In this document: piece after piece, positions 1 to 57,557 of the stretch | Layout: the number at the start of each line of letters is the position of its first letter | How positions within the stretch are numbered: the first letter of the stretch is position 1 | Program-made: the position numbers and the translations under genes | Origin: Prevotella sp. | GTDB taxonomy: Bacteria; Bacteroidota; Bacteroidia; Bacteroidales; Bacteroidaceae | Assembly (NCBI GenBank): GCA_017618275.1 | Contig: JAFZUS010000200.1 | Coordinates: 1 to 57,557 of the forward strand | Direction of reading: 5' to 3' | Length of the DNA: 57,557 bases | The notes under the pieces: model-generated | What the model saw: only the letters and a program-made list of their open reading frames with translations | Told to the model about the DNA's origin: nothing | The model's database searches: none

Positions 1-130
1 CATTGTCGTTCGTCATCGTAGCCAGATTAATACCAGCCTTAGGCTGAAGGCTCCAACTGCCAACAGCATTTTGGGCGTTTGTACATACACTAAGCAACAA
101 TGTCGTTGCTGCAATCATAAACCTTTTCAT
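1..130 (-). CDS. Outer-membrane beta-barrel protein, N-terminal fragment
   Basis: The window edge cuts this minus-strand gene; only the first 43 codons are present, starting at the ATG at 128-130. The visible peptide has a signal sequence (MKRFMIAATTLLLSVCTNAQ) followed by GSWSLQPKAGINLATMT. The alternating 'PKAGINLA' type strand is typical of the first strand of small Bacteroidota outer-membrane barrel (PorT-like) proteins. It lies downstream of the serpin gene on the same strand, about 50 bp after its stop, so it could be co-transcribed with it. The family call rests on a short stretch and is tentative. Confidence 0.55.
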   Translation of the reverse strand, partial: MKRFMIAATTLLLSVCTNAQNAVGSWSLQPKAGINLATMTNDN

Positions 131-182
131 ATTCGTTCGTTTCATTATAATCATTGATTTGTTTTCAGTGGTATATCATTAC

Positions 183-2684
183 TTATTTCAGAATTTTCTT
201 GCCGTTTTGGATATAGAGGCCCTTTTGTGGCTCACCTTGGATGCGACGGCCTTGCAGGTCGTAGATGGCAGAATGGTCTGAGGGCGCTGTTTTCCTTATC
301 ATCGGCGACAGGCCCGACGTGTTGCCTTCGCCCGTGTACTGGCCGATGAAGAAGATAGAGCCTGTGCTCTGCTCGCTGATGATATAGAAGAACGGACGAT
401 TGGCATGGAAGTTGACCTTACTCGGCGAACTCTGTGCACCGCTACCTACTGTAATCGCAGCAGCCTTTGTTCCTTCTTCATCGAGGTCGATAATGGCCTT
501 CTGGAACATATCGTCGATGAAGAACGACTGGTTGCCGAAATAGGGGAACTCTGCCAGTTCCGTAAAGGCTGTCGGCATACCCAACACTTTCATGACAGGC
601 ACTAAGTTGAGGTCGGTTTCTGTCTTAATGCGTGGCATCTTCAGGTCAACGATGTAATCACCGTAACTCCTGAACTGCCAGTTCTTGCCGTTGATGGCGG
701 CCAGCACGTCGGCGATGGTCTTGCCCTCACTTGGCAGGAAGATGGTCATCAGGTAGGCCTTATTGCCATAGTACAGACGCACGGCTTGGTAGAGGTTGTT
801 CTCAGTGTAATCAAACTTTTCATTCTGGTGCATCATCGGCACGTTGGCACCACCATTAAATGCCTCTTCGCTGGTGTTGGCCTTGTCAAACTTTTTGACC
901 CATGTCCCTTTGAAGTAGAGCGCATTGAGCAGATAACTGGTGGCTTGGCGATTGAAGGTATTCCCATTCACGATTGATGGGATCATGCCGTGTGTATGAT
1001 CGTTGGCCCACTGGTTGATGATGCCTATCGTCGCGTCATCGTAGAAGTCGAGGACAGCAGGCGTGGCGTCATAGTACGTGTTGGCCTTCTCCACGAAGCC
1101 TGGCTGTAATTCGTAGCCTATGCCGCTATTCACATAGATGGTGTTGGCTATCTCGGCAGCGGTCTCCTTGTCGAGCGTCGGGGCCTCCGTCAGCATCTTA
1201 CGGCAGAAGTTGTTGATACCGTCAGCACCGGCATCGCCGAAGCCCAGCACGTCGTTGATCTCCTGCTGTGTCTGACCGGCTGCCCCGTTGTTCATCATGC
1301 CCAGGGCATAGGTGATGCTCAACGGCGACATGATACTGTTTTCTTCGCCACGCGCCTCGCTGAAAAGGCGGAAGGCAAAGTCGTTGTTGCGCTCTACGAG
1401 TTGCCGCTCATCATCAGAAAGGCTGATGTCGTGGCGTAAATTCTCGATGGGCTCACCCATATACTGTCCCATGAAGTAGATGCTGCCCGTAAAGCGGTCG
1501 CTGATGATATAGAGGAAGGGACGGTCGGCAACGAAAATTTTCATTTGTAACGACTCGCTTTTGTCCGCCACCCCTATGACAGTGGCAGCAGCGGCCTCCG
1601 TGCCTTTCTGGTCGAGTTTCAGATGGGTCTTCTGGCGCATCAGACTGATCCAGCACGGGTCGGAGTTTGCCTCATTGTCGCCAAAATAGCAGAAATCCAT
1701 AAAGCCGTGACCATCGTTTGTTAGGAAGGCATTCTTCATGCCGAGCGATGCCATGATCTCTTCCAGGTCCAAATTCGTATCGGTCTCTATACAGGGTAAA
1801 CTGACACCCACCTTATATTTGTTATAATCAGCCGTGTTCCAGTTCTTACCATTCATGGCTGCCAATAAGTCATCGATGGTCTTTCCATAACGCGGCATGA
1901 AAACGGTCATCTGGTAGGAGCCGTTACCATATGGCAGGATGATAGACTGATAAAGGTCAGTCTCTGCGTATTGGATCCCGGTGTACAGGTGCATGTACGT
2001 GGCTGTGCACCGCTCTTCGTCGAAATAATATTTATAGGTTTCTTCATCGAACGGGTAGGTCCATGCACCTTTGAAGCAGATGGCATTCAGCAGGAAACTC
2101 ACCAGGTTCGGGTCTTCCATATCCTCGGGCTTCAGCAGGTCGCGGATCATACCGTCAGTTTGGTCGGTGACCCACTGGTTGATGATGCCCAGTGAGGCTT
2201 CGTCGCTGAAATTGAGCACAGAAGGCTTCGCATCGTAGTAGGTCGCTGCAGCATCCATGAAGGCCGACTTCAGCGAAATGTCTTTCCGGTCGCCGTTGAA
2301 GAAGATGGTATTGGCAATCGCCACACGTGTATCCTCGTCGAGCAGGGCAGTCTCCGTGAGCAACTTTCTGCAGAAGGCGTTCATTGTCGCCACATCGGCA
2401 TAGTCGGTCTGCTGTTCACCTGACAGTACCTGACAGATCTCCTCGCGAGTGATGCCATCGGCACCGTTGTTCAGCATGCCCAGGGCGTAGGTGATGCTCA
2501 GTGGCGAGATTACCAGGCTCTCGGTGCTGCGGGTCTTGCGGAACAGGTTAAAGGCGAAGTCGCTGTTCTGCTTCACTAACTTACGCTCCGCATCACTTAA
2601 TGTTATCGTCTTTGGCTTGTCATTCTGGGCCAATGCCGTTGTGGTTATCATTGCTATTGCTAATAAAGTAAATAGTTTCTTCAT
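183..2684 (-). CDS. Secreted tandem double serpin with C-terminal sorting tail
   Basis: This protein has 833 residues: a signal peptide (about 1-19, cleaved after ALA), two complete serpin domains (about 25-415 and 420-795) and a C-terminal tail ending in IYDLQGRRI...KGLYIQNGKKILK, the pattern of type IX secretion sorting domains in Prevotella. Serpins are suicide inhibitors of serine or cysteine proteases. Both domains keep the small-residue hinge needed for loop insertion (KGTEAAAATV in domain 1, EGTKAAAITV in domain 2) and the RPF(L/F)YIIS and FxGQYxGE strands near the domain end. The reactive loops after the hinge differ (GVADKSESLQ versus GSGAQSSPSK), so the two domains probably inhibit different proteases. 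The 'SPLSITYALGMxNNGA' motif occurs in both domains, which shows internal duplication. Inferred role: defence of a surface or secreted complex against host or competitor proteases. Confidence 0.93.
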   Translation of the reverse strand: MKKLFTLLAIAMITTTALAQNDKPKTITLSDAERKLVKQNSDFAFNLFRKTRSTESLVISPLSITYALGMLNNGADGITREEICQVLSGEQQTDYADVATMNAFCRKLLTETALLDEDTRVAIANTIFFNGDRKDISLKSAFMDAAATYYDAKPSVLNFSDEASLGIINQWVTDQTDGMIRDLLKPEDMEDPNLVSFLLNAICFKGAWTYPFDEETYKYYFDEERCTATYMHLYTGIQYAETDLYQSIILPYGNGSYQMTVFMPRYGKTIDDLLAAMNGKNWNTADYNKYKVGVSLPCIETDTNLDLEEIMASLGMKNAFLTNDGHGFMDFCYFGDNEANSDPCWISLMRQKTHLKLDQKGTEAAAATVIGVADKSESLQMKIFVADRPFLYIISDRFTGSIYFMGQYMGEPIENLRHDISLSDDERQLVERNNDFAFRLFSEARGEENSIMSPLSITYALGMMNNGAAGQTQQEINDVLGFGDAGADGINNFCRKMLTEAPTLDKETAAEIANTIYVNSGIGYELQPGFVEKANTYYDATPAVLDFYDDATIGIINQWANDHTHGMIPSIVNGNTFNRQATSYLLNALYFKGTWVKKFDKANTSEEAFNGGANVPMMHQNEKFDYTENNLYQAVRLYYGNKAYLMTIFLPSEGKTIADVLAAINGKNWQFRSYGDYIVDLKMPRIKTETDLNLVPVMKVLGMPTAFTELAEFPYFGNQSFFIDDMFQKAIIDLDEEGTKAAAITVGSGAQSSPSKVNFHANRPFFYIISEQSTGSIFFIGQYTGEGNTSGLSPMIRKTAPSDHSAIYDLQGRRIQGEPQKGLYIQNGKKILK

Positions 2685-2778
2685 ATCTGTTTGTTTTTAT
2701 TTGTTTTTATCATCCTTGTGTTTCAGCCTATAGACGATGGAGCGGAGGCTGTCTTTGCTTTTTATTGTAATTCTGCTG

Positions 2779-2786
2779 CAAAGATA
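2779..2786 (-). promoter_or_regulatory. Probable -7 box for the serpin gene
   Basis: On the minus strand the sequence reads TATCTTTG, matching the Bacteroidota -7 consensus TAnnTTTG, about 95 bp upstream of the serpin start. I cannot see a convincing TTTG -33 element at the usual spacing. A second minus-strand match, TACCTTTG at 2952-2959, lies further upstream and could give a longer leader. Confidence 0.5.
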
Positions 2787-3179
2787 CGATATTTTTCCAT
2801 AAGTTGTATCGGTTGCCTATGGAAAATATGCAAAGCAGAAAATGTTGTAAATTAGTTTGTTAACTGAAACAGAGCGTAATACCCTATGGAAAAATACTAG
2901 TAATTATTAAATTTGAAGGCCCGACAAATCGATTCTTCGTAGTATCGACTGCAAAGGTACATCATTTCAGCGAAGCTACCAAGCCTCATAAACAGATTTT
3001 TAAATATTTTGACAAAGCGGCTGCTGACGTTTGCGTTTTTATCTGCAAACGGTCGGATGGTTGTAAATACGTGAGTTATGGGCGTTTTTGTAAAAGGCTG
3101 ATTAATCGGCAGTTACGTGTTGGCCTGAATGAGGGGGCATCTTTGGGTCGTTCAGATAGTCTCTTTTAACCATTGGAAA

Positions 3180-3291
3180 GGCACTTTCGAGTCGTTCGAA
3201 CGTCATCTTACAGGGGTAAAGTGATATTCGGACGATCGTAAAGTGCCTTTGGAACGACTCGAAAGTGCCATCGGAACGACCGTAAAGTACC
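3180..3291. repeat. Degenerate 21-22 bp repeats with an 18-bp inverted pair
   Basis: GGCACTTTCGAGTCGTTC (3180-3197) is matched exactly by its reverse complement at 3252-3269. On the right side three direct units follow with a period of about 21-22 bp: 3230-3247, 3251-3269 and 3273-3291, each of the form GGA(A)CGA(CT/TC/CC)GxAAGTxCC. The block is therefore both a short tandem repeat and a potential 18-bp stem with a loop of about 54 nt. I see no coding function. Confidence 0.7.
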
Positions 3292-3334
3292 GTCTCTATA
3301 AATCGTAAGCCTATTTATCATCAAAACCCCGAAA

Positions 3335-3385
3335 AATAGATCTCTCAGCCGCTCTATTTCGAGCAAACTGAGAGATGCTTTTTTA
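3335..3385 (-). terminator. Hairpin terminator downstream of kdgK
   Basis: A 9-bp perfect stem (ATCTCTCAG at 3340-3348 with CTGAGAGAT at 3368-3376) has a loop of 19 nt. On the minus strand the stem is followed by CTATTTTT and on the plus strand by GCTTTTTT, so it could work in both directions. It lies about 100 bp after the kdgK stop, at the end of the DUF59-lpxH-kdgK unit. Confidence 0.65.
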
Positions 3386-3476
3386 GGCATATAATCTTTA
3401 CAAATGAAGAAAAAGAAGCAAAAAAAGATGGTTGACGGCCATCACGACCACGAGTTGCGTAGGGCATGGACCATTG

Positions 3477-4538
3477 TTATGCTATTGTCTTGTACAGGGT
3501 CGTTGCGTTGTGGCGGCCCTGCATCACGTCTAATATCTCTTCTTCTGTCGACAGGTTAAAGTCGCCGGGGATGGTGTTCTTCAGGGCAGCCGCAGCAAGT
3601 GAATAATTCAATTGCTTCTGTCTGTCGTCGGGGAAGAGGTTGACAGCATGCAGCCAGCCCCCCATGAAAGCGTCGCCAACGCCTACGGGATCCACCACGT
3701 CGGGGATGTCAACGATGGGGGCCTGCAGTAATTTCCCTTCTGTCCAGAGCAAGGCTGTGAGCGTGTGATGACTCGAACTCACGATGTTGCGCATGCCCAT
3801 CATCCAGTGCTTCAAACGGGGATACTGGGCATGCAGTTCGTCGAACCACTCGCCGTATTCCTTCATCTGCATCTCGAAGTTCGAGTCGGTAGCCGTGAAG
3901 GGGGGCTGGGGATGCTGCGAGAGCCAGTCGAACTCAATGGCGTCGCCAAACATCATGTCGCAACGGGAGAGCATCCGGCTGAGCGTCTCACGGGGCGTTG
4001 CACCCTCGTATTTCCACAAGTTCTTGCGGTAGTTGATGTCGAAGCAGACAGTAACGCCCAGTTCATCGGCGATGTCGAGTGCCTCGAAGGTGGCTGCTGC
4101 TGCCTGTTGTGAGATGGCGGCTGTGATGCCCGACACACAGAAATAGGCACAATCTTTCAGGATCTCGCGCCAGGGTATCATGCCCGGCTTCAGGTCGTAG
4201 TAGGCCGAACCGCTGCGGTCGTAGATGACTTTGGCGGCTCGCATGCCTGCAGGTGGCTCGAAGTAATAGGTGCCGATACGTTGTCCACCGTAGAGCACGT
4301 GACTTGTATCCACACCGAGTTGTGCCAGATTCATCGCCCCTGCGTGACCTACAGGAGTGTCCGGCAGGCGTGTGATATAAGTGACGTTCTCGCCTTGTGA
4401 AGCCAGTGATACAGCCACGTTCGCCTCACTGCCACCATACTTGCTGGTAAACATATCGCCTTGCGTCAGCCTCAGGTGGTCAGGCTTCGAGAATCGGAGT
4501 AACAACTCTCCGAAAGTTACAATTTTTTGTCTGTTCAT
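3477..4538 (-). CDS. kdgK: 2-keto-3-deoxygluconate kinase (PfkB family)
   Basis: This 353-residue sugar kinase of the ribokinase/PfkB fold phosphorylates 2-keto-3-deoxygluconate to KDPG with ATP, a step in uronate (pectin, alginate) breakdown. Visible motifs are GGSEANVAVSLA (about 35-46, sugar-binding start of the family), FDINYRKNLW (167-176) and the family signature DPVGVGDAFMGG (283-294) with the catalytic base Asp289. Length is usual for the Bacteroidota KdgK group. The gene starts 18 bp after the lpxH stop and is the last of a three-gene unit; no other uronate gene is adjacent. A different ketose or fructose specificity cannot be excluded, but the overall pattern fits KdgK best. Confidence 0.85.
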   Translation of the reverse strand: MNRQKIVTFGELLLRFSKPDHLRLTQGDMFTSKYGGSEANVAVSLASQGENVTYITRLPDTPVGHAGAMNLAQLGVDTSHVLYGGQRIGTYYFEPPAGMRAAKVIYDRSGSAYYDLKPGMIPWREILKDCAYFCVSGITAAISQQAAAATFEALDIADELGVTVCFDINYRKNLWKYEGATPRETLSRMLSRCDMMFGDAIEFDWLSQHPQPPFTATDSNFEMQMKEYGEWFDELHAQYPRLKHWMMGMRNIVSSSHHTLTALLWTEGKLLQAPIVDIPDVVDPVGVGDAFMGGWLHAVNLFPDDRQKQLNYSLAAAALKNTIPGDFNLSTEEEILDVMQGRHNATTLYKTIA

Positions 4539-4556
4539 ATTTGCTTTTGTGTTTGG

Positions 4557-5321
4557 TTACGGTTGACTTTCACCCTCAATGTATTGTGACATGAGGAGGT
4601 GCTCACCGTCGTAGACGACATAGGAGAACTGGGTGATCCAATCACCGAGGATAATCATACGTGCCTTCTTTGTCAACCGTAGATCGACCTCGATATGGCG
4701 GTGGCCATAGATGAAATAGTCCACATTGGAGTGATACTGGATGTATTTCTTCGTGAAGAGCACAAGGTGTTCGCGACTCTCTCCCATATAGGGAGGCTCC
4801 TCGTTGTTGGGTCGTTTCAGGCGGGAGTGCTTGGCCCAGTTGAGGCCGAACCACATGCCCCAACGCGGATGCAGGGCGGAGAAGGCCCATTGGCAGGTCT
4901 TGTTGTGGAAGATGCTCTTGATCAACTTAAACTTCTTGTCAGGATCACCAAGTCCGTCACCGTGTGCCAAGAAGAAAATCTTGCCATAGATCTCAGTGGT
5001 CAGTGGCTGCTTGTGCAGGATGACGCCGCACTCTTTCTCTAAGTATTCGTAGGCCCAGATGTCATGGTTGCCCGTGAAGTAATGCACCTCCACCCCCATG
5101 TCCGTCAGTTCGGAGATTTTTCCCAAGAAACGGGTGTAGCCCTTCGGCACCACGTATTTGTATTCGTACCAGAAGTCGAACATATCGCCCAACAGATAGA
5201 TGGCGGCGGCTTTCTCCTTGACCGAGTCAAGGAATCTCACCAGCCTGCGCTCCTGCATCCTCTGATGCGGAATGGCCAATGAACCTAAATGTGCGTCGGA
5301 TAAAAAATAAATCGGCTTCAT
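4557..5321 (-). CDS. lpxH: UDP-2,3-diacylglucosamine diphosphatase
   Basis: This calcineurin-like metallophosphoesterase hydrolyses UDP-2,3-diacylglucosamine to lipid X and UMP in lipid A synthesis at the inner face of the cytoplasmic membrane. The metal-binding motifs appear in order from the chosen start: SDAHLG (8-13), LLGDMFDFW, TGNHDIWAYE, AHGDGLG and YGHRHIEVD. I place the start at the ATG at 5319-5321 (MKPIYFLSDAHLG), giving 254 residues. The frame stays open 10 codons upstream, but those codons are the short-word repeat that fills the gap to the previous gene. It follows the DUF59 gene and precedes kdgK. Confidence 0.9.
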   Translation of the reverse strand: MKPIYFLSDAHLGSLAIPHQRMQERRLVRFLDSVKEKAAAIYLLGDMFDFWYEYKYVVPKGYTRFLGKISELTDMGVEVHYFTGNHDIWAYEYLEKECGVILHKQPLTTEIYGKIFFLAHGDGLGDPDKKFKLIKSIFHNKTCQWAFSALHPRWGMWFGLNWAKHSRLKRPNNEEPPYMGESREHLVLFTKKYIQYHSNVDYFIYGHRHIEVDLRLTKKARMIILGDWITQFSYVVYDGEHLLMSQYIEGESQP

Positions 5322-5351
5322 AACTCTCAACTCTACACTCTCAACTCTCAA
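5322..5351. repeat. Short-word array filling the DUF59-lpxH gap
   Basis: On the minus strand the whole 30-bp gap between the DUF59 TAG stop and the lpxH ATG is built from the words TTGAGAGT and GTAGAG (TTGAGAG, TTGAGAG, TGTAGAG, TTGAGAG). It has the same word family as the arms of the four-helix cassette at 6424-6931. Confidence 0.8.
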
Positions 5352-5672
5352 CTAGTCGAATCCCAGTTCTACTCTCGCTTCTTCCGACATCATCGATTGA
5401 TCCCAGGCGGGCTCGAAGACGAGGTTGACATTGGCGGCCTTGACGCCCTCGACACTCTCCACCTTCGTGCGTACATCTTCTAATATATAGTCTGCCGCAG
5501 GACAATTTGGCGCGGTAAAGGTCATCTCCAACTCCACTGTACTGTCCTCCTGCACATCAATCTTGTAGATCATTCCCAAGTCGTAGATGTTGACGGGAAT
5601 CTCTGGGTCGTAGACGGTCTTCAACACATCTACAATCCGCTCCTCAAGCAGTGTCTTTTCTTCTTGCGTCAT
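5352..5672 (-). CDS. SufT-like DUF59 iron-sulfur assembly factor
   Basis: This 106-residue MIP18/DUF59 protein has YDPEIPVNIYDLGMIYKI (about 21-38), the family's central motif, and TFTAPNCPAADYI with the conserved Cys. Members (SufT, PaaD, human CIAO2) help mature Fe-S proteins in the cytosol. The acidic C-terminus with FEPAWDQSMMSEEARVELG is usual for the Bacteroidota single-domain form. It is the first gene of the unit DUF59-lpxH-kdgK and has its own promoter. Co-transcription with lpxH is likely because only 30 bp of repeat separate them. Confidence 0.85.
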   Translation of the reverse strand: MTQEEKTLLEERIVDVLKTVYDPEIPVNIYDLGMIYKIDVQEDSTVELEMTFTAPNCPAADYILEDVRTKVESVEGVKAANVNLVFEPAWDQSMMSEEARVELGFD

Positions 5673-5695
5673 TCCTTCTATATTGTTTCAGTTCG

Positions 5696-5726
5696 CAAAG
5701 GTACTTAATAATCTTCAAATAACAAA
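5696..5726 (-). promoter_or_regulatory. Promoter of the DUF59-lpxH-kdgK unit
   Basis: Minus strand: -33 TTTG at 5723-5726 and -7 TACCTTTG at 5696-5703, separated by 19 bp, an almost ideal Bacteroidota sigma-ABfr promoter. The -7 box ends 23 bp before the DUF59 ATG. Confidence 0.75.
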
Positions 5727-5748
5727 GGAAAACGTAGAAAAAGTACCG

Positions 5749-6489
5749 TCAGCATCTGCCTAACTCATGGTAGGAGTAGTACAGGCCGTCGGTGATGATG
5801 ACGTGATCCATGAAGTGGATGTGCATCAGTTCACAGGCTCGTTTGATGTCCCTGGTCAGTCCGTCGTCGGCTTTGCTGGGCGAGAGGTTGCCTGAAGGGT
5901 GGTTGTGGCAGACGGCGAGGATAGTGGCATTGACCAGCACAGCCTCGCGGATGATGATACGGATGTCGACGGCTGTCTCCGTGATGCCACCGTGGGAGAT
6001 GCGTATTTTCTTGATGAGACGGTAGTTCTGGTTGAGCAGTAGCACCCAGAACTCCTCCACATCGAGGTCCTGCATCTGCGGGTGCATCTCATTGTATATC
6101 TTAGTGGCAGTATCCAGTTTGGGACGTTCTTCGGGTGATTCTTGCTGACGGCGCTTACCGAGTTCACAGGCAGCGAGGATGGTGATGGCCTTGGCCTCGC
6201 CAATGCCTTTATACTGGCAGAGGTCGCGGATGGTCATCTTTCCGAGGGTGTTGAGGCTGTTGTTGCAGTCGTTCAACACCTCCTGCATCAGTTCAACGGC
6301 ACTCGTGCCTGGTGTGCCAGAGCCAATGAGTATAGCCAGCAACTCGGCATTGCTGAGTGTCTGTGGACCTTTGTCACGCAGTTTCTCACGCGGTTGGTCG
6401 TCTTCTGACCATTGGCATATTGTTAGTTTAGAATTTAGAGTGTAGAGTGTAGAGTCTGCTACCGCTCTTGTGTCTTTATTGTTTTTCAT
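5749..6489 (-). CDS. radC: RadC-family JAB-domain protein
   Basis: This protein has 246 residues. After residue 24 it follows the RadC pattern: EDDQPREKLRDKGPQTLSN (helical N-domain with helix-hairpin-helix, 'YKGIGEAKAITILAA') and then the JAB/MPN metalloprotease-like domain with CHNHPSGNLSPSKAD and FMDHVIITD. RadC proteins are linked to DNA repair or competence, but their reaction is unsettled. The first 23 residues (MKNNKDTRAVADSTLYTLNS...) are atypical: they are encoded by the left arm of the repeat that bounds the four-helix gene. Its ATG overlaps the stop of that gene (ATGA), so translation is probably coupled. The native start may have been displaced; I see no better in-frame ATG before the conserved part. 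Confidence 0.88.
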   Translation of the reverse strand: MKNNKDTRAVADSTLYTLNSKLTICQWSEDDQPREKLRDKGPQTLSNAELLAILIGSGTPGTSAVELMQEVLNDCNNSLNTLGKMTIRDLCQYKGIGEAKAITILAACELGKRRQQESPEERPKLDTATKIYNEMHPQMQDLDVEEFWVLLLNQNYRLIKKIRISHGGITETAVDIRIIIREAVLVNATILAVCHNHPSGNLSPSKADDGLTRDIKRACELMHIHFMDHVIITDGLYYSYHELGRC

Positions 6490-6931
6490 ATTTGTTTTGT
6501 TTTTAATTTCATAGTCTTGATAGAACTCACAAGTATCTTGATGATTTCTTCATTGTCTTTTTGTAATGATAAGTATCCCTTATCGTCGATGAATTTGGCA
6601 GAGTAAAGGTTTTTGAGCCAGTATTCTGTTTCATTTGCTTCTTTAAGGGCTATACTTAGTTTGTTGATAAAATCAGCATTGCTTTGAGCATTAATACTCT
6701 CTGCTACGTTTGCACCGATACTGGTACCACTCCGATATATCTGTTTTGACATGATAGTTTCGGAATATTCTTTTATTAAGTACTGATACAACTTAATAAT
6801 ACGACTTGCAAAGTGTTCTGTTTTGTTTTTTAATATACTCTCTTTCCTTGGCATAGTACTATGATTTAATGGTAGATGGTGTTTTGGAGAGCGGTAGCAA
6901 ACTCTACACTCTCCATTCTACACTCTCAACT
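6424..6931 (-). mobile_element. Repeat-bounded cassette carrying a four-helix-bundle gene
   Basis: The four-helix gene is enclosed by inverted repeats. The left arm has core 6450-6468 and the right arm has core 6888-6906 (AGAGCGGTAGCAAACTCTA); the cores pair at 18 of 19 positions. Outside each core lies an array of short words (ACTCTACACTCT, with CCATTCT or AAATTCT variants) reaching about 6424 and 6931, which extends the possible stem across the gene. The insert is visibly more AT-rich than its neighbours. The left arm is translated as the start of RadC; the right arm contains the TGA stop of the glycosyltransferase. I see no transposase. Mobility is an inference from structure, base composition and the solo copy at 7631-7677. 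Confidence 0.6.
6486..6854 (-). CDS. Four-helix-bundle protein (S23/Avd-like)
   Basis: This 122-residue helical protein matches the four-helix-bundle family that includes proteins encoded in 23S rRNA intervening sequences and the Avd accessory proteins of diversity-generating retroelements. Visible features are the basic N-terminus, FASRIIKLYQYL, the conserved turn QIYRSGTSIGANVAES (about 59-74), KLSIALKEANETEYWL (about 85-100) and a Lys-rich last helix. These proteins form oligomeric barrels and are thought to bind nucleic acid; the exact role of stand-alone copies is unknown. There is no reverse transcriptase or template repeat nearby, so this is not a DGR. The gene is much more AT-rich than its neighbours, lies between inverted repeats, and its TGA overlaps the radC ATG. 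Confidence 0.88.
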   Translation of the reverse strand: MPRKESILKNKTEHFASRIIKLYQYLIKEYSETIMSKQIYRSGTSIGANVAESINAQSNADFINKLSIALKEANETEYWLKNLYSAKFIDDKGYLSLQKDNEEIIKILVSSIKTMKLKTKQI

Positions 6932-7966
6932 ATAAAAGTTTTTTTCGAAGGCTTGGAATTCGTCTTGTTTGAGGACGCACCGTTTCCACCAGGACTCGAT
7001 GAAGCCGAGGCCGTAGCCCATCAGTTGTACGAAGGCTGCAGGGATGGAGAGCAGGCCTACCCAGAGGCTGCGGTTGCGTATGCTGGAGTCGACGAAGATG
7101 ATGAGGGAATAGAATAAGATAGGTATCCAAGGGGCGAAGCACATCCAATAGAACTGATCGCGGTCGACGTAGTGCATCAATGCCCGTCCAACGGCAGAGA
7201 TCAGGATCAGGCCGATGACACCGACGGTGAAGACGGTAGGCAACAGATGGACGAGTTTCAGAGTGCCGGGATGTCGCTTGGTCAGGTTGATGCGGGCAAT
7301 GCCGCTATTATAGACTTGGCGGAAGAACTTTCGGAAGTCCGTGCGCCGTTTGTGCCATACCCATGCCTCAGGAAAGAGTCTGGTCTTGTGGCCAGCCTCC
7401 ACGATGCGGTAGGAGAAGTCGATGTCCTCGCCGAAGCGCATCTTGGAAAAACCGCCCAGTTGGTGATAGACATCGCGACGGATGCCCATGTTAAAGGAAC
7501 GGGGGAAGAACTTGTCGAGTTTGGCCTTTCCGCCTCGGATGCCCCCTGTGGTAAAGAAGGAGGTCATGGAATAGGAGATGGCCTTCTGTATAGGGGTAAA
7601 GGAAGGATGGGCAGCGTCGGGGCCGCCAAAGGCGGTAGCAAACTCTCCATTCTTCATTCTCCACTCTACATTCTCAAGATAGCCCTCGGGCAGGACGACA
7701 TCGCTGTCAAGGATGATAAGCCATTCGCCGTTGGCGCGTTCAGCACCGTAGTTACGGCTCTGGCCTGGTCCGCTGTTCTCCTTGGCGTAATAATGCAAAG
7801 CAAGGATGTCTGCGTATTTGTCGCAAACATCCTTGCAGGGCTTTACCGATCCGTCCTCCACAATGATGACTTCGAAATCCTTTAGTGTTTGATTAGACAG
7901 GCTTTCGAGTAGTTCGTCCACTTCATCGGGACGATTATATACAGGAACGATAATGGAGTATTTCAT
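6926..7966 (-). CDS. Membrane-anchored family 2 glycosyltransferase
   Basis: This 346-residue GT-A enzyme starts SIIVPVYNRPDEVDELLESL, with VIIVEDGS, the metal-binding LDSDVVLPEGYL (DxD) and FGEDIDFSYRI (ED motif). Two or three hydrophobic segments follow (about 232-255, 268-290, 297-320), so it probably works on a lipid-linked or surface glycan at the inner membrane. It overlaps efp by one base (TAATG). Between the DxD strand and FGGPDAAHPSFTP, residues about 97-112 (NVEWRMKNGEFATA) are encoded by a solo copy of the local repeat. Its TGA stop lies in the right arm of the four-helix cassette. The acceptor is unknown. Confidence 0.88.
   Translation of the reverse strand: MKYSIIVPVYNRPDEVDELLESLSNQTLKDFEVIIVEDGSVKPCKDVCDKYADILALHYYAKENSGPGQSRNYGAERANGEWLIILDSDVVLPEGYLENVEWRMKNGEFATAFGGPDAAHPSFTPIQKAISYSMTSFFTTGGIRGGKAKLDKFFPRSFNMGIRRDVYHQLGGFSKMRFGEDIDFSYRIVEAGHKTRLFPEAWVWHKRRTDFRKFFRQVYNSGIARINLTKRHPGTLKLVHLLPTVFTVGVIGLILISAVGRALMHYVDRDQFYWMCFAPWIPILFYSLIIFVDSSIRNRSLWVGLLSIPAAFVQLMGYGLGFIESWWKRCVLKQDEFQAFEKNFYS
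7631..7677 (+). repeat. Solo copy of the cassette repeat inside a coding sequence
   Basis: GCGGTAGCAAACTCT (7632-7646) is identical to 6891-6905 and is followed by words of the same kind (CCATTCT, TCATTCT, CCACTCT, ACATTCT). It is in frame within the glycosyltransferase gene and is translated on the opposite strand. It has no gene or second arm. Confidence 0.75.
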
Positions 7967-8532
7967 TACTCTTTCACGCGCTGCAGATAACTGCCGTCAC
8001 GGGTATCCACCTGAATGAGGTCGCCCTCGTTGATGAACAGGGGAACGCGTACCTCTACGCCTGTCTCCAGTGTGGCGGGCTTCAGGGTGTTGGTGGCAGT
8101 GTCGCCCTTCACACCAGGCTCAGAATGCGTCACGCGGAGTACGGTCTTGACGGGCATTTCTGCGTACAGGATAGTACCGTCGGTGGTGTCGGAAACAACC
8201 TCCACGATATCACTCTCCTTCATATACTCATGACCGATGACGAGTTCATTGTCGATGGGAATCTGCTCGAATGTCTCCTGATTCATAAAGATACGTCCGC
8301 TCTGGTCCTCATAGAGATACTGGTAGGGACGACGCTCGATGACTACGTCCTCGAGTTTCTCACCGATGTTGAAACGACGCTCCAGAACACGACCGTCGGA
8401 AACGTTCTTTACCTTGATAATCATAATGGTGTTACCCTTGCCTGGCTTTCTGTGCTGGAAATCGATGCACACCCAAATGCTACCGTCCATGCGGATGGCG
8501 GTGCCTTTTTTAATGTCTTGTGAATTAATCAT
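7966..8532 (-). CDS. efp: Translation elongation factor P
   Basis: At 188 residues this is the usual EF-P length. It binds between the ribosomal P and E sites and relieves stalling at proline runs. The N-terminal KOW-like domain carries the tip loop FQHRKPGKGNT (25-35), with Lys32 at the position modified in other EF-Ps. The middle OB domain includes ERRPYQYLYEDQSGRIFMNQETFEQ, and the C-terminal domain ends VPLFINEGDLIQVDTRDGSYLQRVKE, matching the EF-P signature. No EpmA/EpmB-type modification gene is visible here. It is the first gene of efp-glycosyltransferase-four-helix-radC and diverges from rpmH. Confidence 0.97.
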   Translation of the reverse strand: MINSQDIKKGTAIRMDGSIWVCIDFQHRKPGKGNTIMIIKVKNVSDGRVLERRFNIGEKLEDVVIERRPYQYLYEDQSGRIFMNQETFEQIPIDNELVIGHEYMKESDIVEVVSDTTDGTILYAEMPVKTVLRVTHSEPGVKGDTATNTLKPATLETGVEVRVPLFINEGDLIQVDTRDGSYLQRVKE

Positions 8533-8571
8533 ATAACTTCTAAAATAATGATTTTATATCGTTTTCGGGTG

Positions 8572-8603
8572 CAAAATTACTGCAAATTGAGCGAAAAACC
8601 AAA
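8572..8603 (-). promoter_or_regulatory. efp promoter
   Basis: Minus strand: -33 TTTG at 8600-8603, a 20-bp spacer, and -7 TAATTTTG at 8572-8579. The 22 bp at 8582-8603 are exactly repeated in inverted orientation at 8984-9005 in the promoter of the PASTA operon. Confidence 0.8.
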
Positions 8604-8620
8604 AAAACTCACATATTTCT

Positions 8621-8650
8621 TGCGTAATTCAAAAGAAATGAGTACTTTTG
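8621..8650 (+). promoter_or_regulatory. rpmH promoter
   Basis: Plus strand: TTG at about 8621-8623 and -7 TACTTTTG at 8643-8650, about 20 bp apart. The leader to the rpmH ATG is about 40 nt. Confidence 0.7.
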
Positions 8651-8695
8651 CAGCCCAAATCAGTGAAAAAGTAACAAATAAATAAGTAAAAAGCA

Positions 8696-8851
8696 ATGAA
8701 AAGAACATTTCAGCCCCACAATCGCCGTCGCGTGAACAAGCACGGCTTCCGTGAGAGAATGGCCACAAAGAATGGCCGCCGCGTTTTGGCTTCACGTCGT
8801 GCCAAAGGACGTAAGAAGTTGACGGTTTCTGACGAGAATCACGGAAAGTAA
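8696..8851 (+). CDS. rpmH: 50S ribosomal protein L34
   Basis: This 51-residue, strongly basic protein begins [20 protein letters not shown] and continues [20 protein letters not shown], the universal L34 pattern. It sits in the large ribosomal subunit contacting 23S rRNA. It is a single-gene unit with its own promoter and terminator, between divergent efp and the PASTA operon. Confidence 0.98.
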
Positions 8852-8883
8852 TTCTTCCGATTTCGTAGAAAATGAGTAAAAAT

Positions 8884-8923
8884 AGAAAGAAGTAGAGATA
8901 TTCTTTGCTTCTTTCTTTTTTTT
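8884..8923 (+). terminator. rpmH intrinsic terminator
   Basis: AGAAAGAAG (8884-8892) pairs with CTTCTTTCT (8908-8916) and is followed by an unbroken T run to 8923. It lies 33 bp after the rpmH stop. Confidence 0.85.
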
Positions 8924-8983
8924 CTAACTTTGCCTATTAAAATAGGCGAAATTAGGCTGCATCTCGGAAAAACTCAAATAAAA

Positions 8984-9015
8984 TTTGGTTTTTCGCTCAA
9001 TTTGCACTAACTTTG
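8984..9015 (+). promoter_or_regulatory. Promoter of the PASTA-rluD-ddl operon, probably leaderless
   Basis: Plus strand: -33 TTTG at 8984-8987, a 20-bp spacer, and -7 TAACTTTG at 9008-9015. Only five bases separate the -7 box from the ATG at 9021, so the transcript should start at or next to the start codon. A second possible -7 box (TAACTTTG at 8925-8932), followed by the palindrome GCCTATTAAAATAGGC (8932-8947), lies upstream. Confidence 0.8.
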
Positions 9016-9020
9016 CCCCC

Positions 9021-9683
9021 ATGAAAACAAAGGAGTTTTTCGGAAAGTTTGTGAGTGCCTATCTGTTGGGCAATCTGCTGGCAATGGCGGTAGTGATAGT
9101 TCTGCTTTGCTTAGGGGTGAAGTATGGACTGGAATGGTACACCCATCACGGCAAGGGTATCGTGGTGCCAAAGGTGGAAGGAATGATCTATGTGAATGCT
9201 CGTACATTGGCGGAAGAAAAAGGGCTGAACATCATGGTGACAGACTCAGGCTATAATAAGCGTCTGCCAGCCAACTGCATTCTGGCCCAGAGTCCCGGTG
9301 AGGGTACTACAGTGAAGGAAGGACATACCATCTATGTGACGTTGAATTCTCCTTCATCGCCCACTTTTGCCATTCCTGATGTGGTGGACAATAGCAGTTA
9401 CCGCGAGGCAGAGGCCAAGTTGACGGCCATGGGCTTTAAACTCCTTCCACCGAAATCAGTGCCTGGTGAGAAAGACTGGGTGTATGGTATTATCAGTCGT
9501 GGCCGCAGGGTGTCGACAGGCGACATGGTGTCTATCGATTCTCCCCTGACACTGATGATTGGCAGTGGCATGTACGACAGGGAGGAAGAAGACTTCGACT
9601 ATGTGGAACCCGGCTACCAGCAGTATCTGAATGACGAGAGTGCGGCTGAAACGGACGATTTTGAGGAGGTCATAGAGCCTTGA
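9021..9683 (+). CDS. Membrane-anchored PASTA-domain protein
   Basis: Starting at MKTKEFFGKF (ATG 9021) this is 220 residues: a short cytoplasmic tail, one membrane segment (about 11-33), two PASTA domains (about 45-113 and 117-183) and an acidic C-terminal tail. The PASTA pattern is seen in VVPKVEGMIYVNARTLAEEK, ILAQSPGEGTTVKEGHTIYV and the second-domain counterpart FAIPDVVDNSSYREAEAKL. PASTA domains bind muropeptides or peptidoglycan; here there is no kinase or transpeptidase domain. Being upstream of ddl suggests a link with cell-wall synthesis, but its job is not known. An earlier in-frame start lies upstream of the promoter's -7 box and is unlikely. Confidence 0.88.
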   Translation: MKTKEFFGKFVSAYLLGNLLAMAVVIVLLCLGVKYGLEWYTHHGKGIVVPKVEGMIYVNARTLAEEKGLNIMVTDSGYNKRLPANCILAQSPGEGTTVKEGHTIYVTLNSPSSPTFAIPDVVDNSSYREAEAKLTAMGFKLLPPKSVPGEKDWVYGIISRGRRVSTGDMVSIDSPLTLMIGSGMYDREEEDFDYVEPGYQQYLNDESAAETDDFEEVIEP

Positions 9684-9733
9684 GAAGGTGAGAGAGTGAG
9701 AAAGTGAGAAGGTGAGAGAGTGAGGAAGTGAGG
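9684..9733. repeat. GTGAGAAA-type word array between PASTA gene and rluD
   Basis: The complete 50-bp gap from the TGA stop to the rluD ATG is made of 8-bp words GTGAGARA/GTGAGAGA with small changes. The reverse complement of the same word set occurs at about 13051-13086, inside the signal peptide of the NigD-like lipoprotein. Confidence 0.8.
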
Positions 9734-10786
9734 ATGGATGAAAATGAATTTGAAGAGGAAGGTTTGTTGGATATCGGTGAGTCTGATGCCGACGGCCAAC
9801 TCTATGAACACTTTCGTATAGAGGTGGATAAGGGTCAGGAGCCCGTCCGCATCGATAAGTTCCTGTCTGAGCACCAGCCCCATTCCAGCCGCAACCGTAT
9901 CCAGAAAGCCGCAGAGGCGGGTTTTATCCATGTAAACGGGACACCCGTTAAAAGTAATTATAAGGTGCGTGCGGGAGACATCGTTACCCTGATGCTCGAC
10001 CGTCCGCATTATGATACAACAATAGAGCCAGAGGATATACCTTTGGAAGTGGTCTATGAGGATGATGACCTGATGGTCATCAATAAGCCTGCAGGCATGG
10101 TGGTCCATCCGGGTTGTGGCAACTTTAGCGGTACGCTGGTGAATGCCATTGCCTGGCACCTGAAGGATCTGGCGTCATACGACCCGAATGATCCGGAAGT
10201 CGGACTGGTTCACCGCATCGACAAGGATACCAGCGGCCTGTTGGTGGTGGCCAAGACTCCAGATGCCAAGACCTCGTTAGGGAAGCAGTTCTTCAACAAG
10301 ACCACCCATCGCAGTTACAATGCCTTGGTGTGGGGTAACTTTGTGGAAGACGAGGGACGCATAGAAGGCAATATCGGGCGAGACCCTAAGGACCGTCTGA
10401 GGATGGAGGTGTTCCCGCCTGACTCTGAAACAGGCAAACCTGCCGTGACCCACTATAAGGTGCTGGAGCGCTATGGCTATGTGACCCTTGTGGAGTGCAT
10501 TCTGGAAACAGGACGTACCCATCAGATCAGGGCACACATGAAGCACATCGGCCATCCGCTGTTTTGTGATGAACGCTATGGTGGTTGTGAGATACGGCGC
10601 GGGGAGCGCACGGCCAGTTATAAGGCCTTTATCCAGAACTGCTTCAAACTCTGTCCCCGACAGGTGCTTCACGCTAAGACGTTGGGATTTGTCCATCCGA
10701 CAACTGGCAAGCAGATGGATTTTACGTCGGAGTGGCCGCAGGATATGACGGCACTCATTGAAAAATGGAGAAAAAGAACCCCCTAA
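9734..10786 (+). CDS. rluD: RluD-type 23S rRNA pseudouridine synthase
   Basis: This protein has 350 residues from ATG 9734 (MDENEFEEEG); a GTG two codons earlier is inside the repeat. It has an S4 RNA-binding domain (VRIDKFLSEHQPHSSRNRIQ, about 35-90) and the catalytic pseudouridine synthase domain with GLVHRIDKDTSGLLVVAK, where the Asp of HRIDKDTSG is the nucleophile, followed by ETGRTHQIRAHMKHIGHPL. RluD makes pseudouridines in helix 69 of 23S rRNA, though RluC/RluA relatives look similar. The TAA stop lies inside the palindrome CCCCCTAAGTTAGGGGG that starts the following repeat element. Confidence 0.92.
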   Translation: MDENEFEEEGLLDIGESDADGQLYEHFRIEVDKGQEPVRIDKFLSEHQPHSSRNRIQKAAEAGFIHVNGTPVKSNYKVRAGDIVTLMLDRPHYDTTIEPEDIPLEVVYEDDDLMVINKPAGMVVHPGCGNFSGTLVNAIAWHLKDLASYDPNDPEVGLVHRIDKDTSGLLVVAKTPDAKTSLGKQFFNKTTHRSYNALVWGNFVEDEGRIEGNIGRDPKDRLRMEVFPPDSETGKPAVTHYKVLERYGYVTLVECILETGRTHQIRAHMKHIGHPLFCDERYGGCEIRRGERTASYKAFIQNCFKLCPRQVLHAKTLGFVHPTTGKQMDFTSEWPQDMTALIEKWRKRTP

Positions 10787-10894
10787 GTTAGGGGGCAGGG
10801 GGTCTGAACAGGCGCAGACCTCAGTACAATAATAAACTACGAAAAAGGGTTTGATAAACGCTTGTTCAGACCCCCATCCCCCTAACTTAGGGGG
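10779..10894. repeat. Small palindromic insertion-like element between rluD and ddl
   Basis: Each end carries CCCCCTAAGTTAGGGGG or its complement (10779-10795 and 10878-10894), followed inward by GGGGGTCTGAACA. The two ends together form an inverted repeat of about 36 bp with few mismatches around a 45-bp centre without a gene. This resembles a MITE. The left end supplies the rluD stop codon and the right end reaches to 8 bp before the ddl ATG. A half copy (GTTAGGGGGCAT) lies at 27094-27105. Confidence 0.7.
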
Positions 10895-10902
10895 CATATA
10901 AT

Positions 10903-11895
10903 ATGCAGAACCTAAAGAGAACGATTGCCATCGTCTGTGGTGGCGACTCATCGGAACACGACGTGTCACTGCGCTCTGCACAGGGACTCTACTCCTTCTT
11001 CGACAAGGAGCGCTACAATGTTTATATTGTTGATATCAAAGGACAGGACTGGCATGTGGAACTGCCCGACGGTACGACGGCTCAGATAGACCGCAATGAC
11101 TTTTCGTTTGTCGAGGACGGCAAAGCGAAATTGTTCGACTACGCCTATATCACCATCCATGGTACACCGGGTGAGAACGGCTTGTTGCAGGGTTATTTCG
11201 ACTTGATAGATCTGCCGTATTCTACAAGTGGAGTGCTGGTGGAGGCCATGACCTTCGATAAGTTCGTGTTGAACCAGTATATGCGTGGTTATGGTGTGAG
11301 TGTGGCCGATTCGCTGCTCATACGCAAGGGCTATGAGGAACTGGTGACGGACGATGAGATTGAAGAGCGCATCGGCATGCCTTGTTTCGTGAAGCCTGCT
11401 GCCGACGGTTCGTCATTTGGCGTGTCGAAGGTGAAGAACAAGGATCAGTTGGCTCCTGCCATCCGTAAGGCGATGTTGGAGAGTTCGGAGATTATGGTCG
11501 AGAGTTACCTTGAGGGTACAGAGATATCCATCGGTGTCTTTAAGACAAAGGAGCGTTCGGTCGTACTGCCTGCTACGGAAGTGGTGACATCGAATGAGTT
11601 CTTTGACTATGATGCAAAGTATAATGGGCAAGTGCAGGAGATTACACCTGCCCGCCTGTCGGAAGATATCACTGACAGAGTGCGCAAGATCACGTCGCAC
11701 ATCTATGATATCCTGCACTGCAACGGTATCATCCGCATCGACTATATCATCTCAAAGGAAGGCAAGATATCCATGTTGGAGGTGAACACTACACCAGGTA
11801 TGACCGCCACCAGTTTTATTCCGCAACAGGTGCGTGCCGCCGGGCTCTCCATGACAGAGGTGTTGACGGAGATTGTTGAGAACCAGTTTGTATGA
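10903..11895 (+). CDS. ddl: D-alanine--D-alanine ligase
   Basis: This 330-residue ATP-grasp ligase joins two D-Ala for the peptidoglycan stem. It shows IAIVCGGDSSEHDVSLRSA at the N-terminus (VxxGG..SEHxVS), PCFVKPAADGSSFGVSKV (ATP-binding loop) and IDYIISKEGKISMLEVNTTP with GMTATSF at the end, the metal-binding Glu/Asn set of Ddl. It overlaps the following acyltransferase gene by four bases (ATGA). The length is typical. It is probably read from the PASTA promoter through the small palindromic element. Confidence 0.96.
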   Translation: MQNLKRTIAIVCGGDSSEHDVSLRSAQGLYSFFDKERYNVYIVDIKGQDWHVELPDGTTAQIDRNDFSFVEDGKAKLFDYAYITIHGTPGENGLLQGYFDLIDLPYSTSGVLVEAMTFDKFVLNQYMRGYGVSVADSLLIRKGYEELVTDDEIEERIGMPCFVKPAADGSSFGVSKVKNKDQLAPAIRKAMLESSEIMVESYLEGTEISIGVFKTKERSVVLPATEVVTSNEFFDYDAKYNGQVQEITPARLSEDITDRVRKITSHIYDILHCNGIIRIDYIISKEGKISMLEVNTTPGMTATSFIPQQVRAAGLSMTEVLTEIVENQFV

Positions 11896-13025
11896 ACGAG
11901 TTCGACGAGATAAGGCCGTACGAGCCGGAGGAGATGAAACAGGCCTTTGAGGACCTGTTGAACGACCGCCAGTTTCAGGTGGTGCTGAAAGGCTTTGTCC
12001 CCTGGCTGCCGAAATCTGTGCGCAACGGACTGCTACGTCTTGCCTTCACGGGTGTCAAGACACCGCTCGACTTCCAAAAGCGTTTCATGAAGCCCGTGGT
12101 CAACTACATCATTCGCAAGCATACCGATGGCTGTAGTTTTGACGATGCCAAGTTGAGGGACTTTGAGTCTCGTTTCACGTTTGTCAGCAACCATCGTGAC
12201 ATTGTACTCGACTCCGCTTTCCTCGACGTGAAACTGGTGGAGGCAGGCTATCCGACGACGGTCGAGATTGGCATTGGCGACAATCTGCTTATCTATCCCT
12301 GGATCAAGCGTCTGGTGCGTATGAACAAGGCCTTTACCGTGCGTCGTGGACTCTCGCTCCGCGAGACGCTGGCCGCCTCGCAACTCATGAGCCGTTATAT
12401 CCACTATGCCGTCACCCAGAAGAAGGAGAATATCTGGATTGCCCAGCGCGAGGGTAGGGCAAAGGACTCCAACGACCGTACACAGGATGCCGTGTTGAAG
12501 ATGCTGGCTATGGGCGGTAACCTGAATGAACTCAATATCGTGCCGCTGACCATCAGTTATGAGTATGACCCCTGTGACTACCTCAAGGCACAGGAGTTCC
12601 AGCAGAAACGTGACAATCCTGCTTTCAAGAAGTCGCGTCAGGACGACCTTGACAATATGAAGACGGGTATTATGGGCTATAAGGGTCGGGTGGTCTATCG
12701 TGCCGCTGCCCCCATCAACACCTGGCTCGGCGAACTGGATGAATTGCCCAAGACGGACTACTACAAGGCTGTGGCTGAACGGATGGACAAGGAGATTCAT
12801 CGTGGCTACGAACTCTTCCCCTGTAACTATATTGCCCTCGATGTACTCAACGGCAATACAAACTCTGCTGCCCACTATACTGAGGCCGACAAGCAGCAGT
12901 TTGAACAGTATCTTTCAGGTCAACTTGCGAAAATCACCCTCGAGAATAAAGATGAGGCTTTCCTCCGTGAGCGCATCCTCACGATGTACGCCAACCCCGT
13001 CCGTAATAAACTCGCCGCCCTATGA
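11892..13025 (+). CDS. PlsC-like glycerolipid acyltransferase
   Basis: This 377-residue protein has an acyltransferase core with FVSNHRDIVLDSAFL (HxxxxD catalytic motif, about 97-111) and IAQREGRAKDSNDRTQD (EGR motif that binds phosphate). These are the two hallmark blocks of 1-acylglycerol-3-phosphate acyltransferases. There is no clear membrane segment, and the N-terminal 80 residues are specific to the Bacteroidota version. It probably acylates a phospholipid or other lipid precursor at the inner membrane; the exact acceptor is unknown. It overlaps ddl and the next lipoprotein gene by four bases each, so the three form a tight operon. Confidence 0.82.
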   Translation: MNEFDEIRPYEPEEMKQAFEDLLNDRQFQVVLKGFVPWLPKSVRNGLLRLAFTGVKTPLDFQKRFMKPVVNYIIRKHTDGCSFDDAKLRDFESRFTFVSNHRDIVLDSAFLDVKLVEAGYPTTVEIGIGDNLLIYPWIKRLVRMNKAFTVRRGLSLRETLAASQLMSRYIHYAVTQKKENIWIAQREGRAKDSNDRTQDAVLKMLAMGGNLNELNIVPLTISYEYDPCDYLKAQEFQQKRDNPAFKKSRQDDLDNMKTGIMGYKGRVVYRAAAPINTWLGELDELPKTDYYKAVAERMDKEIHRGYELFPCNYIALDVLNGNTNSAAHYTEADKQQFEQYLSGQLAKITLENKDEAFLRERILTMYANPVRNKLAAL

Positions 13026-13717
13026 AAAGACTCCTCCGCCTGTTGATAATCCTCTCTCTCACCTTCTCACCTTCTCACTTTCTCACCTCCTGTACTCAGG
13101 ATGCCTACGAGAAGGGTGAGGGCAAATACTCCCTGATGCGGGCTGATTTTGTGGAGGCTCATGCCAACGGACAGAAAGAGATAGACCGTATTACGACCGA
13201 CGATGGCGACCAGTTTGCTATCACCAAGACGTTTACTACCAAATGGGTGACGACGGCTGATTCCACCTATCGCTGTATATTATATTATAATAAGGTGGAG
13301 GAGGGTAGCGGCAAGTTTACCGCCGAACCCCTATCCATCGGACTGGTTCCTTGTCCGAAGATTACTCCTATATCAGAACTGAATAAGGAGATGAAGACAG
13401 ACCCTGTGAAGTTCGAGAGTGCCTGGCTGAGTAAGACAGGCAAATACCTTAACCTTAGTCTTTATTTGATGACAGGCACTGCCGATGATGAGGATGCAAC
13501 TCAGACGCTTCACGTCGTTCAGGATACCATCATGACCAATACTGATGCCACCCGCACCTGTTTTCTCCGTCTCTACCATGATCAAGGCGGAATCCCTGAA
13601 TACTACTCCTCTCAGGTCTATGCCAGCATCCTCACATCACAAATTGATGCCGACTCTGTCAGAATCAGCATCAATTCCTATAAGGGTGAGGTCACCAAAT
13701 TCTTCTCCCTACGCTAG
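13022..13717 (+). CDS. NigD-like lipoprotein
   Basis: This 231-residue lipoprotein has lipobox LTSC (Cys24). After the Cys it has TQDAYEKGEGKYSLMRADFVEA and then a beta-rich body with TTDDGDQFAI, which fits the NigD-like family of Bacteroidales periplasmic or outer-membrane lipoproteins. Their function is unknown. The hydrophobic part of the signal peptide (LTFSPSHFLTS) is encoded by the same 8-bp word array (CTCACCTT/CTCACTTT) that fills the PASTA-rluD gap in the other orientation, so a repeat has become part of a signal sequence. Its end is 7 bp from the convergent manA end. Confidence 0.7.
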   Translation: MKRLLRLLIILSLTFSPSHFLTSCTQDAYEKGEGKYSLMRADFVEAHANGQKEIDRITTDDGDQFAITKTFTTKWVTTADSTYRCILYYNKVEEGSGKFTAEPLSIGLVPCPKITPISELNKEMKTDPVKFESAWLSKTGKYLNLSLYLMTGTADDEDATQTLHVVQDTIMTNTDATRTCFLRLYHDQGGIPEYYSSQVYASILTSQIDADSVRISINSYKGEVTKFFSLR

Positions 13718-13724
13718 TAGGTTT

Positions 13725-14729
13725 CTATCCTATCGTTGCGGTTAAGAATGATGCGTTTCCGAAGATATAGAGCACGTTCTCGCAGGCTGGCACGAGGATG
13801 GTCTCGCCCTGGCGGATGCTGATGCCGTTGATGTTGGCCTCGCCCCAAAGGCACATCACCACGACAAACGAGTCGCAGTGGAAATCGACCTGTGAGGCTA
13901 CCTGCACGACGACACGATGGACGACGAAATGGGGACAATTGACGAGTTGGGAGATGGGCTTCGTCGAATCGTAACTGCTACGGTATTCGGGCCACACGCG
14001 GTAGTCGATGGCATCGCGGGCCTGTTGGATATGGAGTTCACGGGGCTGGCCGTGGGCATCCTTACGTCCGAAGTCGTAGACGCGGTAGGTGATGTCGCTG
14101 GTCTCTTGTATCTCAGCCAGGAAATTTCCGGCACCGATAGCATGCAGACGGCCAGCCGGCAGGAAAAAGAGGTCGCCGTCATGAGCCTCGTGAGTGGCTA
14201 TCACGTCTTGCATAGGGGAATGCGAACCCGACGGAAAACCATCGGGGGCTGTTTCGGGAACAGGGGCATTAGCCAGTTGTTCGTATTCGTCGGGAGTGAT
14301 GCTCTTCCTCAGGCCGGAATATATCTTAGCACCCACATCGCTCTTGATGATGTACCACATCTCCGTCTTACCCTGACACCCATGACGCTCCATGGCCAAT
14401 TTGTCATCGGGGTGTACCTGTACACTGAGGTCCTGACGTGAGTCGATGAACTTCACGAGTAAAGGGAATTTATTGCCATATTTCTTATAGACCTTCTGGC
14501 CCACAAGCAGACCTTTGTACTTGTCGATAAGTTCTGTCAGTGTCAGACCAACATCCACGTCATCGATGAGTCCGCGTTCGATGGCTCGGCTCTCGTGACC
14601 AGGTACGCCACTGATTTCCCAACTCTCGCCGATGTTGGGTTGGGCAGTAAAGATGCCCTTAAAGGGTGCAATCTGATAGCCTCCCCACAGGGTGGTCTTC
14701 AGATACGGTTCAAACTTATATGGTTTCAT
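13725..14729 (-). CDS. manA: Class I mannose-6-phosphate isomerase
   Basis: This zinc enzyme interconverts mannose-6-phosphate and fructose-6-phosphate. From ATG 14727-14729 (MKPYKFEPYLKTTLWGG) it has 334 residues. The family's QVHPDD zinc-site motif is present, followed by GKTEMWYIIKSD (zinc-binding Glu) and GRLHAIGAGNFLAEIQETSDI (His and substrate arginine region). A start eight codons earlier is possible but less typical. It is convergent with the NigD-like gene and downstream of the GH5 gene, separated from it by a hairpin terminator. It could help use mannose from glycans but is a common single-copy gene. Confidence 0.93.
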   Translation of the reverse strand: MKPYKFEPYLKTTLWGGYQIAPFKGIFTAQPNIGESWEISGVPGHESRAIERGLIDDVDVGLTLTELIDKYKGLLVGQKVYKKYGNKFPLLVKFIDSRQDLSVQVHPDDKLAMERHGCQGKTEMWYIIKSDVGAKIYSGLRKSITPDEYEQLANAPVPETAPDGFPSGSHSPMQDVIATHEAHDGDLFFLPAGRLHAIGAGNFLAEIQETSDITYRVYDFGRKDAHGQPRELHIQQARDAIDYRVWPEYRSSYDSTKPISQLVNCPHFVVHRVVVQVASQVDFHCDSFVVVMCLWGEANINGISIRQGETILVPACENVLYIFGNASFLTATIG

Positions 14730-14752
14730 GTATGTAATATTTCCACGTTGCA

Positions 14753-14784
14753 AACCCGTCCTTATTGTGCAATAAGGACGGGTT
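14753..14784 (-). terminator. Hairpin terminator after the GH5 gene
   Basis: AACCCGTCCTTATT (14753-14766) pairs perfectly with AATAAGGACGGGTT (14771-14784) around a four-base loop. It lies 22 bp after the GH5 stop. The T run on the minus strand is short (TTTGC), so it may also act as an mRNA 3'-end stabiliser. Confidence 0.7.
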
Positions 14785-14806
14785 ATTGTAAGAGAAGAAA
14801 TCTGTG

Positions 14807-16369
14807 TTATTTCGGAGCCTTGTTATAAACAGATTCGAGCGTATAGTCCGCATCATCGATGGTGGCCGCTTTGATCATGGTCTGTACCAGTGACTCCAGT
14901 CCGTTCAGGTAGGTACCGTCGTTGTGGTTGAAGTAGCCATGATGTTCATTGCCACCACCTACGGAGTTGTTGTCCCAGACGCAAACAGGCAGGTTGTAGG
15001 TGTGGGCTGCACGGCAGACATACTCCAGATAGTAGTTACGGAACAGGTTAGATCGGTCTGTCGTGTGCATCACACATCCATACTCACCGATATACACGGG
15101 GATATTGTTGGCGATGAACTTCTCCTGCAGTTTCTGGAAGGTCTCCACGACATGATCCTCATTACTGCCATCCGCATACTTGCCTGCTGCAGCGGTATGG
15201 CCCCACTCGCTCTTGCCGTAGTTCTCTTTTTCTGGTGAAAGCGTGAATGCATCCGGATCGTAGAAATGTACGCTCACCATGATGCGGTTGGCGGCATCGG
15301 TAGGAAGTACGAAACTGCTCTCGAGAGCGAACTTCGGACTTGAGGCATAGGCGGGTACGCCAATCCAGCGGGTGGCATTTTTGCCGCCAGTGGCACGGAT
15401 GGTGTTGACGACCAACTGGTTCCACTCGTTGAGGGTCTTATACTGTTTGCCGCCGTCCTTGAGGTTGTCGCCCCAGCCCCAACTGCCGTCCTGTACCTCG
15501 TTGAACGACTCGAAGAAGAGGAATTCGCCTTTGTCCTTGAAGGCTTCGGCAATCTGCTTCCACGTGGCTTCGATACGGGCCTTGATGGCATCGTTGGTGA
15601 GGTTGTTACCGGCCGCTTGCTTGATGTCCTGCCAATACTCGTCGTGGTGCATGTTCAGGATGACGTTGAGCCCGGCTGCTTCGGCCCAGTCCACACTCTG
15701 TTTGACCTCAGCCATGTAGTTGGCATCGATAGTCCAGGGGGCAGCCGTCTGATAGTTACCCCAAGTGACACAGATACGCACCGTACTCACACCGGCTTTC
15801 TTCAGGTTGGTGAAGAGCGTCTGTGTGGGAGTGGCATTGTCCCAATAGCCCGACTGGTTTGGTTTTCCATCTTCACCACTACTGGTGTCGAAGTGGTTGC
15901 CGAGATTCCAACCCCAACCCAGTTTCTTGGTGAGGGCGGTCGCATCGTTGTTAAGTGGTTTGGCACCTTCCTTGGTGGTGAAATTGAGCGTGAGTTCCGG
16001 TGCTGAGGAATTTGGGTCGGTTGTCGAGACAATGGCACCCTTCTCAACCTTCAAGGTGTATTTCGTTCCCTCTTCCAAGGTGAGAGGAATGTCAACGGAC
16101 ATGGCGGTTGTAGCGTTGCTTTTGGCTGTCACTGCAGTACCATTAAGTGTGATGCCCTTACCTGTGACCTTGACGGTGTTGTTGTAATTCAGGGTGAGTA
16201 CCGTTGTTGACTGGGCGTCTACTTCTGCCCCTTCACTGATGGTCTGTGAGCGGAGGATAAGATTGACACTTGGTGTTGGCTCTGGTTCAGGATCGTCACT
16301 GCCACTGCTTCCACAACTGAACAATGTGATTGCCCCCATGAGCATCAGGAATTGATAGAACTTTCTCAT
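14807..16369 (-). CDS. GH5 endo-glucanase surface lipoprotein
   Basis: This protein has 520 residues. The lipobox is LFSC (Cys19), and GSSGSDD follows, a surface-export type signal. Residues about 35-134 form an Ig-like domain; the GH5 barrel follows from GWGWNLGNHFD (151-161). Catalytic residues by motif are Glu291 in ESFNEV (acid/base) and Glu429 in IGEYG (nucleophile); NMHHDEYW (239-246) and HFYDPDAF are also conserved. Family 5 enzymes with these blocks cut beta-1,4-glucans, xyloglucan or mannans. I favour a beta-glucan or xyloglucan endo-acting enzyme of the subfamily 4 type, which would generate oligosaccharides for the SusCD pair upstream. It has its own promoter after a strong palindrome. 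Confidence 0.88.
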   Translation of the reverse strand: MRKFYQFLMLMGAITLFSCGSSGSDDPEPEPTPSVNLILRSQTISEGAEVDAQSTTVLTLNYNNTVKVTGKGITLNGTAVTAKSNATTAMSVDIPLTLEEGTKYTLKVEKGAIVSTTDPNSSAPELTLNFTTKEGAKPLNNDATALTKKLGWGWNLGNHFDTSSGEDGKPNQSGYWDNATPTQTLFTNLKKAGVSTVRICVTWGNYQTAAPWTIDANYMAEVKQSVDWAEAAGLNVILNMHHDEYWQDIKQAAGNNLTNDAIKARIEATWKQIAEAFKDKGEFLFFESFNEVQDGSWGWGDNLKDGGKQYKTLNEWNQLVVNTIRATGGKNATRWIGVPAYASSPKFALESSFVLPTDAANRIMVSVHFYDPDAFTLSPEKENYGKSEWGHTAAAGKYADGSNEDHVVETFQKLQEKFIANNIPVYIGEYGCVMHTTDRSNLFRNYYLEYVCRAAHTYNLPVCVWDNNSVGGGNEHHGYFNHNDGTYLNGLESLVQTMIKAATIDDADYTLESVYNKAPK

Positions 16370-16407
16370 TTTTATTGTTATTTGATTGTTTAGTTATACT
16401 TCTGATG

Positions 16408-16439
16408 CAAAGATATGAAATATTTCTGTAATTACCAAA
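16408..16439 (-). promoter_or_regulatory. GH5 gene promoter
   Basis: Minus strand: -33 TTTG at 16436-16439, a 20-bp spacer, and -7 TATCTTTG at 16408-16415, about 38 bp before the GH5 ATG. It implies that the GH5 gene can be transcribed apart from the SusCD genes. Confidence 0.75.
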
Positions 16440-16460
16440 TAATTAGTGTTTTTTTAGAAA

Positions 16461-16494
16461 CAGGAGCCTGTTATCGGCCGATAACAGACTCCTG
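16461..16494 (-). terminator. 34-bp near-perfect palindrome after the SGBP gene
   Basis: The block from CAGGAGCCTGTTATC to its mirror half is self-complementary over 34 bp except one pair, centred on CGGCCG. It lies 25 bp after the stop of the glycan-binding protein gene and just upstream of the GH5 promoter. Only a short T stretch follows on the minus strand. It may be a terminator, an attenuator or an RNase barrier that sets the expression of GH5 relative to SusCD. Confidence 0.6.
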
Positions 16495-16518
16495 TCATAG
16501 TTATTGTACCTTTTACGG

Positions 16519-18357
16519 TTACAAGAGAACAATCTTCTTCACGATGATACCGGCACCGCAGATCACGAGACCACCGTTGTTGATCAGTTCATTCATGTCA
16601 TCCTTGGTGAGGACGGTCTTAATAGATGTCTCAGATGGATCTGGTGAGGCATTGCCATCTTGTCCCCAGCCTTTCGTAGAAGGCAGTGCAACCCATGAGC
16701 CATTACCGAAGCGGATGTTGATATAACCTACAGAAGAATCAACCTCATAATACAATTTCAGGGTTGTTCCTTCCTTGACCTTGCTCCAGTCGTAGCCGCC
16801 CCAGGCGAGTTCCTGCATACCGGCTTCCCAACTTCCCAGTTTGAACGAACCGCTCCAGATGGTATTCTCCAGGATGGAGAGCGTGATCTTCGTAATCTTG
16901 AAGAATGCACCACAGATGACGAGACCGCCGTTCTTAACCATCTCATCAATCATGGCTTGAGTCAGTGTCACGGAGAACTTGGTGTCTTCGCCTGTCAGCG
17001 GATTGACATCGGATGTGCCTGGCAGTGCGGCCCATGAGCCATTACCGACACGGATTTGTGACCAGCCTTCCGACATATCTGGTGTGAGGTAAACGGTCAG
17101 TACCTGTCCTGCCTTGACGGTTGACCAGTCGAAGCCACCCCATGCCAGATCCTGCATTCCTGCGTTCCAGTTGCCGATGACGAAGTTACCAGCCCAGATG
17201 ACGGTCTCAGGAGCCTCGCTGTACATGGAGATCTTATCAGACTCTACGCTGTAGTTCCCATGCTGTACGAGAATCACCTTACCGTCGCCCATGCCCTCAG
17301 GAACTATGAAGGTAATCTGTGTGGCAGTCTTGGTGAAGTCTGTCCAGATAGCATCAATAGCAGGCAGAGTCAGGTGAGTGATGCGGTCGAGGTTAGTACC
17401 CTTGATAGTGATGGTCTGTCCGGCCTTCACATCTTTCACAGGACTGGTGCTGCTGACTGTTGCCAGAGGTACAGTGATGTTGACAGATGTTGTCAGACCA
17501 GAGGCAGAAGTCAGTACGACTGTACCAGAGATGGTGTTGGCAGGTACCTGTACCGTGATTGACTTGCCGTCGGCAGCAGTCTCGAAGTTCACATTCTCAA
17601 CAGCCGGGAAGTCAATGCTGGTTACGAGGTCAAGGTTCTCGCCTGTGATGGTGATGGTCTCACCGAACTCAGGATTGGCATTCGACACACCTGTAGCCTG
17701 GGCAGCATCGATCTCAAGGTTGCCAATAGCAATATTGACAGGATTGTCAGAGCCGTCATTGCAGGTGACATCACCTGTCTTGGCCTCCATCGGCACACGT
17801 ACCTGGATCTCGTTGCGTGTATTCTTGATGAAATCTTCTGCATTAACAATGACATGGTTGTAGAACACCACCTGACCGATGTTCCAGACGTATTCACCTG
17901 TAATAGTCAGGATGTCGCCCGGATGGATAGATGATGGAGAGAATGATACGACTTTAATCTCCTCAGAAAAGGTGATATTAGAGGCAGAAACGATGGTCTT
18001 GCCGTCGTTAGTTAGCAAACGGAGTTTGCCTGGTACACACTGGTCGGGAATGGTAACAATCATTTCCTCTGAGTTTTTCAGTTGGAAACTACCATTGATG
18101 AAGGTCGTAGCAGGTGTTAATTTCTGGTTTCCTTCTGGGAAGAGTACCTCTTTCACGTTATTGAGATTGGTACCTGTCACGCGCATGGTCTCGCCACGGG
18201 TAATCGGCATAGGTCCGAAGCCCAGAATATTTACACCGCTCTTGTTGTACTGGTTGGTGTCGAGACTGTCGTCGCTACAACTGGTGAATCCAGCCAGTCC
18301 AACCAGTGCAGCCATAGCCAATACTGATATTTTACGATATATTTTCATAATGTTCAT
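16519..18357 (-). CDS. Surface glycan-binding protein with IPT/TIG and duplicated C-terminal domains
   Basis: This 612-residue lipoprotein has lipobox FTSC (Cys27) followed by SDDSLD, a surface-export signal. Residues about 38-380 contain about four IPT/TIG immunoglobulin-like domains (repeated GxTxTITGxNL patterns such as PEFGETITITGENLDLV). Two tandem repeats of about 114 residues follow (about 384-497 and 498-612), each starting (V/T)IW(A/S)G and sharing AGMQ(D/E)LAWGG(F/Y)DWS, then GNGSW(A/V)ALP. The aromatic-rich repeats are likely the glycan-binding modules at the cell surface. Fourth gene of the SusC-SusD-SGBP-SGBP series. An alternative start three codons later (MKIYRK) is equally possible. 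Confidence 0.83.
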   Translation of the reverse strand: MNIMKIYRKISVLAMAALVGLAGFTSCSDDSLDTNQYNKSGVNILGFGPMPITRGETMRVTGTNLNNVKEVLFPEGNQKLTPATTFINGSFQLKNSEEMIVTIPDQCVPGKLRLLTNDGKTIVSASNITFSEEIKVVSFSPSSIHPGDILTITGEYVWNIGQVVFYNHVIVNAEDFIKNTRNEIQVRVPMEAKTGDVTCNDGSDNPVNIAIGNLEIDAAQATGVSNANPEFGETITITGENLDLVTSIDFPAVENVNFETAADGKSITVQVPANTISGTVVLTSASGLTTSVNITVPLATVSSTSPVKDVKAGQTITIKGTNLDRITHLTLPAIDAIWTDFTKTATQITFIVPEGMGDGKVILVQHGNYSVESDKISMYSEAPETVIWAGNFVIGNWNAGMQDLAWGGFDWSTVKAGQVLTVYLTPDMSEGWSQIRVGNGSWAALPGTSDVNPLTGEDTKFSVTLTQAMIDEMVKNGGLVICGAFFKITKITLSILENTIWSGSFKLGSWEAGMQELAWGGYDWSKVKEGTTLKLYYEVDSSVGYINIRFGNGSWVALPSTKGWGQDGNASPDPSETSIKTVLTKDDMNELINNGGLVICGAGIIVKKIVLL

Positions 18358-18381
18358 TTTTCAATTATCACTTTTCAGTTA
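18358..18381. repeat. Short-word spacer between the two SGBP genes
   Basis: On the minus strand the 24-bp gap reads as TGATAACTG/AAAAGTGA/TAATTGA words directly up to the next start. It is another stop-to-start word array of the AT-rich type. Confidence 0.6.
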
Positions 18382-19665
18382 TCAATACGCTACCGCACGG
18401 ACATTGTCGATACGGATGATAGGATGACAGGTCGTGCCATTCGTCACACCACTCCAGATAAAGAGTGTGAGACCAGTGAAGCAGTCAGGAGTCAGCGGGG
18501 TGCCGGCAGCCGTTCCGTCGTTCTTATACTTGAAGGTGGAAATAGGTATAGTCACCGTAGTCCACTTTCCGCCGGTATCGTATGAACCCGTCTTGCTCCA
18601 AGGTGTCCAAAGTGCGCGCGGGTAGTCTGTACCGTTGAAGAATGTGTTGTTGGCAGTGGGAAGGGTTACCTGAGCATCTCCGGAGAAGATACACTGCATG
18701 GAGAGGTTTGTCCAGGGGTTGCTGGAAGGAATATTTACCTCAAACTTCAGGGCCATGTTGGCAAAGTCAGCAAAGTTGACGATGTCTGACAGACGTGAGT
18801 TCACACCCGTGAAGGTGCCGTCCCAGTCACCAGGCCAGTATTCGAAGGACACATTACCGTCCATCCATGAACCGTCTTCGAGGTCGCAGTCGCCGAGGAA
18901 TAGGTAACTGCCGTCGAGTGAATATTCGTCATTGACAATTTTCATGGGATGCCAACCGTGGTTGGTCAGACCCGTCGGTGCGACACCATCGCCAGTACCC
19001 CAGTCGTTGAACATCATGCCGCGGGTGTCGCAGTAGTTGAATTTTGCCTTCGTACTGCCATAGACGGAAGTGATCTCAATCGGGCCTTCAATGAGTCCGT
19101 CAGGAACTGTAAAGGTGATGTGGCTGATATCAAACTCGTCAATACCGACCTTTGTACCGTTGATACTCAGACTGAGTGGTGTATTGGGGTCGTCAACGAA
19201 GTAATTACCATAGATGGTAGCCTGCTCACCGGCCTGAGCCCACTCGTTGGTCATGTTGTTGATGGTCGGACCAGGTACGAGCACCTTGAAATCATAGGAT
19301 GTCGTGTCGTTGGCGTTGTTGACCATGAAAATCTTATTGAACACCTCACCAGGAATCTTACCGGGAACGGTGACAATCATTGTATGGTCAGTGATAAAAC
19401 TTGGAATCAACTTGGCTTCCTGGTCATTGAAGAACATCTTTGTGATACTGCGAAGATTCTCACCAACGATGCAGATGCTGTTGTCCATGTAGGCACCGGT
19501 GATGATGGAGTCAGCACTTTCAACATTCACGGGACGTATATAGCGGATGGTTGGTGTGCCACCGCTGATCTCATACTTGTCGGGCTCGTCCTTGCAGGCA
19601 GTGAATACAACTGTCGTGAGGGCAAGAGCACTCAGCACGAAGAGACTGTTGATTATTCTTTTCAT
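18382..19665 (-). CDS. Surface glycan-binding protein (SGBP-B-like)
   Basis: This 427-residue lipoprotein has lipobox FTAC (Cys24) followed by KDEPDK. Two IPT/TIG-type domains (about 40-215) are followed by a C-terminal beta-sandwich of about 200 residues starting TRGMMFNDWGTGDGVAPTGL, rich in Trp and Tyr (WPGDWDG, PWTNLSMQ, WTPWSKTG, LFIWSGVTNG). This matches the xyloglucan-binding-type domain of SGBP-B proteins. It should bind a plant beta-glucan at the surface next to SusD. It lies third in the locus, 36 bp after the SusD stop. Confidence 0.82.
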   Translation of the reverse strand: MKRIINSLFVLSALALTTVVFTACKDEPDKYEISGGTPTIRYIRPVNVESADSIITGAYMDNSICIVGENLRSITKMFFNDQEAKLIPSFITDHTMIVTVPGKIPGEVFNKIFMVNNANDTTSYDFKVLVPGPTINNMTNEWAQAGEQATIYGNYFVDDPNTPLSLSINGTKVGIDEFDISHITFTVPDGLIEGPIEITSVYGSTKAKFNYCDTRGMMFNDWGTGDGVAPTGLTNHGWHPMKIVNDEYSLDGSYLFLGDCDLEDGSWMDGNVSFEYWPGDWDGTFTGVNSRLSDIVNFADFANMALKFEVNIPSSNPWTNLSMQCIFSGDAQVTLPTANNTFFNGTDYPRALWTPWSKTGSYDTGGKWTTVTIPISTFKYKNDGTAAGTPLTPDCFTGLTLFIWSGVTNGTTCHPIIRIDNVRAVAY

Positions 19666-19701
19666 ATCTATAATGAATTATGAATTGTTATTTTTGTATG
19701 A

Positions 19702-21504
19702 TTAATACTGGTATGTCTCACGAACGTCCACGTGAACAGCATCTTCCTTCAGGTGTGGGTTGAAAGTCAGATCTTCCATCGGGAACGGGATGGTGAAACT
19801 GTTGACTGTTACATTTGGTGCAGGTGTATCTTCGTCATAGACTGTGTACTGGTCGTTACCGTCGTCATCAGCATTCACGAGCAGCCACTGACCTGTCTGG
19901 AAATAGTTCTTGAAGGTCATATTCAGATTCCAATACTGGTTACGGCGCTGTGACTTCAGTTCTGAGATGGCGCGGTCGGGGTTGTAATAGGCCAGACGGA
20001 CGAAGTCGTACCAGCGGTCACCCTCGCAAGCCAGTTCCAAGCGACGTTCTTTCCAGATTTTGTCAAAGTCCAAAGAGGTCTCTGCAGCGGCATTGGGGAT
20101 AGCGCGCTGACGAACGGCATTGAAAGCCCTCAAAGCATCAGCATCAGTACCCTGACCCAGAAGAACCTTAGCCTCAGCAAATACCAGATAAACATCGGCC
20201 AGACGAAGTATTGGTGTGCAGAGCGAACTGGCCATACGGGCGGCTGAGGTACCGAGAACAGTTACATGATCGTTATTGTCGCCATAAAGATGCTTCACTA
20301 CGTTGCAACCTGTGGGAGAACGGTGCTCGCCCCATGCAGCGCCATTAAAAGTCTTGTCATATTCGAAACGCATATAATCGAATCCGTGAACTATAACGGT
20401 TTTCTCTTTTGGTTTGCCATTTTCGTCTAGGTCGTTCTCATCCTTATACTTGTTTTCATGATTACGCCAAAGGTAGGGAATCACATCGCCTACGGTCATC
20501 ATTGTGGCCTTACGGCGAGTGTCAACGTCAGGACGGGTAGCGGGATCATCAAGGACATTGAAACCAAAGGCATCCTGCAAGTCAACTGATGGACCGCCCC
20601 ATTCGCCCCATACATCACCGTATTCATCGATACCTGTCATGCCGAGATCAGACTGGAACGTGTTCTGGGAAGTCCATTGTGAACTAACCACCCAGCGCCA
20701 TGCAATCATGTTCTCTGGAGACTTGTTGCCTTCCAGTTTAAAGATATCTGCATAGTTCTTTTCAAGTTCACGGCCAGAGTTGTCAATGACATCCTTGGCC
20801 AGACTAGCAGCCATCTGCAGATCGCTGCTGTTCAGTGAGCCAGATACACCAGCCTTGGTCAGATAAACCTTGGCTAACAGGCCTTTAGCACAATACTTGT
20901 CGAGACGACCTTCGGAACACTGCTCAGGCAACCATTCGATGGCCTTCTCTAATGTCATGATGATATACTCATAGACATCAGCCTTCTGCACCTTAAGTTG
21001 GTCATTATATGTTCCTGATTCAATCATCGATGCGTTGTCGTGTACGATGGGCACATCACCGAAGGTGCGTACCAGATAGAAATAGGCCATGGCCTTCCAT
21101 AACAGACACTCACCCATAGTCTGGTTCTTGACGGCTTCAGAAGCGCCACCTCCCTCAATGTACTTACGGACCACGTTGGAATGGCCGTTGACGGCCCACA
21201 GTGAGTATGACATGTTGCGCAAATCCACATCATTGGAGTTGAGCGAGAAGTTCAAATAAGGACTTGATCCCCAGTAATAGTTGCCTGACAGTACTTCACC
21301 CACCTTGAAGAATCCGCGTTGGAAGTCGTACCAGGGTGAATTGTACAGATAATCTACGGCAGCGATGCACTCGGCATCAGTCTTATAATAGCCACTGGCT
21401 ACATAACTGTCTTCTGTCGGACGATCCAAAAAGTCTTCGCAGGAAGCCAGTCCCAGTCCTAAAACAGAGGCAGCCAGAAATATTTTGATTTGATTCTTTT
21501 TCAT
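19702..21504 (-). CDS. SusD/RagB-like surface glycan-binding lipoprotein
   Basis: This 600-residue protein has lipobox LASC (Cys23) then EDFLDRPTED, the typical SusD start (CxDFLD). The tetratricopeptide-like helical core shows VRKYIEGGGAS, LLWKAMAYFYLVRTFGDVPI (SusD signature 'A.aYfyLvr.fGdvPl') and the C-terminal IWKERRLELACEGDRWYDFVRL block. It forms the lid of the SusC barrel and captures oligosaccharides for import. It is 20 bp after the SusC stop in the same unit. Confidence 0.95.
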   Translation of the reverse strand: MKKNQIKIFLAASVLGLGLASCEDFLDRPTEDSYVASGYYKTDAECIAAVDYLYNSPWYDFQRGFFKVGEVLSGNYYWGSSPYLNFSLNSNDVDLRNMSYSLWAVNGHSNVVRKYIEGGGASEAVKNQTMGECLLWKAMAYFYLVRTFGDVPIVHDNASMIESGTYNDQLKVQKADVYEYIIMTLEKAIEWLPEQCSEGRLDKYCAKGLLAKVYLTKAGVSGSLNSSDLQMAASLAKDVIDNSGRELEKNYADIFKLEGNKSPENMIAWRWVVSSQWTSQNTFQSDLGMTGIDEYGDVWGEWGGPSVDLQDAFGFNVLDDPATRPDVDTRRKATMMTVGDVIPYLWRNHENKYKDENDLDENGKPKEKTVIVHGFDYMRFEYDKTFNGAAWGEHRSPTGCNVVKHLYGDNNDHVTVLGTSAARMASSLCTPILRLADVYLVFAEAKVLLGQGTDADALRAFNAVRQRAIPNAAAETSLDFDKIWKERRLELACEGDRWYDFVRLAYYNPDRAISELKSQRRNQYWNLNMTFKNYFQTGQWLLVNADDDGNDQYTVYDEDTPAPNVTVNSFTIPFPMEDLTFNPHLKEDAVHVDVRETYQY

Positions 21505-21524
21505 ATTGATTGTCCTCCTATAAT

Positions 21525-24500
21525 TTAGAATGATAAGTTAATACCGAATGTGCATGTGAACGGTGAAGGATAACGTCCGTTGTCAAGACCGAACACATAA
21601 CCGTTGGCATCCGTCGTAGAGGCACCGATTTCAGGATCGTAGCCGTCATAACCTGTAATGGTTAATACATTCTGCAGGTTGCAGTAGAGTCGGAGATTCT
21701 CCAGATACAGTTTCTTAACGATGTTCTTCGGGAAGGTATAGCCGAGTGAAATATTCTTCAGGCGGACATAACTTCCATCTTCAATATAGCGGCTGGAGAT
21801 GTTCTGGTTGTAGGTGTTGCCGATGGCGACACGTGGGGTCTTGGTATCAGGGTTAGTGACATAGACATTGCTGATGTCATTGTACCACATGCTACCATCT
21901 TCATATACCTTACCTGGGTCGATGGCAGCCAATTGGGCACGGTCGGCGATCTTCTCCTGAATCTGGTTGTTCCAGGTACTTGTCATTGATGTCAAGTTGA
22001 TGGAGGTGTAGTTCATCACCTTATTACCTACCGAACCATTGATAAAGATACTCAGGTCGAAGTTCTTGTAATTGAAGGTGTTGGTGAAACCGAAGGTGAA
22101 CTTAGGCAGCGGAGAACCGATGTTGGTCTTGTCGTTTTCGTCGATGAGGCCATCACCATTCACATCCTTGAACTTCAGGTCACCGGGCCATACCGTGTTG
22201 TTTTTACTGTATTTTGTGGGGTCGGTCTGATGATGCCAGGCAATAATGTTACCCTCTTCATCAGTCTCAGTGATACAGGATTGGGTGTAGAGCGTGTTGA
22301 CAGGTGAATTAAGGATATCGTCGAAATCCTTATAAACACCCTCTACCTCATAGCCGTAGAAGTCATACATCGGACGACCTACAGAAGACACGGCTACCAC
22401 GTCATCCCACTGGCCGTAGCCGATGATGGCGGCAGAAGTCGTTCCCTGAAGGGCAACCAGTTTGTTCTTGTTGAAAGATAACTGTAGGTCAGTGTCCCAA
22501 CTGAAACCCTTGGTCTGCACTGGCGTAGCCTTGAGTTCGATTTCAAGACCAGTGTTGCGCATTGTACCGTAGTTACCGTAAGGGGCGGAGAGGGCTGAAG
22601 AACCATTACCCTGTGTACCTAAATATGAGGGCAACTGCATCTTCATCAACATATCCTTCGACTCCTTACGATACCAGTCGATAGTCAGGTTCAGACGATT
22701 GTTGAAGAAACCGAGATCAAGACCTAAGTCAATCTGTTCCTGTGTCTCCCACTGGATAGACTCATTGGGCAGACCTGTCGGACGATAGGACTGTCCGAGT
22801 GCTGAAGGCATCGTACTCAGGGCGACACCCCATTTGTAACCACCGATGTTGGCGTTACCAGTCTGTCCCCAACCCACACGGATCTTACCGTTGCTGAGAA
22901 TCTTCTGGTTTTTCATGAAGGCCTCGTTGGTGAAGCGCCAACTGCCGGCAAATGAATGGAAACCTGCCCAACGGTTGTTAGGACCGAAGTTCGAAGAGCC
23001 ATCATAACGGAAAGTATAGGTAAAATAGTAGCGGTCATCATAATTATAGGTTACGCGCGTGAAGAATGAAGCCATCGATGTACTGCCGAAACCAGAATTA
23101 AAGTCCTTGTCGGTTTTTTCTGCGAGTGATGGGTTCTGCACGTCGTTACGCGGCAAGTTCTGACCCGTGATGCCTTGATATTTCCAAGTGGATTCCCAAC
23201 ACTCCTGACCAAGCATGGCTGTGAAGTTGTGCTTGCCAATCTGACCTGTATAGGTAAGGTAGTTTTTCAACTGCCAGTATTTGTTGGTATTACTTTGCCA
23301 GTGATCTTGGTTAGCAGCCTTTTGCCATCCACCGAGGTCAACGGAAGGCTCCCAGGTCTCTGCGTTCGAACCAGAGATATCGTAACCGATTTCTGCATGC
23401 CAGACAAGATTCTTCAGGAAACTGACTTCTGCGAAGATGTTACCCGTCAACTTGCGGCGCTCCAAGGTGTATTGGTTCATATTGGCCAGTGCCACAGGGT
23501 TCGGGTTGGTGTATCCCTCACGTACCTCTGCGTAGTAGTTGCCGAATACATCGTAAATAGGCATGTCGGGCAGGGTGGTCAGTGAATAGGTAATGATACC
23601 CTCGCTACCATCGGCACGCTTCAGGTCATCGTTGGTGGTCGAGAAGGTGGTGGACATACCCAACTTCAGCCAGGGCTTTAATTGGGCATCGAGGTTGGCA
23701 CGTACAGAGTAACGTTGAAAGTTAGAACCGATAATGGTACCTTCCTGATTCATGAAGTTACCAGATACGTAGTACTGCACCTTGTCTGTACCGCCCTGGG
23801 CAGAGAGTTGGTGCTGGTGTTGGATGGCGGTCTGGAAGATGGCGTCCTGCCAGTTAGTACCGTTACCGAGGATAGAGGGGTCGGAATAGTTCTGGTTGGC
23901 CTGACTCTTAATGATCCAACCGTCGTTGACAAAACTCTGATAGTACTCTGCATATTCGCGGAGGTTCATCATATCGAGACGCTTTACCTGACGATTGACG
24001 GCAAACATGCCATCGTAGTTAAACTTGGCTTCTCCAGCCTTACCGCGTTTGGTGGTAATCAAGACAACACCATTAGCGCCTTGGGCACCATAGATGGCGG
24101 TAGCAGAAGCATCCTTCAGAATTTCCATTGACACGATATCCGAGGGGTTCAGAGTTGATAACGGGGAGATAGTAGACACCTTACCGTTACCGAGGCGGTC
24201 GGCTAGACCAAAGTCTGCACCAGACTGACCACCTGTCTGAACAATCACACCGTCGATTACGTAGAGAGGCTCCTGATTGGCATTGATAGAACCGATACCA
24301 CGTACACGGATTGATGATGATGAACCTGGAGCACCGGAAGTGGTCACGGCGGTAACACCAGTGGCACGTCCTTGCAGACTCTGATCCAAAGAGGTGATGA
24401 CGGTACCCTTCAGGGATTGTTCGTTGATGGAGGAAGAAGAACCGGAGAGGTCACTCTTCTTCATCGTACCGTAACCGACAACCACCACTTCGTCAAGCAT

Positions 24501-24842
24501 CTGCTTGTCCTCTTCGATGGTAATCTCATAGTTTGTCTGATTGGCCGTGATCTTCACTTCCTTGTTCAGATAGCCAATGTAAGAAACAACCAGGGTCTGA
24601 CCTGGACTGGCATTCAGCGTGAAGTTACCGTCGAAGTCGGTGGCAACACCGTTCGACGTGCCTTTCACGACAACACTGGCTCCGATGACGGGGCCAGAAG
24701 CATCGACTACAGTACCTGTAATCTTCTTTGCCTGCTGCACATCCTGTACGGCGTCAGCGGCATAGGCTTTGGGTGAATAACATAATCCCAGGAGGGAGAA
24801 TGCACCCACCAGTAGCGCTGTTTTCCTAAAAGTTTTGTTCAT
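21525..24842 (-). CDS. SusC/RagA-like TonB-dependent transporter
   Basis: This 1105-residue outer-membrane transporter has a signal peptide (about 1-28), a carboxypeptidase-regulatory-like domain (ITGTVVDASGPVIGASVVVK, about 41-60), the DEVVVVGYGTMKKSDLSGS motif, the plug domain (VRGIGSINANQEPLYVIDG; DASATAIYGAQGANGVVLITT) and a 22-strand barrel that ends in FTCFGINLSF with a terminal Phe. It imports oligosaccharides with TonB energy. It is the first gene of the polysaccharide utilisation locus; no HTCS, SARP-like or sigma/anti-sigma regulator is next to it. Confidence 0.96.
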   Translation of the reverse strand: MNKTFRKTALLVGAFSLLGLCYSPKAYAADAVQDVQQAKKITGTVVDASGPVIGASVVVKGTSNGVATDFDGNFTLNASPGQTLVVSYIGYLNKEVKITANQTNYEITIEEDKQMLDEVVVVGYGTMKKSDLSGSSSSINEQSLKGTVITSLDQSLQGRATGVTAVTTSGAPGSSSSIRVRGIGSINANQEPLYVIDGVIVQTGGQSGADFGLADRLGNGKVSTISPLSTLNPSDIVSMEILKDASATAIYGAQGANGVVLITTKRGKAGEAKFNYDGMFAVNRQVKRLDMMNLREYAEYYQSFVNDGWIIKSQANQNYSDPSILGNGTNWQDAIFQTAIQHQHQLSAQGGTDKVQYYVSGNFMNQEGTIIGSNFQRYSVRANLDAQLKPWLKLGMSTTFSTTNDDLKRADGSEGIITYSLTTLPDMPIYDVFGNYYAEVREGYTNPNPVALANMNQYTLERRKLTGNIFAEVSFLKNLVWHAEIGYDISGSNAETWEPSVDLGGWQKAANQDHWQSNTNKYWQLKNYLTYTGQIGKHNFTAMLGQECWESTWKYQGITGQNLPRNDVQNPSLAEKTDKDFNSGFGSTSMASFFTRVTYNYDDRYYFTYTFRYDGSSNFGPNNRWAGFHSFAGSWRFTNEAFMKNQKILSNGKIRVGWGQTGNANIGGYKWGVALSTMPSALGQSYRPTGLPNESIQWETQEQIDLGLDLGFFNNRLNLTIDWYRKESKDMLMKMQLPSYLGTQGNGSSALSAPYGNYGTMRNTGLEIELKATPVQTKGFSWDTDLQLSFNKNKLVALQGTTSAAIIGYGQWDDVVAVSSVGRPMYDFYGYEVEGVYKDFDDILNSPVNTLYTQSCITETDEEGNIIAWHHQTDPTKYSKNNTVWPGDLKFKDVNGDGLIDENDKTNIGSPLPKFTFGFTNTFNYKNFDLSIFINGSVGNKVMNYTSINLTSMTSTWNNQIQEKIADRAQLAAIDPGKVYEDGSMWYNDISNVYVTNPDTKTPRVAIGNTYNQNISSRYIEDGSYVRLKNISLGYTFPKNIVKKLYLENLRLYCNLQNVLTITGYDGYDPEIGASTTDANGYVFGLDNGRYPSPFTCTFGINLSF

Positions 24843-24897
24843 ACGTTAGTTATATAATAAATGTTAGAATTGTTGTACTTAGTTAGAATTTCTGTTG

Positions 24898-24926
24898 CAA
24901 AGGTATGATAATTTGCTGAAATCAAA
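24898..24926 (-). promoter_or_regulatory. Probable promoter of the SusC-SusD-SGBP unit
   Basis: Minus strand: -7 TACCTTTG at 24898-24905, with TTTG at 24923-24926 (17-bp spacer) or TTG slightly further upstream. It lies about 55 bp before the SusC ATG. The rest of the 233-bp gap to the threonine aldolase gene is AT-rich; it has a CTTTTCCTCC/GGAGGAAAAAG inverted repeat (about 24960-24996). Confidence 0.6.
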
Positions 24927-25075
24927 GCAACTTTTTTTGATTATTGTTGATACTATTTTGCTTTTCCTCCCTAATTTTAACAAAAAAGGAGGAAAAAGTG
25001 TCAATAAGTGTAGCAATTACACAGGGGTATTTAAGGCTGTTTTTGCCTTGAATGTAAACAATACACTTAAAACCG

Positions 25076-26107
25076 TCAGCCGATGAGAATCTGTTCCAGT
25101 GTATTGATTTCTTCCTCAGTTGTGGCCCAACTGGTGACGAAGCGACAGATGGTGTGATGATGGTCTGTCTGTCCGAAGTGAGAGAATTCCACTTGACGAC
25201 TCAGTCGCCCTACCATTTCGTTGTCAATAACGACGAACTGTTGGTTGGTGGGGGAGTCAACATAGAATTCGAAACCCTTCCGCTTGAAGATATCTTTCAT
25301 CCGCATCGCCATATGGATAGCATGTTCGGAGAGTTTGAAATATAGATTGTCAGTAAACAATGCATCAAACTGCAAACCAATCAATGCTCCTTTGGCAATG
25401 ACTGCACCATGTTGCTTCTGGATGGAGAAAAAATGTTTGTGAGCCTTGCGGTTGGTGAAGACAACTGCCTCGCCACAGAGGGCTCCGATTTTCGTTCCAC
25501 CGATGTAGAACACGTCGCAGTGGCGGGCGAGATAAGGCAGGGATATGTCATTCCCCTCTGCCATCAGACCGTAGCCAAGGCGGGCTCCGTCGATGTAAAG
25601 AGGAATCTCGTAGCGCTGGCACACCTGATAGATGTCGGCAAGTTCCTTGGCGGAGTAGAGCGTGCCGAACTCGGTGGGGAAGGTGATATAGACCAGTCCC
25701 GGATGCACGGCGTGGTCTTTGTTGCCGTCGTGCATATAGTCGTCGAGGTATTTATCAAGTGTTTTGGCCTCCATCTTGCCATCGGTGTCTGCAATAGTGA
25801 TGATCTTATGCTCTGTAAATTCGACGGCTCCTGCCTCATGGACGTTGATGTGTCCAGAACCGACGCAGATGACACCCTCATACTGATAGAGCATCGAGTC
25901 GATGGTGGTGGCATTCGTCTGGGTGCCACCTGTCAGGAAGAATATCTGTGCGTCAGGCATACCGCAGACCTCACGGATGCGGGCCTTGGCACGTTCGCTG
26001 AACTCGTCGAAACCATATGGCGTCGGCTTGGCGCTATTGTACTTCACCAGATTGTCGAGTACTTGTTGACAAGCCCCATTGTTGTAATCGCATTCGAAGG
26101 ATATCAT
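25076..26107 (-). CDS. ltaE: Low-specificity L-threonine aldolase
   Basis: This 343-residue fold-type I PLP enzyme cleaves L-threonine or allo-threonine to glycine and acetaldehyde. It shows FFLTGGTQTNATTIDSML, GSGHINVHEAGAVEF, LYIDGARLGYGL (Asp that binds the PLP ring) and FYIGGTKIGALCGEA with the PLP lysine in GGTKIG. Length is usual. It is the last gene of the argD-proC-...-argF' series, 4 bp after the carbamoyltransferase stop. Other beta-eliminating lyases share the fold, but the motif set fits threonine aldolase. Confidence 0.87.
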   Translation of the reverse strand: MISFECDYNNGACQQVLDNLVKYNSAKPTPYGFDEFSERAKARIREVCGMPDAQIFFLTGGTQTNATTIDSMLYQYEGVICVGSGHINVHEAGAVEFTEHKIITIADTDGKMEAKTLDKYLDDYMHDGNKDHAVHPGLVYITFPTEFGTLYSAKELADIYQVCQRYEIPLYIDGARLGYGLMAEGNDISLPYLARHCDVFYIGGTKIGALCGEAVVFTNRKAHKHFFSIQKQHGAVIAKGALIGLQFDALFTDNLYFKLSEHAIHMAMRMKDIFKRKGFEFYVDSPTNQQFVVIDNEMVGRLSRQVEFSHFGQTDHHHTICRFVTSWATTEEEINTLEQILIG

Positions 26108-26111
26108 ACTT

Positions 26112-27077
26112 CTATAAGGTTTCGAGCATCCGTTTGATGACTACCGAACAACTTATTTCGCGATTGGCTGCCTCTGGAATAACAAGGCTGTTAGGCGATT
26201 CTATCACATCGTCGGTGACGATGAGGTTGCGACGTACCGGCAGACAGTGCATGAACTTACCGTTATTCGTCCAGGACATGTGCTCTGTATCTACGGTCCA
26301 CGACATATCCTTAGAGGTGATCTTTCCATAGTCGGCAGGATTGGTCACTCCCGGATTGCTCCAGTTCTTGGCGTAGATAAAGTCGGCACCCTCAAAGGCT
26401 TTCTTCTGGTCGTACTCCACACGGGCATTGCCGATAAATTTAGGATCGAGTTCGTAACCCTCGGGGTGGGTGATGACGAGGTCTACATCGGGGGCGGCAT
26501 TCATCCACTGGGCGAAACTGTTGGGCACAGCCTGTGGCAAGGCGCGGCAGTGGGGAGCCCAAGTGAGCACCACCTTCGGGCGCTCAACTATCTTATGCTC
26601 CTCAATAGTGATGAGGTCGGCGAAGGCTTGGAGAGGGTGGACGGTGGCAGTCTCCATGGCGAAGACGGGGCGACCAGAATACTTGATAAACTGCTGGAGC
26701 ACCGTTTCTGCATAGTCATACTCACGGTCAGTGAGACCGGCAAACGAGCGTACGCCAATGAGATCACAATAACAGCCCATCACGGGGATTGCCTCCAAAA
26801 GATGTTCACTCTTGTCGCCATCCATGATGACACCACGCTCGGTTTCCAATTTCCAGGCACCTGCGTTCACATCGAGCACGATGACGTTCATGCCGAGGTT
26901 CATGGCTGCTTTCTGGGTGGAAAGACGGGTGCGGAGGGAGTTATTAAAGAAAATCATCATCAGGGTCTTGTTCTTACCCAGATGCTGATATTTATAACGG
27001 TCGTTCTTGATCTCAAATGCTTCGGCCATTGCCTTATCCAGCGGGCCGAGGTCTTCAACGTTAATGAAACTCTTCAT
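26112..27077 (-). CDS. argF': N-succinylornithine carbamoyltransferase
   Basis: This protein of 321 residues is a member of the special Bacteroidota transcarbamylase group that uses N-succinyl-L-ornithine and carbamoyl phosphate in arginine synthesis. The carbamoyl-phosphate loop reads FFNNSLRTRLST (43-54) instead of the usual OTCase motif, and FMHCLPVRRN carries the catalytic Cys. The residue reported to set acetyl versus succinyl specificity (Pro90 in the Bacteroides fragilis enzyme, Glu92 in the Xanthomonas acetylornithine enzyme, from memory) appears to be Ser90 here (GDKSEHLL). That would still fit succinylornithine but is not the canonical Pro. It lies between proA and ltaE. Confidence 0.9.
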   Translation of the reverse strand: MKSFINVEDLGPLDKAMAEAFEIKNDRYKYQHLGKNKTLMMIFFNNSLRTRLSTQKAAMNLGMNVIVLDVNAGAWKLETERGVIMDGDKSEHLLEAIPVMGCYCDLIGVRSFAGLTDREYDYAETVLQQFIKYSGRPVFAMETATVHPLQAFADLITIEEHKIVERPKVVLTWAPHCRALPQAVPNSFAQWMNAAPDVDLVITHPEGYELDPKFIGNARVEYDQKKAFEGADFIYAKNWSNPGVTNPADYGKITSKDMSWTVDTEHMSWTNNGKFMHCLPVRRNLIVTDDVIESPNSLVIPEAANREISCSVVIKRMLETL

Positions 27078-27093
27078 ACTTTTAAATCTTCTA

Positions 27094-27105
27094 TGTTAGG
27101 GGGCA
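27094..27105. repeat. Half copy of the CCCCCTAA palindromic element
   Basis: GTTAGGGGGCAT between argF' and proA matches the right end of the 10779-10894 element except at its first bases. The full inverted partner is missing, so it looks like a remnant. Confidence 0.45.
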
Positions 27106-27109
27106 TGTA

Positions 27110-28351
27110 CTATGGACGAGTCTGGCCTTCACCCTCAATGAGCCATTTGTAGGTGCAAATCTCTTCAAGGGCCATTGGACCACGAGGACCAAGTTTCTGG
27201 GTAGAGATGCCAATCTCCGCGCCAAGACCGAACTGTGCGCCGTCGGTAAACGAGGTCGGTGCGTTCCAGTAGACGCAGGCTGCATCGACATGTGCCTGAA
27301 ATTTGTGGGCAGTATCCTTGTTCATGGTAACGATGGCCTCGCTGTGTCCAGATCCGTACTCATCGATATGCGCCAGTGCTTCGTTGAGCGAACCGATGGT
27401 CTTGATAGCCATCTTGTAGTCCATGAACTCCGTACCGAAATTCTCGGCTGTAGCATGTTCCAAATAAGGGTATTTGCCGTTGAGGGCAGTGAATGCTTTC
27501 TCGTCAGCATAGATGATGACATTCTTCTCTGCCATCTTCTCGCAGAGTGCGGGCAGATCGGGTAGGCGGCTCTCGTGAATCAGTAGGCAATCGAGGGCAT
27601 TGCAGACGCTGACACGACGTGTCTTGGCATTGTTGATGATGGCCTTGCCCATCTCCAGGTCGCCGTCCTTGTCGAAGTAGGTGTTCACCACGCCGGCACC
27701 CGTTTCAATAACTGGGATGCGGGCGGTGTCGCGGACGAAGTCGATGAGTTTGCGACCACCACGGGGGATGCAGAGGTCTACATAACCCACGGCATTGAGC
27801 ATTTCGCCCGTAGCCTCATGGGTGGCTGGCAACAGGACCACGACATCGGGATTGACATCGTATTTCTCAAGTATCTCATGAATCAGTGCCACCTCCTCGC
27901 GATTCGAACAGTCGGCATCCTTACCTCCCTTCAGCACACAGGCGTTGCCGCTCTTGAAACAGAGCGAGAAGACATCAAAGGTCACGTTAGGACGAGCCTC
28001 GTAGATCATGCCGATGACACCGAAGGGAACGCTCACCCGACAGAGGCGCAGGCCATTGGACAACGTCTTCTGTTTAGTGACATGCCCGAGAGGTGAGGGC
28101 AGGGTGGCCACGTTACGCATATCGGCAGCGATGCCTTCCAGACGACTGTCGGTCAATTGCAGACGGTCGTAGAGGGGATTCTCTTTCGACATCTTGGCCA
28201 GGTCCTTGGTATTCGCCTCCAGGATTCTTGTCTTATTGTTGATAATGGCATCGGCAACGGCATTTAGAATCTCATTGCGCTGTTTATCGCTTAGTAATGC
28301 CAGATTCTTGCTGGCGCGCTTTACTCGTTCAAAAGTCTCTTTCAGTTGCAT
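27110..28351 (-). CDS. proA: Gamma-glutamyl phosphate reductase
   Basis: This 413-residue aldehyde-dehydrogenase-fold enzyme makes glutamate-5-semialdehyde for proline. Visible motifs are [46 protein letters not shown] and [15 protein letters not shown] with the catalytic Cys in the SVCNALD block. It overlaps the proB end by 10 bases, in the usual proB-proA pair order. Confidence 0.96.
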
Positions 28352-29115
28352 GGGATAAATTCGGTATGTGGGGTCAAATTGGTATGTTCGATGAGGTCTA
28401 TGAGGATGTTCTCGCGTTCACCGTTGGCAATGATTACGCGGATGCCAGCCTGCGAAACCTTCGAGGCAGTAGTGTACTTGGAGTGCATGCCACCACGGCC
28501 AAAGGCACTCTTCTCAGGCTGGATGTACTCGCTGAGGTCGCGGCCAGGTGCTACCTCACTAATGAGTTCGGCAGCAGGGTTGTCGGGATGTGTTGTATAG
28601 ATGCCATCGATATTGGAGAGCAGGATGAGCGTGTCGGCTTCCATCATCTGTGCGATGAGGCCTGAGAGTTCATCGTTATCGGTGAACATTAACTCGGTGA
28701 CACTCACAGTGTCGTTCTCATTGACGATGGGCAGTACATCGTTCTCCAGCATCACGGTCATACAGGCGCGTTGATTGCTGTATTGTTCGCCGGGCTCAAA
28801 GTTTTCTTTCATGGTCAGTACCTGTCCGACATGGATACCAAATTCGCGGAACAGATCATAGTAGAGTCCCACGAGTTTAACCTGTCCGACGGCGGAGAAC
28901 AACTGACGCTGCTCCACGGAGTCGAGCGAGTGGTCGACGGTCAGTTCGCGCCGTCCACAGGCTACAGCACCTGATGATACGAGGATCACTTCGATGCCCT
29001 GTTTTCTGAGCCATGCTATTTGGTCAACGAGAGCCGACATGCGGGTGACATCCAATTTCCCGTCTGTCCGTGTCAACACGTTCGAGCCTATCTTAATAAC
29101 TATTCTTTTTTTCAT
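28342..29115 (-). CDS. proB: Glutamate 5-kinase without PUA domain
   Basis: This 257-residue amino-acid kinase phosphorylates glutamate in the first step of proline synthesis. Motifs: [51 protein letters not shown] and the C-terminal [20 protein letters not shown]. It stops after the kinase domain; the C-terminal PUA domain of the 367-residue E. coli enzyme is absent, as in many short ProB proteins. It overlaps yraN by four bases (ATGA) and proA by ten. Confidence 0.95.
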
Positions 29116-29471
29116 ATCAGTGCAACATCTATGATGTGGTCTAACTCGGGTGTCATGCCAATCATCCCCACGATGCTGATGATGTCGAAGCGCACGGGGG
29201 CATTGATATGGTGCGACTTAACATAATGGTTGGTGGCCGACTGTAGACTCATCCGTTTCTTGTAGTCAATGGCTTCTTCAGGGTCGCCAAAGAGTCTGTT
29301 GCGGCGAGTCTTAACCTCAATGATGACGAGCGTATCCTCATCTCTGGCAATGATGTCAAGGTCGTGGTGACCAGACTTCCAGTCACGTTCTAGAATCTCA
29401 TAGCCTTTCTTTTCCAGATAGACAACGGCTATGTCCTCTCCCCACTTACCAAGTTCATTGTGTGCCGCCAC
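29112..29471 (-). CDS. YraN/UPF0102 family nuclease-like protein
   Basis: This 119-residue protein of the UPF0102 group has a restriction-endonuclease-like fold. It has NELGKWGEDIAVVYLEKKGYEI, then HDLDIIARDEDTLVIIEVKTR, whose Asp and ExK form the PD-(D/E)xK active site, then QSATNHYVKSH. The cellular role is unknown; family links to DNA metabolism have been suggested. The start is a GTG (29469-29471) directly after an AAGTTAAGA-type short-word spacer. It overlaps proB. Confidence 0.88.
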   Translation of the reverse strand: MAAHNELGKWGEDIAVVYLEKKGYEILERDWKSGHHDLDIIARDEDTLVIIEVKTRRNRLFGDPEEAIDYKKRMSLQSATNHYVKSHHINAPVRFDIISIVGMIGMTPELDHIIDVALI

Positions 29472-29491
29472 AATTTTTAACTCTTAACTAT

Positions 29492-31159
29492 TCACTTCTC
29501 TGCATCTTTTTGCCGGATTTCCACGCGGCGGATCTTGCCGCTAATGGTTTTGGGCAACTCGTCGACGAACTCGACAATTCGGGGATATTTGTAAGGTGCC
29601 GTCTCTTTCTTCACGTGCTGCTGCAACTCCTTGACGAGGTCGTCGCCAGCCTTGTCTTTCCACTCCTTGCCGAGAACAACAGTGGCTTTGACAACCATGC
29701 CGCGGATATCGTCTGGGACTCCCGTGATGGCGCACTCCACAACGGCGGGGTGGGTCATGAGGGCTGATTCCACCTCGAATGGGCCGATACGGTAACCGCT
29801 GGACTTGATGACATCGTCGATACGGCCCTCGAACCAGTAGTAGCCGTCTTCATCGCGCCAGGCCATATCGCCGGTGTGGTAGAGTCCGTCGTGCCAAGCC
29901 TCGCGGGTTAGTTCTGGGTCGCGGTAGTATTCTTTGAAAAGCCCGATGGGCTTGCGGTCGCCTACACGAACCACAATCTCACCTTTTTCACCATCTTCAC
30001 AGGGCGTGCCGTCAGCACGGATGAGGTCGATGTCGTACTGGGCATTGGGGATTCCCATACTGCCTGGCTTTGGCATCATCCAAGGGAAGGTGCCAAGGGT
30101 CATTGTGGTCTCTGTCTGACCAAAGCCTTCCATGATATTGAGACCAATCTTCTCTTTGAGTTTATCAAAGACTGCGGGGTTTAGTGCTTCGCCGGCTGTA
30201 CAACAATATTCCAACGAAGAGAGATCGTATTTCGACAAATCCTCGCGAATCATAAAGCGGTAGATGGTCGGAGGGGCACAGAAACTCGTCACTTTATATT
30301 TCTCCATCTGTCGAAGGAGTGTGTCTGCATTGAACTTCTCGTGGTCGAATACGAACACGGTAGCGCCGGCAAACCACTGTCCGTAAAACTTTCCCCAGAC
30401 GGCCTTACCCCAACCGGTATCTGCTACTGTCAGATGGAGCGAGCCCTCGTGGAGGTTGTGCCAGAATACACCTGTGGAAAGATGGCCCATCGCATAGAGG
30501 TAGTCATGGGCAACCATCTTCGGTTCACCACTGGTACCAGAGGTGAAATACATCAGCATAGTATCGTTGTTGGTATTGACGAAGGCCGGACGCACGAATT
30601 TCGGTGCTTGTTTCCATTCCGTTTGCCAGTCGTGGAATCCATCAGGGATGGGCTTGCCGTGGTCGGTGATGGCGATATATTGCTTTACTGTTGGACTCTC
30701 ATCCATAGCGGCTTGAATCTGGCTCACTACGTAGGAGTCATCTACGCAGATGATGGCCTTGACAGAGGCGCGGGTATTTCGATATACGATGTCATGTTTG
30801 GTCAGCATGTGGGTGGCGGGAATCACGATGGCACCAATCTTGCAGAGGGCGAGCATGACGACCCACCACTCGTAGCGCCGTTTTAGGATGAGCATCACGG
30901 GATCATTTTTGCCGATGCCCAGTGACTGAAGATACGAGGCAGCCTGATCTGTCTGCTCTTTCAGTTCACCATAGGTCGTGCGAATTTCTTCGCCTTGGTC
31001 GTTAGTCCAGAGAATAGCAAGTTTCTCTGGGGCTTCCTCAGCCCAGACATCCATGACATCGTAGGCGAAATTGAAATTCTCCGGAATGATGAATTCCAGA
31101 TTCTTATTGTAATCCTCTACAGACGTAAATGTCGTCTGTTTTAAAAATCTCTCAATCAT
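29492..31159 (-). CDS. AMP-forming acyl-CoA synthetase
   Basis: This 555-residue ANL-superfamily enzyme activates a carboxylate with ATP and CoA. It has the P-loop YFTSGTSGEPKMVAHDY, the A5 motif MEGFGQTETTM, YHTGDMAWRDEDGYYWFEGR (A7/A8) and the C-terminal lysine motif LPKTISGKIRRVEIR. The pattern is of the medium-chain/acetyl-CoA synthetase-like group common in Bacteroidota. The substrate is unknown. It lies 11 bp after the XRE/cupin gene inside the arginine-proline unit, so both may serve the same process. Its TGA stop is in a short-word spacer (AAGTGAATAG). Confidence 0.9.
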   Translation of the reverse strand: MIERFLKQTTFTSVEDYNKNLEFIIPENFNFAYDVMDVWAEEAPEKLAILWTNDQGEEIRTTYGELKEQTDQAASYLQSLGIGKNDPVMLILKRRYEWWVVMLALCKIGAIVIPATHMLTKHDIVYRNTRASVKAIICVDDSYVVSQIQAAMDESPTVKQYIAITDHGKPIPDGFHDWQTEWKQAPKFVRPAFVNTNNDTMLMYFTSGTSGEPKMVAHDYLYAMGHLSTGVFWHNLHEGSLHLTVADTGWGKAVWGKFYGQWFAGATVFVFDHEKFNADTLLRQMEKYKVTSFCAPPTIYRFMIREDLSKYDLSSLEYCCTAGEALNPAVFDKLKEKIGLNIMEGFGQTETTMTLGTFPWMMPKPGSMGIPNAQYDIDLIRADGTPCEDGEKGEIVVRVGDRKPIGLFKEYYRDPELTREAWHDGLYHTGDMAWRDEDGYYWFEGRIDDVIKSSGYRIGPFEVESALMTHPAVVECAITGVPDDIRGMVVKATVVLGKEWKDKAGDDLVKELQQHVKKETAPYKYPRIVEFVDELPKTISGKIRRVEIRQKDAEK

Positions 31160-31170
31160 ATAAGTCTAGT

Positions 31171-31731
31171 CTATTCTACTGTAAATGCAAGAAATTTCAC
31201 GGGCCTGTCGCCGACTGCCAGCATGCCGTGGGGTTTGGTGGAATCGAAATAAATACTGTCGCCTTCCTCAAGTATCATCGTCTTACCCCCGATGTAGAGT
31301 TCCATCTTGCCCTCAAGGATGAGGTTGAACTCCTGTCCAGGGTGTGAGTTCTTATAAATGGTGCGGGCACCAGGCTTTGGCTCCACGGTGACGATGAAGA
31401 CGTCGGCTTTGTGGTTAACAAAACCGCCGACAAGCGACTGGTATTTATATGCCTTTGTGCGTTCGATGCTCATACCCTGGCCCTTGCGTGTCACGTAGTA
31501 TGATTTCATGTGTGGTGCCTCGGCAAAGATAAGTTCCTCTGTCGAAACCCCATATTTATGCGCAATCTTCATCAGGTTGGAAATGGTAATGTCAAGTTCT
31601 CCAGCCTCTATCTTCTCATACTTCTCTTTGTCGATACCGATAGTTTCTGCCATCTCGCTTACAGAGATGTCAAGCACGTCGCGCAGTCCGCGCAGTCGCT
31701 CACCGATTTGTTTTAATTGTTCGTCTACCAT
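31171..31731 (-). CDS. XRE-family regulator with cupin domain
   Basis: This 186-residue protein has an N-terminal Cro/CI helix-turn-helix (about 8-63, LRGLRDVLDISVSEMAETIG then KYEKIEAGELDITISNLMKI) and a C-terminal cupin (about 112-183, HPGQEFNLILEGKMELYIGG, DSIYFDSTKPHGM). Such proteins sense a small ligand in the cupin and repress nearby genes, as in the PuuR type. It sits between proC and the acyl-CoA synthetase and probably regulates the latter or the whole unit. It is separated from proC by a 32-bp AT-word spacer. Confidence 0.9.
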   Translation of the reverse strand: MVDEQLKQIGERLRGLRDVLDISVSEMAETIGIDKEKYEKIEAGELDITISNLMKIAHKYGVSTEELIFAEAPHMKSYYVTRKGQGMSIERTKAYKYQSLVGGFVNHKADVFIVTVEPKPGARTIYKNSHPGQEFNLILEGKMELYIGGKTMILEEGDSIYFDSTKPHGMLAVGDRPVKFLAFTVE

Positions 31732-31763
31732 ATTTACGATTTGACAATTTACTATTTAACAAT
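31732..31763. repeat. AT-word spacer between the regulator and proC
   Basis: On the minus strand the gap between proC stop and regulator start is made of TAAATTGT/TAAATAGT-type words, again running from stop to start with nothing else. Confidence 0.6.
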
Positions 31764-32543
31764 TTATTTTGCTCCTGCTTTTAGGCCGCGGATGACTGCA
31801 GAGGTGAAACCTGCATGCTCCATCTCGTTCAAGCCTTTGATTGTCACACCCCCAGGGGTTGTCACCAGATCGATGGCTGCCTCAGGATGTAAGCCACTTG
31901 CATCCAAAAGTTCCACGGCTCCCTTCATCGTCTGCATCACAATCTTTTTGGCTTCATCGGCCTTGAAACCAAGTTCTACACCACCCTCAGAAGCGGCACG
32001 GATGTAGCGCATGGCGTAAGCAATGCCACAGGAGGCGAGGGTCGTGCCTGCTGCTAAGTGCTGTTCGTCGGTAATGAGTGTATTACCCATTTCATTAAAG
32101 ATGCCGACAACTGTCTGGATATTGGCTTCTGATGCGCCGACGGGTACGATGAATGTCATTGAGGCCATTTCGGCGATGGCAATGTTGGGAATCACAAGGA
32201 ACAGTGGGGGACAATTCTCGCCCAACCACTCCTTGATGCTTGCCGACGGAACACCTGCTGCTATCACAATCAGAATTTGTCTCTTTGGATTCAACTCTGC
32301 TTTGATGTCCTTCAGCACCCGCTCTACGAGCCAGGGCTTTACAACCACGCAGACAATGTCTGAGTTGTCGGCAGCCAGTTTGTTGTCTGTCGTCACGCAG
32401 ACACCCGTCTTTGCGAACTTTTCTATAACCACATGTGACGGATCGCTCACGGTGATGTCCTCGTTTTTGAACTGCTGGCCTTTGATGAGGCCCTCTACAG
32501 TGGCACCGCCCATAGCACCGGCACCTATCACTGATATCTTCAT
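31764..32543 (-). CDS. proC: Pyrroline-5-carboxylate reductase
   Basis: This 259-residue NAD(P)H enzyme makes the last step of proline synthesis. It shows the Rossmann start ISVIGAGAMGGATVEGLIKG, VCVVVKPWLVERVLKDI, LVIPNIAIAE and the C-terminal family block ASGLHPEAAIDLVTTPGGVT. Slightly shorter than the usual 270, but complete. It is 5 bp downstream of argD. Confidence 0.95.
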   Translation of the reverse strand: MKISVIGAGAMGGATVEGLIKGQQFKNEDITVSDPSHVVIEKFAKTGVCVTTDNKLAADNSDIVCVVVKPWLVERVLKDIKAELNPKRQILIVIAAGVPSASIKEWLGENCPPLFLVIPNIAIAEMASMTFIVPVGASEANIQTVVGIFNEMGNTLITDEQHLAAGTTLASCGIAYAMRYIRAASEGGVELGFKADEAKKIVMQTMKGAVELLDASGLHPEAAIDLVTTPGGVTIKGLNEMEHAGFTSAVIRGLKAGAK

Positions 32544-32548
32544 AATCT

Positions 32549-33688
32549 TTAATCCTCCTCAGGTTTTACTCTAATCAGTCTTTCAATGAAATCATCGACT
32601 TCTGCTTTCGTGAGACATAGGGGTGGAAGCAAACGCAAGATATTTTGGCCAGCGCAGCCCGTAAAGCAGTGCTCATGTTTGATGAGAGGCTTGCGTACCA
32701 TTGTATGTGGCATATCCAACTCAATGCCAATCATCAGTCCGCGGCCACGGACCTCCTTGATGTGTGAACTGCCAATGTTCCTAATACCTTCCATCAGGTA
32801 GTCACCTACGACACGGGCATTCTCCACCAGTCCCTCATTTTCGAAGACATCGAGCGTAGCAAGTGCTGCTGAACATGCGAGGTGATTGCCGCCGAAGGTG
32901 GTGCCTAACTGTCCGTAAACCGGCTCGAATTCAGGCGATATCAGCACGGCACCCATGGGGAAGCCGTTGGCGATACCTTTAGCCACGGTGATAATGTCTG
33001 GTTTGATGTCCAACCACTGGTGAGCAAAGAACTTACCGCTACGACCATAGCCACACTGAATCTCGTCGCATATCAGCACAGCACCGTAACGCTTGCAGGC
33101 ATAGGCCAGTCCCTGAGCAAACTCCGGCGTAGCCACCTGGATACCGCCCACTCCCTGGATGCACTCTAATATCACTGCTGCTACGCCCCCCTTTGACAAC
33201 TCACGTACCCATGGTTCCAAGTCGTTCATCGGCAGGAAACGCGTGTGGTGGTTATCGTTAATGGGGGCAATAATCTTTGGATTGTTTGTTACCTCGACAG
33301 CCAGACTTGTCCGTCCGTGGAAGGCTTTCTCGCAAGAGAGTACACGGGTGTTGCCAGTCTTAAAGGACGCAAGTTTCAGCGCATTCTCATTGGCCTCTGC
33401 GCCTGAATTGATGAGGAACAACTGGTAGTCATCGTAGCCGCAAATTTTGCCCAATCGCTCTGCCAACTCTACCTGTAACTTGTTGATGACTGAGTTGGAG
33501 TAGAAGCCAATCTTACTGAGTTGCTTCGTCACTTTTTCAATATAGTGAGGGTGCGAGTGTCCAATGCTGATGACGGCATGACCGCCATACAGGTCTAGGT
33601 ATTCCTGACCCTTATCATCCCACACTTTACATCCTTTGCCCTTGACGATATTTACGTCGAAAAGGGGATAAACGTCGAATAGTTTCAT
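32549..33688 (-). CDS. argD: Acyl-ornithine aminotransferase
   Basis: This class III PLP aminotransferase converts N-acyl-glutamate semialdehyde to N-acyl-ornithine in arginine synthesis. From ATG 33686-33688 (MKLFDVYPLFDVNIVKGKGC) it has 379 residues. It shows YLDLYGGHAVISIGHSHP, FINSGAEANENALKLA-type (LINSGAEANENALKLA), LICDEIQCGYGRSGKFFAHQ and the PLP lysine in DIITVAKGIANGFPMG. The upstream 9 codons of the open frame lie between promoter and ATG and are probably untranslated. The substrate in Bacteroidota is expected to be the succinylated form. Confidence 0.93.
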   Translation of the reverse strand: MKLFDVYPLFDVNIVKGKGCKVWDDKGQEYLDLYGGHAVISIGHSHPHYIEKVTKQLSKIGFYSNSVINKLQVELAERLGKICGYDDYQLFLINSGAEANENALKLASFKTGNTRVLSCEKAFHGRTSLAVEVTNNPKIIAPINDNHHTRFLPMNDLEPWVRELSKGGVAAVILECIQGVGGIQVATPEFAQGLAYACKRYGAVLICDEIQCGYGRSGKFFAHQWLDIKPDIITVAKGIANGFPMGAVLISPEFEPVYGQLGTTFGGNHLACSAALATLDVFENEGLVENARVVGDYLMEGIRNIGSSHIKEVRGRGLMIGIELDMPHTMVRKPLIKHEHCFTGCAGQNILRLLPPLCLTKAEVDDFIERLIRVKPEED

Positions 33689-33712
33689 ATCGTTTAGTCT
33701 TATAATCGGATG

Positions 33713-33744
33713 CAAAGTTACTGCAAATATCCGACAAACCGCAA
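33713..33744 (-). promoter_or_regulatory. argD operon promoter
   Basis: Minus strand: -7 TAACTTTG at 33713-33720 and TTGC at 33741-33744, 20 bp apart, giving a leader of about 20 nt to the argD ATG. TGCAAA words around it and TTTTTGCATAAAAA (about 33757-33770) resemble words in the argR control region and may be ArgR contacts. Confidence 0.7.
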
Positions 33745-33764
33745 TAATCTCACGTCTTTTTGCA

Positions 33765-33807
33765 TAAAAATGTCAATTGCACGCGGTAAAACGCATGCAA
33801 TTGACAT
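33765..33807 (-). terminator. Terminator of the SusCD/fasciclin cluster
   Basis: ATGTCAATTGCA (33770-33781) pairs with TGCAATTGACAT (33796-33807); on the minus strand the stem is followed by TTTTTATGC. It separates the cluster's last gene from the argD promoter. Confidence 0.8.
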
Positions 33808-33815
33808 ATTCTTAC

Positions 33816-33842
33816 ATTGTCGCATGTAATAGCAGCGACAAT
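33816..33842. repeat. Second hairpin after the last SusD gene
   Basis: ATTGTCGC (33816-33823) and GCGACAAT (33835-33842) form an 8-bp perfect stem with an 11-nt loop, just before the terminator hairpin. No T run follows; it may stabilise the mRNA end. Confidence 0.6.
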
Positions 33843-33861
33843 TTAGTTAGAAAGATAAGTA

Positions 33862-35727
33862 TTACATACCTATTTGTCCGTTCCACTGGAGGTACCAGTT
33901 GCGTTCGTCACTGAGGTCTTTCTTAATCTCACCGCGCATGACACCACTGTTCTCTTTACCGCGACGGGCATATACTTTCTCAGCAAGGAACTGTCCAGGA
34001 TTGGACTGGCGGAAAGCAAAGCGCATGATGTCGTAGAAACGGGTACCTTCAAAAGCCAGTTCCAAGCCACACTCGTTAAGTAGCAGACTATCGACGAAGG
34101 CTTGCTGCTTTTGGGTCAGTTCTGGCGTGTCTTTCGGAATCGGAACGATGATGGGATCACCATTCTCGTCATATTCAACCTCGGGTAGAGGATTGTCTAT
34201 CAATTGATAGTATTCGTTAAATGGTGTCCAGCCAGAGCCACGGGTATGGATGCCAAGCGTGTTGTGGTTATCCTCAGTGCGGTTGGTTGCCAACTCATCG
34301 ACGGTGTAGATACCGTATCTCTCCCTTGGGAAACTGAGACGGCTGATCCATGTAGAGTCGCTTTGTGAACAATAAGGAAGAACAGACTGTCTTATGACAT
34401 CATTGTTAAGACCTGTAGAAAGCATACTGAAGGCTGCACGTGGGAATCCTGCACCATTCAGAGCCTCGGCTAATCGCAGATAGAGCATCTGGCGGCGATA
34501 AATATGTACGTTCTGGGACGAATATTTATCAATGTATGAGGTCTCAATACGTTCGCCTGATAGACGGTCGGTCGTGACACTTTCACTGTAATATTGGTAT
34601 AGCCGTAAGTCTCCAGACATATAATTGGGTAGTTCTGCTGGTGCATAATAGAAGGTGGTTCCGTTTGTTCCTACACAGCAGTGAACCTGGCTGCTTGACA
34701 GGTCGAACATATAGGTAGAAGGCACGATGCTTGCACGATAGTCGTTATCCTGCTGTGAGTTGAAAAGATTACGCAGTTCGCTGTAATGTCCTTCTGCTGG
34801 AATAGAGTCACCGGCAATCATTGTGATAATCTCAGCGTTAGTACCTGTAGTCTCTGAGGTGAGGCTTCCTGAACTAAGACTACGTTCTGGCCTGTTCCAG
34901 TCTCCAGAGCCTGGTGCCCATGTATAAAGGCCTAAGCCAATGGGATAAGATGAGTTGTTTCCATTACGTTCATTGATGTATTTGTAATAGCGCATGGCTG
35001 CCTCACGGTAGGTAGCCTGATTCTTTGTCTTACTTGCTAACCACAGGTTCAAATCACCGAGTACGATGTTGAGCGGGAAGTAGAATAGGCGTGAGGCGTT
35101 GCTGCGGATTGTTCCGTATTCGGGGTATTCGTTGCCCCAGCGGTCGGTCAGTGGCGCAAGGTCCTGGATAAAGTATTCACATACGGCTTGGAGGTCATAC
35201 TTCGGATAGTTTTTCTCGGCATCTGCCTTATTGAGAATCGGTTCTATAACGAATGGGACGTTACCGTAATTGAGTACAAGTTGAAGATAGGTCCAGGCAC
35301 GGATGCTTTTAACGGCTGCATACTCTCTCATGAAAACATACTCATTGCGGTTGTTCTTCATGGCTGTATCAACATTTGCAATAAAATAATTGCAGTTGTT
35401 GATGATGGCATAGTAGTCGCGAGGCTGGTTGTAGCGGTTGTCATCCCCGATACTGAAGAGAGCCATGTCGCGCAGGTCGCTGTTGGCTGCATTGGTTATA
35501 TCAACGAGGTCGCCTCGCACTTCTCCAAGAAGGATTGTGCGGTCGGCAATGGACTGCAATTTGTTGAGGATGCCAATAACACTGTAAATAGTGTCTGTGG
35601 CATTATCCAGTTTGTTGTTTTCAGTAAAGACGACATGCTCTGACTGCTGGTCGAAGAAATCGGAGCAAGAGGCCATGCCGCAGATGGCGCAGGTCGCGAA
35701 AACGAGTTTATAAATCTTAGTAATCAT
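33862..35727 (-). CDS. SusD/RagB-like lipoprotein (fasciclin cluster, second pair)
   Basis: This 621-residue lipoprotein has lipobox MASC (Cys21) then SDFFDQQSE. SusD traits: CNYFIANVDTAMKNNRNEY, IRAWTYLQLVLNYGNVPFVI and the C-terminal block LLNECGLELAFEGTRFYDIM. It is the last gene of the seven-gene cluster and partner of the SusC before it. Compared with the PUL SusD, the middle part has an unusual Ser/Thr-rich stretch (RSLSSGSLTSETTGTNAE). The ligand is unknown. Confidence 0.9.
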   Translation of the reverse strand: MITKIYKLVFATCAICGMASCSDFFDQQSEHVVFTENNKLDNATDTIYSVIGILNKLQSIADRTILLGEVRGDLVDITNAANSDLRDMALFSIGDDNRYNQPRDYYAIINNCNYFIANVDTAMKNNRNEYVFMREYAAVKSIRAWTYLQLVLNYGNVPFVIEPILNKADAEKNYPKYDLQAVCEYFIQDLAPLTDRWGNEYPEYGTIRSNASRLFYFPLNIVLGDLNLWLASKTKNQATYREAAMRYYKYINERNGNNSSYPIGLGLYTWAPGSGDWNRPERSLSSGSLTSETTGTNAEIITMIAGDSIPAEGHYSELRNLFNSQQDNDYRASIVPSTYMFDLSSSQVHCCVGTNGTTFYYAPAELPNYMSGDLRLYQYYSESVTTDRLSGERIETSYIDKYSSQNVHIYRRQMLYLRLAEALNGAGFPRAAFSMLSTGLNNDVIRQSVLPYCSQSDSTWISRLSFPRERYGIYTVDELATNRTEDNHNTLGIHTRGSGWTPFNEYYQLIDNPLPEVEYDENGDPIIVPIPKDTPELTQKQQAFVDSLLLNECGLELAFEGTRFYDIMRFAFRQSNPGQFLAEKVYARRGKENSGVMRGEIKKDLSDERNWYLQWNGQIGM

Positions 35728-35750
35728 AATATCTAATTTCTAATTCCTAA
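35728..35750. repeat. AATTAG word spacer, copy 1
   Basis: On the minus strand the gap consists of TTAGGAATTAGAAATTAGATATT from the SusC TAA to the SusD ATG. It is identical over 27 bp, including the first codons of the next gene (ATGATTACT), to the spacer at 40838-40870. Confidence 0.75.
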
Positions 35751-38700
35751 TTACAACTTAATCTTGATTCCAGCCACGATAGAACGACTCTGACTGAGTT
35801 GTCCGACATCAATACCCTGACCGATGACACTAGAGGTCATCGTGAACTCAGGATCGCTGCCAAGATATTTTGTCAAAGTGAATACATTATTGGCCTGAAT
35901 CCAGAATTGCAAACCTTGCAGGTACTCGTTCTGGAGCGGCAGGTCATAACTGAGGGTGACACTTTTCAGACGCAGATAACTGCCGTCTTCAATCCAACGG
36001 TCGCTAAAGCGGGAGTTTCCCATAGGATCCTGGAATGTAATCTGTGGGATGTCGGTCTGTTGACCTTCTACCTGCCAGCGACGGATAAGGGCCGTTGTCT
36101 GATTCATGAAACGGTTACCGCCTTCCAGTTGTGAACGCTGATAGTTATAGACATCATTGCCTACGGAGTAGTTGAAGCGCAGATCCAGTTTCAAGTGCTT
36201 ATAAGTAACGGCTGTGAAGATGTTACCGTAGATGTCGGGGTTTGGATCACCAATGAACGTACGGTCTGCCTCTGTAATCTGGTGGTCGCCGTTCAGGTCG
36301 GCAAAGTGAATGTCACCAGCCTTGAAATAGGTGCGGTCGATACCATTCTCTCCGAGGATATAGAGACCAGCAGCCTCTGCCTCTTCTGTCTTAGAGAAGA
36401 CACCAAGCGACTTATAGCCGTAGAAGAGGTTTGCAGTCTGCCCTACCTGAGTACGGATGGTGGCACCATAGACATCATTATCAACAAAAGTTTGGCCTTC
36501 GGGCAGTTGGGTAATCTCGTTTTTGTAATGACCTACACTACCACCCACTTCCCATTGCAGGTTCTTGAGTGCAAGCACCTTGAGTCCTACCGATACGTCG
36601 AACCCCTGGTTCTTCAGTTTTCCGTCGTTCGTCCAGTTCTCACTCAGACCGCTGAGGAATCCCAAAGACTGACTGGTCAGCAGGTTATCCGTATTGGAAC
36701 GGAAGTAGTTCGCACTAAGGCTCAACCTGTTGTTGAAGAGATTTGTTTCTATTCCTACATTGAAACGACGTGTAGTCTCCCACTGGATTTCCGAGTTGCC
36801 GATACCGGCGAATGTCAGACCTGAAATCGTGTTAAGGAACTGTGAGGCACTGAAGAAACTACGGGCGGCATAGTAGTCGATATCATCGTTGCCGCTAACA
36901 TCGAGGCCGGCTGTAATACGCAGGTAGTTGATAGGATAGACTTTAGCCATCCAGGACTCGTTGCTAATGACCCATGAAGCCTGCACACCGGGGAAGACAC
37001 CCCAGGCAGCGTCGAACATACGGAAATTGCCACCGTCGCGTCCGAAGCGTGAGGATCCTTCTACCGTCAGATTGGCTTGAAGATAATAGCGGTTCATATA
37101 GTTGTACTCTCCCTGAGCATACCAGGCTAACGAATTCCAGTTGTCACTGGTACCAAAGTCGTTGGTGTTTGTCAGGCTCGACTTCATGAATGGCTGTTTA
37201 TCGTTACCGGTGTTGTATCCTAACATAGAGGTCATTGAATATGACTCCCAGTTGATGCGTGCACCGCCGAAAAGGTGAACGAAGTGGGCATTGTAGCGGT
37301 TGCTCCAGTCGAGACGAGTGTCACTCATGACGGAGTTCTGCTTGGAAGCCAGAGAACGTACCTCGTTGTCGCGGTAGGCACCGATACTGCTAACGTAGTA
37401 ACTTGGTGTTCCGCTGACAGGAATATAGAAGATTTCGTTGGTGTTGACCAGATTATAACTGAAATGCTCAGAGATTGTCAGATTATGGCTCAGCCTATAT
37501 GAGGGGGTTACCGTCAGGTTCAGCATGGAGTTCTCCAAGCGGTTCTTGTTTTCGGCCTCACTATATTCATTGATGGCCGCAGGGTTACCCAATTGCCAGT
37601 TGTAATTCTTATAGTTGGCTAAGGCCTCGGAAAGGTATGACTCTTCATCAATGTCATAGTGGGTCTTTGACAACTCTCCACGGCCGAAACTATAGGGACT
37701 GAGGAAAGGACTCTTGGCGTATGCTAAGAATCCGGGAGCCGTCGGGGTACCCTCGTCGTAACTGGCAGGCGCACCATCGTTTCGTATGTTACGGGTGATA
37801 TTACCGAAAGAAGCATCGAAACGGATATTGAAGCGTTCGCTAAGTGAGATGTCGGTATTGAAACGGATGTTCAGACGGTCCATGTCATTGTTTTTCAGCG
37901 TGCTCTGCTGGTTGACGTAGCCGACAGAAAGACTATAGTTGGCTACAGCATCACCACCTTCGACATTAATACCATAGTTCTGTGTCATGGCTGTATGATA
38001 TACATAGTCCTTCCAGTCTGTGTTCTGATGATACTGCTTATAATAATAGTAGTCAGGATCCTCATTGAGGAACTTGAATGTACGGTTGCGGGTGTTTGTG
38101 GTCTTCAAGAGTTCTGATGCATAACTGCGGTACTGTCCTGCATCCATCATTGAGAGATATTTCGGTTGAAGGACGACTCCTGCTGAGGCGTTGGCCGTGA
38201 TTCGCGTGGCCATCGACTTGTTGCGTTTGGTCTGGACGAGAATTACGCCGTTGGCACCCTTGGCTCCATATAGGGCCGTTCCGTTGCGCATAACAGTTAC
38301 TTTCTCAATATCAGATGGATTGAGAGTCGAAAGAATGTCGTTGAAGAAACCCTCGTGGAGCATCGTGCGCCCATATTGCTGATCGATGATGACATCATCC
38401 ACCACTACTAATGGCTGGGCGTTGACATTCAGGGAGTTCAGTCCCTGTACAAACATTACATTGCCGATACCTGGCGTACCGTTTCTGGTCACGCTGTAGA
38501 CTTGGGCACCCAGATGCTTCTGAACCTCGTCCTTGATGTTGACGGAGTTGGTGTAGGCAAAATCCTTGGTGCTGTAGTCGCCACGCACATTAATCTGCTT
38601 CTCGTATTCTGCAGAGAAAGCCACCGGATAGAGTTTTACTTCACGCTGATTCTCTTGATTTAATAGACCCAGACGTACAGGATTGAAGTCTGGCATATTG

Positions 38701-38999
38701 ACATAGACTGACGTGGTAAAAGTGGGAACATCTAACTTGTAGAAGCCGTTTTCCTCAGTGAGCGTACTATAGCCTTCTACATCGTCGGCACTAACAATCG
38801 TACCTGCAATAGGCTGCCCTGTAGTGGCGTTCAATACACGTCCGCAGATGGTTCTCGTGGGATACTGCTTGTACTTGGGCTTCAACTTGCGGGCAAGGGT
38901 CTCGATGAGGTCCTCTGACTCAGTGTCCTCGTCCTGGGCTGCGATGCTTAAAGGGAAAGACATCAACAGTGTAAGTCCTAATATAATGATTTTTTTCAT
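35751..38999 (-). CDS. SusC-like TonB-dependent transporter (fasciclin cluster, second pair)
   Basis: This 1082-residue protein has a signal peptide (about 1-21), an acidic stretch (EDEDTESEDLIETLARK), a carboxypeptidase-like regulatory domain (TICGRVLNATTGQPIAGTIV), a plug (NVMFVQGLNSLNVNAQPLVV; RNGTALYGAKGANGVILVQT) and a barrel ending in SIVAGIKIKL. The common VVVGYG motif after the regulatory domain is missing, replaced by EKQINVRGDYSTKDF. It pairs with the SusD after it. With no enzyme in the cluster, the imported ligand could be peptide, glycopeptide or glycan. Confidence 0.9.
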   Translation of the reverse strand: MKKIIILGLTLLMSFPLSIAAQDEDTESEDLIETLARKLKPKYKQYPTRTICGRVLNATTGQPIAGTIVSADDVEGYSTLTEENGFYKLDVPTFTTSVYVNMPDFNPVRLGLLNQENQREVKLYPVAFSAEYEKQINVRGDYSTKDFAYTNSVNIKDEVQKHLGAQVYSVTRNGTPGIGNVMFVQGLNSLNVNAQPLVVVDDVIIDQQYGRTMLHEGFFNDILSTLNPSDIEKVTVMRNGTALYGAKGANGVILVQTKRNKSMATRITANASAGVVLQPKYLSMMDAGQYRSYASELLKTTNTRNRTFKFLNEDPDYYYYKQYHQNTDWKDYVYHTAMTQNYGINVEGGDAVANYSLSVGYVNQQSTLKNNDMDRLNIRFNTDISLSERFNIRFDASFGNITRNIRNDGAPASYDEGTPTAPGFLAYAKSPFLSPYSFGRGELSKTHYDIDEESYLSEALANYKNYNWQLGNPAAINEYSEAENKNRLENSMLNLTVTPSYRLSHNLTISEHFSYNLVNTNEIFYIPVSGTPSYYVSSIGAYRDNEVRSLASKQNSVMSDTRLDWSNRYNAHFVHLFGGARINWESYSMTSMLGYNTGNDKQPFMKSSLTNTNDFGTSDNWNSLAWYAQGEYNYMNRYYLQANLTVEGSSRFGRDGGNFRMFDAAWGVFPGVQASWVISNESWMAKVYPINYLRITAGLDVSGNDDIDYYAARSFFSASQFLNTISGLTFAGIGNSEIQWETTRRFNVGIETNLFNNRLSLSANYFRSNTDNLLTSQSLGFLSGLSENWTNDGKLKNQGFDVSVGLKVLALKNLQWEVGGSVGHYKNEITQLPEGQTFVDNDVYGATIRTQVGQTANLFYGYKSLGVFSKTEEAEAAGLYILGENGIDRTYFKAGDIHFADLNGDHQITEADRTFIGDPNPDIYGNIFTAVTYKHLKLDLRFNYSVGNDVYNYQRSQLEGGNRFMNQTTALIRRWQVEGQQTDIPQITFQDPMGNSRFSDRWIEDGSYLRLKSVTLSYDLPLQNEYLQGLQFWIQANNVFTLTKYLGSDPEFTMTSSVIGQGIDVGQLSQSRSIVAGIKIKL

Positions 39000-39031
39000 A
39001 TCCTTACAGTTATTATATTCATACTATAACA

Positions 39032-40837
39032 TTATTTTTTCAACCTGTAGTAGATGTCGCCATCACCATGAGGCTCTATGGTAAACCGTTCTTCATCAAC
39101 AGTAGCGATACCATGAGGCACGAGCATGACACAGTCAATCAGCAACGTCTTGGTCCATGTAGTTCCTTTTCTGGATACATTGGTTGATACGGTCAGCGTT
39201 ACCTGCGGCTCTGCCTCTACCAGGCCCCATGAACTGCAGGGGAACTTAAAGTCTTCTGCAAGCAGGATATAGCCAACCTCGTCAGGACTAGTGGCAATCT
39301 TGTCCCCAAGAACCTTATTCTGTACCTTACCTTCTTGATCATGGTAACTCAGCGTGCATTTCAGTTGGGTTGGTCGACGCTGGGCCTCGGTAGCATTACT
39401 ATCATTGGCGAGTGCGGGAGCAGTGACAAGATAGATGTCATAACCGATGTTGGAAAGTACATCCTTAATATTAAAGGTCACCGCGTGTTGAACTTTACTA
39501 TCATTAGTCGCTTCTTCAAATTCCACAAAAGCATCACCCCACACTTTACCATAGAAGGGGTTGTTGTTGAGGACACGACGGGTAATAGGTGTAACACTTC
39601 CCACCTCTTCATTTGTTCTCGAATCTGTAAACTTGCTTATCTCTTTGATACTGCCTCGATCCTCGGCCTCGACTATAATACATTGGTAGAAAGTGTTCAG
39701 TTTGTTAATACGCCAGTTGCTTGTTTTCATCACTTGACCATTGGTGCACTGGATATTCTCGGTACCATTGAAGATTCCTTCTGGCCCAAACGGTTTCTGT
39801 GTGTTAGTTGAGGAGATGCCTCCATATTGATAGTAGTGGAGATTACTATTACCCCACATACGTTGGCGATTGACGTATGAATATGATGCACTTGTAGAAC
39901 GGGCGGAGTCCGTTAGGTGTGCATCTGTATTGAGGGTCCGGCTAAAGATAGTTCCTTCCATGATGGCCAGACGGGGAGCCGTATAGGCCATGGAATCACG
40001 GAACCTTACCTGATTATCGTAATTGAAATAAGGCTGGTACTCGTCAAGCAACTTCTTCCATTCCGTATTCGTAGGTGCAACCATCCAATAGGTACTATCT
40101 TCTTCGTTCAGTTCTGCATCAAGGAAGTTAAAAAGGTCGTTTCGCTGTACGAAGACGGAGTCAAGATAGAAGGTCTTTCCATCGATGATACCGCCGGCAA
40201 TGCTTCGCCCGGGAATAAACTCATGGTGATAGAAGTGATTGCTGTAGAAGAAATTGCTGACGCTGTCAAGGTCGGCATCCTTACGCAGATACTCGAAGAT
40301 ATTAGTAGCAAAATCTGCTTTCCCATCAATGGTGAAAAGGATACCATTACTATAGAGTTCGTTTTTCGTCAAGATAGGATTGTTTCCAAACGAAGTGGTT
40401 GTCAGTTTAGTCCTCTTACCGTTCATCATCATGAGTGAGTCATTAGTACCCTCGTAGATGGAGTGGTTATACATGGCGATGTGATTGTGTATAAACTCCT
40501 TGATGACAATATTGTCATTTTCGTTGACTTTGCCCTTCTCGGCTTTATAGGCCGTAATCAGTTCATCGGCTTCTTGGGCAGAGAAATGATCGTTGGTAGG
40601 GGCGAAGACGGTGAATACCTGACTACTGGAAAGTGACTTGTCAAAATCGCATCCCTTAATTACCTTGGCAAAGTTGCTCAGGTTGGGGTTCTGCGAGATA
40701 CCTTCCCAGAGCGTATAGTCTTTCATTTCTTTGCCTTTATTCTCAAAGTGGTCGTTCCATGTGTCGGAGCAGGCCGCAAAGGTGAGGACTGCCAACGCTA
40801 ATCCCAACACCTTATTATATATATTAGAAGTAATCAT
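39032..40837 (-). CDS. Fasciclin-domain surface lipoprotein, 601 residues
   Basis: Lipobox FAAC (Cys23) is followed by SDTWNDHFE, a surface-export signal. The first FAS1 domain (about 40-175) carries VFTVFAPTNDHFS (74-86) and the closing GILFTIDGKA; a second FAS1-like part starts at WMVAPTNTEWKKLL (251-264). The C-terminal 250 residues form a beta-rich region with several Trp residues. FAS1 domains mediate adhesion and protein or glycan contacts. The gene is fifth in the cluster and probably encodes an accessory binding protein of the neighbouring SusCD pair. Confidence 0.85.
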   Translation of the reverse strand: MITSNIYNKVLGLALAVLTFAACSDTWNDHFENKGKEMKDYTLWEGISQNPNLSNFAKVIKGCDFDKSLSSSQVFTVFAPTNDHFSAQEADELITAYKAEKGKVNENDNIVIKEFIHNHIAMYNHSIYEGTNDSLMMMNGKRTKLTTTSFGNNPILTKNELYSNGILFTIDGKADFATNIFEYLRKDADLDSVSNFFYSNHFYHHEFIPGRSIAGGIIDGKTFYLDSVFVQRNDLFNFLDAELNEEDSTYWMVAPTNTEWKKLLDEYQPYFNYDNQVRFRDSMAYTAPRLAIMEGTIFSRTLNTDAHLTDSARSTSASYSYVNRQRMWGNSNLHYYQYGGISSTNTQKPFGPEGIFNGTENIQCTNGQVMKTSNWRINKLNTFYQCIIVEAEDRGSIKEISKFTDSRTNEEVGSVTPITRRVLNNNPFYGKVWGDAFVEFEEATNDSKVQHAVTFNIKDVLSNIGYDIYLVTAPALANDSNATEAQRRPTQLKCTLSYHDQEGKVQNKVLGDKIATSPDEVGYILLAEDFKFPCSSWGLVEAEPQVTLTVSTNVSRKGTTWTKTLLIDCVMLVPHGIATVDEERFTIEPHGDGDIYYRLKK

Positions 40838-40870
40838 AATATCTAATTTCTAATTTCTAATTACTAATTC
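40838..40870. repeat. AATTAG word spacer, copy 2
   Basis: Minus-strand words TTAGTAATTAGAAATTAG and AAATTAGATATT fill the gap from the TAA of the 697-residue fasciclin gene to the ATG of the 601-residue one. It matches copy 1 (35728-35750) and the start context after it. Confidence 0.75.
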
Positions 40871-42964
40871 TTAGAGGTCGTCTTCTACATCACCCTCGCC
40901 ATCAGTACCAAAGACACTCTTCGGTACCAGTTCAAGGAAGTCGAGTGCAAACTCGTTTTTGTTACCTTGTGATCCGTCTGAGGCTACCCTAAGTCTCATA
41001 TAATGATCCTTGGTAGAATCAAGATATGTCTGGCTGATGACACGACGTATACAAATCTTGGAAACGCAATCCCAGCCGACGTTACCACTATTACCATCGT
41101 TACGGAAGATAGTGCGTGGATAGGTATAGACACCGAGGTTTTTCAGTTCTTTTTGATACTCGGCTTTATCCTCATCAGACAAACCGTCGTATGTACTGAT
41201 ACTTGTGATATAGTCATCTTCGCCGATGTAGTAGTCTGTGGCAAGATCCCAGGTCATATCAAGTGGAATACCTTGTGGTATGTCATCAACGTAGATTTGA
41301 GCGACACCACGAGTTGATTGGGCTGTGAAACCTAGACGAATCTGCCATTCACCGTCGAATGGCACAGGAGGCAGGCGGAACGAGAAATCATAATCTCCAT
41401 AAAGGTCAAATTCATCCCACATGTAGATATCTGCTAATGCCCTAGGTCTTACCCATAAGAATTTGCAGTTAGTGAATTTCACACCGTCAAGATAGCCCTC
41501 TGGGAACTGCCAGTTGCGGCCGTATTTCTCTTCATTACTATCCCATTGCCGTGGATCTCCTAAAATGCGCAGATTATTCGTGATAAATTCTGGGAATACC
41601 GTGTTGAAGTCCATACGGATACGCTGATTGTGTATCCTTTCTTTGACATCTATATTGAAGGCGACGATGTCATCGACATAGAAATAATGGCCATTGATTC
41701 CATCGTGTTTATAGCCATCATTATCTGTAGGATCAATGCGCTGGCCCAGGAATTGATCCTTTTCATCATAGCGTCGGTTGATATAATAATCACCGGACTT
41801 ACACCCGCCTAGATATTTTTCGACGGTAATCCTATCAACCTTAATCATCTTGTGAGGAAGGAGGGTGTAATGCCAGTCACAAGGATTAATACGGGTCTCA
41901 TCAATACTGATTGCACCGGTGAACTTTGCTGACATGACGGTTGATGGAACATCTAATGGTGTCAGGTCATCTGGACCAGCAGCAATCATGTTCAGAATGT
42001 GGTACTGGATGAAACGACGCAGTGGGTTGACACTATCCGTAAGATTCTCAAAACTATGGCCGGGAGCATTGACATCATCGGGATAAACAGGGTCATAGAT
42101 TTCACAGGCCTTGTCATAGAGCCCCTTGATATCTTTAATTCCGTATTTCGCCTCTAATAATGAGTCTGGCTCAATGAAGAACGTGTAGCCATATTTCTTT
42201 GTGTCAGGTGCTTCATATCTCTTTTTATTTGATTCAGAAGCGCCTGTGGTAGTGTAATAATCCTCGTACTTCTTGGGATCATAAGTGTCATCCTCTACCA
42301 GCATCACATCGTTAATGACGCCTGTAGCCACCAAGGCTTTATAGAAGGTGCTGATCTTAGGATTCTCGCGTATGATGTCTGCGATGTAACTGTTCGACTT
42401 TTCAACAACCATGTCTATAGGCTGCATGACGCCGTTCTCTACTGAATCATCCTTCAGGTCGAATTTGATATGTGCCATTCCTTCAAGAACAATAACGGCA
42501 TTGCTGTCTTTGTCGAAGCCGGGCTCTGTTCCCAAATAGCGGTTCATCATGTTCACCGTCGGCAACTTGTGTCCAATCATATCGTATGTGGTGTACATAT
42601 AGGATACCAGATGCGTACGCGCAATGGTGTCACAGTCAGCGTCACTCAACTGAGAAACACTGCTGAGACCACGCCCCCGCAGGAATTTGTCAACAGCATC
42701 ATTTGACGGTGCAAAGCAGGTGTAATGGCCGTATGAGGCAAGGAGGCTCATCAGACCGGCTCTCTCCACGATTTCTGCGAATTCGCTGTATTCCGGTCGA
42801 TCCGGACTTGTCAGCCAGTCGCTCATCATCTCACCAGTAAAGGTGTAGAAATACTCGCTGTCAGGCTCATCTGAGCAACTTGTCAGCATCAGTGTGTTGA
42901 GGGGAGTCAGCATGGCTATGATCAGCCCTCCTAAAATTCCTTTGAATATATTATTACGTCTCAT
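40871..42964 (-). CDS. Fasciclin-domain surface lipoprotein, 697 residues
   Basis: I use the ATG at 42962-42964 (MRRNNIFKGIL), giving 697 residues; the frame opens six codons earlier at a GTG inside an AAGTGAAAAG word spacer. Lipobox LTSC (Cys30) then SDEPDSE. An N-terminal FAS1 domain has YTCFAPSNDAVDKFL (about 81-95); a second, degenerate one contains GYTFFIEPDSLLEAKYG. The C-terminal part (about 490-680) looks like a beta-sandwich (FPEGYLDGVKF, DGEWQIRLGFTAQS, RLRVASDGSQGNKNEFALDF) of carbohydrate-binding type. Fourth gene of the cluster, between the two SusCD pairs. Confidence 0.83.
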   Translation of the reverse strand: MRRNNIFKGILGGLIIAMLTPLNTLMLTSCSDEPDSEYFYTFTGEMMSDWLTSPDRPEYSEFAEIVERAGLMSLLASYGHYTCFAPSNDAVDKFLRGRGLSSVSQLSDADCDTIARTHLVSYMYTTYDMIGHKLPTVNMMNRYLGTEPGFDKDSNAVIVLEGMAHIKFDLKDDSVENGVMQPIDMVVEKSNSYIADIIRENPKISTFYKALVATGVINDVMLVEDDTYDPKKYEDYYTTTGASESNKKRYEAPDTKKYGYTFFIEPDSLLEAKYGIKDIKGLYDKACEIYDPVYPDDVNAPGHSFENLTDSVNPLRRFIQYHILNMIAAGPDDLTPLDVPSTVMSAKFTGAISIDETRINPCDWHYTLLPHKMIKVDRITVEKYLGGCKSGDYYINRRYDEKDQFLGQRIDPTDNDGYKHDGINGHYFYVDDIVAFNIDVKERIHNQRIRMDFNTVFPEFITNNLRILGDPRQWDSNEEKYGRNWQFPEGYLDGVKFTNCKFLWVRPRALADIYMWDEFDLYGDYDFSFRLPPVPFDGEWQIRLGFTAQSTRGVAQIYVDDIPQGIPLDMTWDLATDYYIGEDDYITSISTYDGLSDEDKAEYQKELKNLGVYTYPRTIFRNDGNSGNVGWDCVSKICIRRVISQTYLDSTKDHYMRLRVASDGSQGNKNEFALDFLELVPKSVFGTDGEGDVEDDL

Positions 42965-42992
42965 AACTTTTTCACTTTTCACTATTCACTTT
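42965..42992. repeat. AAGTGAAAAG word spacer
   Basis: Minus strand: AAGTGAAAAGTGAATAG and AAAAGTGAAAAAGTT words connect the SusD stop (TGA lies in the first word, 42993-42995) with the next ATG. Confidence 0.7.
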
Positions 42993-44783
42993 TCACTTCT
43001 TGGTCGTCTTTTGGTAACTGTCGTTTTCACCGCTGCCAAAGGCTGGATTTTGCACAAGATTCAGGTTGACCTTCATCTCATCGAGATTATATGGCCAATA
43101 GATGGCATCCATCTTGGTCAGGTGGTTACCAATCAATCCTTGACCAATCGTTGCTTTTGCCAATGCGGCTGCTTTCAATGTTGAAGTGTTACCAGTACGC
43201 TGTGAGAGTCGGACGAGGTCGAACCATCGCTTACCTTCGAACATCAGTTCACGTTGACGCTCTTGGAGGACTAAAGTTTCCATATCACTCTTACTAACGT
43301 AATCATTCCTACGAAGTGTGTCTACGAGTTGGTTTTCACAGACGGCCCGTTTGTTGACCGCATTGACGAGTGTAAAGGCTCTGTCTAAAATAGACTTGTT
43401 ATACTCGTTGGCTTCTTGGTCATCGCCTTCACGAACCATCTGTGTAAGGGCTTCGGCCTTTAGAAGCATGATGTCTGTCAGGCGATAGATAACCCAGTTG
43501 GATCCATTCTGGTTCTGCGAGTAGCGTGAATCATAGGTTATTTTGGGAGTGGTACCATATCCACTAAATTGTTCACCAGTTTGAGAGGCATCGATATCAA
43601 TCGATGTTGTTGTATATTTATAGATGGCCTGATCCTCCAGATGACAGTTGTAATACATGCGGGAGTCGCGTTTCTTGTTGCGGTCTGCAAAAACCTTGCG
43701 ATCTGACGTCTTTTGGATATCACTGAAGATGTAGTCAGAGGGAGCCACCAAGCCAATAGCAGCGTTGGAGTTACCGTAGAAGGAGTTGACAGCACCATTG
43801 GCAAGCATGCCGTTATCCCCAGGATTGTCGTCGAAAACCAATTGGAAGATAATCTCTTGGTTGGCCTCATCCACATTGCCTCTGTCTCTGCCAAACAAGA
43901 CGGTATAGGCATCGCCAAAATAACTATTAGAAGTTGAGTTCGAAACCAAGGGGAAACCATTAAAACGCTCGTCCGTATTTTCCTTGGAGAAGGAACTGGA
44001 GCGCTTTTGGCGATTCTCCTCTGCAATGGCTTTTTTCGACTCAATGACCATGTCGGCATAGCGGATACAGTTCTGATAGTCCTTCTTCCAGAGGTAGAGT
44101 TCGCAAAGCAGGGCATGGATTGCATCCTGTGTGATGCGTCCAGTCTGGTAGAGTTCCTTTGTCTCTGGATAGCGTTTGACAGCCAGGTTCTGTACACCTT
44201 CCAAGTCGTATATCAATGAATCAAGTACGTCATCGAACTTGGTGGCGGGCAGGTCCATCTTCTGGCTGTCATCTATGTAGGCTTCTCTTGAGAAAGGAAC
44301 GTCACGGAAAGCACGGATCAGATAGAAGTAGCAGAGACTGCGGAGTGCCACCATTTCAGCAATGTTGGCCTGTAACTCACTCTCTGTATAGGCGGGGTCC
44401 TCAGCGGCCACACCAGGGGCATAATTAATGACTGTGTTACAACGGTTGATGACGGTGTAAAACCCTCCCCAATTGGTGTAGGTGTTCTTGGCATCGATAT
44501 TCTCCTTCAGAACTTTCTCAAGGCTTCCGTCTGAAGTGATGTTGGTGCCAGGGCCGATATTGTCACTGCGGAACTCACCCCAAACCATCATGCGTTTGAT
44601 GACTCCTTCCGCTTGCAGGCCTGAATAGCAGCCTGCAATGACGGCATCCACATCGGCTTTTTCATTCCAGAACTGCTCCAAGATAATCTCATTCTGTGGT
44701 TTGATTTCTAAGAAATCTGTGCAGGAAGAGAAACCACAGATTGCGCTGAAGGCGCATATTATATAATAATGTATTCTTTTCAT
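42993..44783 (-). CDS. SusD/RagB-like lipoprotein (fasciclin cluster, first pair)
   Basis: This 596-residue lipoprotein has lipobox FSSC (Cys21), TDFLEIKPQNEI, the classical SusD start. SusD blocks: VINRCNTVINYAPGVA, VALRSLCYFYLIRAFRDVPF, DAIHALLCELYLWKKDYQNC and LQERQRELMFEGKRWFDLVRL. It is 12 bp after its SusC partner. It is a regular SusD and should cap the 1107-residue SusC. Confidence 0.95.
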   Translation of the reverse strand: MKRIHYYIICAFSAICGFSSCTDFLEIKPQNEIILEQFWNEKADVDAVIAGCYSGLQAEGVIKRMMVWGEFRSDNIGPGTNITSDGSLEKVLKENIDAKNTYTNWGGFYTVINRCNTVINYAPGVAAEDPAYTESELQANIAEMVALRSLCYFYLIRAFRDVPFSREAYIDDSQKMDLPATKFDDVLDSLIYDLEGVQNLAVKRYPETKELYQTGRITQDAIHALLCELYLWKKDYQNCIRYADMVIESKKAIAEENRQKRSSSFSKENTDERFNGFPLVSNSTSNSYFGDAYTVLFGRDRGNVDEANQEIIFQLVFDDNPGDNGMLANGAVNSFYGNSNAAIGLVAPSDYIFSDIQKTSDRKVFADRNKKRDSRMYYNCHLEDQAIYKYTTTSIDIDASQTGEQFSGYGTTPKITYDSRYSQNQNGSNWVIYRLTDIMLLKAEALTQMVREGDDQEANEYNKSILDRAFTLVNAVNKRAVCENQLVDTLRRNDYVSKSDMETLVLQERQRELMFEGKRWFDLVRLSQRTGNTSTLKAAALAKATIGQGLIGNHLTKMDAIYWPYNLDEMKVNLNLVQNPAFGSGENDSYQKTTKK

Positions 44784-44795
44784 ATTCGTATCTTT

Positions 44796-47700
44796 TTAGA
44801 ACTCAACAGTGATACCTAATGTGTATGAACGGGAACGCGGTGTCTGGGCACTATCGATAGCGGGAGAGTAACCGCCGCTTGAGATATCCGGGTCAACACC
44901 AGAGTATTTCGTGAGGACAAATGGGTTGTTGGCACTCAAATAAAGACTGATACGGTTGACACCAAGTGCCTGTGCGTATTTCCTACGGATGTTGTAGTTA
45001 AGTTGTGCATAACCCATACGCAGATAAGAACCGTCTTCCACAAAACGGTCGCTAATCAGCGTGTTATAGTTCGAGTTGCTGCCATACATAGCACGTGGAA
45101 TCGAGGTAATGTCGCCTTCCTTACGCCAGCGGTAGTTCACGGCTTGACTCTGATTGTCATTACCAGTCATGGCTTCGGCGTGCAGACGGGCCCTGTTGAT
45201 AATCTTATTGCCAAAACGGTAGGTGAACTGGGTGCTTAGACGCCAGTCGCCGTAAGTGAATGAGAATCCAAAGCCACCCGTTAACTTAGGCAGTGAAGAG
45301 CCGAGATAGACGATGTCGAGTGCGTTGATTTGACCGTCATGGTTGACATCTTCATAGATGGCATCACCACCGTTGAAACGGTAGTTTCGGCCCGTAGCAT
45401 CGTTGGTGTAATTAAACATCATACGGACGGGGTCACCCTTGCCGTCAACGATAAGGTTTCCGTCGGCACCGATGGCAACAGGTGCCGTCTTTCCTTCTGC
45501 GAGGAACTGGGTGCGCTCCTCGGGCGTCATGCGTTTAAAGGTAGAATAGTTGTACTGATAAACGCCCTTGTAGCGGAATCCATAAATGGCTCCTAACGGG
45601 TTGTGTAATTGTACACGTTGCAGGGTCTCGTCGTTCGAGAAGCCAAAGACGGTGTTGTAATTGTCCAATGTCAGTTCGTCGAGTTCTAGCAACTCGTTGC
45701 GGTTGTTACCAAAGTTGGCGTTCACATCTACCCAGAATTTCTTGCCGATGGTGATGACACGATTGGAACTGATATGGAACTCCCAACCTGTATTACGCAT
45801 TTTACCTTGATTTTTATAGGCCACATTTTCGTATCCTGTATTCGAGGGAATACGGTAGTTGGACAACAGCATGTCTTTTGTCGTCTGTGAGTAACCCTCG
45901 ATGGTTACAGTCAGACGGTCGTTGAAGAAACCTAAGTCAATACCGCCATTCCAACTTTCGGTGATTTGCCATTTCATGTCGGTTAGACGGATGTTGTTTG
46001 GTTTCATAGCCTGCATGTCGATGTATCTGTCAGTAGAACCATACTTCGAGGTGTAGAGGTAGTCCTGACCGGGCTGTTGACCCGAACGACCCCAACTGGG
46101 ACGAATGGCGAACATGGACAGCCATTTGCGGGTAGGTTCCATCCAAGGCTCGTCACTGATGATCCACTTCAAGGAGAGTGAAGGGAAATACCCCCAACGG
46201 CTACTCGGACCGAATTTTGTGGTACCGTCAGCACGCAGGGAACCGTCGATGATATAGCGTCCCTTGTAGGCGTAGTGTGCAGAAGCCGTGAAGTACATGG
46301 AGCGATGTTGACTGAAGTTAGAACTCAAGTTGGTAATCAAACCACCGCCTTGAGTTGTGGTGATACCTGTGGGAACACCTTTCTTGTCCTCTGACTGACT
46401 GGTGGAAGTACCACTGTTCAGTTCAAAACGTCCCAGCATCATGAAGGAGTGATCCTTGTTTTTGAAGGACGGAATCAAAGTCAGCGTCTGTTTGGTATTA
46501 AAGGATACGCTCTTTGAAGAACTGTCGGAGGTCGTGTTAACACCCTGATCCCAGGAAACAGATTTCAGTTCTTGCGGATAGTATCTGTTCGAGTAGCCGT
46601 TGTTGATATTCAAATAGACCTGACCACGCCAGTTCAACTGCCAGTGGTCGTCATCCATACCGAGCAACTGGTACTGGATAATCAGTTCAGGCTGCATGTC
46701 ATAGGTACTCTGTTGGTTCTTGGCCAAGTGCGCACTGGCTACGGGGTTAACGTAGCCCTTTTGGTCGTTGTTGAAGACTGAACTACCACTCTGAAGCATG
46801 GTATAATAGGAAGAGGTGTTCTCGCCTGTAACTGGATCTTGTTCATAGATGCTCATGTTCGGCATCTTCTTCATGGCGATGTCGAGCAGACCGTCAGAGT
46901 TACGCTCGTTCTTGGTATAAGTCATGGAGAAGTTGGTACTGACGCGGATGCGCTCACTGACATTATAGTCGAGAGCCACACGGGTGGAGAAACGCTGTAG
47001 TTTCTGCTCAATCATCGTACCCGTCTCATGGTCGTAACCGGCACCGATACGGAAGAGGGCTTTTTCACCACCACCACTTACGGTAACGTAGTGGTTCTGG
47101 CGGAGACCCCATTGAGTGACAGCATCGCGCCAGTCGGTATTGTTGTTGTATTGTTCGTATTCAGAGAACGATGGGTCGTAGTTCAGTTCAGGAATATCTG
47201 CGGCCGCATCACTCTGCTCCGGATTGAAGTACGACTCCTTCAAGAGCATCGTATAGTCATCACCATTTAACAGGTTGTATCCCTTTGGCTGATAAGTGCC
47301 TGTCAGTTTTAAGGAGTATTGGAGTCTGGGCTTACCTCTGGCACCACGCTTGGTAGTCAACTCGATAACACCATTACCACCTTGCGAACCGTAGATGGCT
47401 GTTGCAGCAGCATCTTTCAATACGCGGATGTCTGAGATGTCTTCTGGGTTGATATTCAACAACTCGGCGAACTTCTCATTGTTGGCATTTGCAATATCAA
47501 AGTTCTGAAGGCTGACTTGTCTGACGTTGCCATCCACAACGATCAACGGGTTGGAGTCTGTTAATGTGGAGAGGGAAGAGGCACCACGTAGACGCATGGT
47601 GGAACCGGAACCGAGGTCACCGGAGTTCCCGATGATATCAAGACCGGCGATACGTCCCTGCATGGCTTCGTCGATAGTCGTGAAAGAAAGACCTTCCACT

Positions 47701-48119
47701 TCCTTCATCGAGAAATTCTGGGTAGCATTGGCTACCTCACGTTGTGGAATGGGCAGATTGTTACCGCCAACACGTCTCTTCGACTGGATGGTCACAGGGG
47801 CGATGGTGGTATTATCGGTCATCACGATCTTGAAGTTTGTCTTGTTGATAGACTGGGTAATAGTTTTCATACCCACATAACTAAACCGAATCTTGTCCTT
47901 CTGGTTCCTGACTTTCATCGTGAAGTTACCGTTCAGGTCGGTGACGGCCGATTCGATGATACGGCCATTGCCGTCAATCTCACAGACGGTGGCTCCCATC
48001 AGGGGACCCATCTCATCGCTTACGTTACCGTGAACAGACGTTATTTCTTGTGCCTGTGCGCTGATGGCTGTGACTGCCATCAGTGCCAATAACATTATAT
48101 ATTTTTTAAAAGTAATCAT
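44796..48119 (-). CDS. SusC-like TonB-dependent transporter (fasciclin cluster, first pair)
   Basis: This 1107-residue transporter has a signal peptide (about 1-23, AQAQ), a regulatory beta-sandwich (SVHGNVSDEMGPLMGATVCE), plug blocks (MQGRIAGLDIIGNSGDLGSG; DAAATAIYGSQGGNGVIELTT) and a barrel ending RSYTLGITVEF with a terminal Phe. The VVVGYG motif is absent; that stretch is TTIAPVTIQSKRRVGGNNLP. It starts one base after the stop of the 901-residue fasciclin gene, so translation is likely coupled. Confidence 0.94.
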   Translation of the reverse strand: MITFKKYIMLLALMAVTAISAQAQEITSVHGNVSDEMGPLMGATVCEIDGNGRIIESAVTDLNGNFTMKVRNQKDKIRFSYVGMKTITQSINKTNFKIVMTDNTTIAPVTIQSKRRVGGNNLPIPQREVANATQNFSMKEVEGLSFTTIDEAMQGRIAGLDIIGNSGDLGSGSTMRLRGASSLSTLTDSNPLIVVDGNVRQVSLQNFDIANANNEKFAELLNINPEDISDIRVLKDAAATAIYGSQGGNGVIELTTKRGARGKPRLQYSLKLTGTYQPKGYNLLNGDDYTMLLKESYFNPEQSDAAADIPELNYDPSFSEYEQYNNNTDWRDAVTQWGLRQNHYVTVSGGGEKALFRIGAGYDHETGTMIEQKLQRFSTRVALDYNVSERIRVSTNFSMTYTKNERNSDGLLDIAMKKMPNMSIYEQDPVTGENTSSYYTMLQSGSSVFNNDQKGYVNPVASAHLAKNQQSTYDMQPELIIQYQLLGMDDDHWQLNWRGQVYLNINNGYSNRYYPQELKSVSWDQGVNTTSDSSSKSVSFNTKQTLTLIPSFKNKDHSFMMLGRFELNSGTSTSQSEDKKGVPTGITTTQGGGLITNLSSNFSQHRSMYFTASAHYAYKGRYIIDGSLRADGTTKFGPSSRWGYFPSLSLKWIISDEPWMEPTRKWLSMFAIRPSWGRSGQQPGQDYLYTSKYGSTDRYIDMQAMKPNNIRLTDMKWQITESWNGGIDLGFFNDRLTVTIEGYSQTTKDMLLSNYRIPSNTGYENVAYKNQGKMRNTGWEFHISSNRVITIGKKFWVDVNANFGNNRNELLELDELTLDNYNTVFGFSNDETLQRVQLHNPLGAIYGFRYKGVYQYNYSTFKRMTPEERTQFLAEGKTAPVAIGADGNLIVDGKGDPVRMMFNYTNDATGRNYRFNGGDAIYEDVNHDGQINALDIVYLGSSLPKLTGGFGFSFTYGDWRLSTQFTYRFGNKIINRARLHAEAMTGNDNQSQAVNYRWRKEGDITSIPRAMYGSNSNYNTLISDRFVEDGSYLRMGYAQLNYNIRRKYAQALGVNRISLYLSANNPFVLTKYSGVDPDISSGGYSPAIDSAQTPRSRSYTLGITVEF

Positions 48120-48120
48120 A

Positions 48121-50826
48121 CTACTTTCTCCTTACTTGATTAAGTTTGCTCTTCCAAGGCGTCATCTCTTCGGCGAGAAGCACACCGTCTATCTGATGAA
48201 CGACTGCATCAGATGCCTGATAAGTCGTGGCAGCATTACCTGTACCTTTATACCAATACTCGCGGCAAATGCGATTGTATAGACCTTCGGTCTTCACGAC
48301 CTTGCGAACTACATAAGGTTCTTTTTTATCCTTTTTCTTTTGGTTGACGTAGTCCATAACCCACATTTGACCACCCTCGTGATTGACGGTGAGAGGATAG
48401 AAACGACTCGTCTCTGGGTTACGTCTCATCGTTTCGTAGTCGTTCTCGTATCTTGGTATTTTTTTGACGATATCACCATCTCTTTCTTCATCGTATATCT
48501 CGGGGGCCATGTTAATGGCAATGGAATGATCCTGTATGTGGTAGCGGATGAAGTCGACAATAATGTTCTTGATGATGGCCTGGGCTTTCTTGGCTTCTTC
48601 TTCACTGCCTTGATAAGTTGAGTCGTTATAAGCATCATAGTCATCCCATGTGGGCAACAAACCGTCATCAATCAGTTTCCTGATGGATTCGTTGGTAGGC
48701 ACGTAGACCGTGTAATTATAGTTGTCAAACAGGGACAGGTTCATATTTCCTTGTTTATTCAGACCAGCATTTCTACTTCCTGATTTCGTCTTTAAAAGGT
48801 CAGAGCCTTCCAAAAGTTTCAGGAATTCCGAAAACTCTGGCCTTTCCTGTAGGGTCATATAGACAGATTTCTCAGTTGCTATTGGCGCCTGCTCATTTAA
48901 AATATAGGATTTACCATTTGTTTTCGTATAAATATCCTCGTTATTGACGGGCAATATTTTTTTGTTGTGATCTGTCTGCCAACCACCGGCAAAAGCCAGC
49001 CGACCGTCGGGAGACTTGGTAACTCGGAGGAGAGTACCACCCTTTGACTTATAGAATTCGTGACCATCCTCAATGTCGCCGACAATGATTAACTGGTCCA
49101 TCAGCCGAGACAGGCAATCGATGATGACGTCGGAAGTCACATTGTCCTGAATGATTTCGCCCAAGGTGATATTGCCGTCTTCATCAATCGTACATTGGTA
49201 GCGACGGGCCTGGACCTTTTGAGCCATAGATTTTTTATCGTCGTAATAAAACTCAAGGACTGTTGGAGAAGATACGTTCTCAGTATTATAACTGGCAAAA
49301 TCGAGATACTGTAGCATCGCATTGTTCGAAGGCAAAATCAGACTATACCTCGACTGCATAGAAAGCAGATAAGGCAGGAAGTTTAACTTAGCACTGCCAC
49401 CAAGTGAGGCTGCAGAAATGGCCCAGTAAATCACATTCATAGTGGATGGATGGAACAGGGCAGGATTGACTACGGAAGCAAACTCTGCCGGGGTGAAGAC
49501 GCGGTTTGTCATATAGACCACACCGTTACAGCCCATAAAGCAGGAGTCCACATCTGTTATTTTGACACCCATTTCTTCTTTGGCATCGTTCAATATTTTG
49601 TCGAATTTCGAAGGGACGGTCTCCGTGAATACAGGCAGCATGTTGACGTTGATAAGTTTAGCCATTGTGGTTTCGGGGATGCTGTCAATGACACCATATT
49701 CTTCCTTAAGAGCCTTGCCTTCATTGTTCCACCAATTCTCTATGGCTTCGTTTGTGGGAACAAACATAGCGCCGGCATCATAACTCAGAGAGTTGCCCGT
49801 CGTGTTGTTGATATATTGGTTCCATCCCGGATCGAATCTCAACATGGTATTTACGGCTTTACCATCTGGCGTGGAAACATTCGAACCACCAGAAGACTGG
49901 CTGCTATAGTAGCGGAGTGTATAGACGGAGTCCTGGTTGTTGTAGAGTCGGTTGTACTCTCTGGTGCCAGCTGCATTGTAGTAAGGGGCACAGAACCGGT
50001 CGAGTAATTGTGACCAGTGAGACATGTTTGGATGTTGGCGGACAATCTCTGCCATATTGGGATTAGATTCAATCACACCGCTCACTTTCTGGATATAACC
50101 GTTTTTGCAGGTAATGTCACGCTCCACAACTTTTTTGCCATTTACCCATGCTTCGTTGATTTCGTTGGCCTGATGATTTGTCAAAATGTCAAGGTCTAAA
50201 GACGTCATCTTGTTGACTTTCATAAAAACGGGAAGGAAATGAATCATCGGAGCAGTTGTGGCATCCTTCAAGATGGGTATGCTCTTGCCATTGTTCTTGA
50301 ATTTGGCCCATACCTGAGTGTTCGGCATCTGACTGGGTTTCAGGATCTGCACGGAGTCGTAAATGCTCGTTGCCGTCTCGCGGCGCATGGTACGACCTTC
50401 TTCTGGAGAGTTATCGTCACCTTGAGGCCTGCCATTCGACATCAACTCGATCAGATAGGCATTGTTGATCATTGAATTGTTAAGCAGAAGTTTCTTCTGC
50501 GACAAGGATAATTGTTCGTAACGATTTACACCCCATGGGTTTTTTGTAAACCATTGCTTGAACGCTGAGTCGTTGGCGACAAACAAGGTTTTTGAGCCAG
50601 TGTGGCTGAGAACCTCGTGTTGCCCCAAGTCGTCAATCAACTTTAGCATTGTGGTATAATTGCCATCTTCCTCCAGACGCTCATAAATAGAGTTTCCCAG
50701 CCATTCAGGTTGTCCAGTAAGCACGAAATCGTCCTTACATCCCTGAAAAACTGAGGCTCCCATCAGCAGTCCGCAGGCGGCAATGAACCACTGACGCCAT
50801 TGTTTTGCGATTTGTCTCTGTTCCAT
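48121..50826 (-). CDS. Multi-FAS1 surface lipoprotein, 901 residues
   Basis: First gene of the cluster. Lipobox FQGC (Cys30) then KDDFVL. Four FAS1-type motifs are visible: KTLFVANDSAFKQWF (79-93), AMFVPTNEAIENWW (353-366), SLILPSNNAMLQYL (495-508) and YTVYVPTNESIRKLI (705-719), so it is probably built of four fasciclin domains, each with the hydrophobic-P-(T/S)-N signature. The end of the protein (DAVVHQIDGVLL) matches the closing strand of a FAS1 domain. Role: probably an extended surface adhesin or receptor that feeds the following SusCD pair; ligand unknown. Confidence 0.87.
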   Translation of the reverse strand: MEQRQIAKQWRQWFIAACGLLMGASVFQGCKDDFVLTGQPEWLGNSIYERLEEDGNYTTMLKLIDDLGQHEVLSHTGSKTLFVANDSAFKQWFTKNPWGVNRYEQLSLSQKKLLLNNSMINNAYLIELMSNGRPQGDDNSPEEGRTMRRETATSIYDSVQILKPSQMPNTQVWAKFKNNGKSIPILKDATTAPMIHFLPVFMKVNKMTSLDLDILTNHQANEINEAWVNGKKVVERDITCKNGYIQKVSGVIESNPNMAEIVRQHPNMSHWSQLLDRFCAPYYNAAGTREYNRLYNNQDSVYTLRYYSSQSSGGSNVSTPDGKAVNTMLRFDPGWNQYINNTTGNSLSYDAGAMFVPTNEAIENWWNNEGKALKEEYGVIDSIPETTMAKLINVNMLPVFTETVPSKFDKILNDAKEEMGVKITDVDSCFMGCNGVVYMTNRVFTPAEFASVVNPALFHPSTMNVIYWAISAASLGGSAKLNFLPYLLSMQSRYSLILPSNNAMLQYLDFASYNTENVSSPTVLEFYYDDKKSMAQKVQARRYQCTIDEDGNITLGEIIQDNVTSDVIIDCLSRLMDQLIIVGDIEDGHEFYKSKGGTLLRVTKSPDGRLAFAGGWQTDHNKKILPVNNEDIYTKTNGKSYILNEQAPIATEKSVYMTLQERPEFSEFLKLLEGSDLLKTKSGSRNAGLNKQGNMNLSLFDNYNYTVYVPTNESIRKLIDDGLLPTWDDYDAYNDSTYQGSEEEAKKAQAIIKNIIVDFIRYHIQDHSIAINMAPEIYDEERDGDIVKKIPRYENDYETMRRNPETSRFYPLTVNHEGGQMWVMDYVNQKKKDKKEPYVVRKVVKTEGLYNRICREYWYKGTGNAATTYQASDAVVHQIDGVLLAEEMTPWKSKLNQVRRK

Positions 50827-50896
50827 AATTTTTTTGTTACTTTATTTTTGTTGGTTATTGTTTGTTGCGTTTTGGCATTCAGATTCGTTTCGGATG

Positions 50897-50904
50897 CAAA
50901 TTTA
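50897..50904 (-). promoter_or_regulatory. Possible -7 box for the SusCD/fasciclin cluster
   Basis: Minus strand TAAATTTG, about 70 bp before the ATG of the 901-residue gene, in a very AT-rich 200-bp stretch. No clear TTTG is seen at the usual distance. No regulator gene is adjacent, so control must come from elsewhere or be weak. Confidence 0.45.
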
Positions 50905-51030
50905 CTTAATATTTTCTAATAAGAAATTTTGATTTATAACAATTTTTATAATAGATACATTTTACAAAGTTTATGTAACATCTAGAAATGTCTATTTCAT
51001 TAAAAAAACTTGAATCAAGTGAAATGATAA

Positions 51031-51070
51031 TAAAAAAAACGAAGCCTCGATCCGAATGAACCGAGGCTTC
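51031..51070 (-). terminator. argC operon terminator
   Basis: GAAGCCTCG (51041-51049) pairs with CGAGGCTTC (51062-51070), loop 12 nt; on the minus strand the stem is followed by GTTTTTTTTATT. It is a strong intrinsic terminator 45 bp after the argC stop, ending the argR-GNAT-argG-argC unit. Confidence 0.9.
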
Positions 51071-51115
51071 ATTTTATAAGATAAATGCGAAAATTGACAG
51101 AATAAGAGCCTTTGT

Positions 51116-52081
51116 TTAAAAGGCAGATGCCTTTAACTTCAACCCTGCTGTTTCGTTGATGCCAAACATGATGTTCATGTTCTGTACAGCCTGACCAACT
51201 GCTCCCTTCAAGAGATTGTCGATGCAGGAGGTGACGAGCAGTTTGTTGCTGTATTTCTCTACATGTACCAATGCTTTGTTGGTGTTTACCACCTGTTTCA
51301 GGTCGATGGCCTTGTCGCTGTAGTGAGTGAAGGCAGCGTCTTTGTAGAATTCTTTGTAGGCCTCAATGATATCCTCCACAGGAGCCTTGGTCTTGATGAC
51401 TGCCGTACAGAAGATGCCTCTAGCGAAGTCTCCACGATAAGGAATGAAGTCAATATCAGCATCCAGATACCCCTGTACTTGTTTCAGGCTTTGGCGAATT
51501 TCTGCGATGTGTTGGTGCTGAAAGGGCTTGTAGATGCTCAGGTTGTTGTTGCGCCACGAGAAATGGGTAGTGGCGCCTGGCTTCTGACCAGCACCTGTTG
51601 AACCTGTAATGGCATTGACTGCAACGTCTTCCTTCAGCAGGTTCAGATGGGCTGCTGGCAATAAGGCTACTTGGATACAGGTGGCAAAACAGCCAGGATT
51701 GGCCACATGCTGGGCTGTCGCAATCTCCATCTTGTTGATTTCTGGTAAACCGTATACGTAGTCGTGTTCGCCCTTTATACGGAAATCCTGTGCCAGGTCG
51801 ATGATCTTTACGTTCGCAGGGATGGTGTGCTCCTTGAGGAAAGCTTCGCTCTTGCCGTGTCCGAAACAGAAGAACACCACATCGACATCCTCAAAGGGCA
51901 TTTGGTCTGTAAACTTCAGATCCGTCTCGCCAATCAGACCTTCATGCACATCTGATACCAGATTGCCAGCATTACTCTCTGAGTTGGCAAAGACAATCTC
52001 TGCCTCAGGATGGTTCAGCAGCAGACGGATGAGTTCGCCTCCTGTGTATCCTGCTGCACCTAATATACCTACTTTTATCAT
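51116..52081 (-). CDS. argC: N-acyl-gamma-glutamyl-phosphate reductase
   Basis: This 321-residue NADPH enzyme reduces acyl-glutamyl phosphate to the semialdehyde in arginine synthesis. Motifs: VGILGAAGYTGGELIRLLLNHP (Rossmann), VANPGCFATCIQVALLPA with the catalytic Cys, and ITGSTGAGQKPGATTHFSWR. In this group the acyl group is expected to be succinyl, matching argF'. It overlaps argG by four bases (ATGA). Confidence 0.96.
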   Translation of the reverse strand: MIKVGILGAAGYTGGELIRLLLNHPEAEIVFANSESNAGNLVSDVHEGLIGETDLKFTDQMPFEDVDVVFFCFGHGKSEAFLKEHTIPANVKIIDLAQDFRIKGEHDYVYGLPEINKMEIATAQHVANPGCFATCIQVALLPAAHLNLLKEDVAVNAITGSTGAGQKPGATTHFSWRNNNLSIYKPFQHQHIAEIRQSLKQVQGYLDADIDFIPYRGDFARGIFCTAVIKTKAPVEDIIEAYKEFYKDAAFTHYSDKAIDLKQVVNTNKALVHVEKYSNKLLVTSCIDNLLKGAVGQAVQNMNIMFGINETAGLKLKASAF

Positions 52082-53280
52082 CTCTTCTCGTCCTTATGGA
52101 TACCGTAATAGACACGTAGCGGGGTACTTGATACCTTGATGAAGCCCTTGGCCTCGTCAGCCGTCCAACCTGTCTGTGTCTCGCCATATTCGCCAAGTTT
52201 GCTCTTTGTCAGGTCGTTGGCAGAGTCAATACCTACGGTCTCGAAACCGTAGGGACGGAGTTTCAGGATAGCTGTACCTGTCACGTTACGCTGTGAAGAT
52301 GTCAGCATCGCTTCGATATCGGGCATGACAGGTTCCAGATACTGACTCTCGTGCAGGAACATACCGTACCAGTTGGCCACCTGGTCTTTCCAGTACTGTT
52401 GCCACTTACTTAGGGTCGATTTTTCCAACAGACGATGTGCCTCAATAATCAGTTTGGGGGCAGCGGCCTCGAAACCTACACGCCCCTTGATACCAATAAT
52501 GGTGTCGCCCACGTTGGCATCACGACCAATAGCGTAAGAAGCACCAATCTCCTCAATCTTCTGGATGGCCTTGATTCTGTCGTCAAAGTGCTCGCCGTTG
52601 ACACCGACAATCTCGCCCTTCTCAAACTGAATCTTCAACAGCGACTCCTGCTCCTTGGCAGTAACGTGCTTCAGATAAGCATCCTCAGGCAGTCCTTGCA
52701 TGGGGTCGAGCAACTCACCGCCACAGATGCTGGTGCCCCAGATACCTACGTTATAACTATACTTCAGTTTGGTGAAGTCTGCGAAGAAACCATGCTCGTT
52801 CAGGTAATCGACTTCCTCCTTACGGGTCAGTTTCTTGTCGCGAGTCAGGGTGATGATTTCCACACCAGGGGCCATCACGAGGAACGTCATGTCGAATCGG
52901 ATCTGGTCGTTGCCGGCACCTGTGGAGCCGTGGGCGATGGCGTCGGCACCTATCTCTTTCGCGTAGCGCGCGATGGCGATAGCCTGGAAGATACGCTCTG
53001 ATGACACAGAGATGGGGTAGCAGTTGTTTCGCAACACGTTGCCGAAAATCATATATTTCAGCGATTTCGCATAGTATTCCTGCGTCACGTCGAGTGTGAC
53101 ATATTTCACAGCGCCCAGTTTGTAGGCGTTCTCCTCGTTCTTCTTCAACTGCTCCTCGCTGAAACCACCAGTATTGGCACAAGCAGCATACACATCCCAA
53201 CCATTCTGGGTCAGTTTCATCACGGTGTAACTGGTGTCAAGCCCACCAGAAAAGGCTACTACAACTTTCTTGTTTGCCAT
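52078..53280 (-). CDS. argG: Argininosuccinate synthase
   Basis: This 400-residue enzyme joins citrulline and aspartate with ATP. It shows VVVAFSGGLDTSYTVMKLTQ (ATP PP-loop), AIAHGSTGAGNDQIRFD and the signature blocks of the type 1 family. It is 42 bp downstream of the GNAT gene and overlaps argC. Confidence 0.97.
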   Translation of the reverse strand: MANKKVVVAFSGGLDTSYTVMKLTQNGWDVYAACANTGGFSEEQLKKNEENAYKLGAVKYVTLDVTQEYYAKSLKYMIFGNVLRNNCYPISVSSERIFQAIAIARYAKEIGADAIAHGSTGAGNDQIRFDMTFLVMAPGVEIITLTRDKKLTRKEEVDYLNEHGFFADFTKLKYSYNVGIWGTSICGGELLDPMQGLPEDAYLKHVTAKEQESLLKIQFEKGEIVGVNGEHFDDRIKAIQKIEEIGASYAIGRDANVGDTIIGIKGRVGFEAAAPKLIIEAHRLLEKSTLSKWQQYWKDQVANWYGMFLHESQYLEPVMPDIEAMLTSSQRNVTGTAILKLRPYGFETVGIDSANDLTKSKLGEYGETQTGWTADEAKGFIKVSSTPLRVYYGIHKDEKR

Positions 53281-53322
53281 ATCTTTCTTACCTTTATTGT
53301 TATACCTTAATTATATATAGTA

Positions 53323-53934
53323 TTATTCCTCCTTCCCGTCAATCTGGCGGATGCGTTCAATCACTTCATCAGGAATCTTGGCGGGCAGATGCTCTGTCGG
53401 GTCGTACAGCATAGCCGTGCAGATACAGTACTTACGTCCAGTCCGATGCAGCACGTCTACATTGCAACAGCCTTCGCAACCTTTCCAGAAAGCCTCGTCT
53501 TCCGTCAGGTCGGCAAAGGTCACGGGCTGATAGCCTAAAGCCGTGTTCATTGCCATCACGGCAGCGCCACTCGTCAATGAAAAAATCTTGGCGTGGGGCC
53601 AACGGGTACGAGCCAGCGAGAAGGTCATGTCCTTGATGCGTTTAGCCACATGGTGCCCACGATAGTCGGGGTGAACGATAAGGCCTGAGGTGGTCACATA
53701 TTGTTGGTTCTCCCATGTCTCGATATAACTGAATCCTGCAAATTGCCCGTCTTTTGTAAGGGCAATCACGGCTTTGGCTTCCTGCATCTTCTTGGCCAGA
53801 TATTCGTGTGTTCGCTTGGCAATACCTGTTCCACGTACTTTAGCAGCATCTGCTATTGTCTCTAAGATGGTATCAACGTATTTCTCGTGCTCTGGCCCTG
53901 CCACTAGAACTTCAATTTCTGTTTCCTGTTCCAT
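53323..53934 (-). CDS. GNAT acyltransferase in the arginine operon, possible acylglutamate synthase
   Basis: This 203-residue GNAT protein has the acyl-CoA loop LIVHPDYRGHHVAKRIKDMTF (about 85-105, motif A) and FSLTSGAAVMAMNTALGYQP. The C-terminal part is unusual for GNATs: CEGCC (153-157) and CIC (170-172) give five Cys around FWKGCEGCCNVDV and RKYCICTAML, which could hold a metal or form disulfides. Its constant place next to argR and argG suggests it makes the first acyl-glutamate of the pathway, since no ArgA or ArgJ is seen here. From memory, its Bacteroides counterpart has been proposed for this step. Confidence 0.8.
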   Translation of the reverse strand: MEQETEIEVLVAGPEHEKYVDTILETIADAAKVRGTGIAKRTHEYLAKKMQEAKAVIALTKDGQFAGFSYIETWENQQYVTTSGLIVHPDYRGHHVAKRIKDMTFSLARTRWPHAKIFSLTSGAAVMAMNTALGYQPVTFADLTEDEAFWKGCEGCCNVDVLHRTGRKYCICTAMLYDPTEHLPAKIPDEVIERIRQIDGKEE

Positions 53935-53984
53935 TGATATTATTGTTCTCTATTTATTCTGTGTAAATCTGTGTATTCTATGAC

Positions 53985-54461
53985 CTATCTCATGCTTGGA
54001 ACTACATCGCTAAGGGCTTCAGACACATCCTGATGCCTGACCCCTTCCTTGATAACGATAAATATGGTATCGTCGCCAGCGATGGTACCGATAATCTCGG
54101 GGATGTCGCTGTTGTCGATATTCCAGGCGATGGAACTAGCATAGCCTGGACGGGTCTTGATGACACCCATGTTGCCAGAAAAATTGATGCTGACAAAGCC
54201 GGGCACCTTTAGCATCTCACGGATGCTGTTAGGGGTGCTCACCCGTTTGTACATCGTTTCATTGGGCAGCACATAGACGTAGTTGCCACTCATCGAGGCG
54301 GCCTTGGCCACCTTCAACTGCTTCAGGTCGCGACTCAGCGTAGCCTGAGTCAGTTTGAAACCTTCTTTTTGAAGGGCCGCCAACAGTTCGTCCTGACTAC
54401 CCAGTTGTTGGCTCGAAATGATGAGCCGGAGTGCCTCTAATCGGCTGTTTTTTACTTTCAT
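53985..54461 (-). CDS. argR: Arginine repressor
   Basis: This 158-residue ArgR starts at ATG 54459-54461 (MKVKNSRLEALRLIISSQQL). The N-terminal winged helix has LLAALQKEGFKLTQATLSRD (about 24-43) and LKQLKVAKA; the C-terminal hexamer and arginine-binding domain has PGFVSINFSGNMGVIKTRPG and TIAGDDTIFIVIKEG. It senses arginine and represses arginine genes. It is the first gene of the unit argR-GNAT-argG-argC, and a palindrome overlaps its own promoter. Confidence 0.95.
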   Translation of the reverse strand: MKVKNSRLEALRLIISSQQLGSQDELLAALQKEGFKLTQATLSRDLKQLKVAKAASMSGNYVYVLPNETMYKRVSTPNSIREMLKVPGFVSINFSGNMGVIKTRPGYASSIAWNIDNSDIPEIIGTIAGDDTIFIVIKEGVRHQDVSEALSDVVPSMR

Positions 54462-54486
54462 GTTGGTATATTTATACAAAGACGGC

Positions 54487-54541
54487 TGCAAAATTACATA
54501 TTATTTTGCAACCGACCAAACATTTCTGCATATTTTTGCAG
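54487..54541 (-). promoter_or_regulatory. argR promoter with probable ArgR operators
   Basis: Minus strand: -33 TTTG at 54517-54520, 20-bp spacer, -7 TAATTTTG at 54489-54496. Between them lies the imperfect palindrome TGCAAAATTACA/TATTATTTTGCA (54487-54510) covering the -7 box, and a second one, CTGCATATTTTTGCAG (54526-54541), just upstream. Their size, AT-richness and position fit ArgR autoregulation; binding is inferred, not shown. Confidence 0.6.
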
Positions 54542-54567
54542 ATAATTATGTATATAAACCTTATTTG

Positions 54568-55176
54568 TTACTTTTTCATATCGAAACCGACGCGCACACC
54601 CTCGTATTGCTTGCTCAGTTCTCCGATGGTTTGGAGATCGGTTCTGCCGCTCAGGGCTGCCATCGTCTGCAGGACATTCAACAGTTTCTTGCCTTCAAAA
54701 AGGATAGAGATACCGTTTAGTTCCCTTTTGGCGTAGCAGTTGATGGAGAGCAGCAAACCCTTCAGTTTGATCTGCTGGTCAGCCTCGTTGAAGGTGTAGC
54801 TTCCGCTGAAATTTGTACCTGCTATCTTGGAAGAGAAGGTTCCGTCCTGATTAAAAGTGATATAGGTGTTGCTCGCTGAGATGCCTACCTGCTGGTAGTA
54901 GGGCGCTATCTTCTCTTCAATCTGTACGGCAGCCACCTCGCCACCAGCCTTTGCCAACAGGTTCTTACTCGTAAAGGCACAGCCAGGACCGTCGTATCTC
55001 CATGTGCCGATAAGGTTTTGTGCGCTGACCTTGTCGAGGCCGATAACGCTGGTGATGGCATTCACCACGCCTGTTCCGTTTGTCATAGCACTCAGTACCT
55101 GATTCATGTTTCCACAACTGGTCATCAGCAGACAGATGCCTGCGACCATTCCAATCATAATTTTTTTCGTCTTCAT
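54568..55176 (-). CDS. DUF4923-family lipoprotein
   Basis: This 202-residue lipoprotein has lipobox MTSC (Cys21) followed by GNMNQVL, without the acidic surface signal, so it probably faces the periplasm. The pattern LIGTWRYDGPGCAFTSKNLL, ITFNQDGTFSSKIAGTNFSG and SGSYTFNEADQQIKLKG is that of the DUF4923 (lipocalin-like) family of Bacteroidales. The function is unknown. It is a single gene with a -7-like TAACTTCG at 55217-55224. Confidence 0.83.
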   Translation of the reverse strand: MKTKKIMIGMVAGICLLMTSCGNMNQVLSAMTNGTGVVNAITSVIGLDKVSAQNLIGTWRYDGPGCAFTSKNLLAKAGGEVAAVQIEEKIAPYYQQVGISASNTYITFNQDGTFSSKIAGTNFSGSYTFNEADQQIKLKGLLLSINCYAKRELNGISILFEGKKLLNVLQTMAALSGRTDLQTIGELSKQYEGVRVGFDMKK

Positions 55177-55347
55177 ATTGTTTATTTGTTATTGTCCGAT
55201 AATTGAATTCGGTTGCGAAGTTACGCATTTTTCTGTCAACATCATCCTTTTTATCAGAAATTAACTTAGAAAGACGTTGTCCCCAATGTTTTTTATTTAA
55301 TGACGCAAATAATTGCAGAAAATGTAAGGTCTTTCAGAAATTTTCCT

Positions 55348-55355
55348 TACCTTTG
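55348..55355 (+). promoter_or_regulatory. -7 box of the HU-like gene
   Basis: TACCTTTG on the plus strand, 112 bp upstream of the ATG. The -33 element is not clear. The transcript should start near 55359 and carry the four 21-bp repeats in its leader. Confidence 0.6.
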
Positions 55356-55367
55356 CAGCAAATTTCA

Positions 55368-55451
55368 ATTGCAGGACGTGAAATGTAAATTGCAGGACGT
55401 GAAATATACATTGCAGGTCATGAAATATAGATTGCAGGACGTGAAACGGAA
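55368..55451 (+). repeat. Four tandem 21-bp repeats in the HU-like gene leader
   Basis: Units at 55368, 55389, 55410 and 55431, each 21 bp with core ATTGCAGGACGTGAAAT (the third has GGTCAT instead of GGACGT). The period is exact and a multiple of three, so one frame is open throughout and reads LQDVK(C/Y)(K/T/R) per unit. From the ATG in unit 3 (55420) it gives a 20-codon leader peptide that ends at 55482, overlapping the start of the next gene. Confidence 0.85.
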
Positions 55452-55466
55452 AATTATATTGGTAGT

Positions 55467-56105
55467 ATGGCAAATTATGTAATTAAGGAATTGCCCGCAG
55501 GTATGGGCAACGGAAGCGAGGGGAAAAGATTCCCAAAGATGCAGGTCTACACGGAGTTCGACTATGACAAGGTCGTGGAACTTGTTCACACCAACTCGCC
55601 AGCCTTTAGCAAGGCGACTATTCGTGGCGTGCTGGATACGTTGGCTGTTGTCATGAAGTCGTATCTCCCTCTTGGACATACCATGAAGATCGACAATCTC
55701 GGGGTCTTCTCGCTCTCGCTTGGATTTGCTGACAATGAGGTAGAAATGTGCAGTCAGCAGGAATCCCAAGAGGCTGGTGCCAAGAAGAAATACCATCATG
55801 TAAAGGTGAAAGGTGTGAATTTCAAGGTGGACAAAAAACTTGTGGATGAAATCAACAAAGAGAACACCTTTGAGCGCACAACCGTCAAATCCGCTTCTCC
55901 TTCGCCATACACCCTCGAGGAGCGTCTGCAACGAGCCTTGCAACATATCGACAAGCACGGCTTCATCACCCTGCAAGAATACGCCAACCTCAACAAACTC
56001 AACTACAGCACAGCCTCTCGCGAACTCTCCAAACTCGTCGCCAATCCCTCCTCAGGCCTCAAGGCCAAAGGCTCCGCCTCCCACAAAGTCTGGGTGCGCA
56101 GTTAA
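55467..56105 (+). CDS. HU-family DNA-binding protein with C-terminal winged helix
   Basis: This 212-residue protein has an HU-HIG type domain (about 1-125) with FSKATIRGVLDTLAVVMKSY and GHTMKIDNLGVFSLSLG, similar to HU but without a clear beta-arm. A second part (about 150-212), LEERLQRALQHIDKHGFITL and LNYSTASRELSKLVA, looks like a winged helix. It probably binds DNA and may shape or regulate chromosomal regions. It converges with the DUF4251 gene, and their stop codons overlap by four bases. It may bind the repeats in its own leader. Confidence 0.82.
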   Translation: MANYVIKELPAGMGNGSEGKRFPKMQVYTEFDYDKVVELVHTNSPAFSKATIRGVLDTLAVVMKSYLPLGHTMKIDNLGVFSLSLGFADNEVEMCSQQESQEAGAKKKYHHVKVKGVNFKVDKKLVDEINKENTFERTTVKSASPSPYTLEERLQRALQHIDKHGFITLQEYANLNKLNYSTASRELSKLVANPSSGLKAKGSASHKVWVRS

Positions 56106-56611
56106 TTAAGCATCATATTACCAGAATACGAAATACGTTCTCGCCGACGGGAGCGCACACTAATGTTTGAATTACCCTTGGCAGACACCTCAATCACAAA
56201 TAATAAGGTATCATTATAATTTTCCACACTTATTTCTATATGCCGTTTGCCCTTCTTCGTCAGTCCCTCTTGGTAACTACTGATCGGTTCATAGAGTATC
56301 AGTCCCCTCCAACCTACACCAGCTTCAGACAGAATCTGATTATATCCGTACTGTGGCAGAAATGAGATCAGCGAGTCATTTCTCACCTCTAGCGAAAAGT
56401 TAGACTTTAATTGCGGACTTCTTTTTTCGTCGGTCTCACTCAGGTCTGCCATGGAGTTCACTACTATCTTGTAATGTCTTTCAGCCAGTGCAGCCTTCAC
56501 TTTCGCTGCCTGTTCAGTTTTCCTCGCAGCCTTCTCCTTTGATGTTGCGCACCCATTTAGCACCATCACAGCCAAGAGTGCACACACTATTGAAATCAGA
56601 TAATTCTTCAT
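56102..56611 (-). CDS. DUF4251-family lipoprotein
   Basis: This 169-residue lipoprotein has lipobox LNGC (Cys21) then ATSKEKAARK (basic, not a surface signal). HYKIVVNSMADLSETDEK, YGYNQILSEAGVGWRGLI and KKGKRHIEISVENYNDTLLF match the DUF4251 pattern. It is likely periplasmic; function unknown. It has a TAATTTCG -7-like box at about 56642-56649. Confidence 0.8.
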   Translation of the reverse strand: MKNYLISIVCALLAVMVLNGCATSKEKAARKTEQAAKVKAALAERHYKIVVNSMADLSETDEKRSPQLKSNFSLEVRNDSLISFLPQYGYNQILSEAGVGWRGLILYEPISSYQEGLTKKGKRHIEISVENYNDTLLFVIEVSAKGNSNISVRSRRRERISYSGNMMLN

Positions 56612-56758
56612 AACATAACGGTTTTAGTGATTCACGCTGCGAAATTAATTGTTTTTTCATTATGAATAAAGAGGAAATCCCTAAATAATGATAGGGTTTT
56701 CCCTATATTTTGTAATTGCCAATACAATAACAGGTATATCTTGCCGTTATAACAAAGG

Positions 56759-57283
56759 ATGCAAAAAATAATAGAGACAATGAAGACATTTTGGTCACAT
56801 GTTAAGACTTGCATCAGCAAGTATGTCTGCTTTTGTGGGAAAGCGACGCGAAGCGAGTTCTGGAGTTGGATGCTGTTTGTCGCTGTTGTCTCAGGCGTGC
56901 TGTTCGGAGCGGCTGCAATGCTTGCCTTCATTCGCAATAGTGCAGGGCCGGATACGGTTTCCAATCCGCTCTATTGGCTCAGTTCAGTAATCTTCTATAT
57001 TTTTATGCTTTTAGGCCTGTTCCTTCTTTTCTGCCTGCTGCCCACGCTGGCCGTAGCAGTTCGCAGATTGCGTGACGCTGGCTATCATCCTTGGATTATC
57101 ATCTTTCCCATTCTTCTCTTTATAGGTTCATACCATCCAGCCTTAGTTGTCGCACTCTCTGGCATGAATACTACACCACCTGAGATTCCATTGTCGTATT
57201 GTTATGCCTATTTGGCATTCACAGCAGTCGTTTGCCTGCTCTATGCCATCTTATTAAACCGGGCAACAAAGTCAGGTTCTTAA
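56759..57283 (+). CDS. DUF805 inner-membrane protein
   Basis: This 174-residue membrane protein has four hydrophobic segments. It carries the family start (ISKYVCFCGKATRSEFWSWM), then a long hydrophobic helix, and LPTLAVAVRRLRDAGYHPW in the second half, the DUF805 signature (RRLRDxG). The function is unknown. The alternative start seven codons later (MKTFWSHVKT) fits the family length better, but both are possible. Confidence 0.88.
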   Translation: MQKIIETMKTFWSHVKTCISKYVCFCGKATRSEFWSWMLFVAVVSGVLFGAAAMLAFIRNSAGPDTVSNPLYWLSSVIFYIFMLLGLFLLFCLLPTLAVAVRRLRDAGYHPWIIIFPILLFIGSYHPALVVALSGMNTTPPEIPLSYCYAYLAFTAVVCLLYAILLNRATKSGS

Positions 57284-57410
57284 TCCAAATTCTTGCTTGT
57301 TGTATTAGAGCCTTTATATAATATAATAAGGTATAAGGATTCTTTTGTCTTGACTAACATCAAGACTTGTGAGAAAAACGCATAAAATCTGAAAATTTTT
57401 CGTGAAAAGT

Positions 57411-57557
57411 TTTGTCGGTTCGGAAAAAAGCAGTACCTTTGCACCCGCTTTCGCTCAAAAACTTGGGCTGAGGGCAAAAAGAAAGAGTTCTTTGAAAGAT
57501 TTACATAGACAGAAGTAGTACAAGAAGCAGTGTCAATGCACAATGCATAATGCACAA
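57411..57557 (+). promoter_or_regulatory. Probable rRNA operon promoter and leader
   Basis: Plus strand: TTTG at 57411-57414, 19-bp spacer, -7 TACCTTTG at 57434-57441. It is followed by a GC-richer leader with GAGTTCTTTGAAAGATTTACA (split: GAGTTCTTTGAAAG, then ATTTACA), which resembles the boxA-like antitermination leader in front of Bacteroidota 16S genes. The window ends with AATGCACAATGCATAATG words. The 16S gene would start just beyond the edge. This is an inference from the leader pattern only. Confidence 0.6.

Follow-up and report, generated by a model that had tools for sequence, protein, structure and literature searches.

A heptad-armed hairpin cassette carrying an S23 gene between protein-coding genes of Prevotella sp.: a probable intervening-sequence-like element outside rRNA

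The intervening sequences (IVSs) of 23S rRNA lie in rRNA helices and fragment the rRNA, whereas the S23 gene considered here is found between two protein-coding genes, one for a glycosyltransferase (GT) and one for RadC. The question is what kind of element this gene belongs to. The locus is part of a 57,557-nucleotide stretch of Prevotella sp. DNA (assembly GCA_017618275.1, contig JAFZUS010000200.1, positions 1 to 57,557), referred to below as the window. The function and origin of both IVSs and S23 proteins have been described as unclear (PMC4990558).

Positions 6424-6932 are one copy of a widespread cassette consisting of a left arm, an S23 gene and a right arm. The S23 gene (122 codons, 6486-6854, minus strand) matched PF05635 (E 1.1e-24, profile search) and TIGR02436, the 23S-intervening-sequence protein (E 4.6e-29). 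In the operon sense it is preceded on the GT side by the left arm (6888-6932, minus strand; AGAGTGT-type heptads and core TTTGCTACCGC) and followed on the RadC side by the right arm (6424-6468, minus strand; core GCGGTAGCAGA and ACTCTAC-type heptads). The arms are 45 nt each, 87% complementary and spaced by 419 nt; each has its tandem heptads on the outer side and its core (TTTGCTACCGC / GCGGTAGCAAA) on the inner side. The four-helix gene between inverted arms reported in a preliminary description of this DNA is therefore confirmed by both the family matches and the arms. The core gave three matches in the window at up to three mismatches (0.02 expected) and ACTCTACACTCT gave six at up to one mismatch (0.30 expected).

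The cassette is fused to both neighbours, as had also been proposed. The stop codon TGA of the GT gene (6926-7966, minus strand; PF00535) lies at 6926-6928 (minus strand) within the first heptad of the left arm. On the other side, the S23 stop overlaps the start of the RadC ORF as ATGA (6486-6489, minus strand; ORFs 6486-6854 and 5749-6489). The radC frame (5749-6489, minus strand) enters from the cassette, continues through the right arm and matches its family from residue 24 on; radC of cassette-free relatives starts at its own ATG. The suggestion that the arms could pair across the gene agreed with an RNA folding run over 6415-6940 (minus strand), in which the predicted structure (-130.1 kcal/mol, z -7.5, equalled by 0 of 100 shuffles) had its stem closed by the arms. 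Rfam gave no match at E ≤ 1 in window positions 5700-8000, with no rRNA and no group I or group II intron RNA.

The AlphaFold model of the window S23 protein is a four-helix bundle (pLDDT 94.8). Its closest solved structure is 2rld (55-57% identity), the S23 protein BT_0352 of Bacteroides thetaiotaomicron annotated as of unknown function, followed by 2gsc. Avd of diversity-generating retroelements (PDB 4dwl and 8ub7) has a four-helix-bundle fold in common with S23 (TM about 0.73-0.75 and 13-14% identity, at Foldseek E values from 0.13 upward); no reverse-transcriptase gene was found among the ORFs adjoining the window S23 locus. Comparison of coding sequences gave a median dN/dS of 0.107 (40 pairs with dS < 1.5, among 388 pairs more than 70% identical), which establishes that the protein is under strong purifying selection. 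The ORF of the Coxiella IVS differs in this respect: reductive evolution has been described for it, and S23p is thought not to be expressed there (PMC4990558).

For a wider sample, 221 HMM hits were reduced to 198 unique S23 loci, 194 of which had at least 100 nt on either side. Inverted arms were present at 172 of these 194 loci at a score of at least 15 (2 of 3880 composition shuffles). This proportion should not be taken as an unbiased estimate for S23 genes at large, since 80 of the loci represent the closest among 484 relatives and a single genus supplied many of the rest. At a score of at least 18 the count was 155 of 194 (0 of 3880 shuffles), and 22 loci fell below 15. In the first set, 75 of 85 S23 genes were armed; for the other ORFs at those loci the count was 8 of 285. 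Among 20 further viral and plasmid loci, which include the near duplicates L367/L368 and L377/L378, 18 scored at least 17.5 and two had no arms. The genome containing the window has six PF05635 genes above the cut-off, and the five with both flanks on the contig all lie between inverted arrays (scores 27.5-33), the word being different in each; two PF05635 matches under the cut-off are left out of this count. Record titles, some of them of metagenome bins and possibly misassigned, place the S23 loci in Bacteroidota, Campylobacterota, Ignavibacteria, Candidatus Brocadia and Oscillospiraceae, and further S23 records in Cyanobacteriota, Spirochaetota and Chloroflexota. No Rfam match was obtained in 20 other S23 loci.

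Periods, arm pairing and stop counts were computed on the 155 loci with a score of at least 18. The best arm period was 7 in 113 loci, 8 in 30, 9 in six, 10 in four and 12 in two. Stem mismatches read on the transcribed strand comprised 136 G-U and 164 A-C; G-U is not in excess and the arms are therefore not visibly constrained by RNA pairing. The idea that arm words are designed to close every frame in the left arm and leave all of them open in the right arm was dropped, since periodicity and composition explain most of the effect. It was striking against random shuffles and was mostly gone against column-permuted words (heptads 0.735 versus 0.643, sd 0.039; nothing clear for the right arm).

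The cassette lies with the transcription of its neighbours, as gene directions establish. Both neighbours point the same way as S23 at 147 of 184 loci, both the opposite way at two, and they are mixed at 35. At the GTDB loci, 63 of 76 S23 genes are of the (+,+) kind and one of 76 is (-,-), compared with 217 and 24 of 326 for other genes. The stop of the upstream gene and the outer edge of the arm are separated by a median of 1 nt (n = 130). Downstream, 43 of 133 loci have the first in-frame ATG of the following gene ahead of the point where the right arm ends, and 55 of 133 have it no more than 15 nt past that point. On cyanobacterial and Chloroflexota plasmids (L377, L378, L382, L374, L379) S23 was also seen within defence-like operons, running from a DISARM-type helicase to a methyltransferase or from DUF1156 to Swt1/HEPN.

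Arms and S23 gene behave as one evolutionary unit that occurs at unrelated sites; several sequence comparisons demonstrate this. Left arms pair with their own right arms at a median score of 26.5 and with the arms of other loci at 5.5. The arm word varies with the S23 clade, and arm similarity increases with S23 identity even where the neighbours are non-homologous; for such loci it was 0.261, against 0.222 after permutation (sd 0.005, maximum of 300 permutations 0.236). In 105 alignments between loci with non-homologous neighbours, similarity reached more than 20 nt beyond the left arm in 1.9% and beyond the right arm in 5.7%; L064 and L092, for example, are 86% identical over 419 nt and have different flanks. 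A tree built from 34 S23 proteins shows one change of arm core type and five changes of site. The junctions GT-radC and sufT-lpxH each host cassettes with core A (GGTAGCAAACTCT) and with core B, from separate S23 clades. Seven Flavobacteriaceae S23 loci align across both flanks and are old positional orthologues.

Occupancy of the GT-radC junction was compared in the 30 best radC loci (radC was present in 135 of 150 genomes), 29 of which had GT beside radC. With the own genome included, six of the 29 carry the cassette and 23 do not, in keeping with the proposed insertion between co-transcribed genes; in several of the cassette-free genomes GT and radC overlap as ATGA. An S23 gene without arms at this site, which according to the preliminary description would speak against the proposal, was not encountered among ten cassettes placed at the radC junction: each has an arm core on at least one side. 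At the sufT-lpxH junction, 12 of 30 loci held both genes. Two contain the cassette (L166, L167), four solo heptad or octad arms or half a hairpin (window 5322-5351, L146, L147, L152), two other repeat words (L161, L162) and two short unclassified gaps (L148, L158), and two are bare (L144, L159). In the window itself, heptad matches show four solo heptads of the left-arm type in the gap that separates the stop of the sufT-like gene from the ATG of lpxH (5322-5351, minus strand), probably the scar of another, lost cassette. The words in L161 and L162 are CACGGATT and ACGTTAT, and L154 encodes the peptide LTPGPSPRGE in a loop of the GT; these repeats may represent the arms of additional S23 clades or belong to different elements. 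On a single contig of another genome (L318, G065:C42), S23 cassettes occupy the radC, lpxH and ddl junctions inside about 8 kb.

Arms also occur apart from the gene. The core was found at 24 sites in the own genome at up to one mismatch, and 22 of these do not belong to this cassette. Fifteen of the 22 have a partner arm (score at least 14) and make up 11 distinct hairpins with loops of 14-41 nt; the others are single arms or, as L032, perhaps chance. All 22 lie inside stop-free frames of at least 197 amino acids, and each of the eight host frames tested against Pfam is a real gene. These eight encode NAD-dependent DNA ligase (ligA), RsmF, RecG, a Mur ligase, M50 and M16 peptidases, a P-type ATPase and an alpha-L-fucosidase; gene-free hairpins are thus present in frame within ligA, recG and other genes. 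Three hairpins (L018-L020, on C118) are in what is apparently a single rsmF frame. In the window, core and heptad matches mark a solo arm in frame inside the GT gene (7632-7675, minus strand), within a loop of the protein (LENVEWRMKNGEFATA); relatives have other heptad, octad or repeat-like peptides in the same loop. According to the preliminary description, the insertion proposal would suffer if arms were mostly gene-free and no empty-site polymorphism existed. The first is the case for these core sites; the polymorphism, on the other hand, exists.

Copies of a core appear to go with the matching S23. Cores A and B were defined after inspection of the loci, with the S23 core type read for the best match of 30 genomes and counts entered by hand, and the following Fisher tests are thus post hoc: at least four core-A copies in 8 of 8 genomes with a core-A best S23 match versus 8 of 142 others (2e-9), and at least three core-B copies in 5 of 6 genomes with core-B S23 versus 7 of 144 others (8e-6). 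This co-occurrence of hairpins and S23 is suggestive, because it reduces to three supported phylogenetically independent pairs, over which it is not significant. One genome that is 81% complete (G145) has 16 core-A and 10 core-B copies, two PF05635 matches and no match to the window S23 at E ≤ 1e-30.

These observations bear on a different reading, which we consider unlikely, in which the heptad arrays form a dispersed repeat in their own right (palindromic, MITE-like or born by slippage), spreading by themselves, and S23 genes are passengers between two arrays. The 22 of 24 core sites lacking an S23 gene would fit it, as would the several kinds of solo arrays that relatives have between sufT and lpxH and in one loop of the GT, and the hairpins of G145 where no close S23 was found. 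Against it stand the matched inverted pairs around 172 of 194 S23 loci and a word that tracks the S23 clade at unrelated sites, with its single core change on the S23 tree.

Plasmids gave two footprints. In Nostoc sp. C052 plasmid pC052_A (L372), a 431 bp cassette with a perfect 39 nt inverted repeat occupies the place where six of seven sibling regions share the same 197 bp (L389 being too diverged to read); the right flank is 99.8% identical to that of pC052_D and the left flank 90.7%. The perfect inverted repeat of L372 includes TTTG, which is present in the right flank of the empty relatives, and the end of the left arm may therefore be a fold-back copy of host flank. Three Nostoc plasmids have a cassette (466 bp in L373) that interrupts the gene for a DNA cytosine methyltransferase. 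Alignment of two of them (L373, L393) places the cassette where nucleotides 189-516 (328 bp) of the methyltransferase gene would be, and the gene is intact in two relatives. Neither footprint has a target-site duplication. The intact methyltransferase relatives contain a single copy of the word CAATTCG no more than 15 nt from the left junction; the 197 bp footprint has no 7-mer match. The comparisons thus demonstrate that the cassette site is polymorphic and that, in two plasmid families, it stands in place of 197 or 328 bp of older DNA without target duplication.

The interrupted methyltransferase gene in three plasmids argues against S23 being a normal operon gene of long standing, with a flanking hairpin that acts in the processing or stability of the mRNA and with vertical inheritance and losses behind the differences among genomes, as does the occurrence of one S23 clade at unrelated sites and of different clades at one site. 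Such residence would account for the strong purifying selection and the co-directional neighbours, and the Flavobacteriaceae positional orthologues fit the order gmk, four-helix gene, nadD reported for two F. columnare genomes (PMC5524665); as a general account we regard it as quite unlikely.

Movement by a partner enzyme was considered in two forms. Retro-mobility through a reverse transcriptase in trans, with S23 as an Avd-like partner, would accord with the resemblance to Avd (TM about 0.73-0.75, at a Foldseek E of 0.13 and above) and with the sense orientation of the cassette in transcripts. It appears very unlikely: 79 of 150 genomes of the genus, drafts in which absence is not certain, gave no RVT_1 match at E ≤ 0.001, and these include five of the eight core-A genomes (G023, G065, G079, G121 and G129, also drafts). 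Similarly improbable is the movement of hairpins in trans by a RAYT- or IS200-type Y1/HUH transposase. The palindromes and the lack of target duplication would fit it, as would the detection of PF01797 in 88 of 150 genomes (with one match in the own genome, E 6.5e-13); against it, PF01797 gave no match in the other 62, among them core-A G023, G129 and G163 and the S23-rich G008. Neither enzyme is supported as a constant companion, 79 of the 150 genomes being without an RVT_1 match and 62 without one to PF01797.

Among known systems the 23S IVS is the closest in build. In Coxiella burnetii it likewise holds an S23 ORF within a long hairpin, in sense to the host transcript and with inverted ends; tandem heptameric repeats are reported next to the ORF in its 5' region, the first of them having an RNase III site, and it is termed a selfish element of unclear origin (PMC4990558). 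The cassettes differ from it in their conserved protein, clade-specific words and gene-free hairpins in coding genes. They are called IVS-like here because a location outside rRNA fails the defining feature of an IVS. The Coxiella heptameric repeats adjoining an S23 ORF are an independent hint that IVSs and cassettes perhaps form one family (PMC4990558), and the 23S IVSs are likely to be rRNA-resident relatives of the cassettes. The earlier suggestion of a new class is tempered to that extent.

Rickettsia palindromic elements are similar in being short in-frame palindromes in unrelated housekeeping genes; they are about 150 bp, whereas the hairpins here are about 100 nt by eye and share their heptad arms with the S23 cassette (PMC10969869). 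The BrickBuilt MITE of Porphyromonas gingivalis is also of Bacteroidales and has tandem units and inverted ends, but its unit is 23 nt, it is always intergenic and the abstract describing it mentions no S23 gene (PMC4596501). The arms of Nostocales S23 cassettes consist of heptads. Cyanobacterial heptanucleotide STRRs are likewise tandem heptads, and no paper connecting them with S23 was found in the open-access literature. A search of open-access PMC (preprints excluded) also found no paper in which S23 genes of protein operons are connected with heptad arms.

Taken from sequence comparison, the armed S23 cassette is probably an IVS-like, transposase-free hairpin element outside rRNA, and it is quite likely mobile. 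No mobility enzyme for it was found, and movement itself is read from comparison. The cassette would persist because it is nearly harmless within a transcript: the upstream gene would end at the left arm and the downstream gene restart inside the right arm or directly behind it, and the hairpin might be cleavable by RNase III, by analogy with the IVS literature. The S23 protein, expected to be a pentamer with an Avd-like fold, would recognise its cognate hairpin, in the form of RNA or of single-stranded DNA, and help the copying or annealing of the hairpin into new places; that S23 acts on its own arms we put at an even chance. The repeated short word would supply many registers of microhomology, and the hairpins without S23 that lie in coding genes would have arisen from the cassette by spread in trans. 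Microhomology-guided replacement is favoured because of these many registers and of CAATTCG near the methyltransferase junction, which is weak evidence, being one case beside another footprint with no 7-mer match; insertion through microhomology or template switch is a doubtful step, on balance somewhat improbable.

In its fullest form the proposal is a tentative one, which we think possible rather than probable. It would describe a transposase-free class of elements, in at least Bacteroidota, Cyanobacteriota, Campylobacterota, Spirochaetota and Chloroflexota, whose sole gene encodes an S23 protein that recognises its own clade-specific heptad hairpin. By microhomology-guided target replacement, operons would receive copies of the whole cassette and reading frames copies of the hairpin without the gene. 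The 23S IVSs would be rRNA-resident members of the class, and many short tandem repeats scattered in the genomes of Bacteroidota and cyanobacteria would be footprints of it. Most of the S23 genes sampled lie in heptad-armed hairpin cassettes of protein operons, which gives the S23 family a mobile-element context, and the cassettes tie the family to dispersed short tandem repeats and in-frame palindromes.
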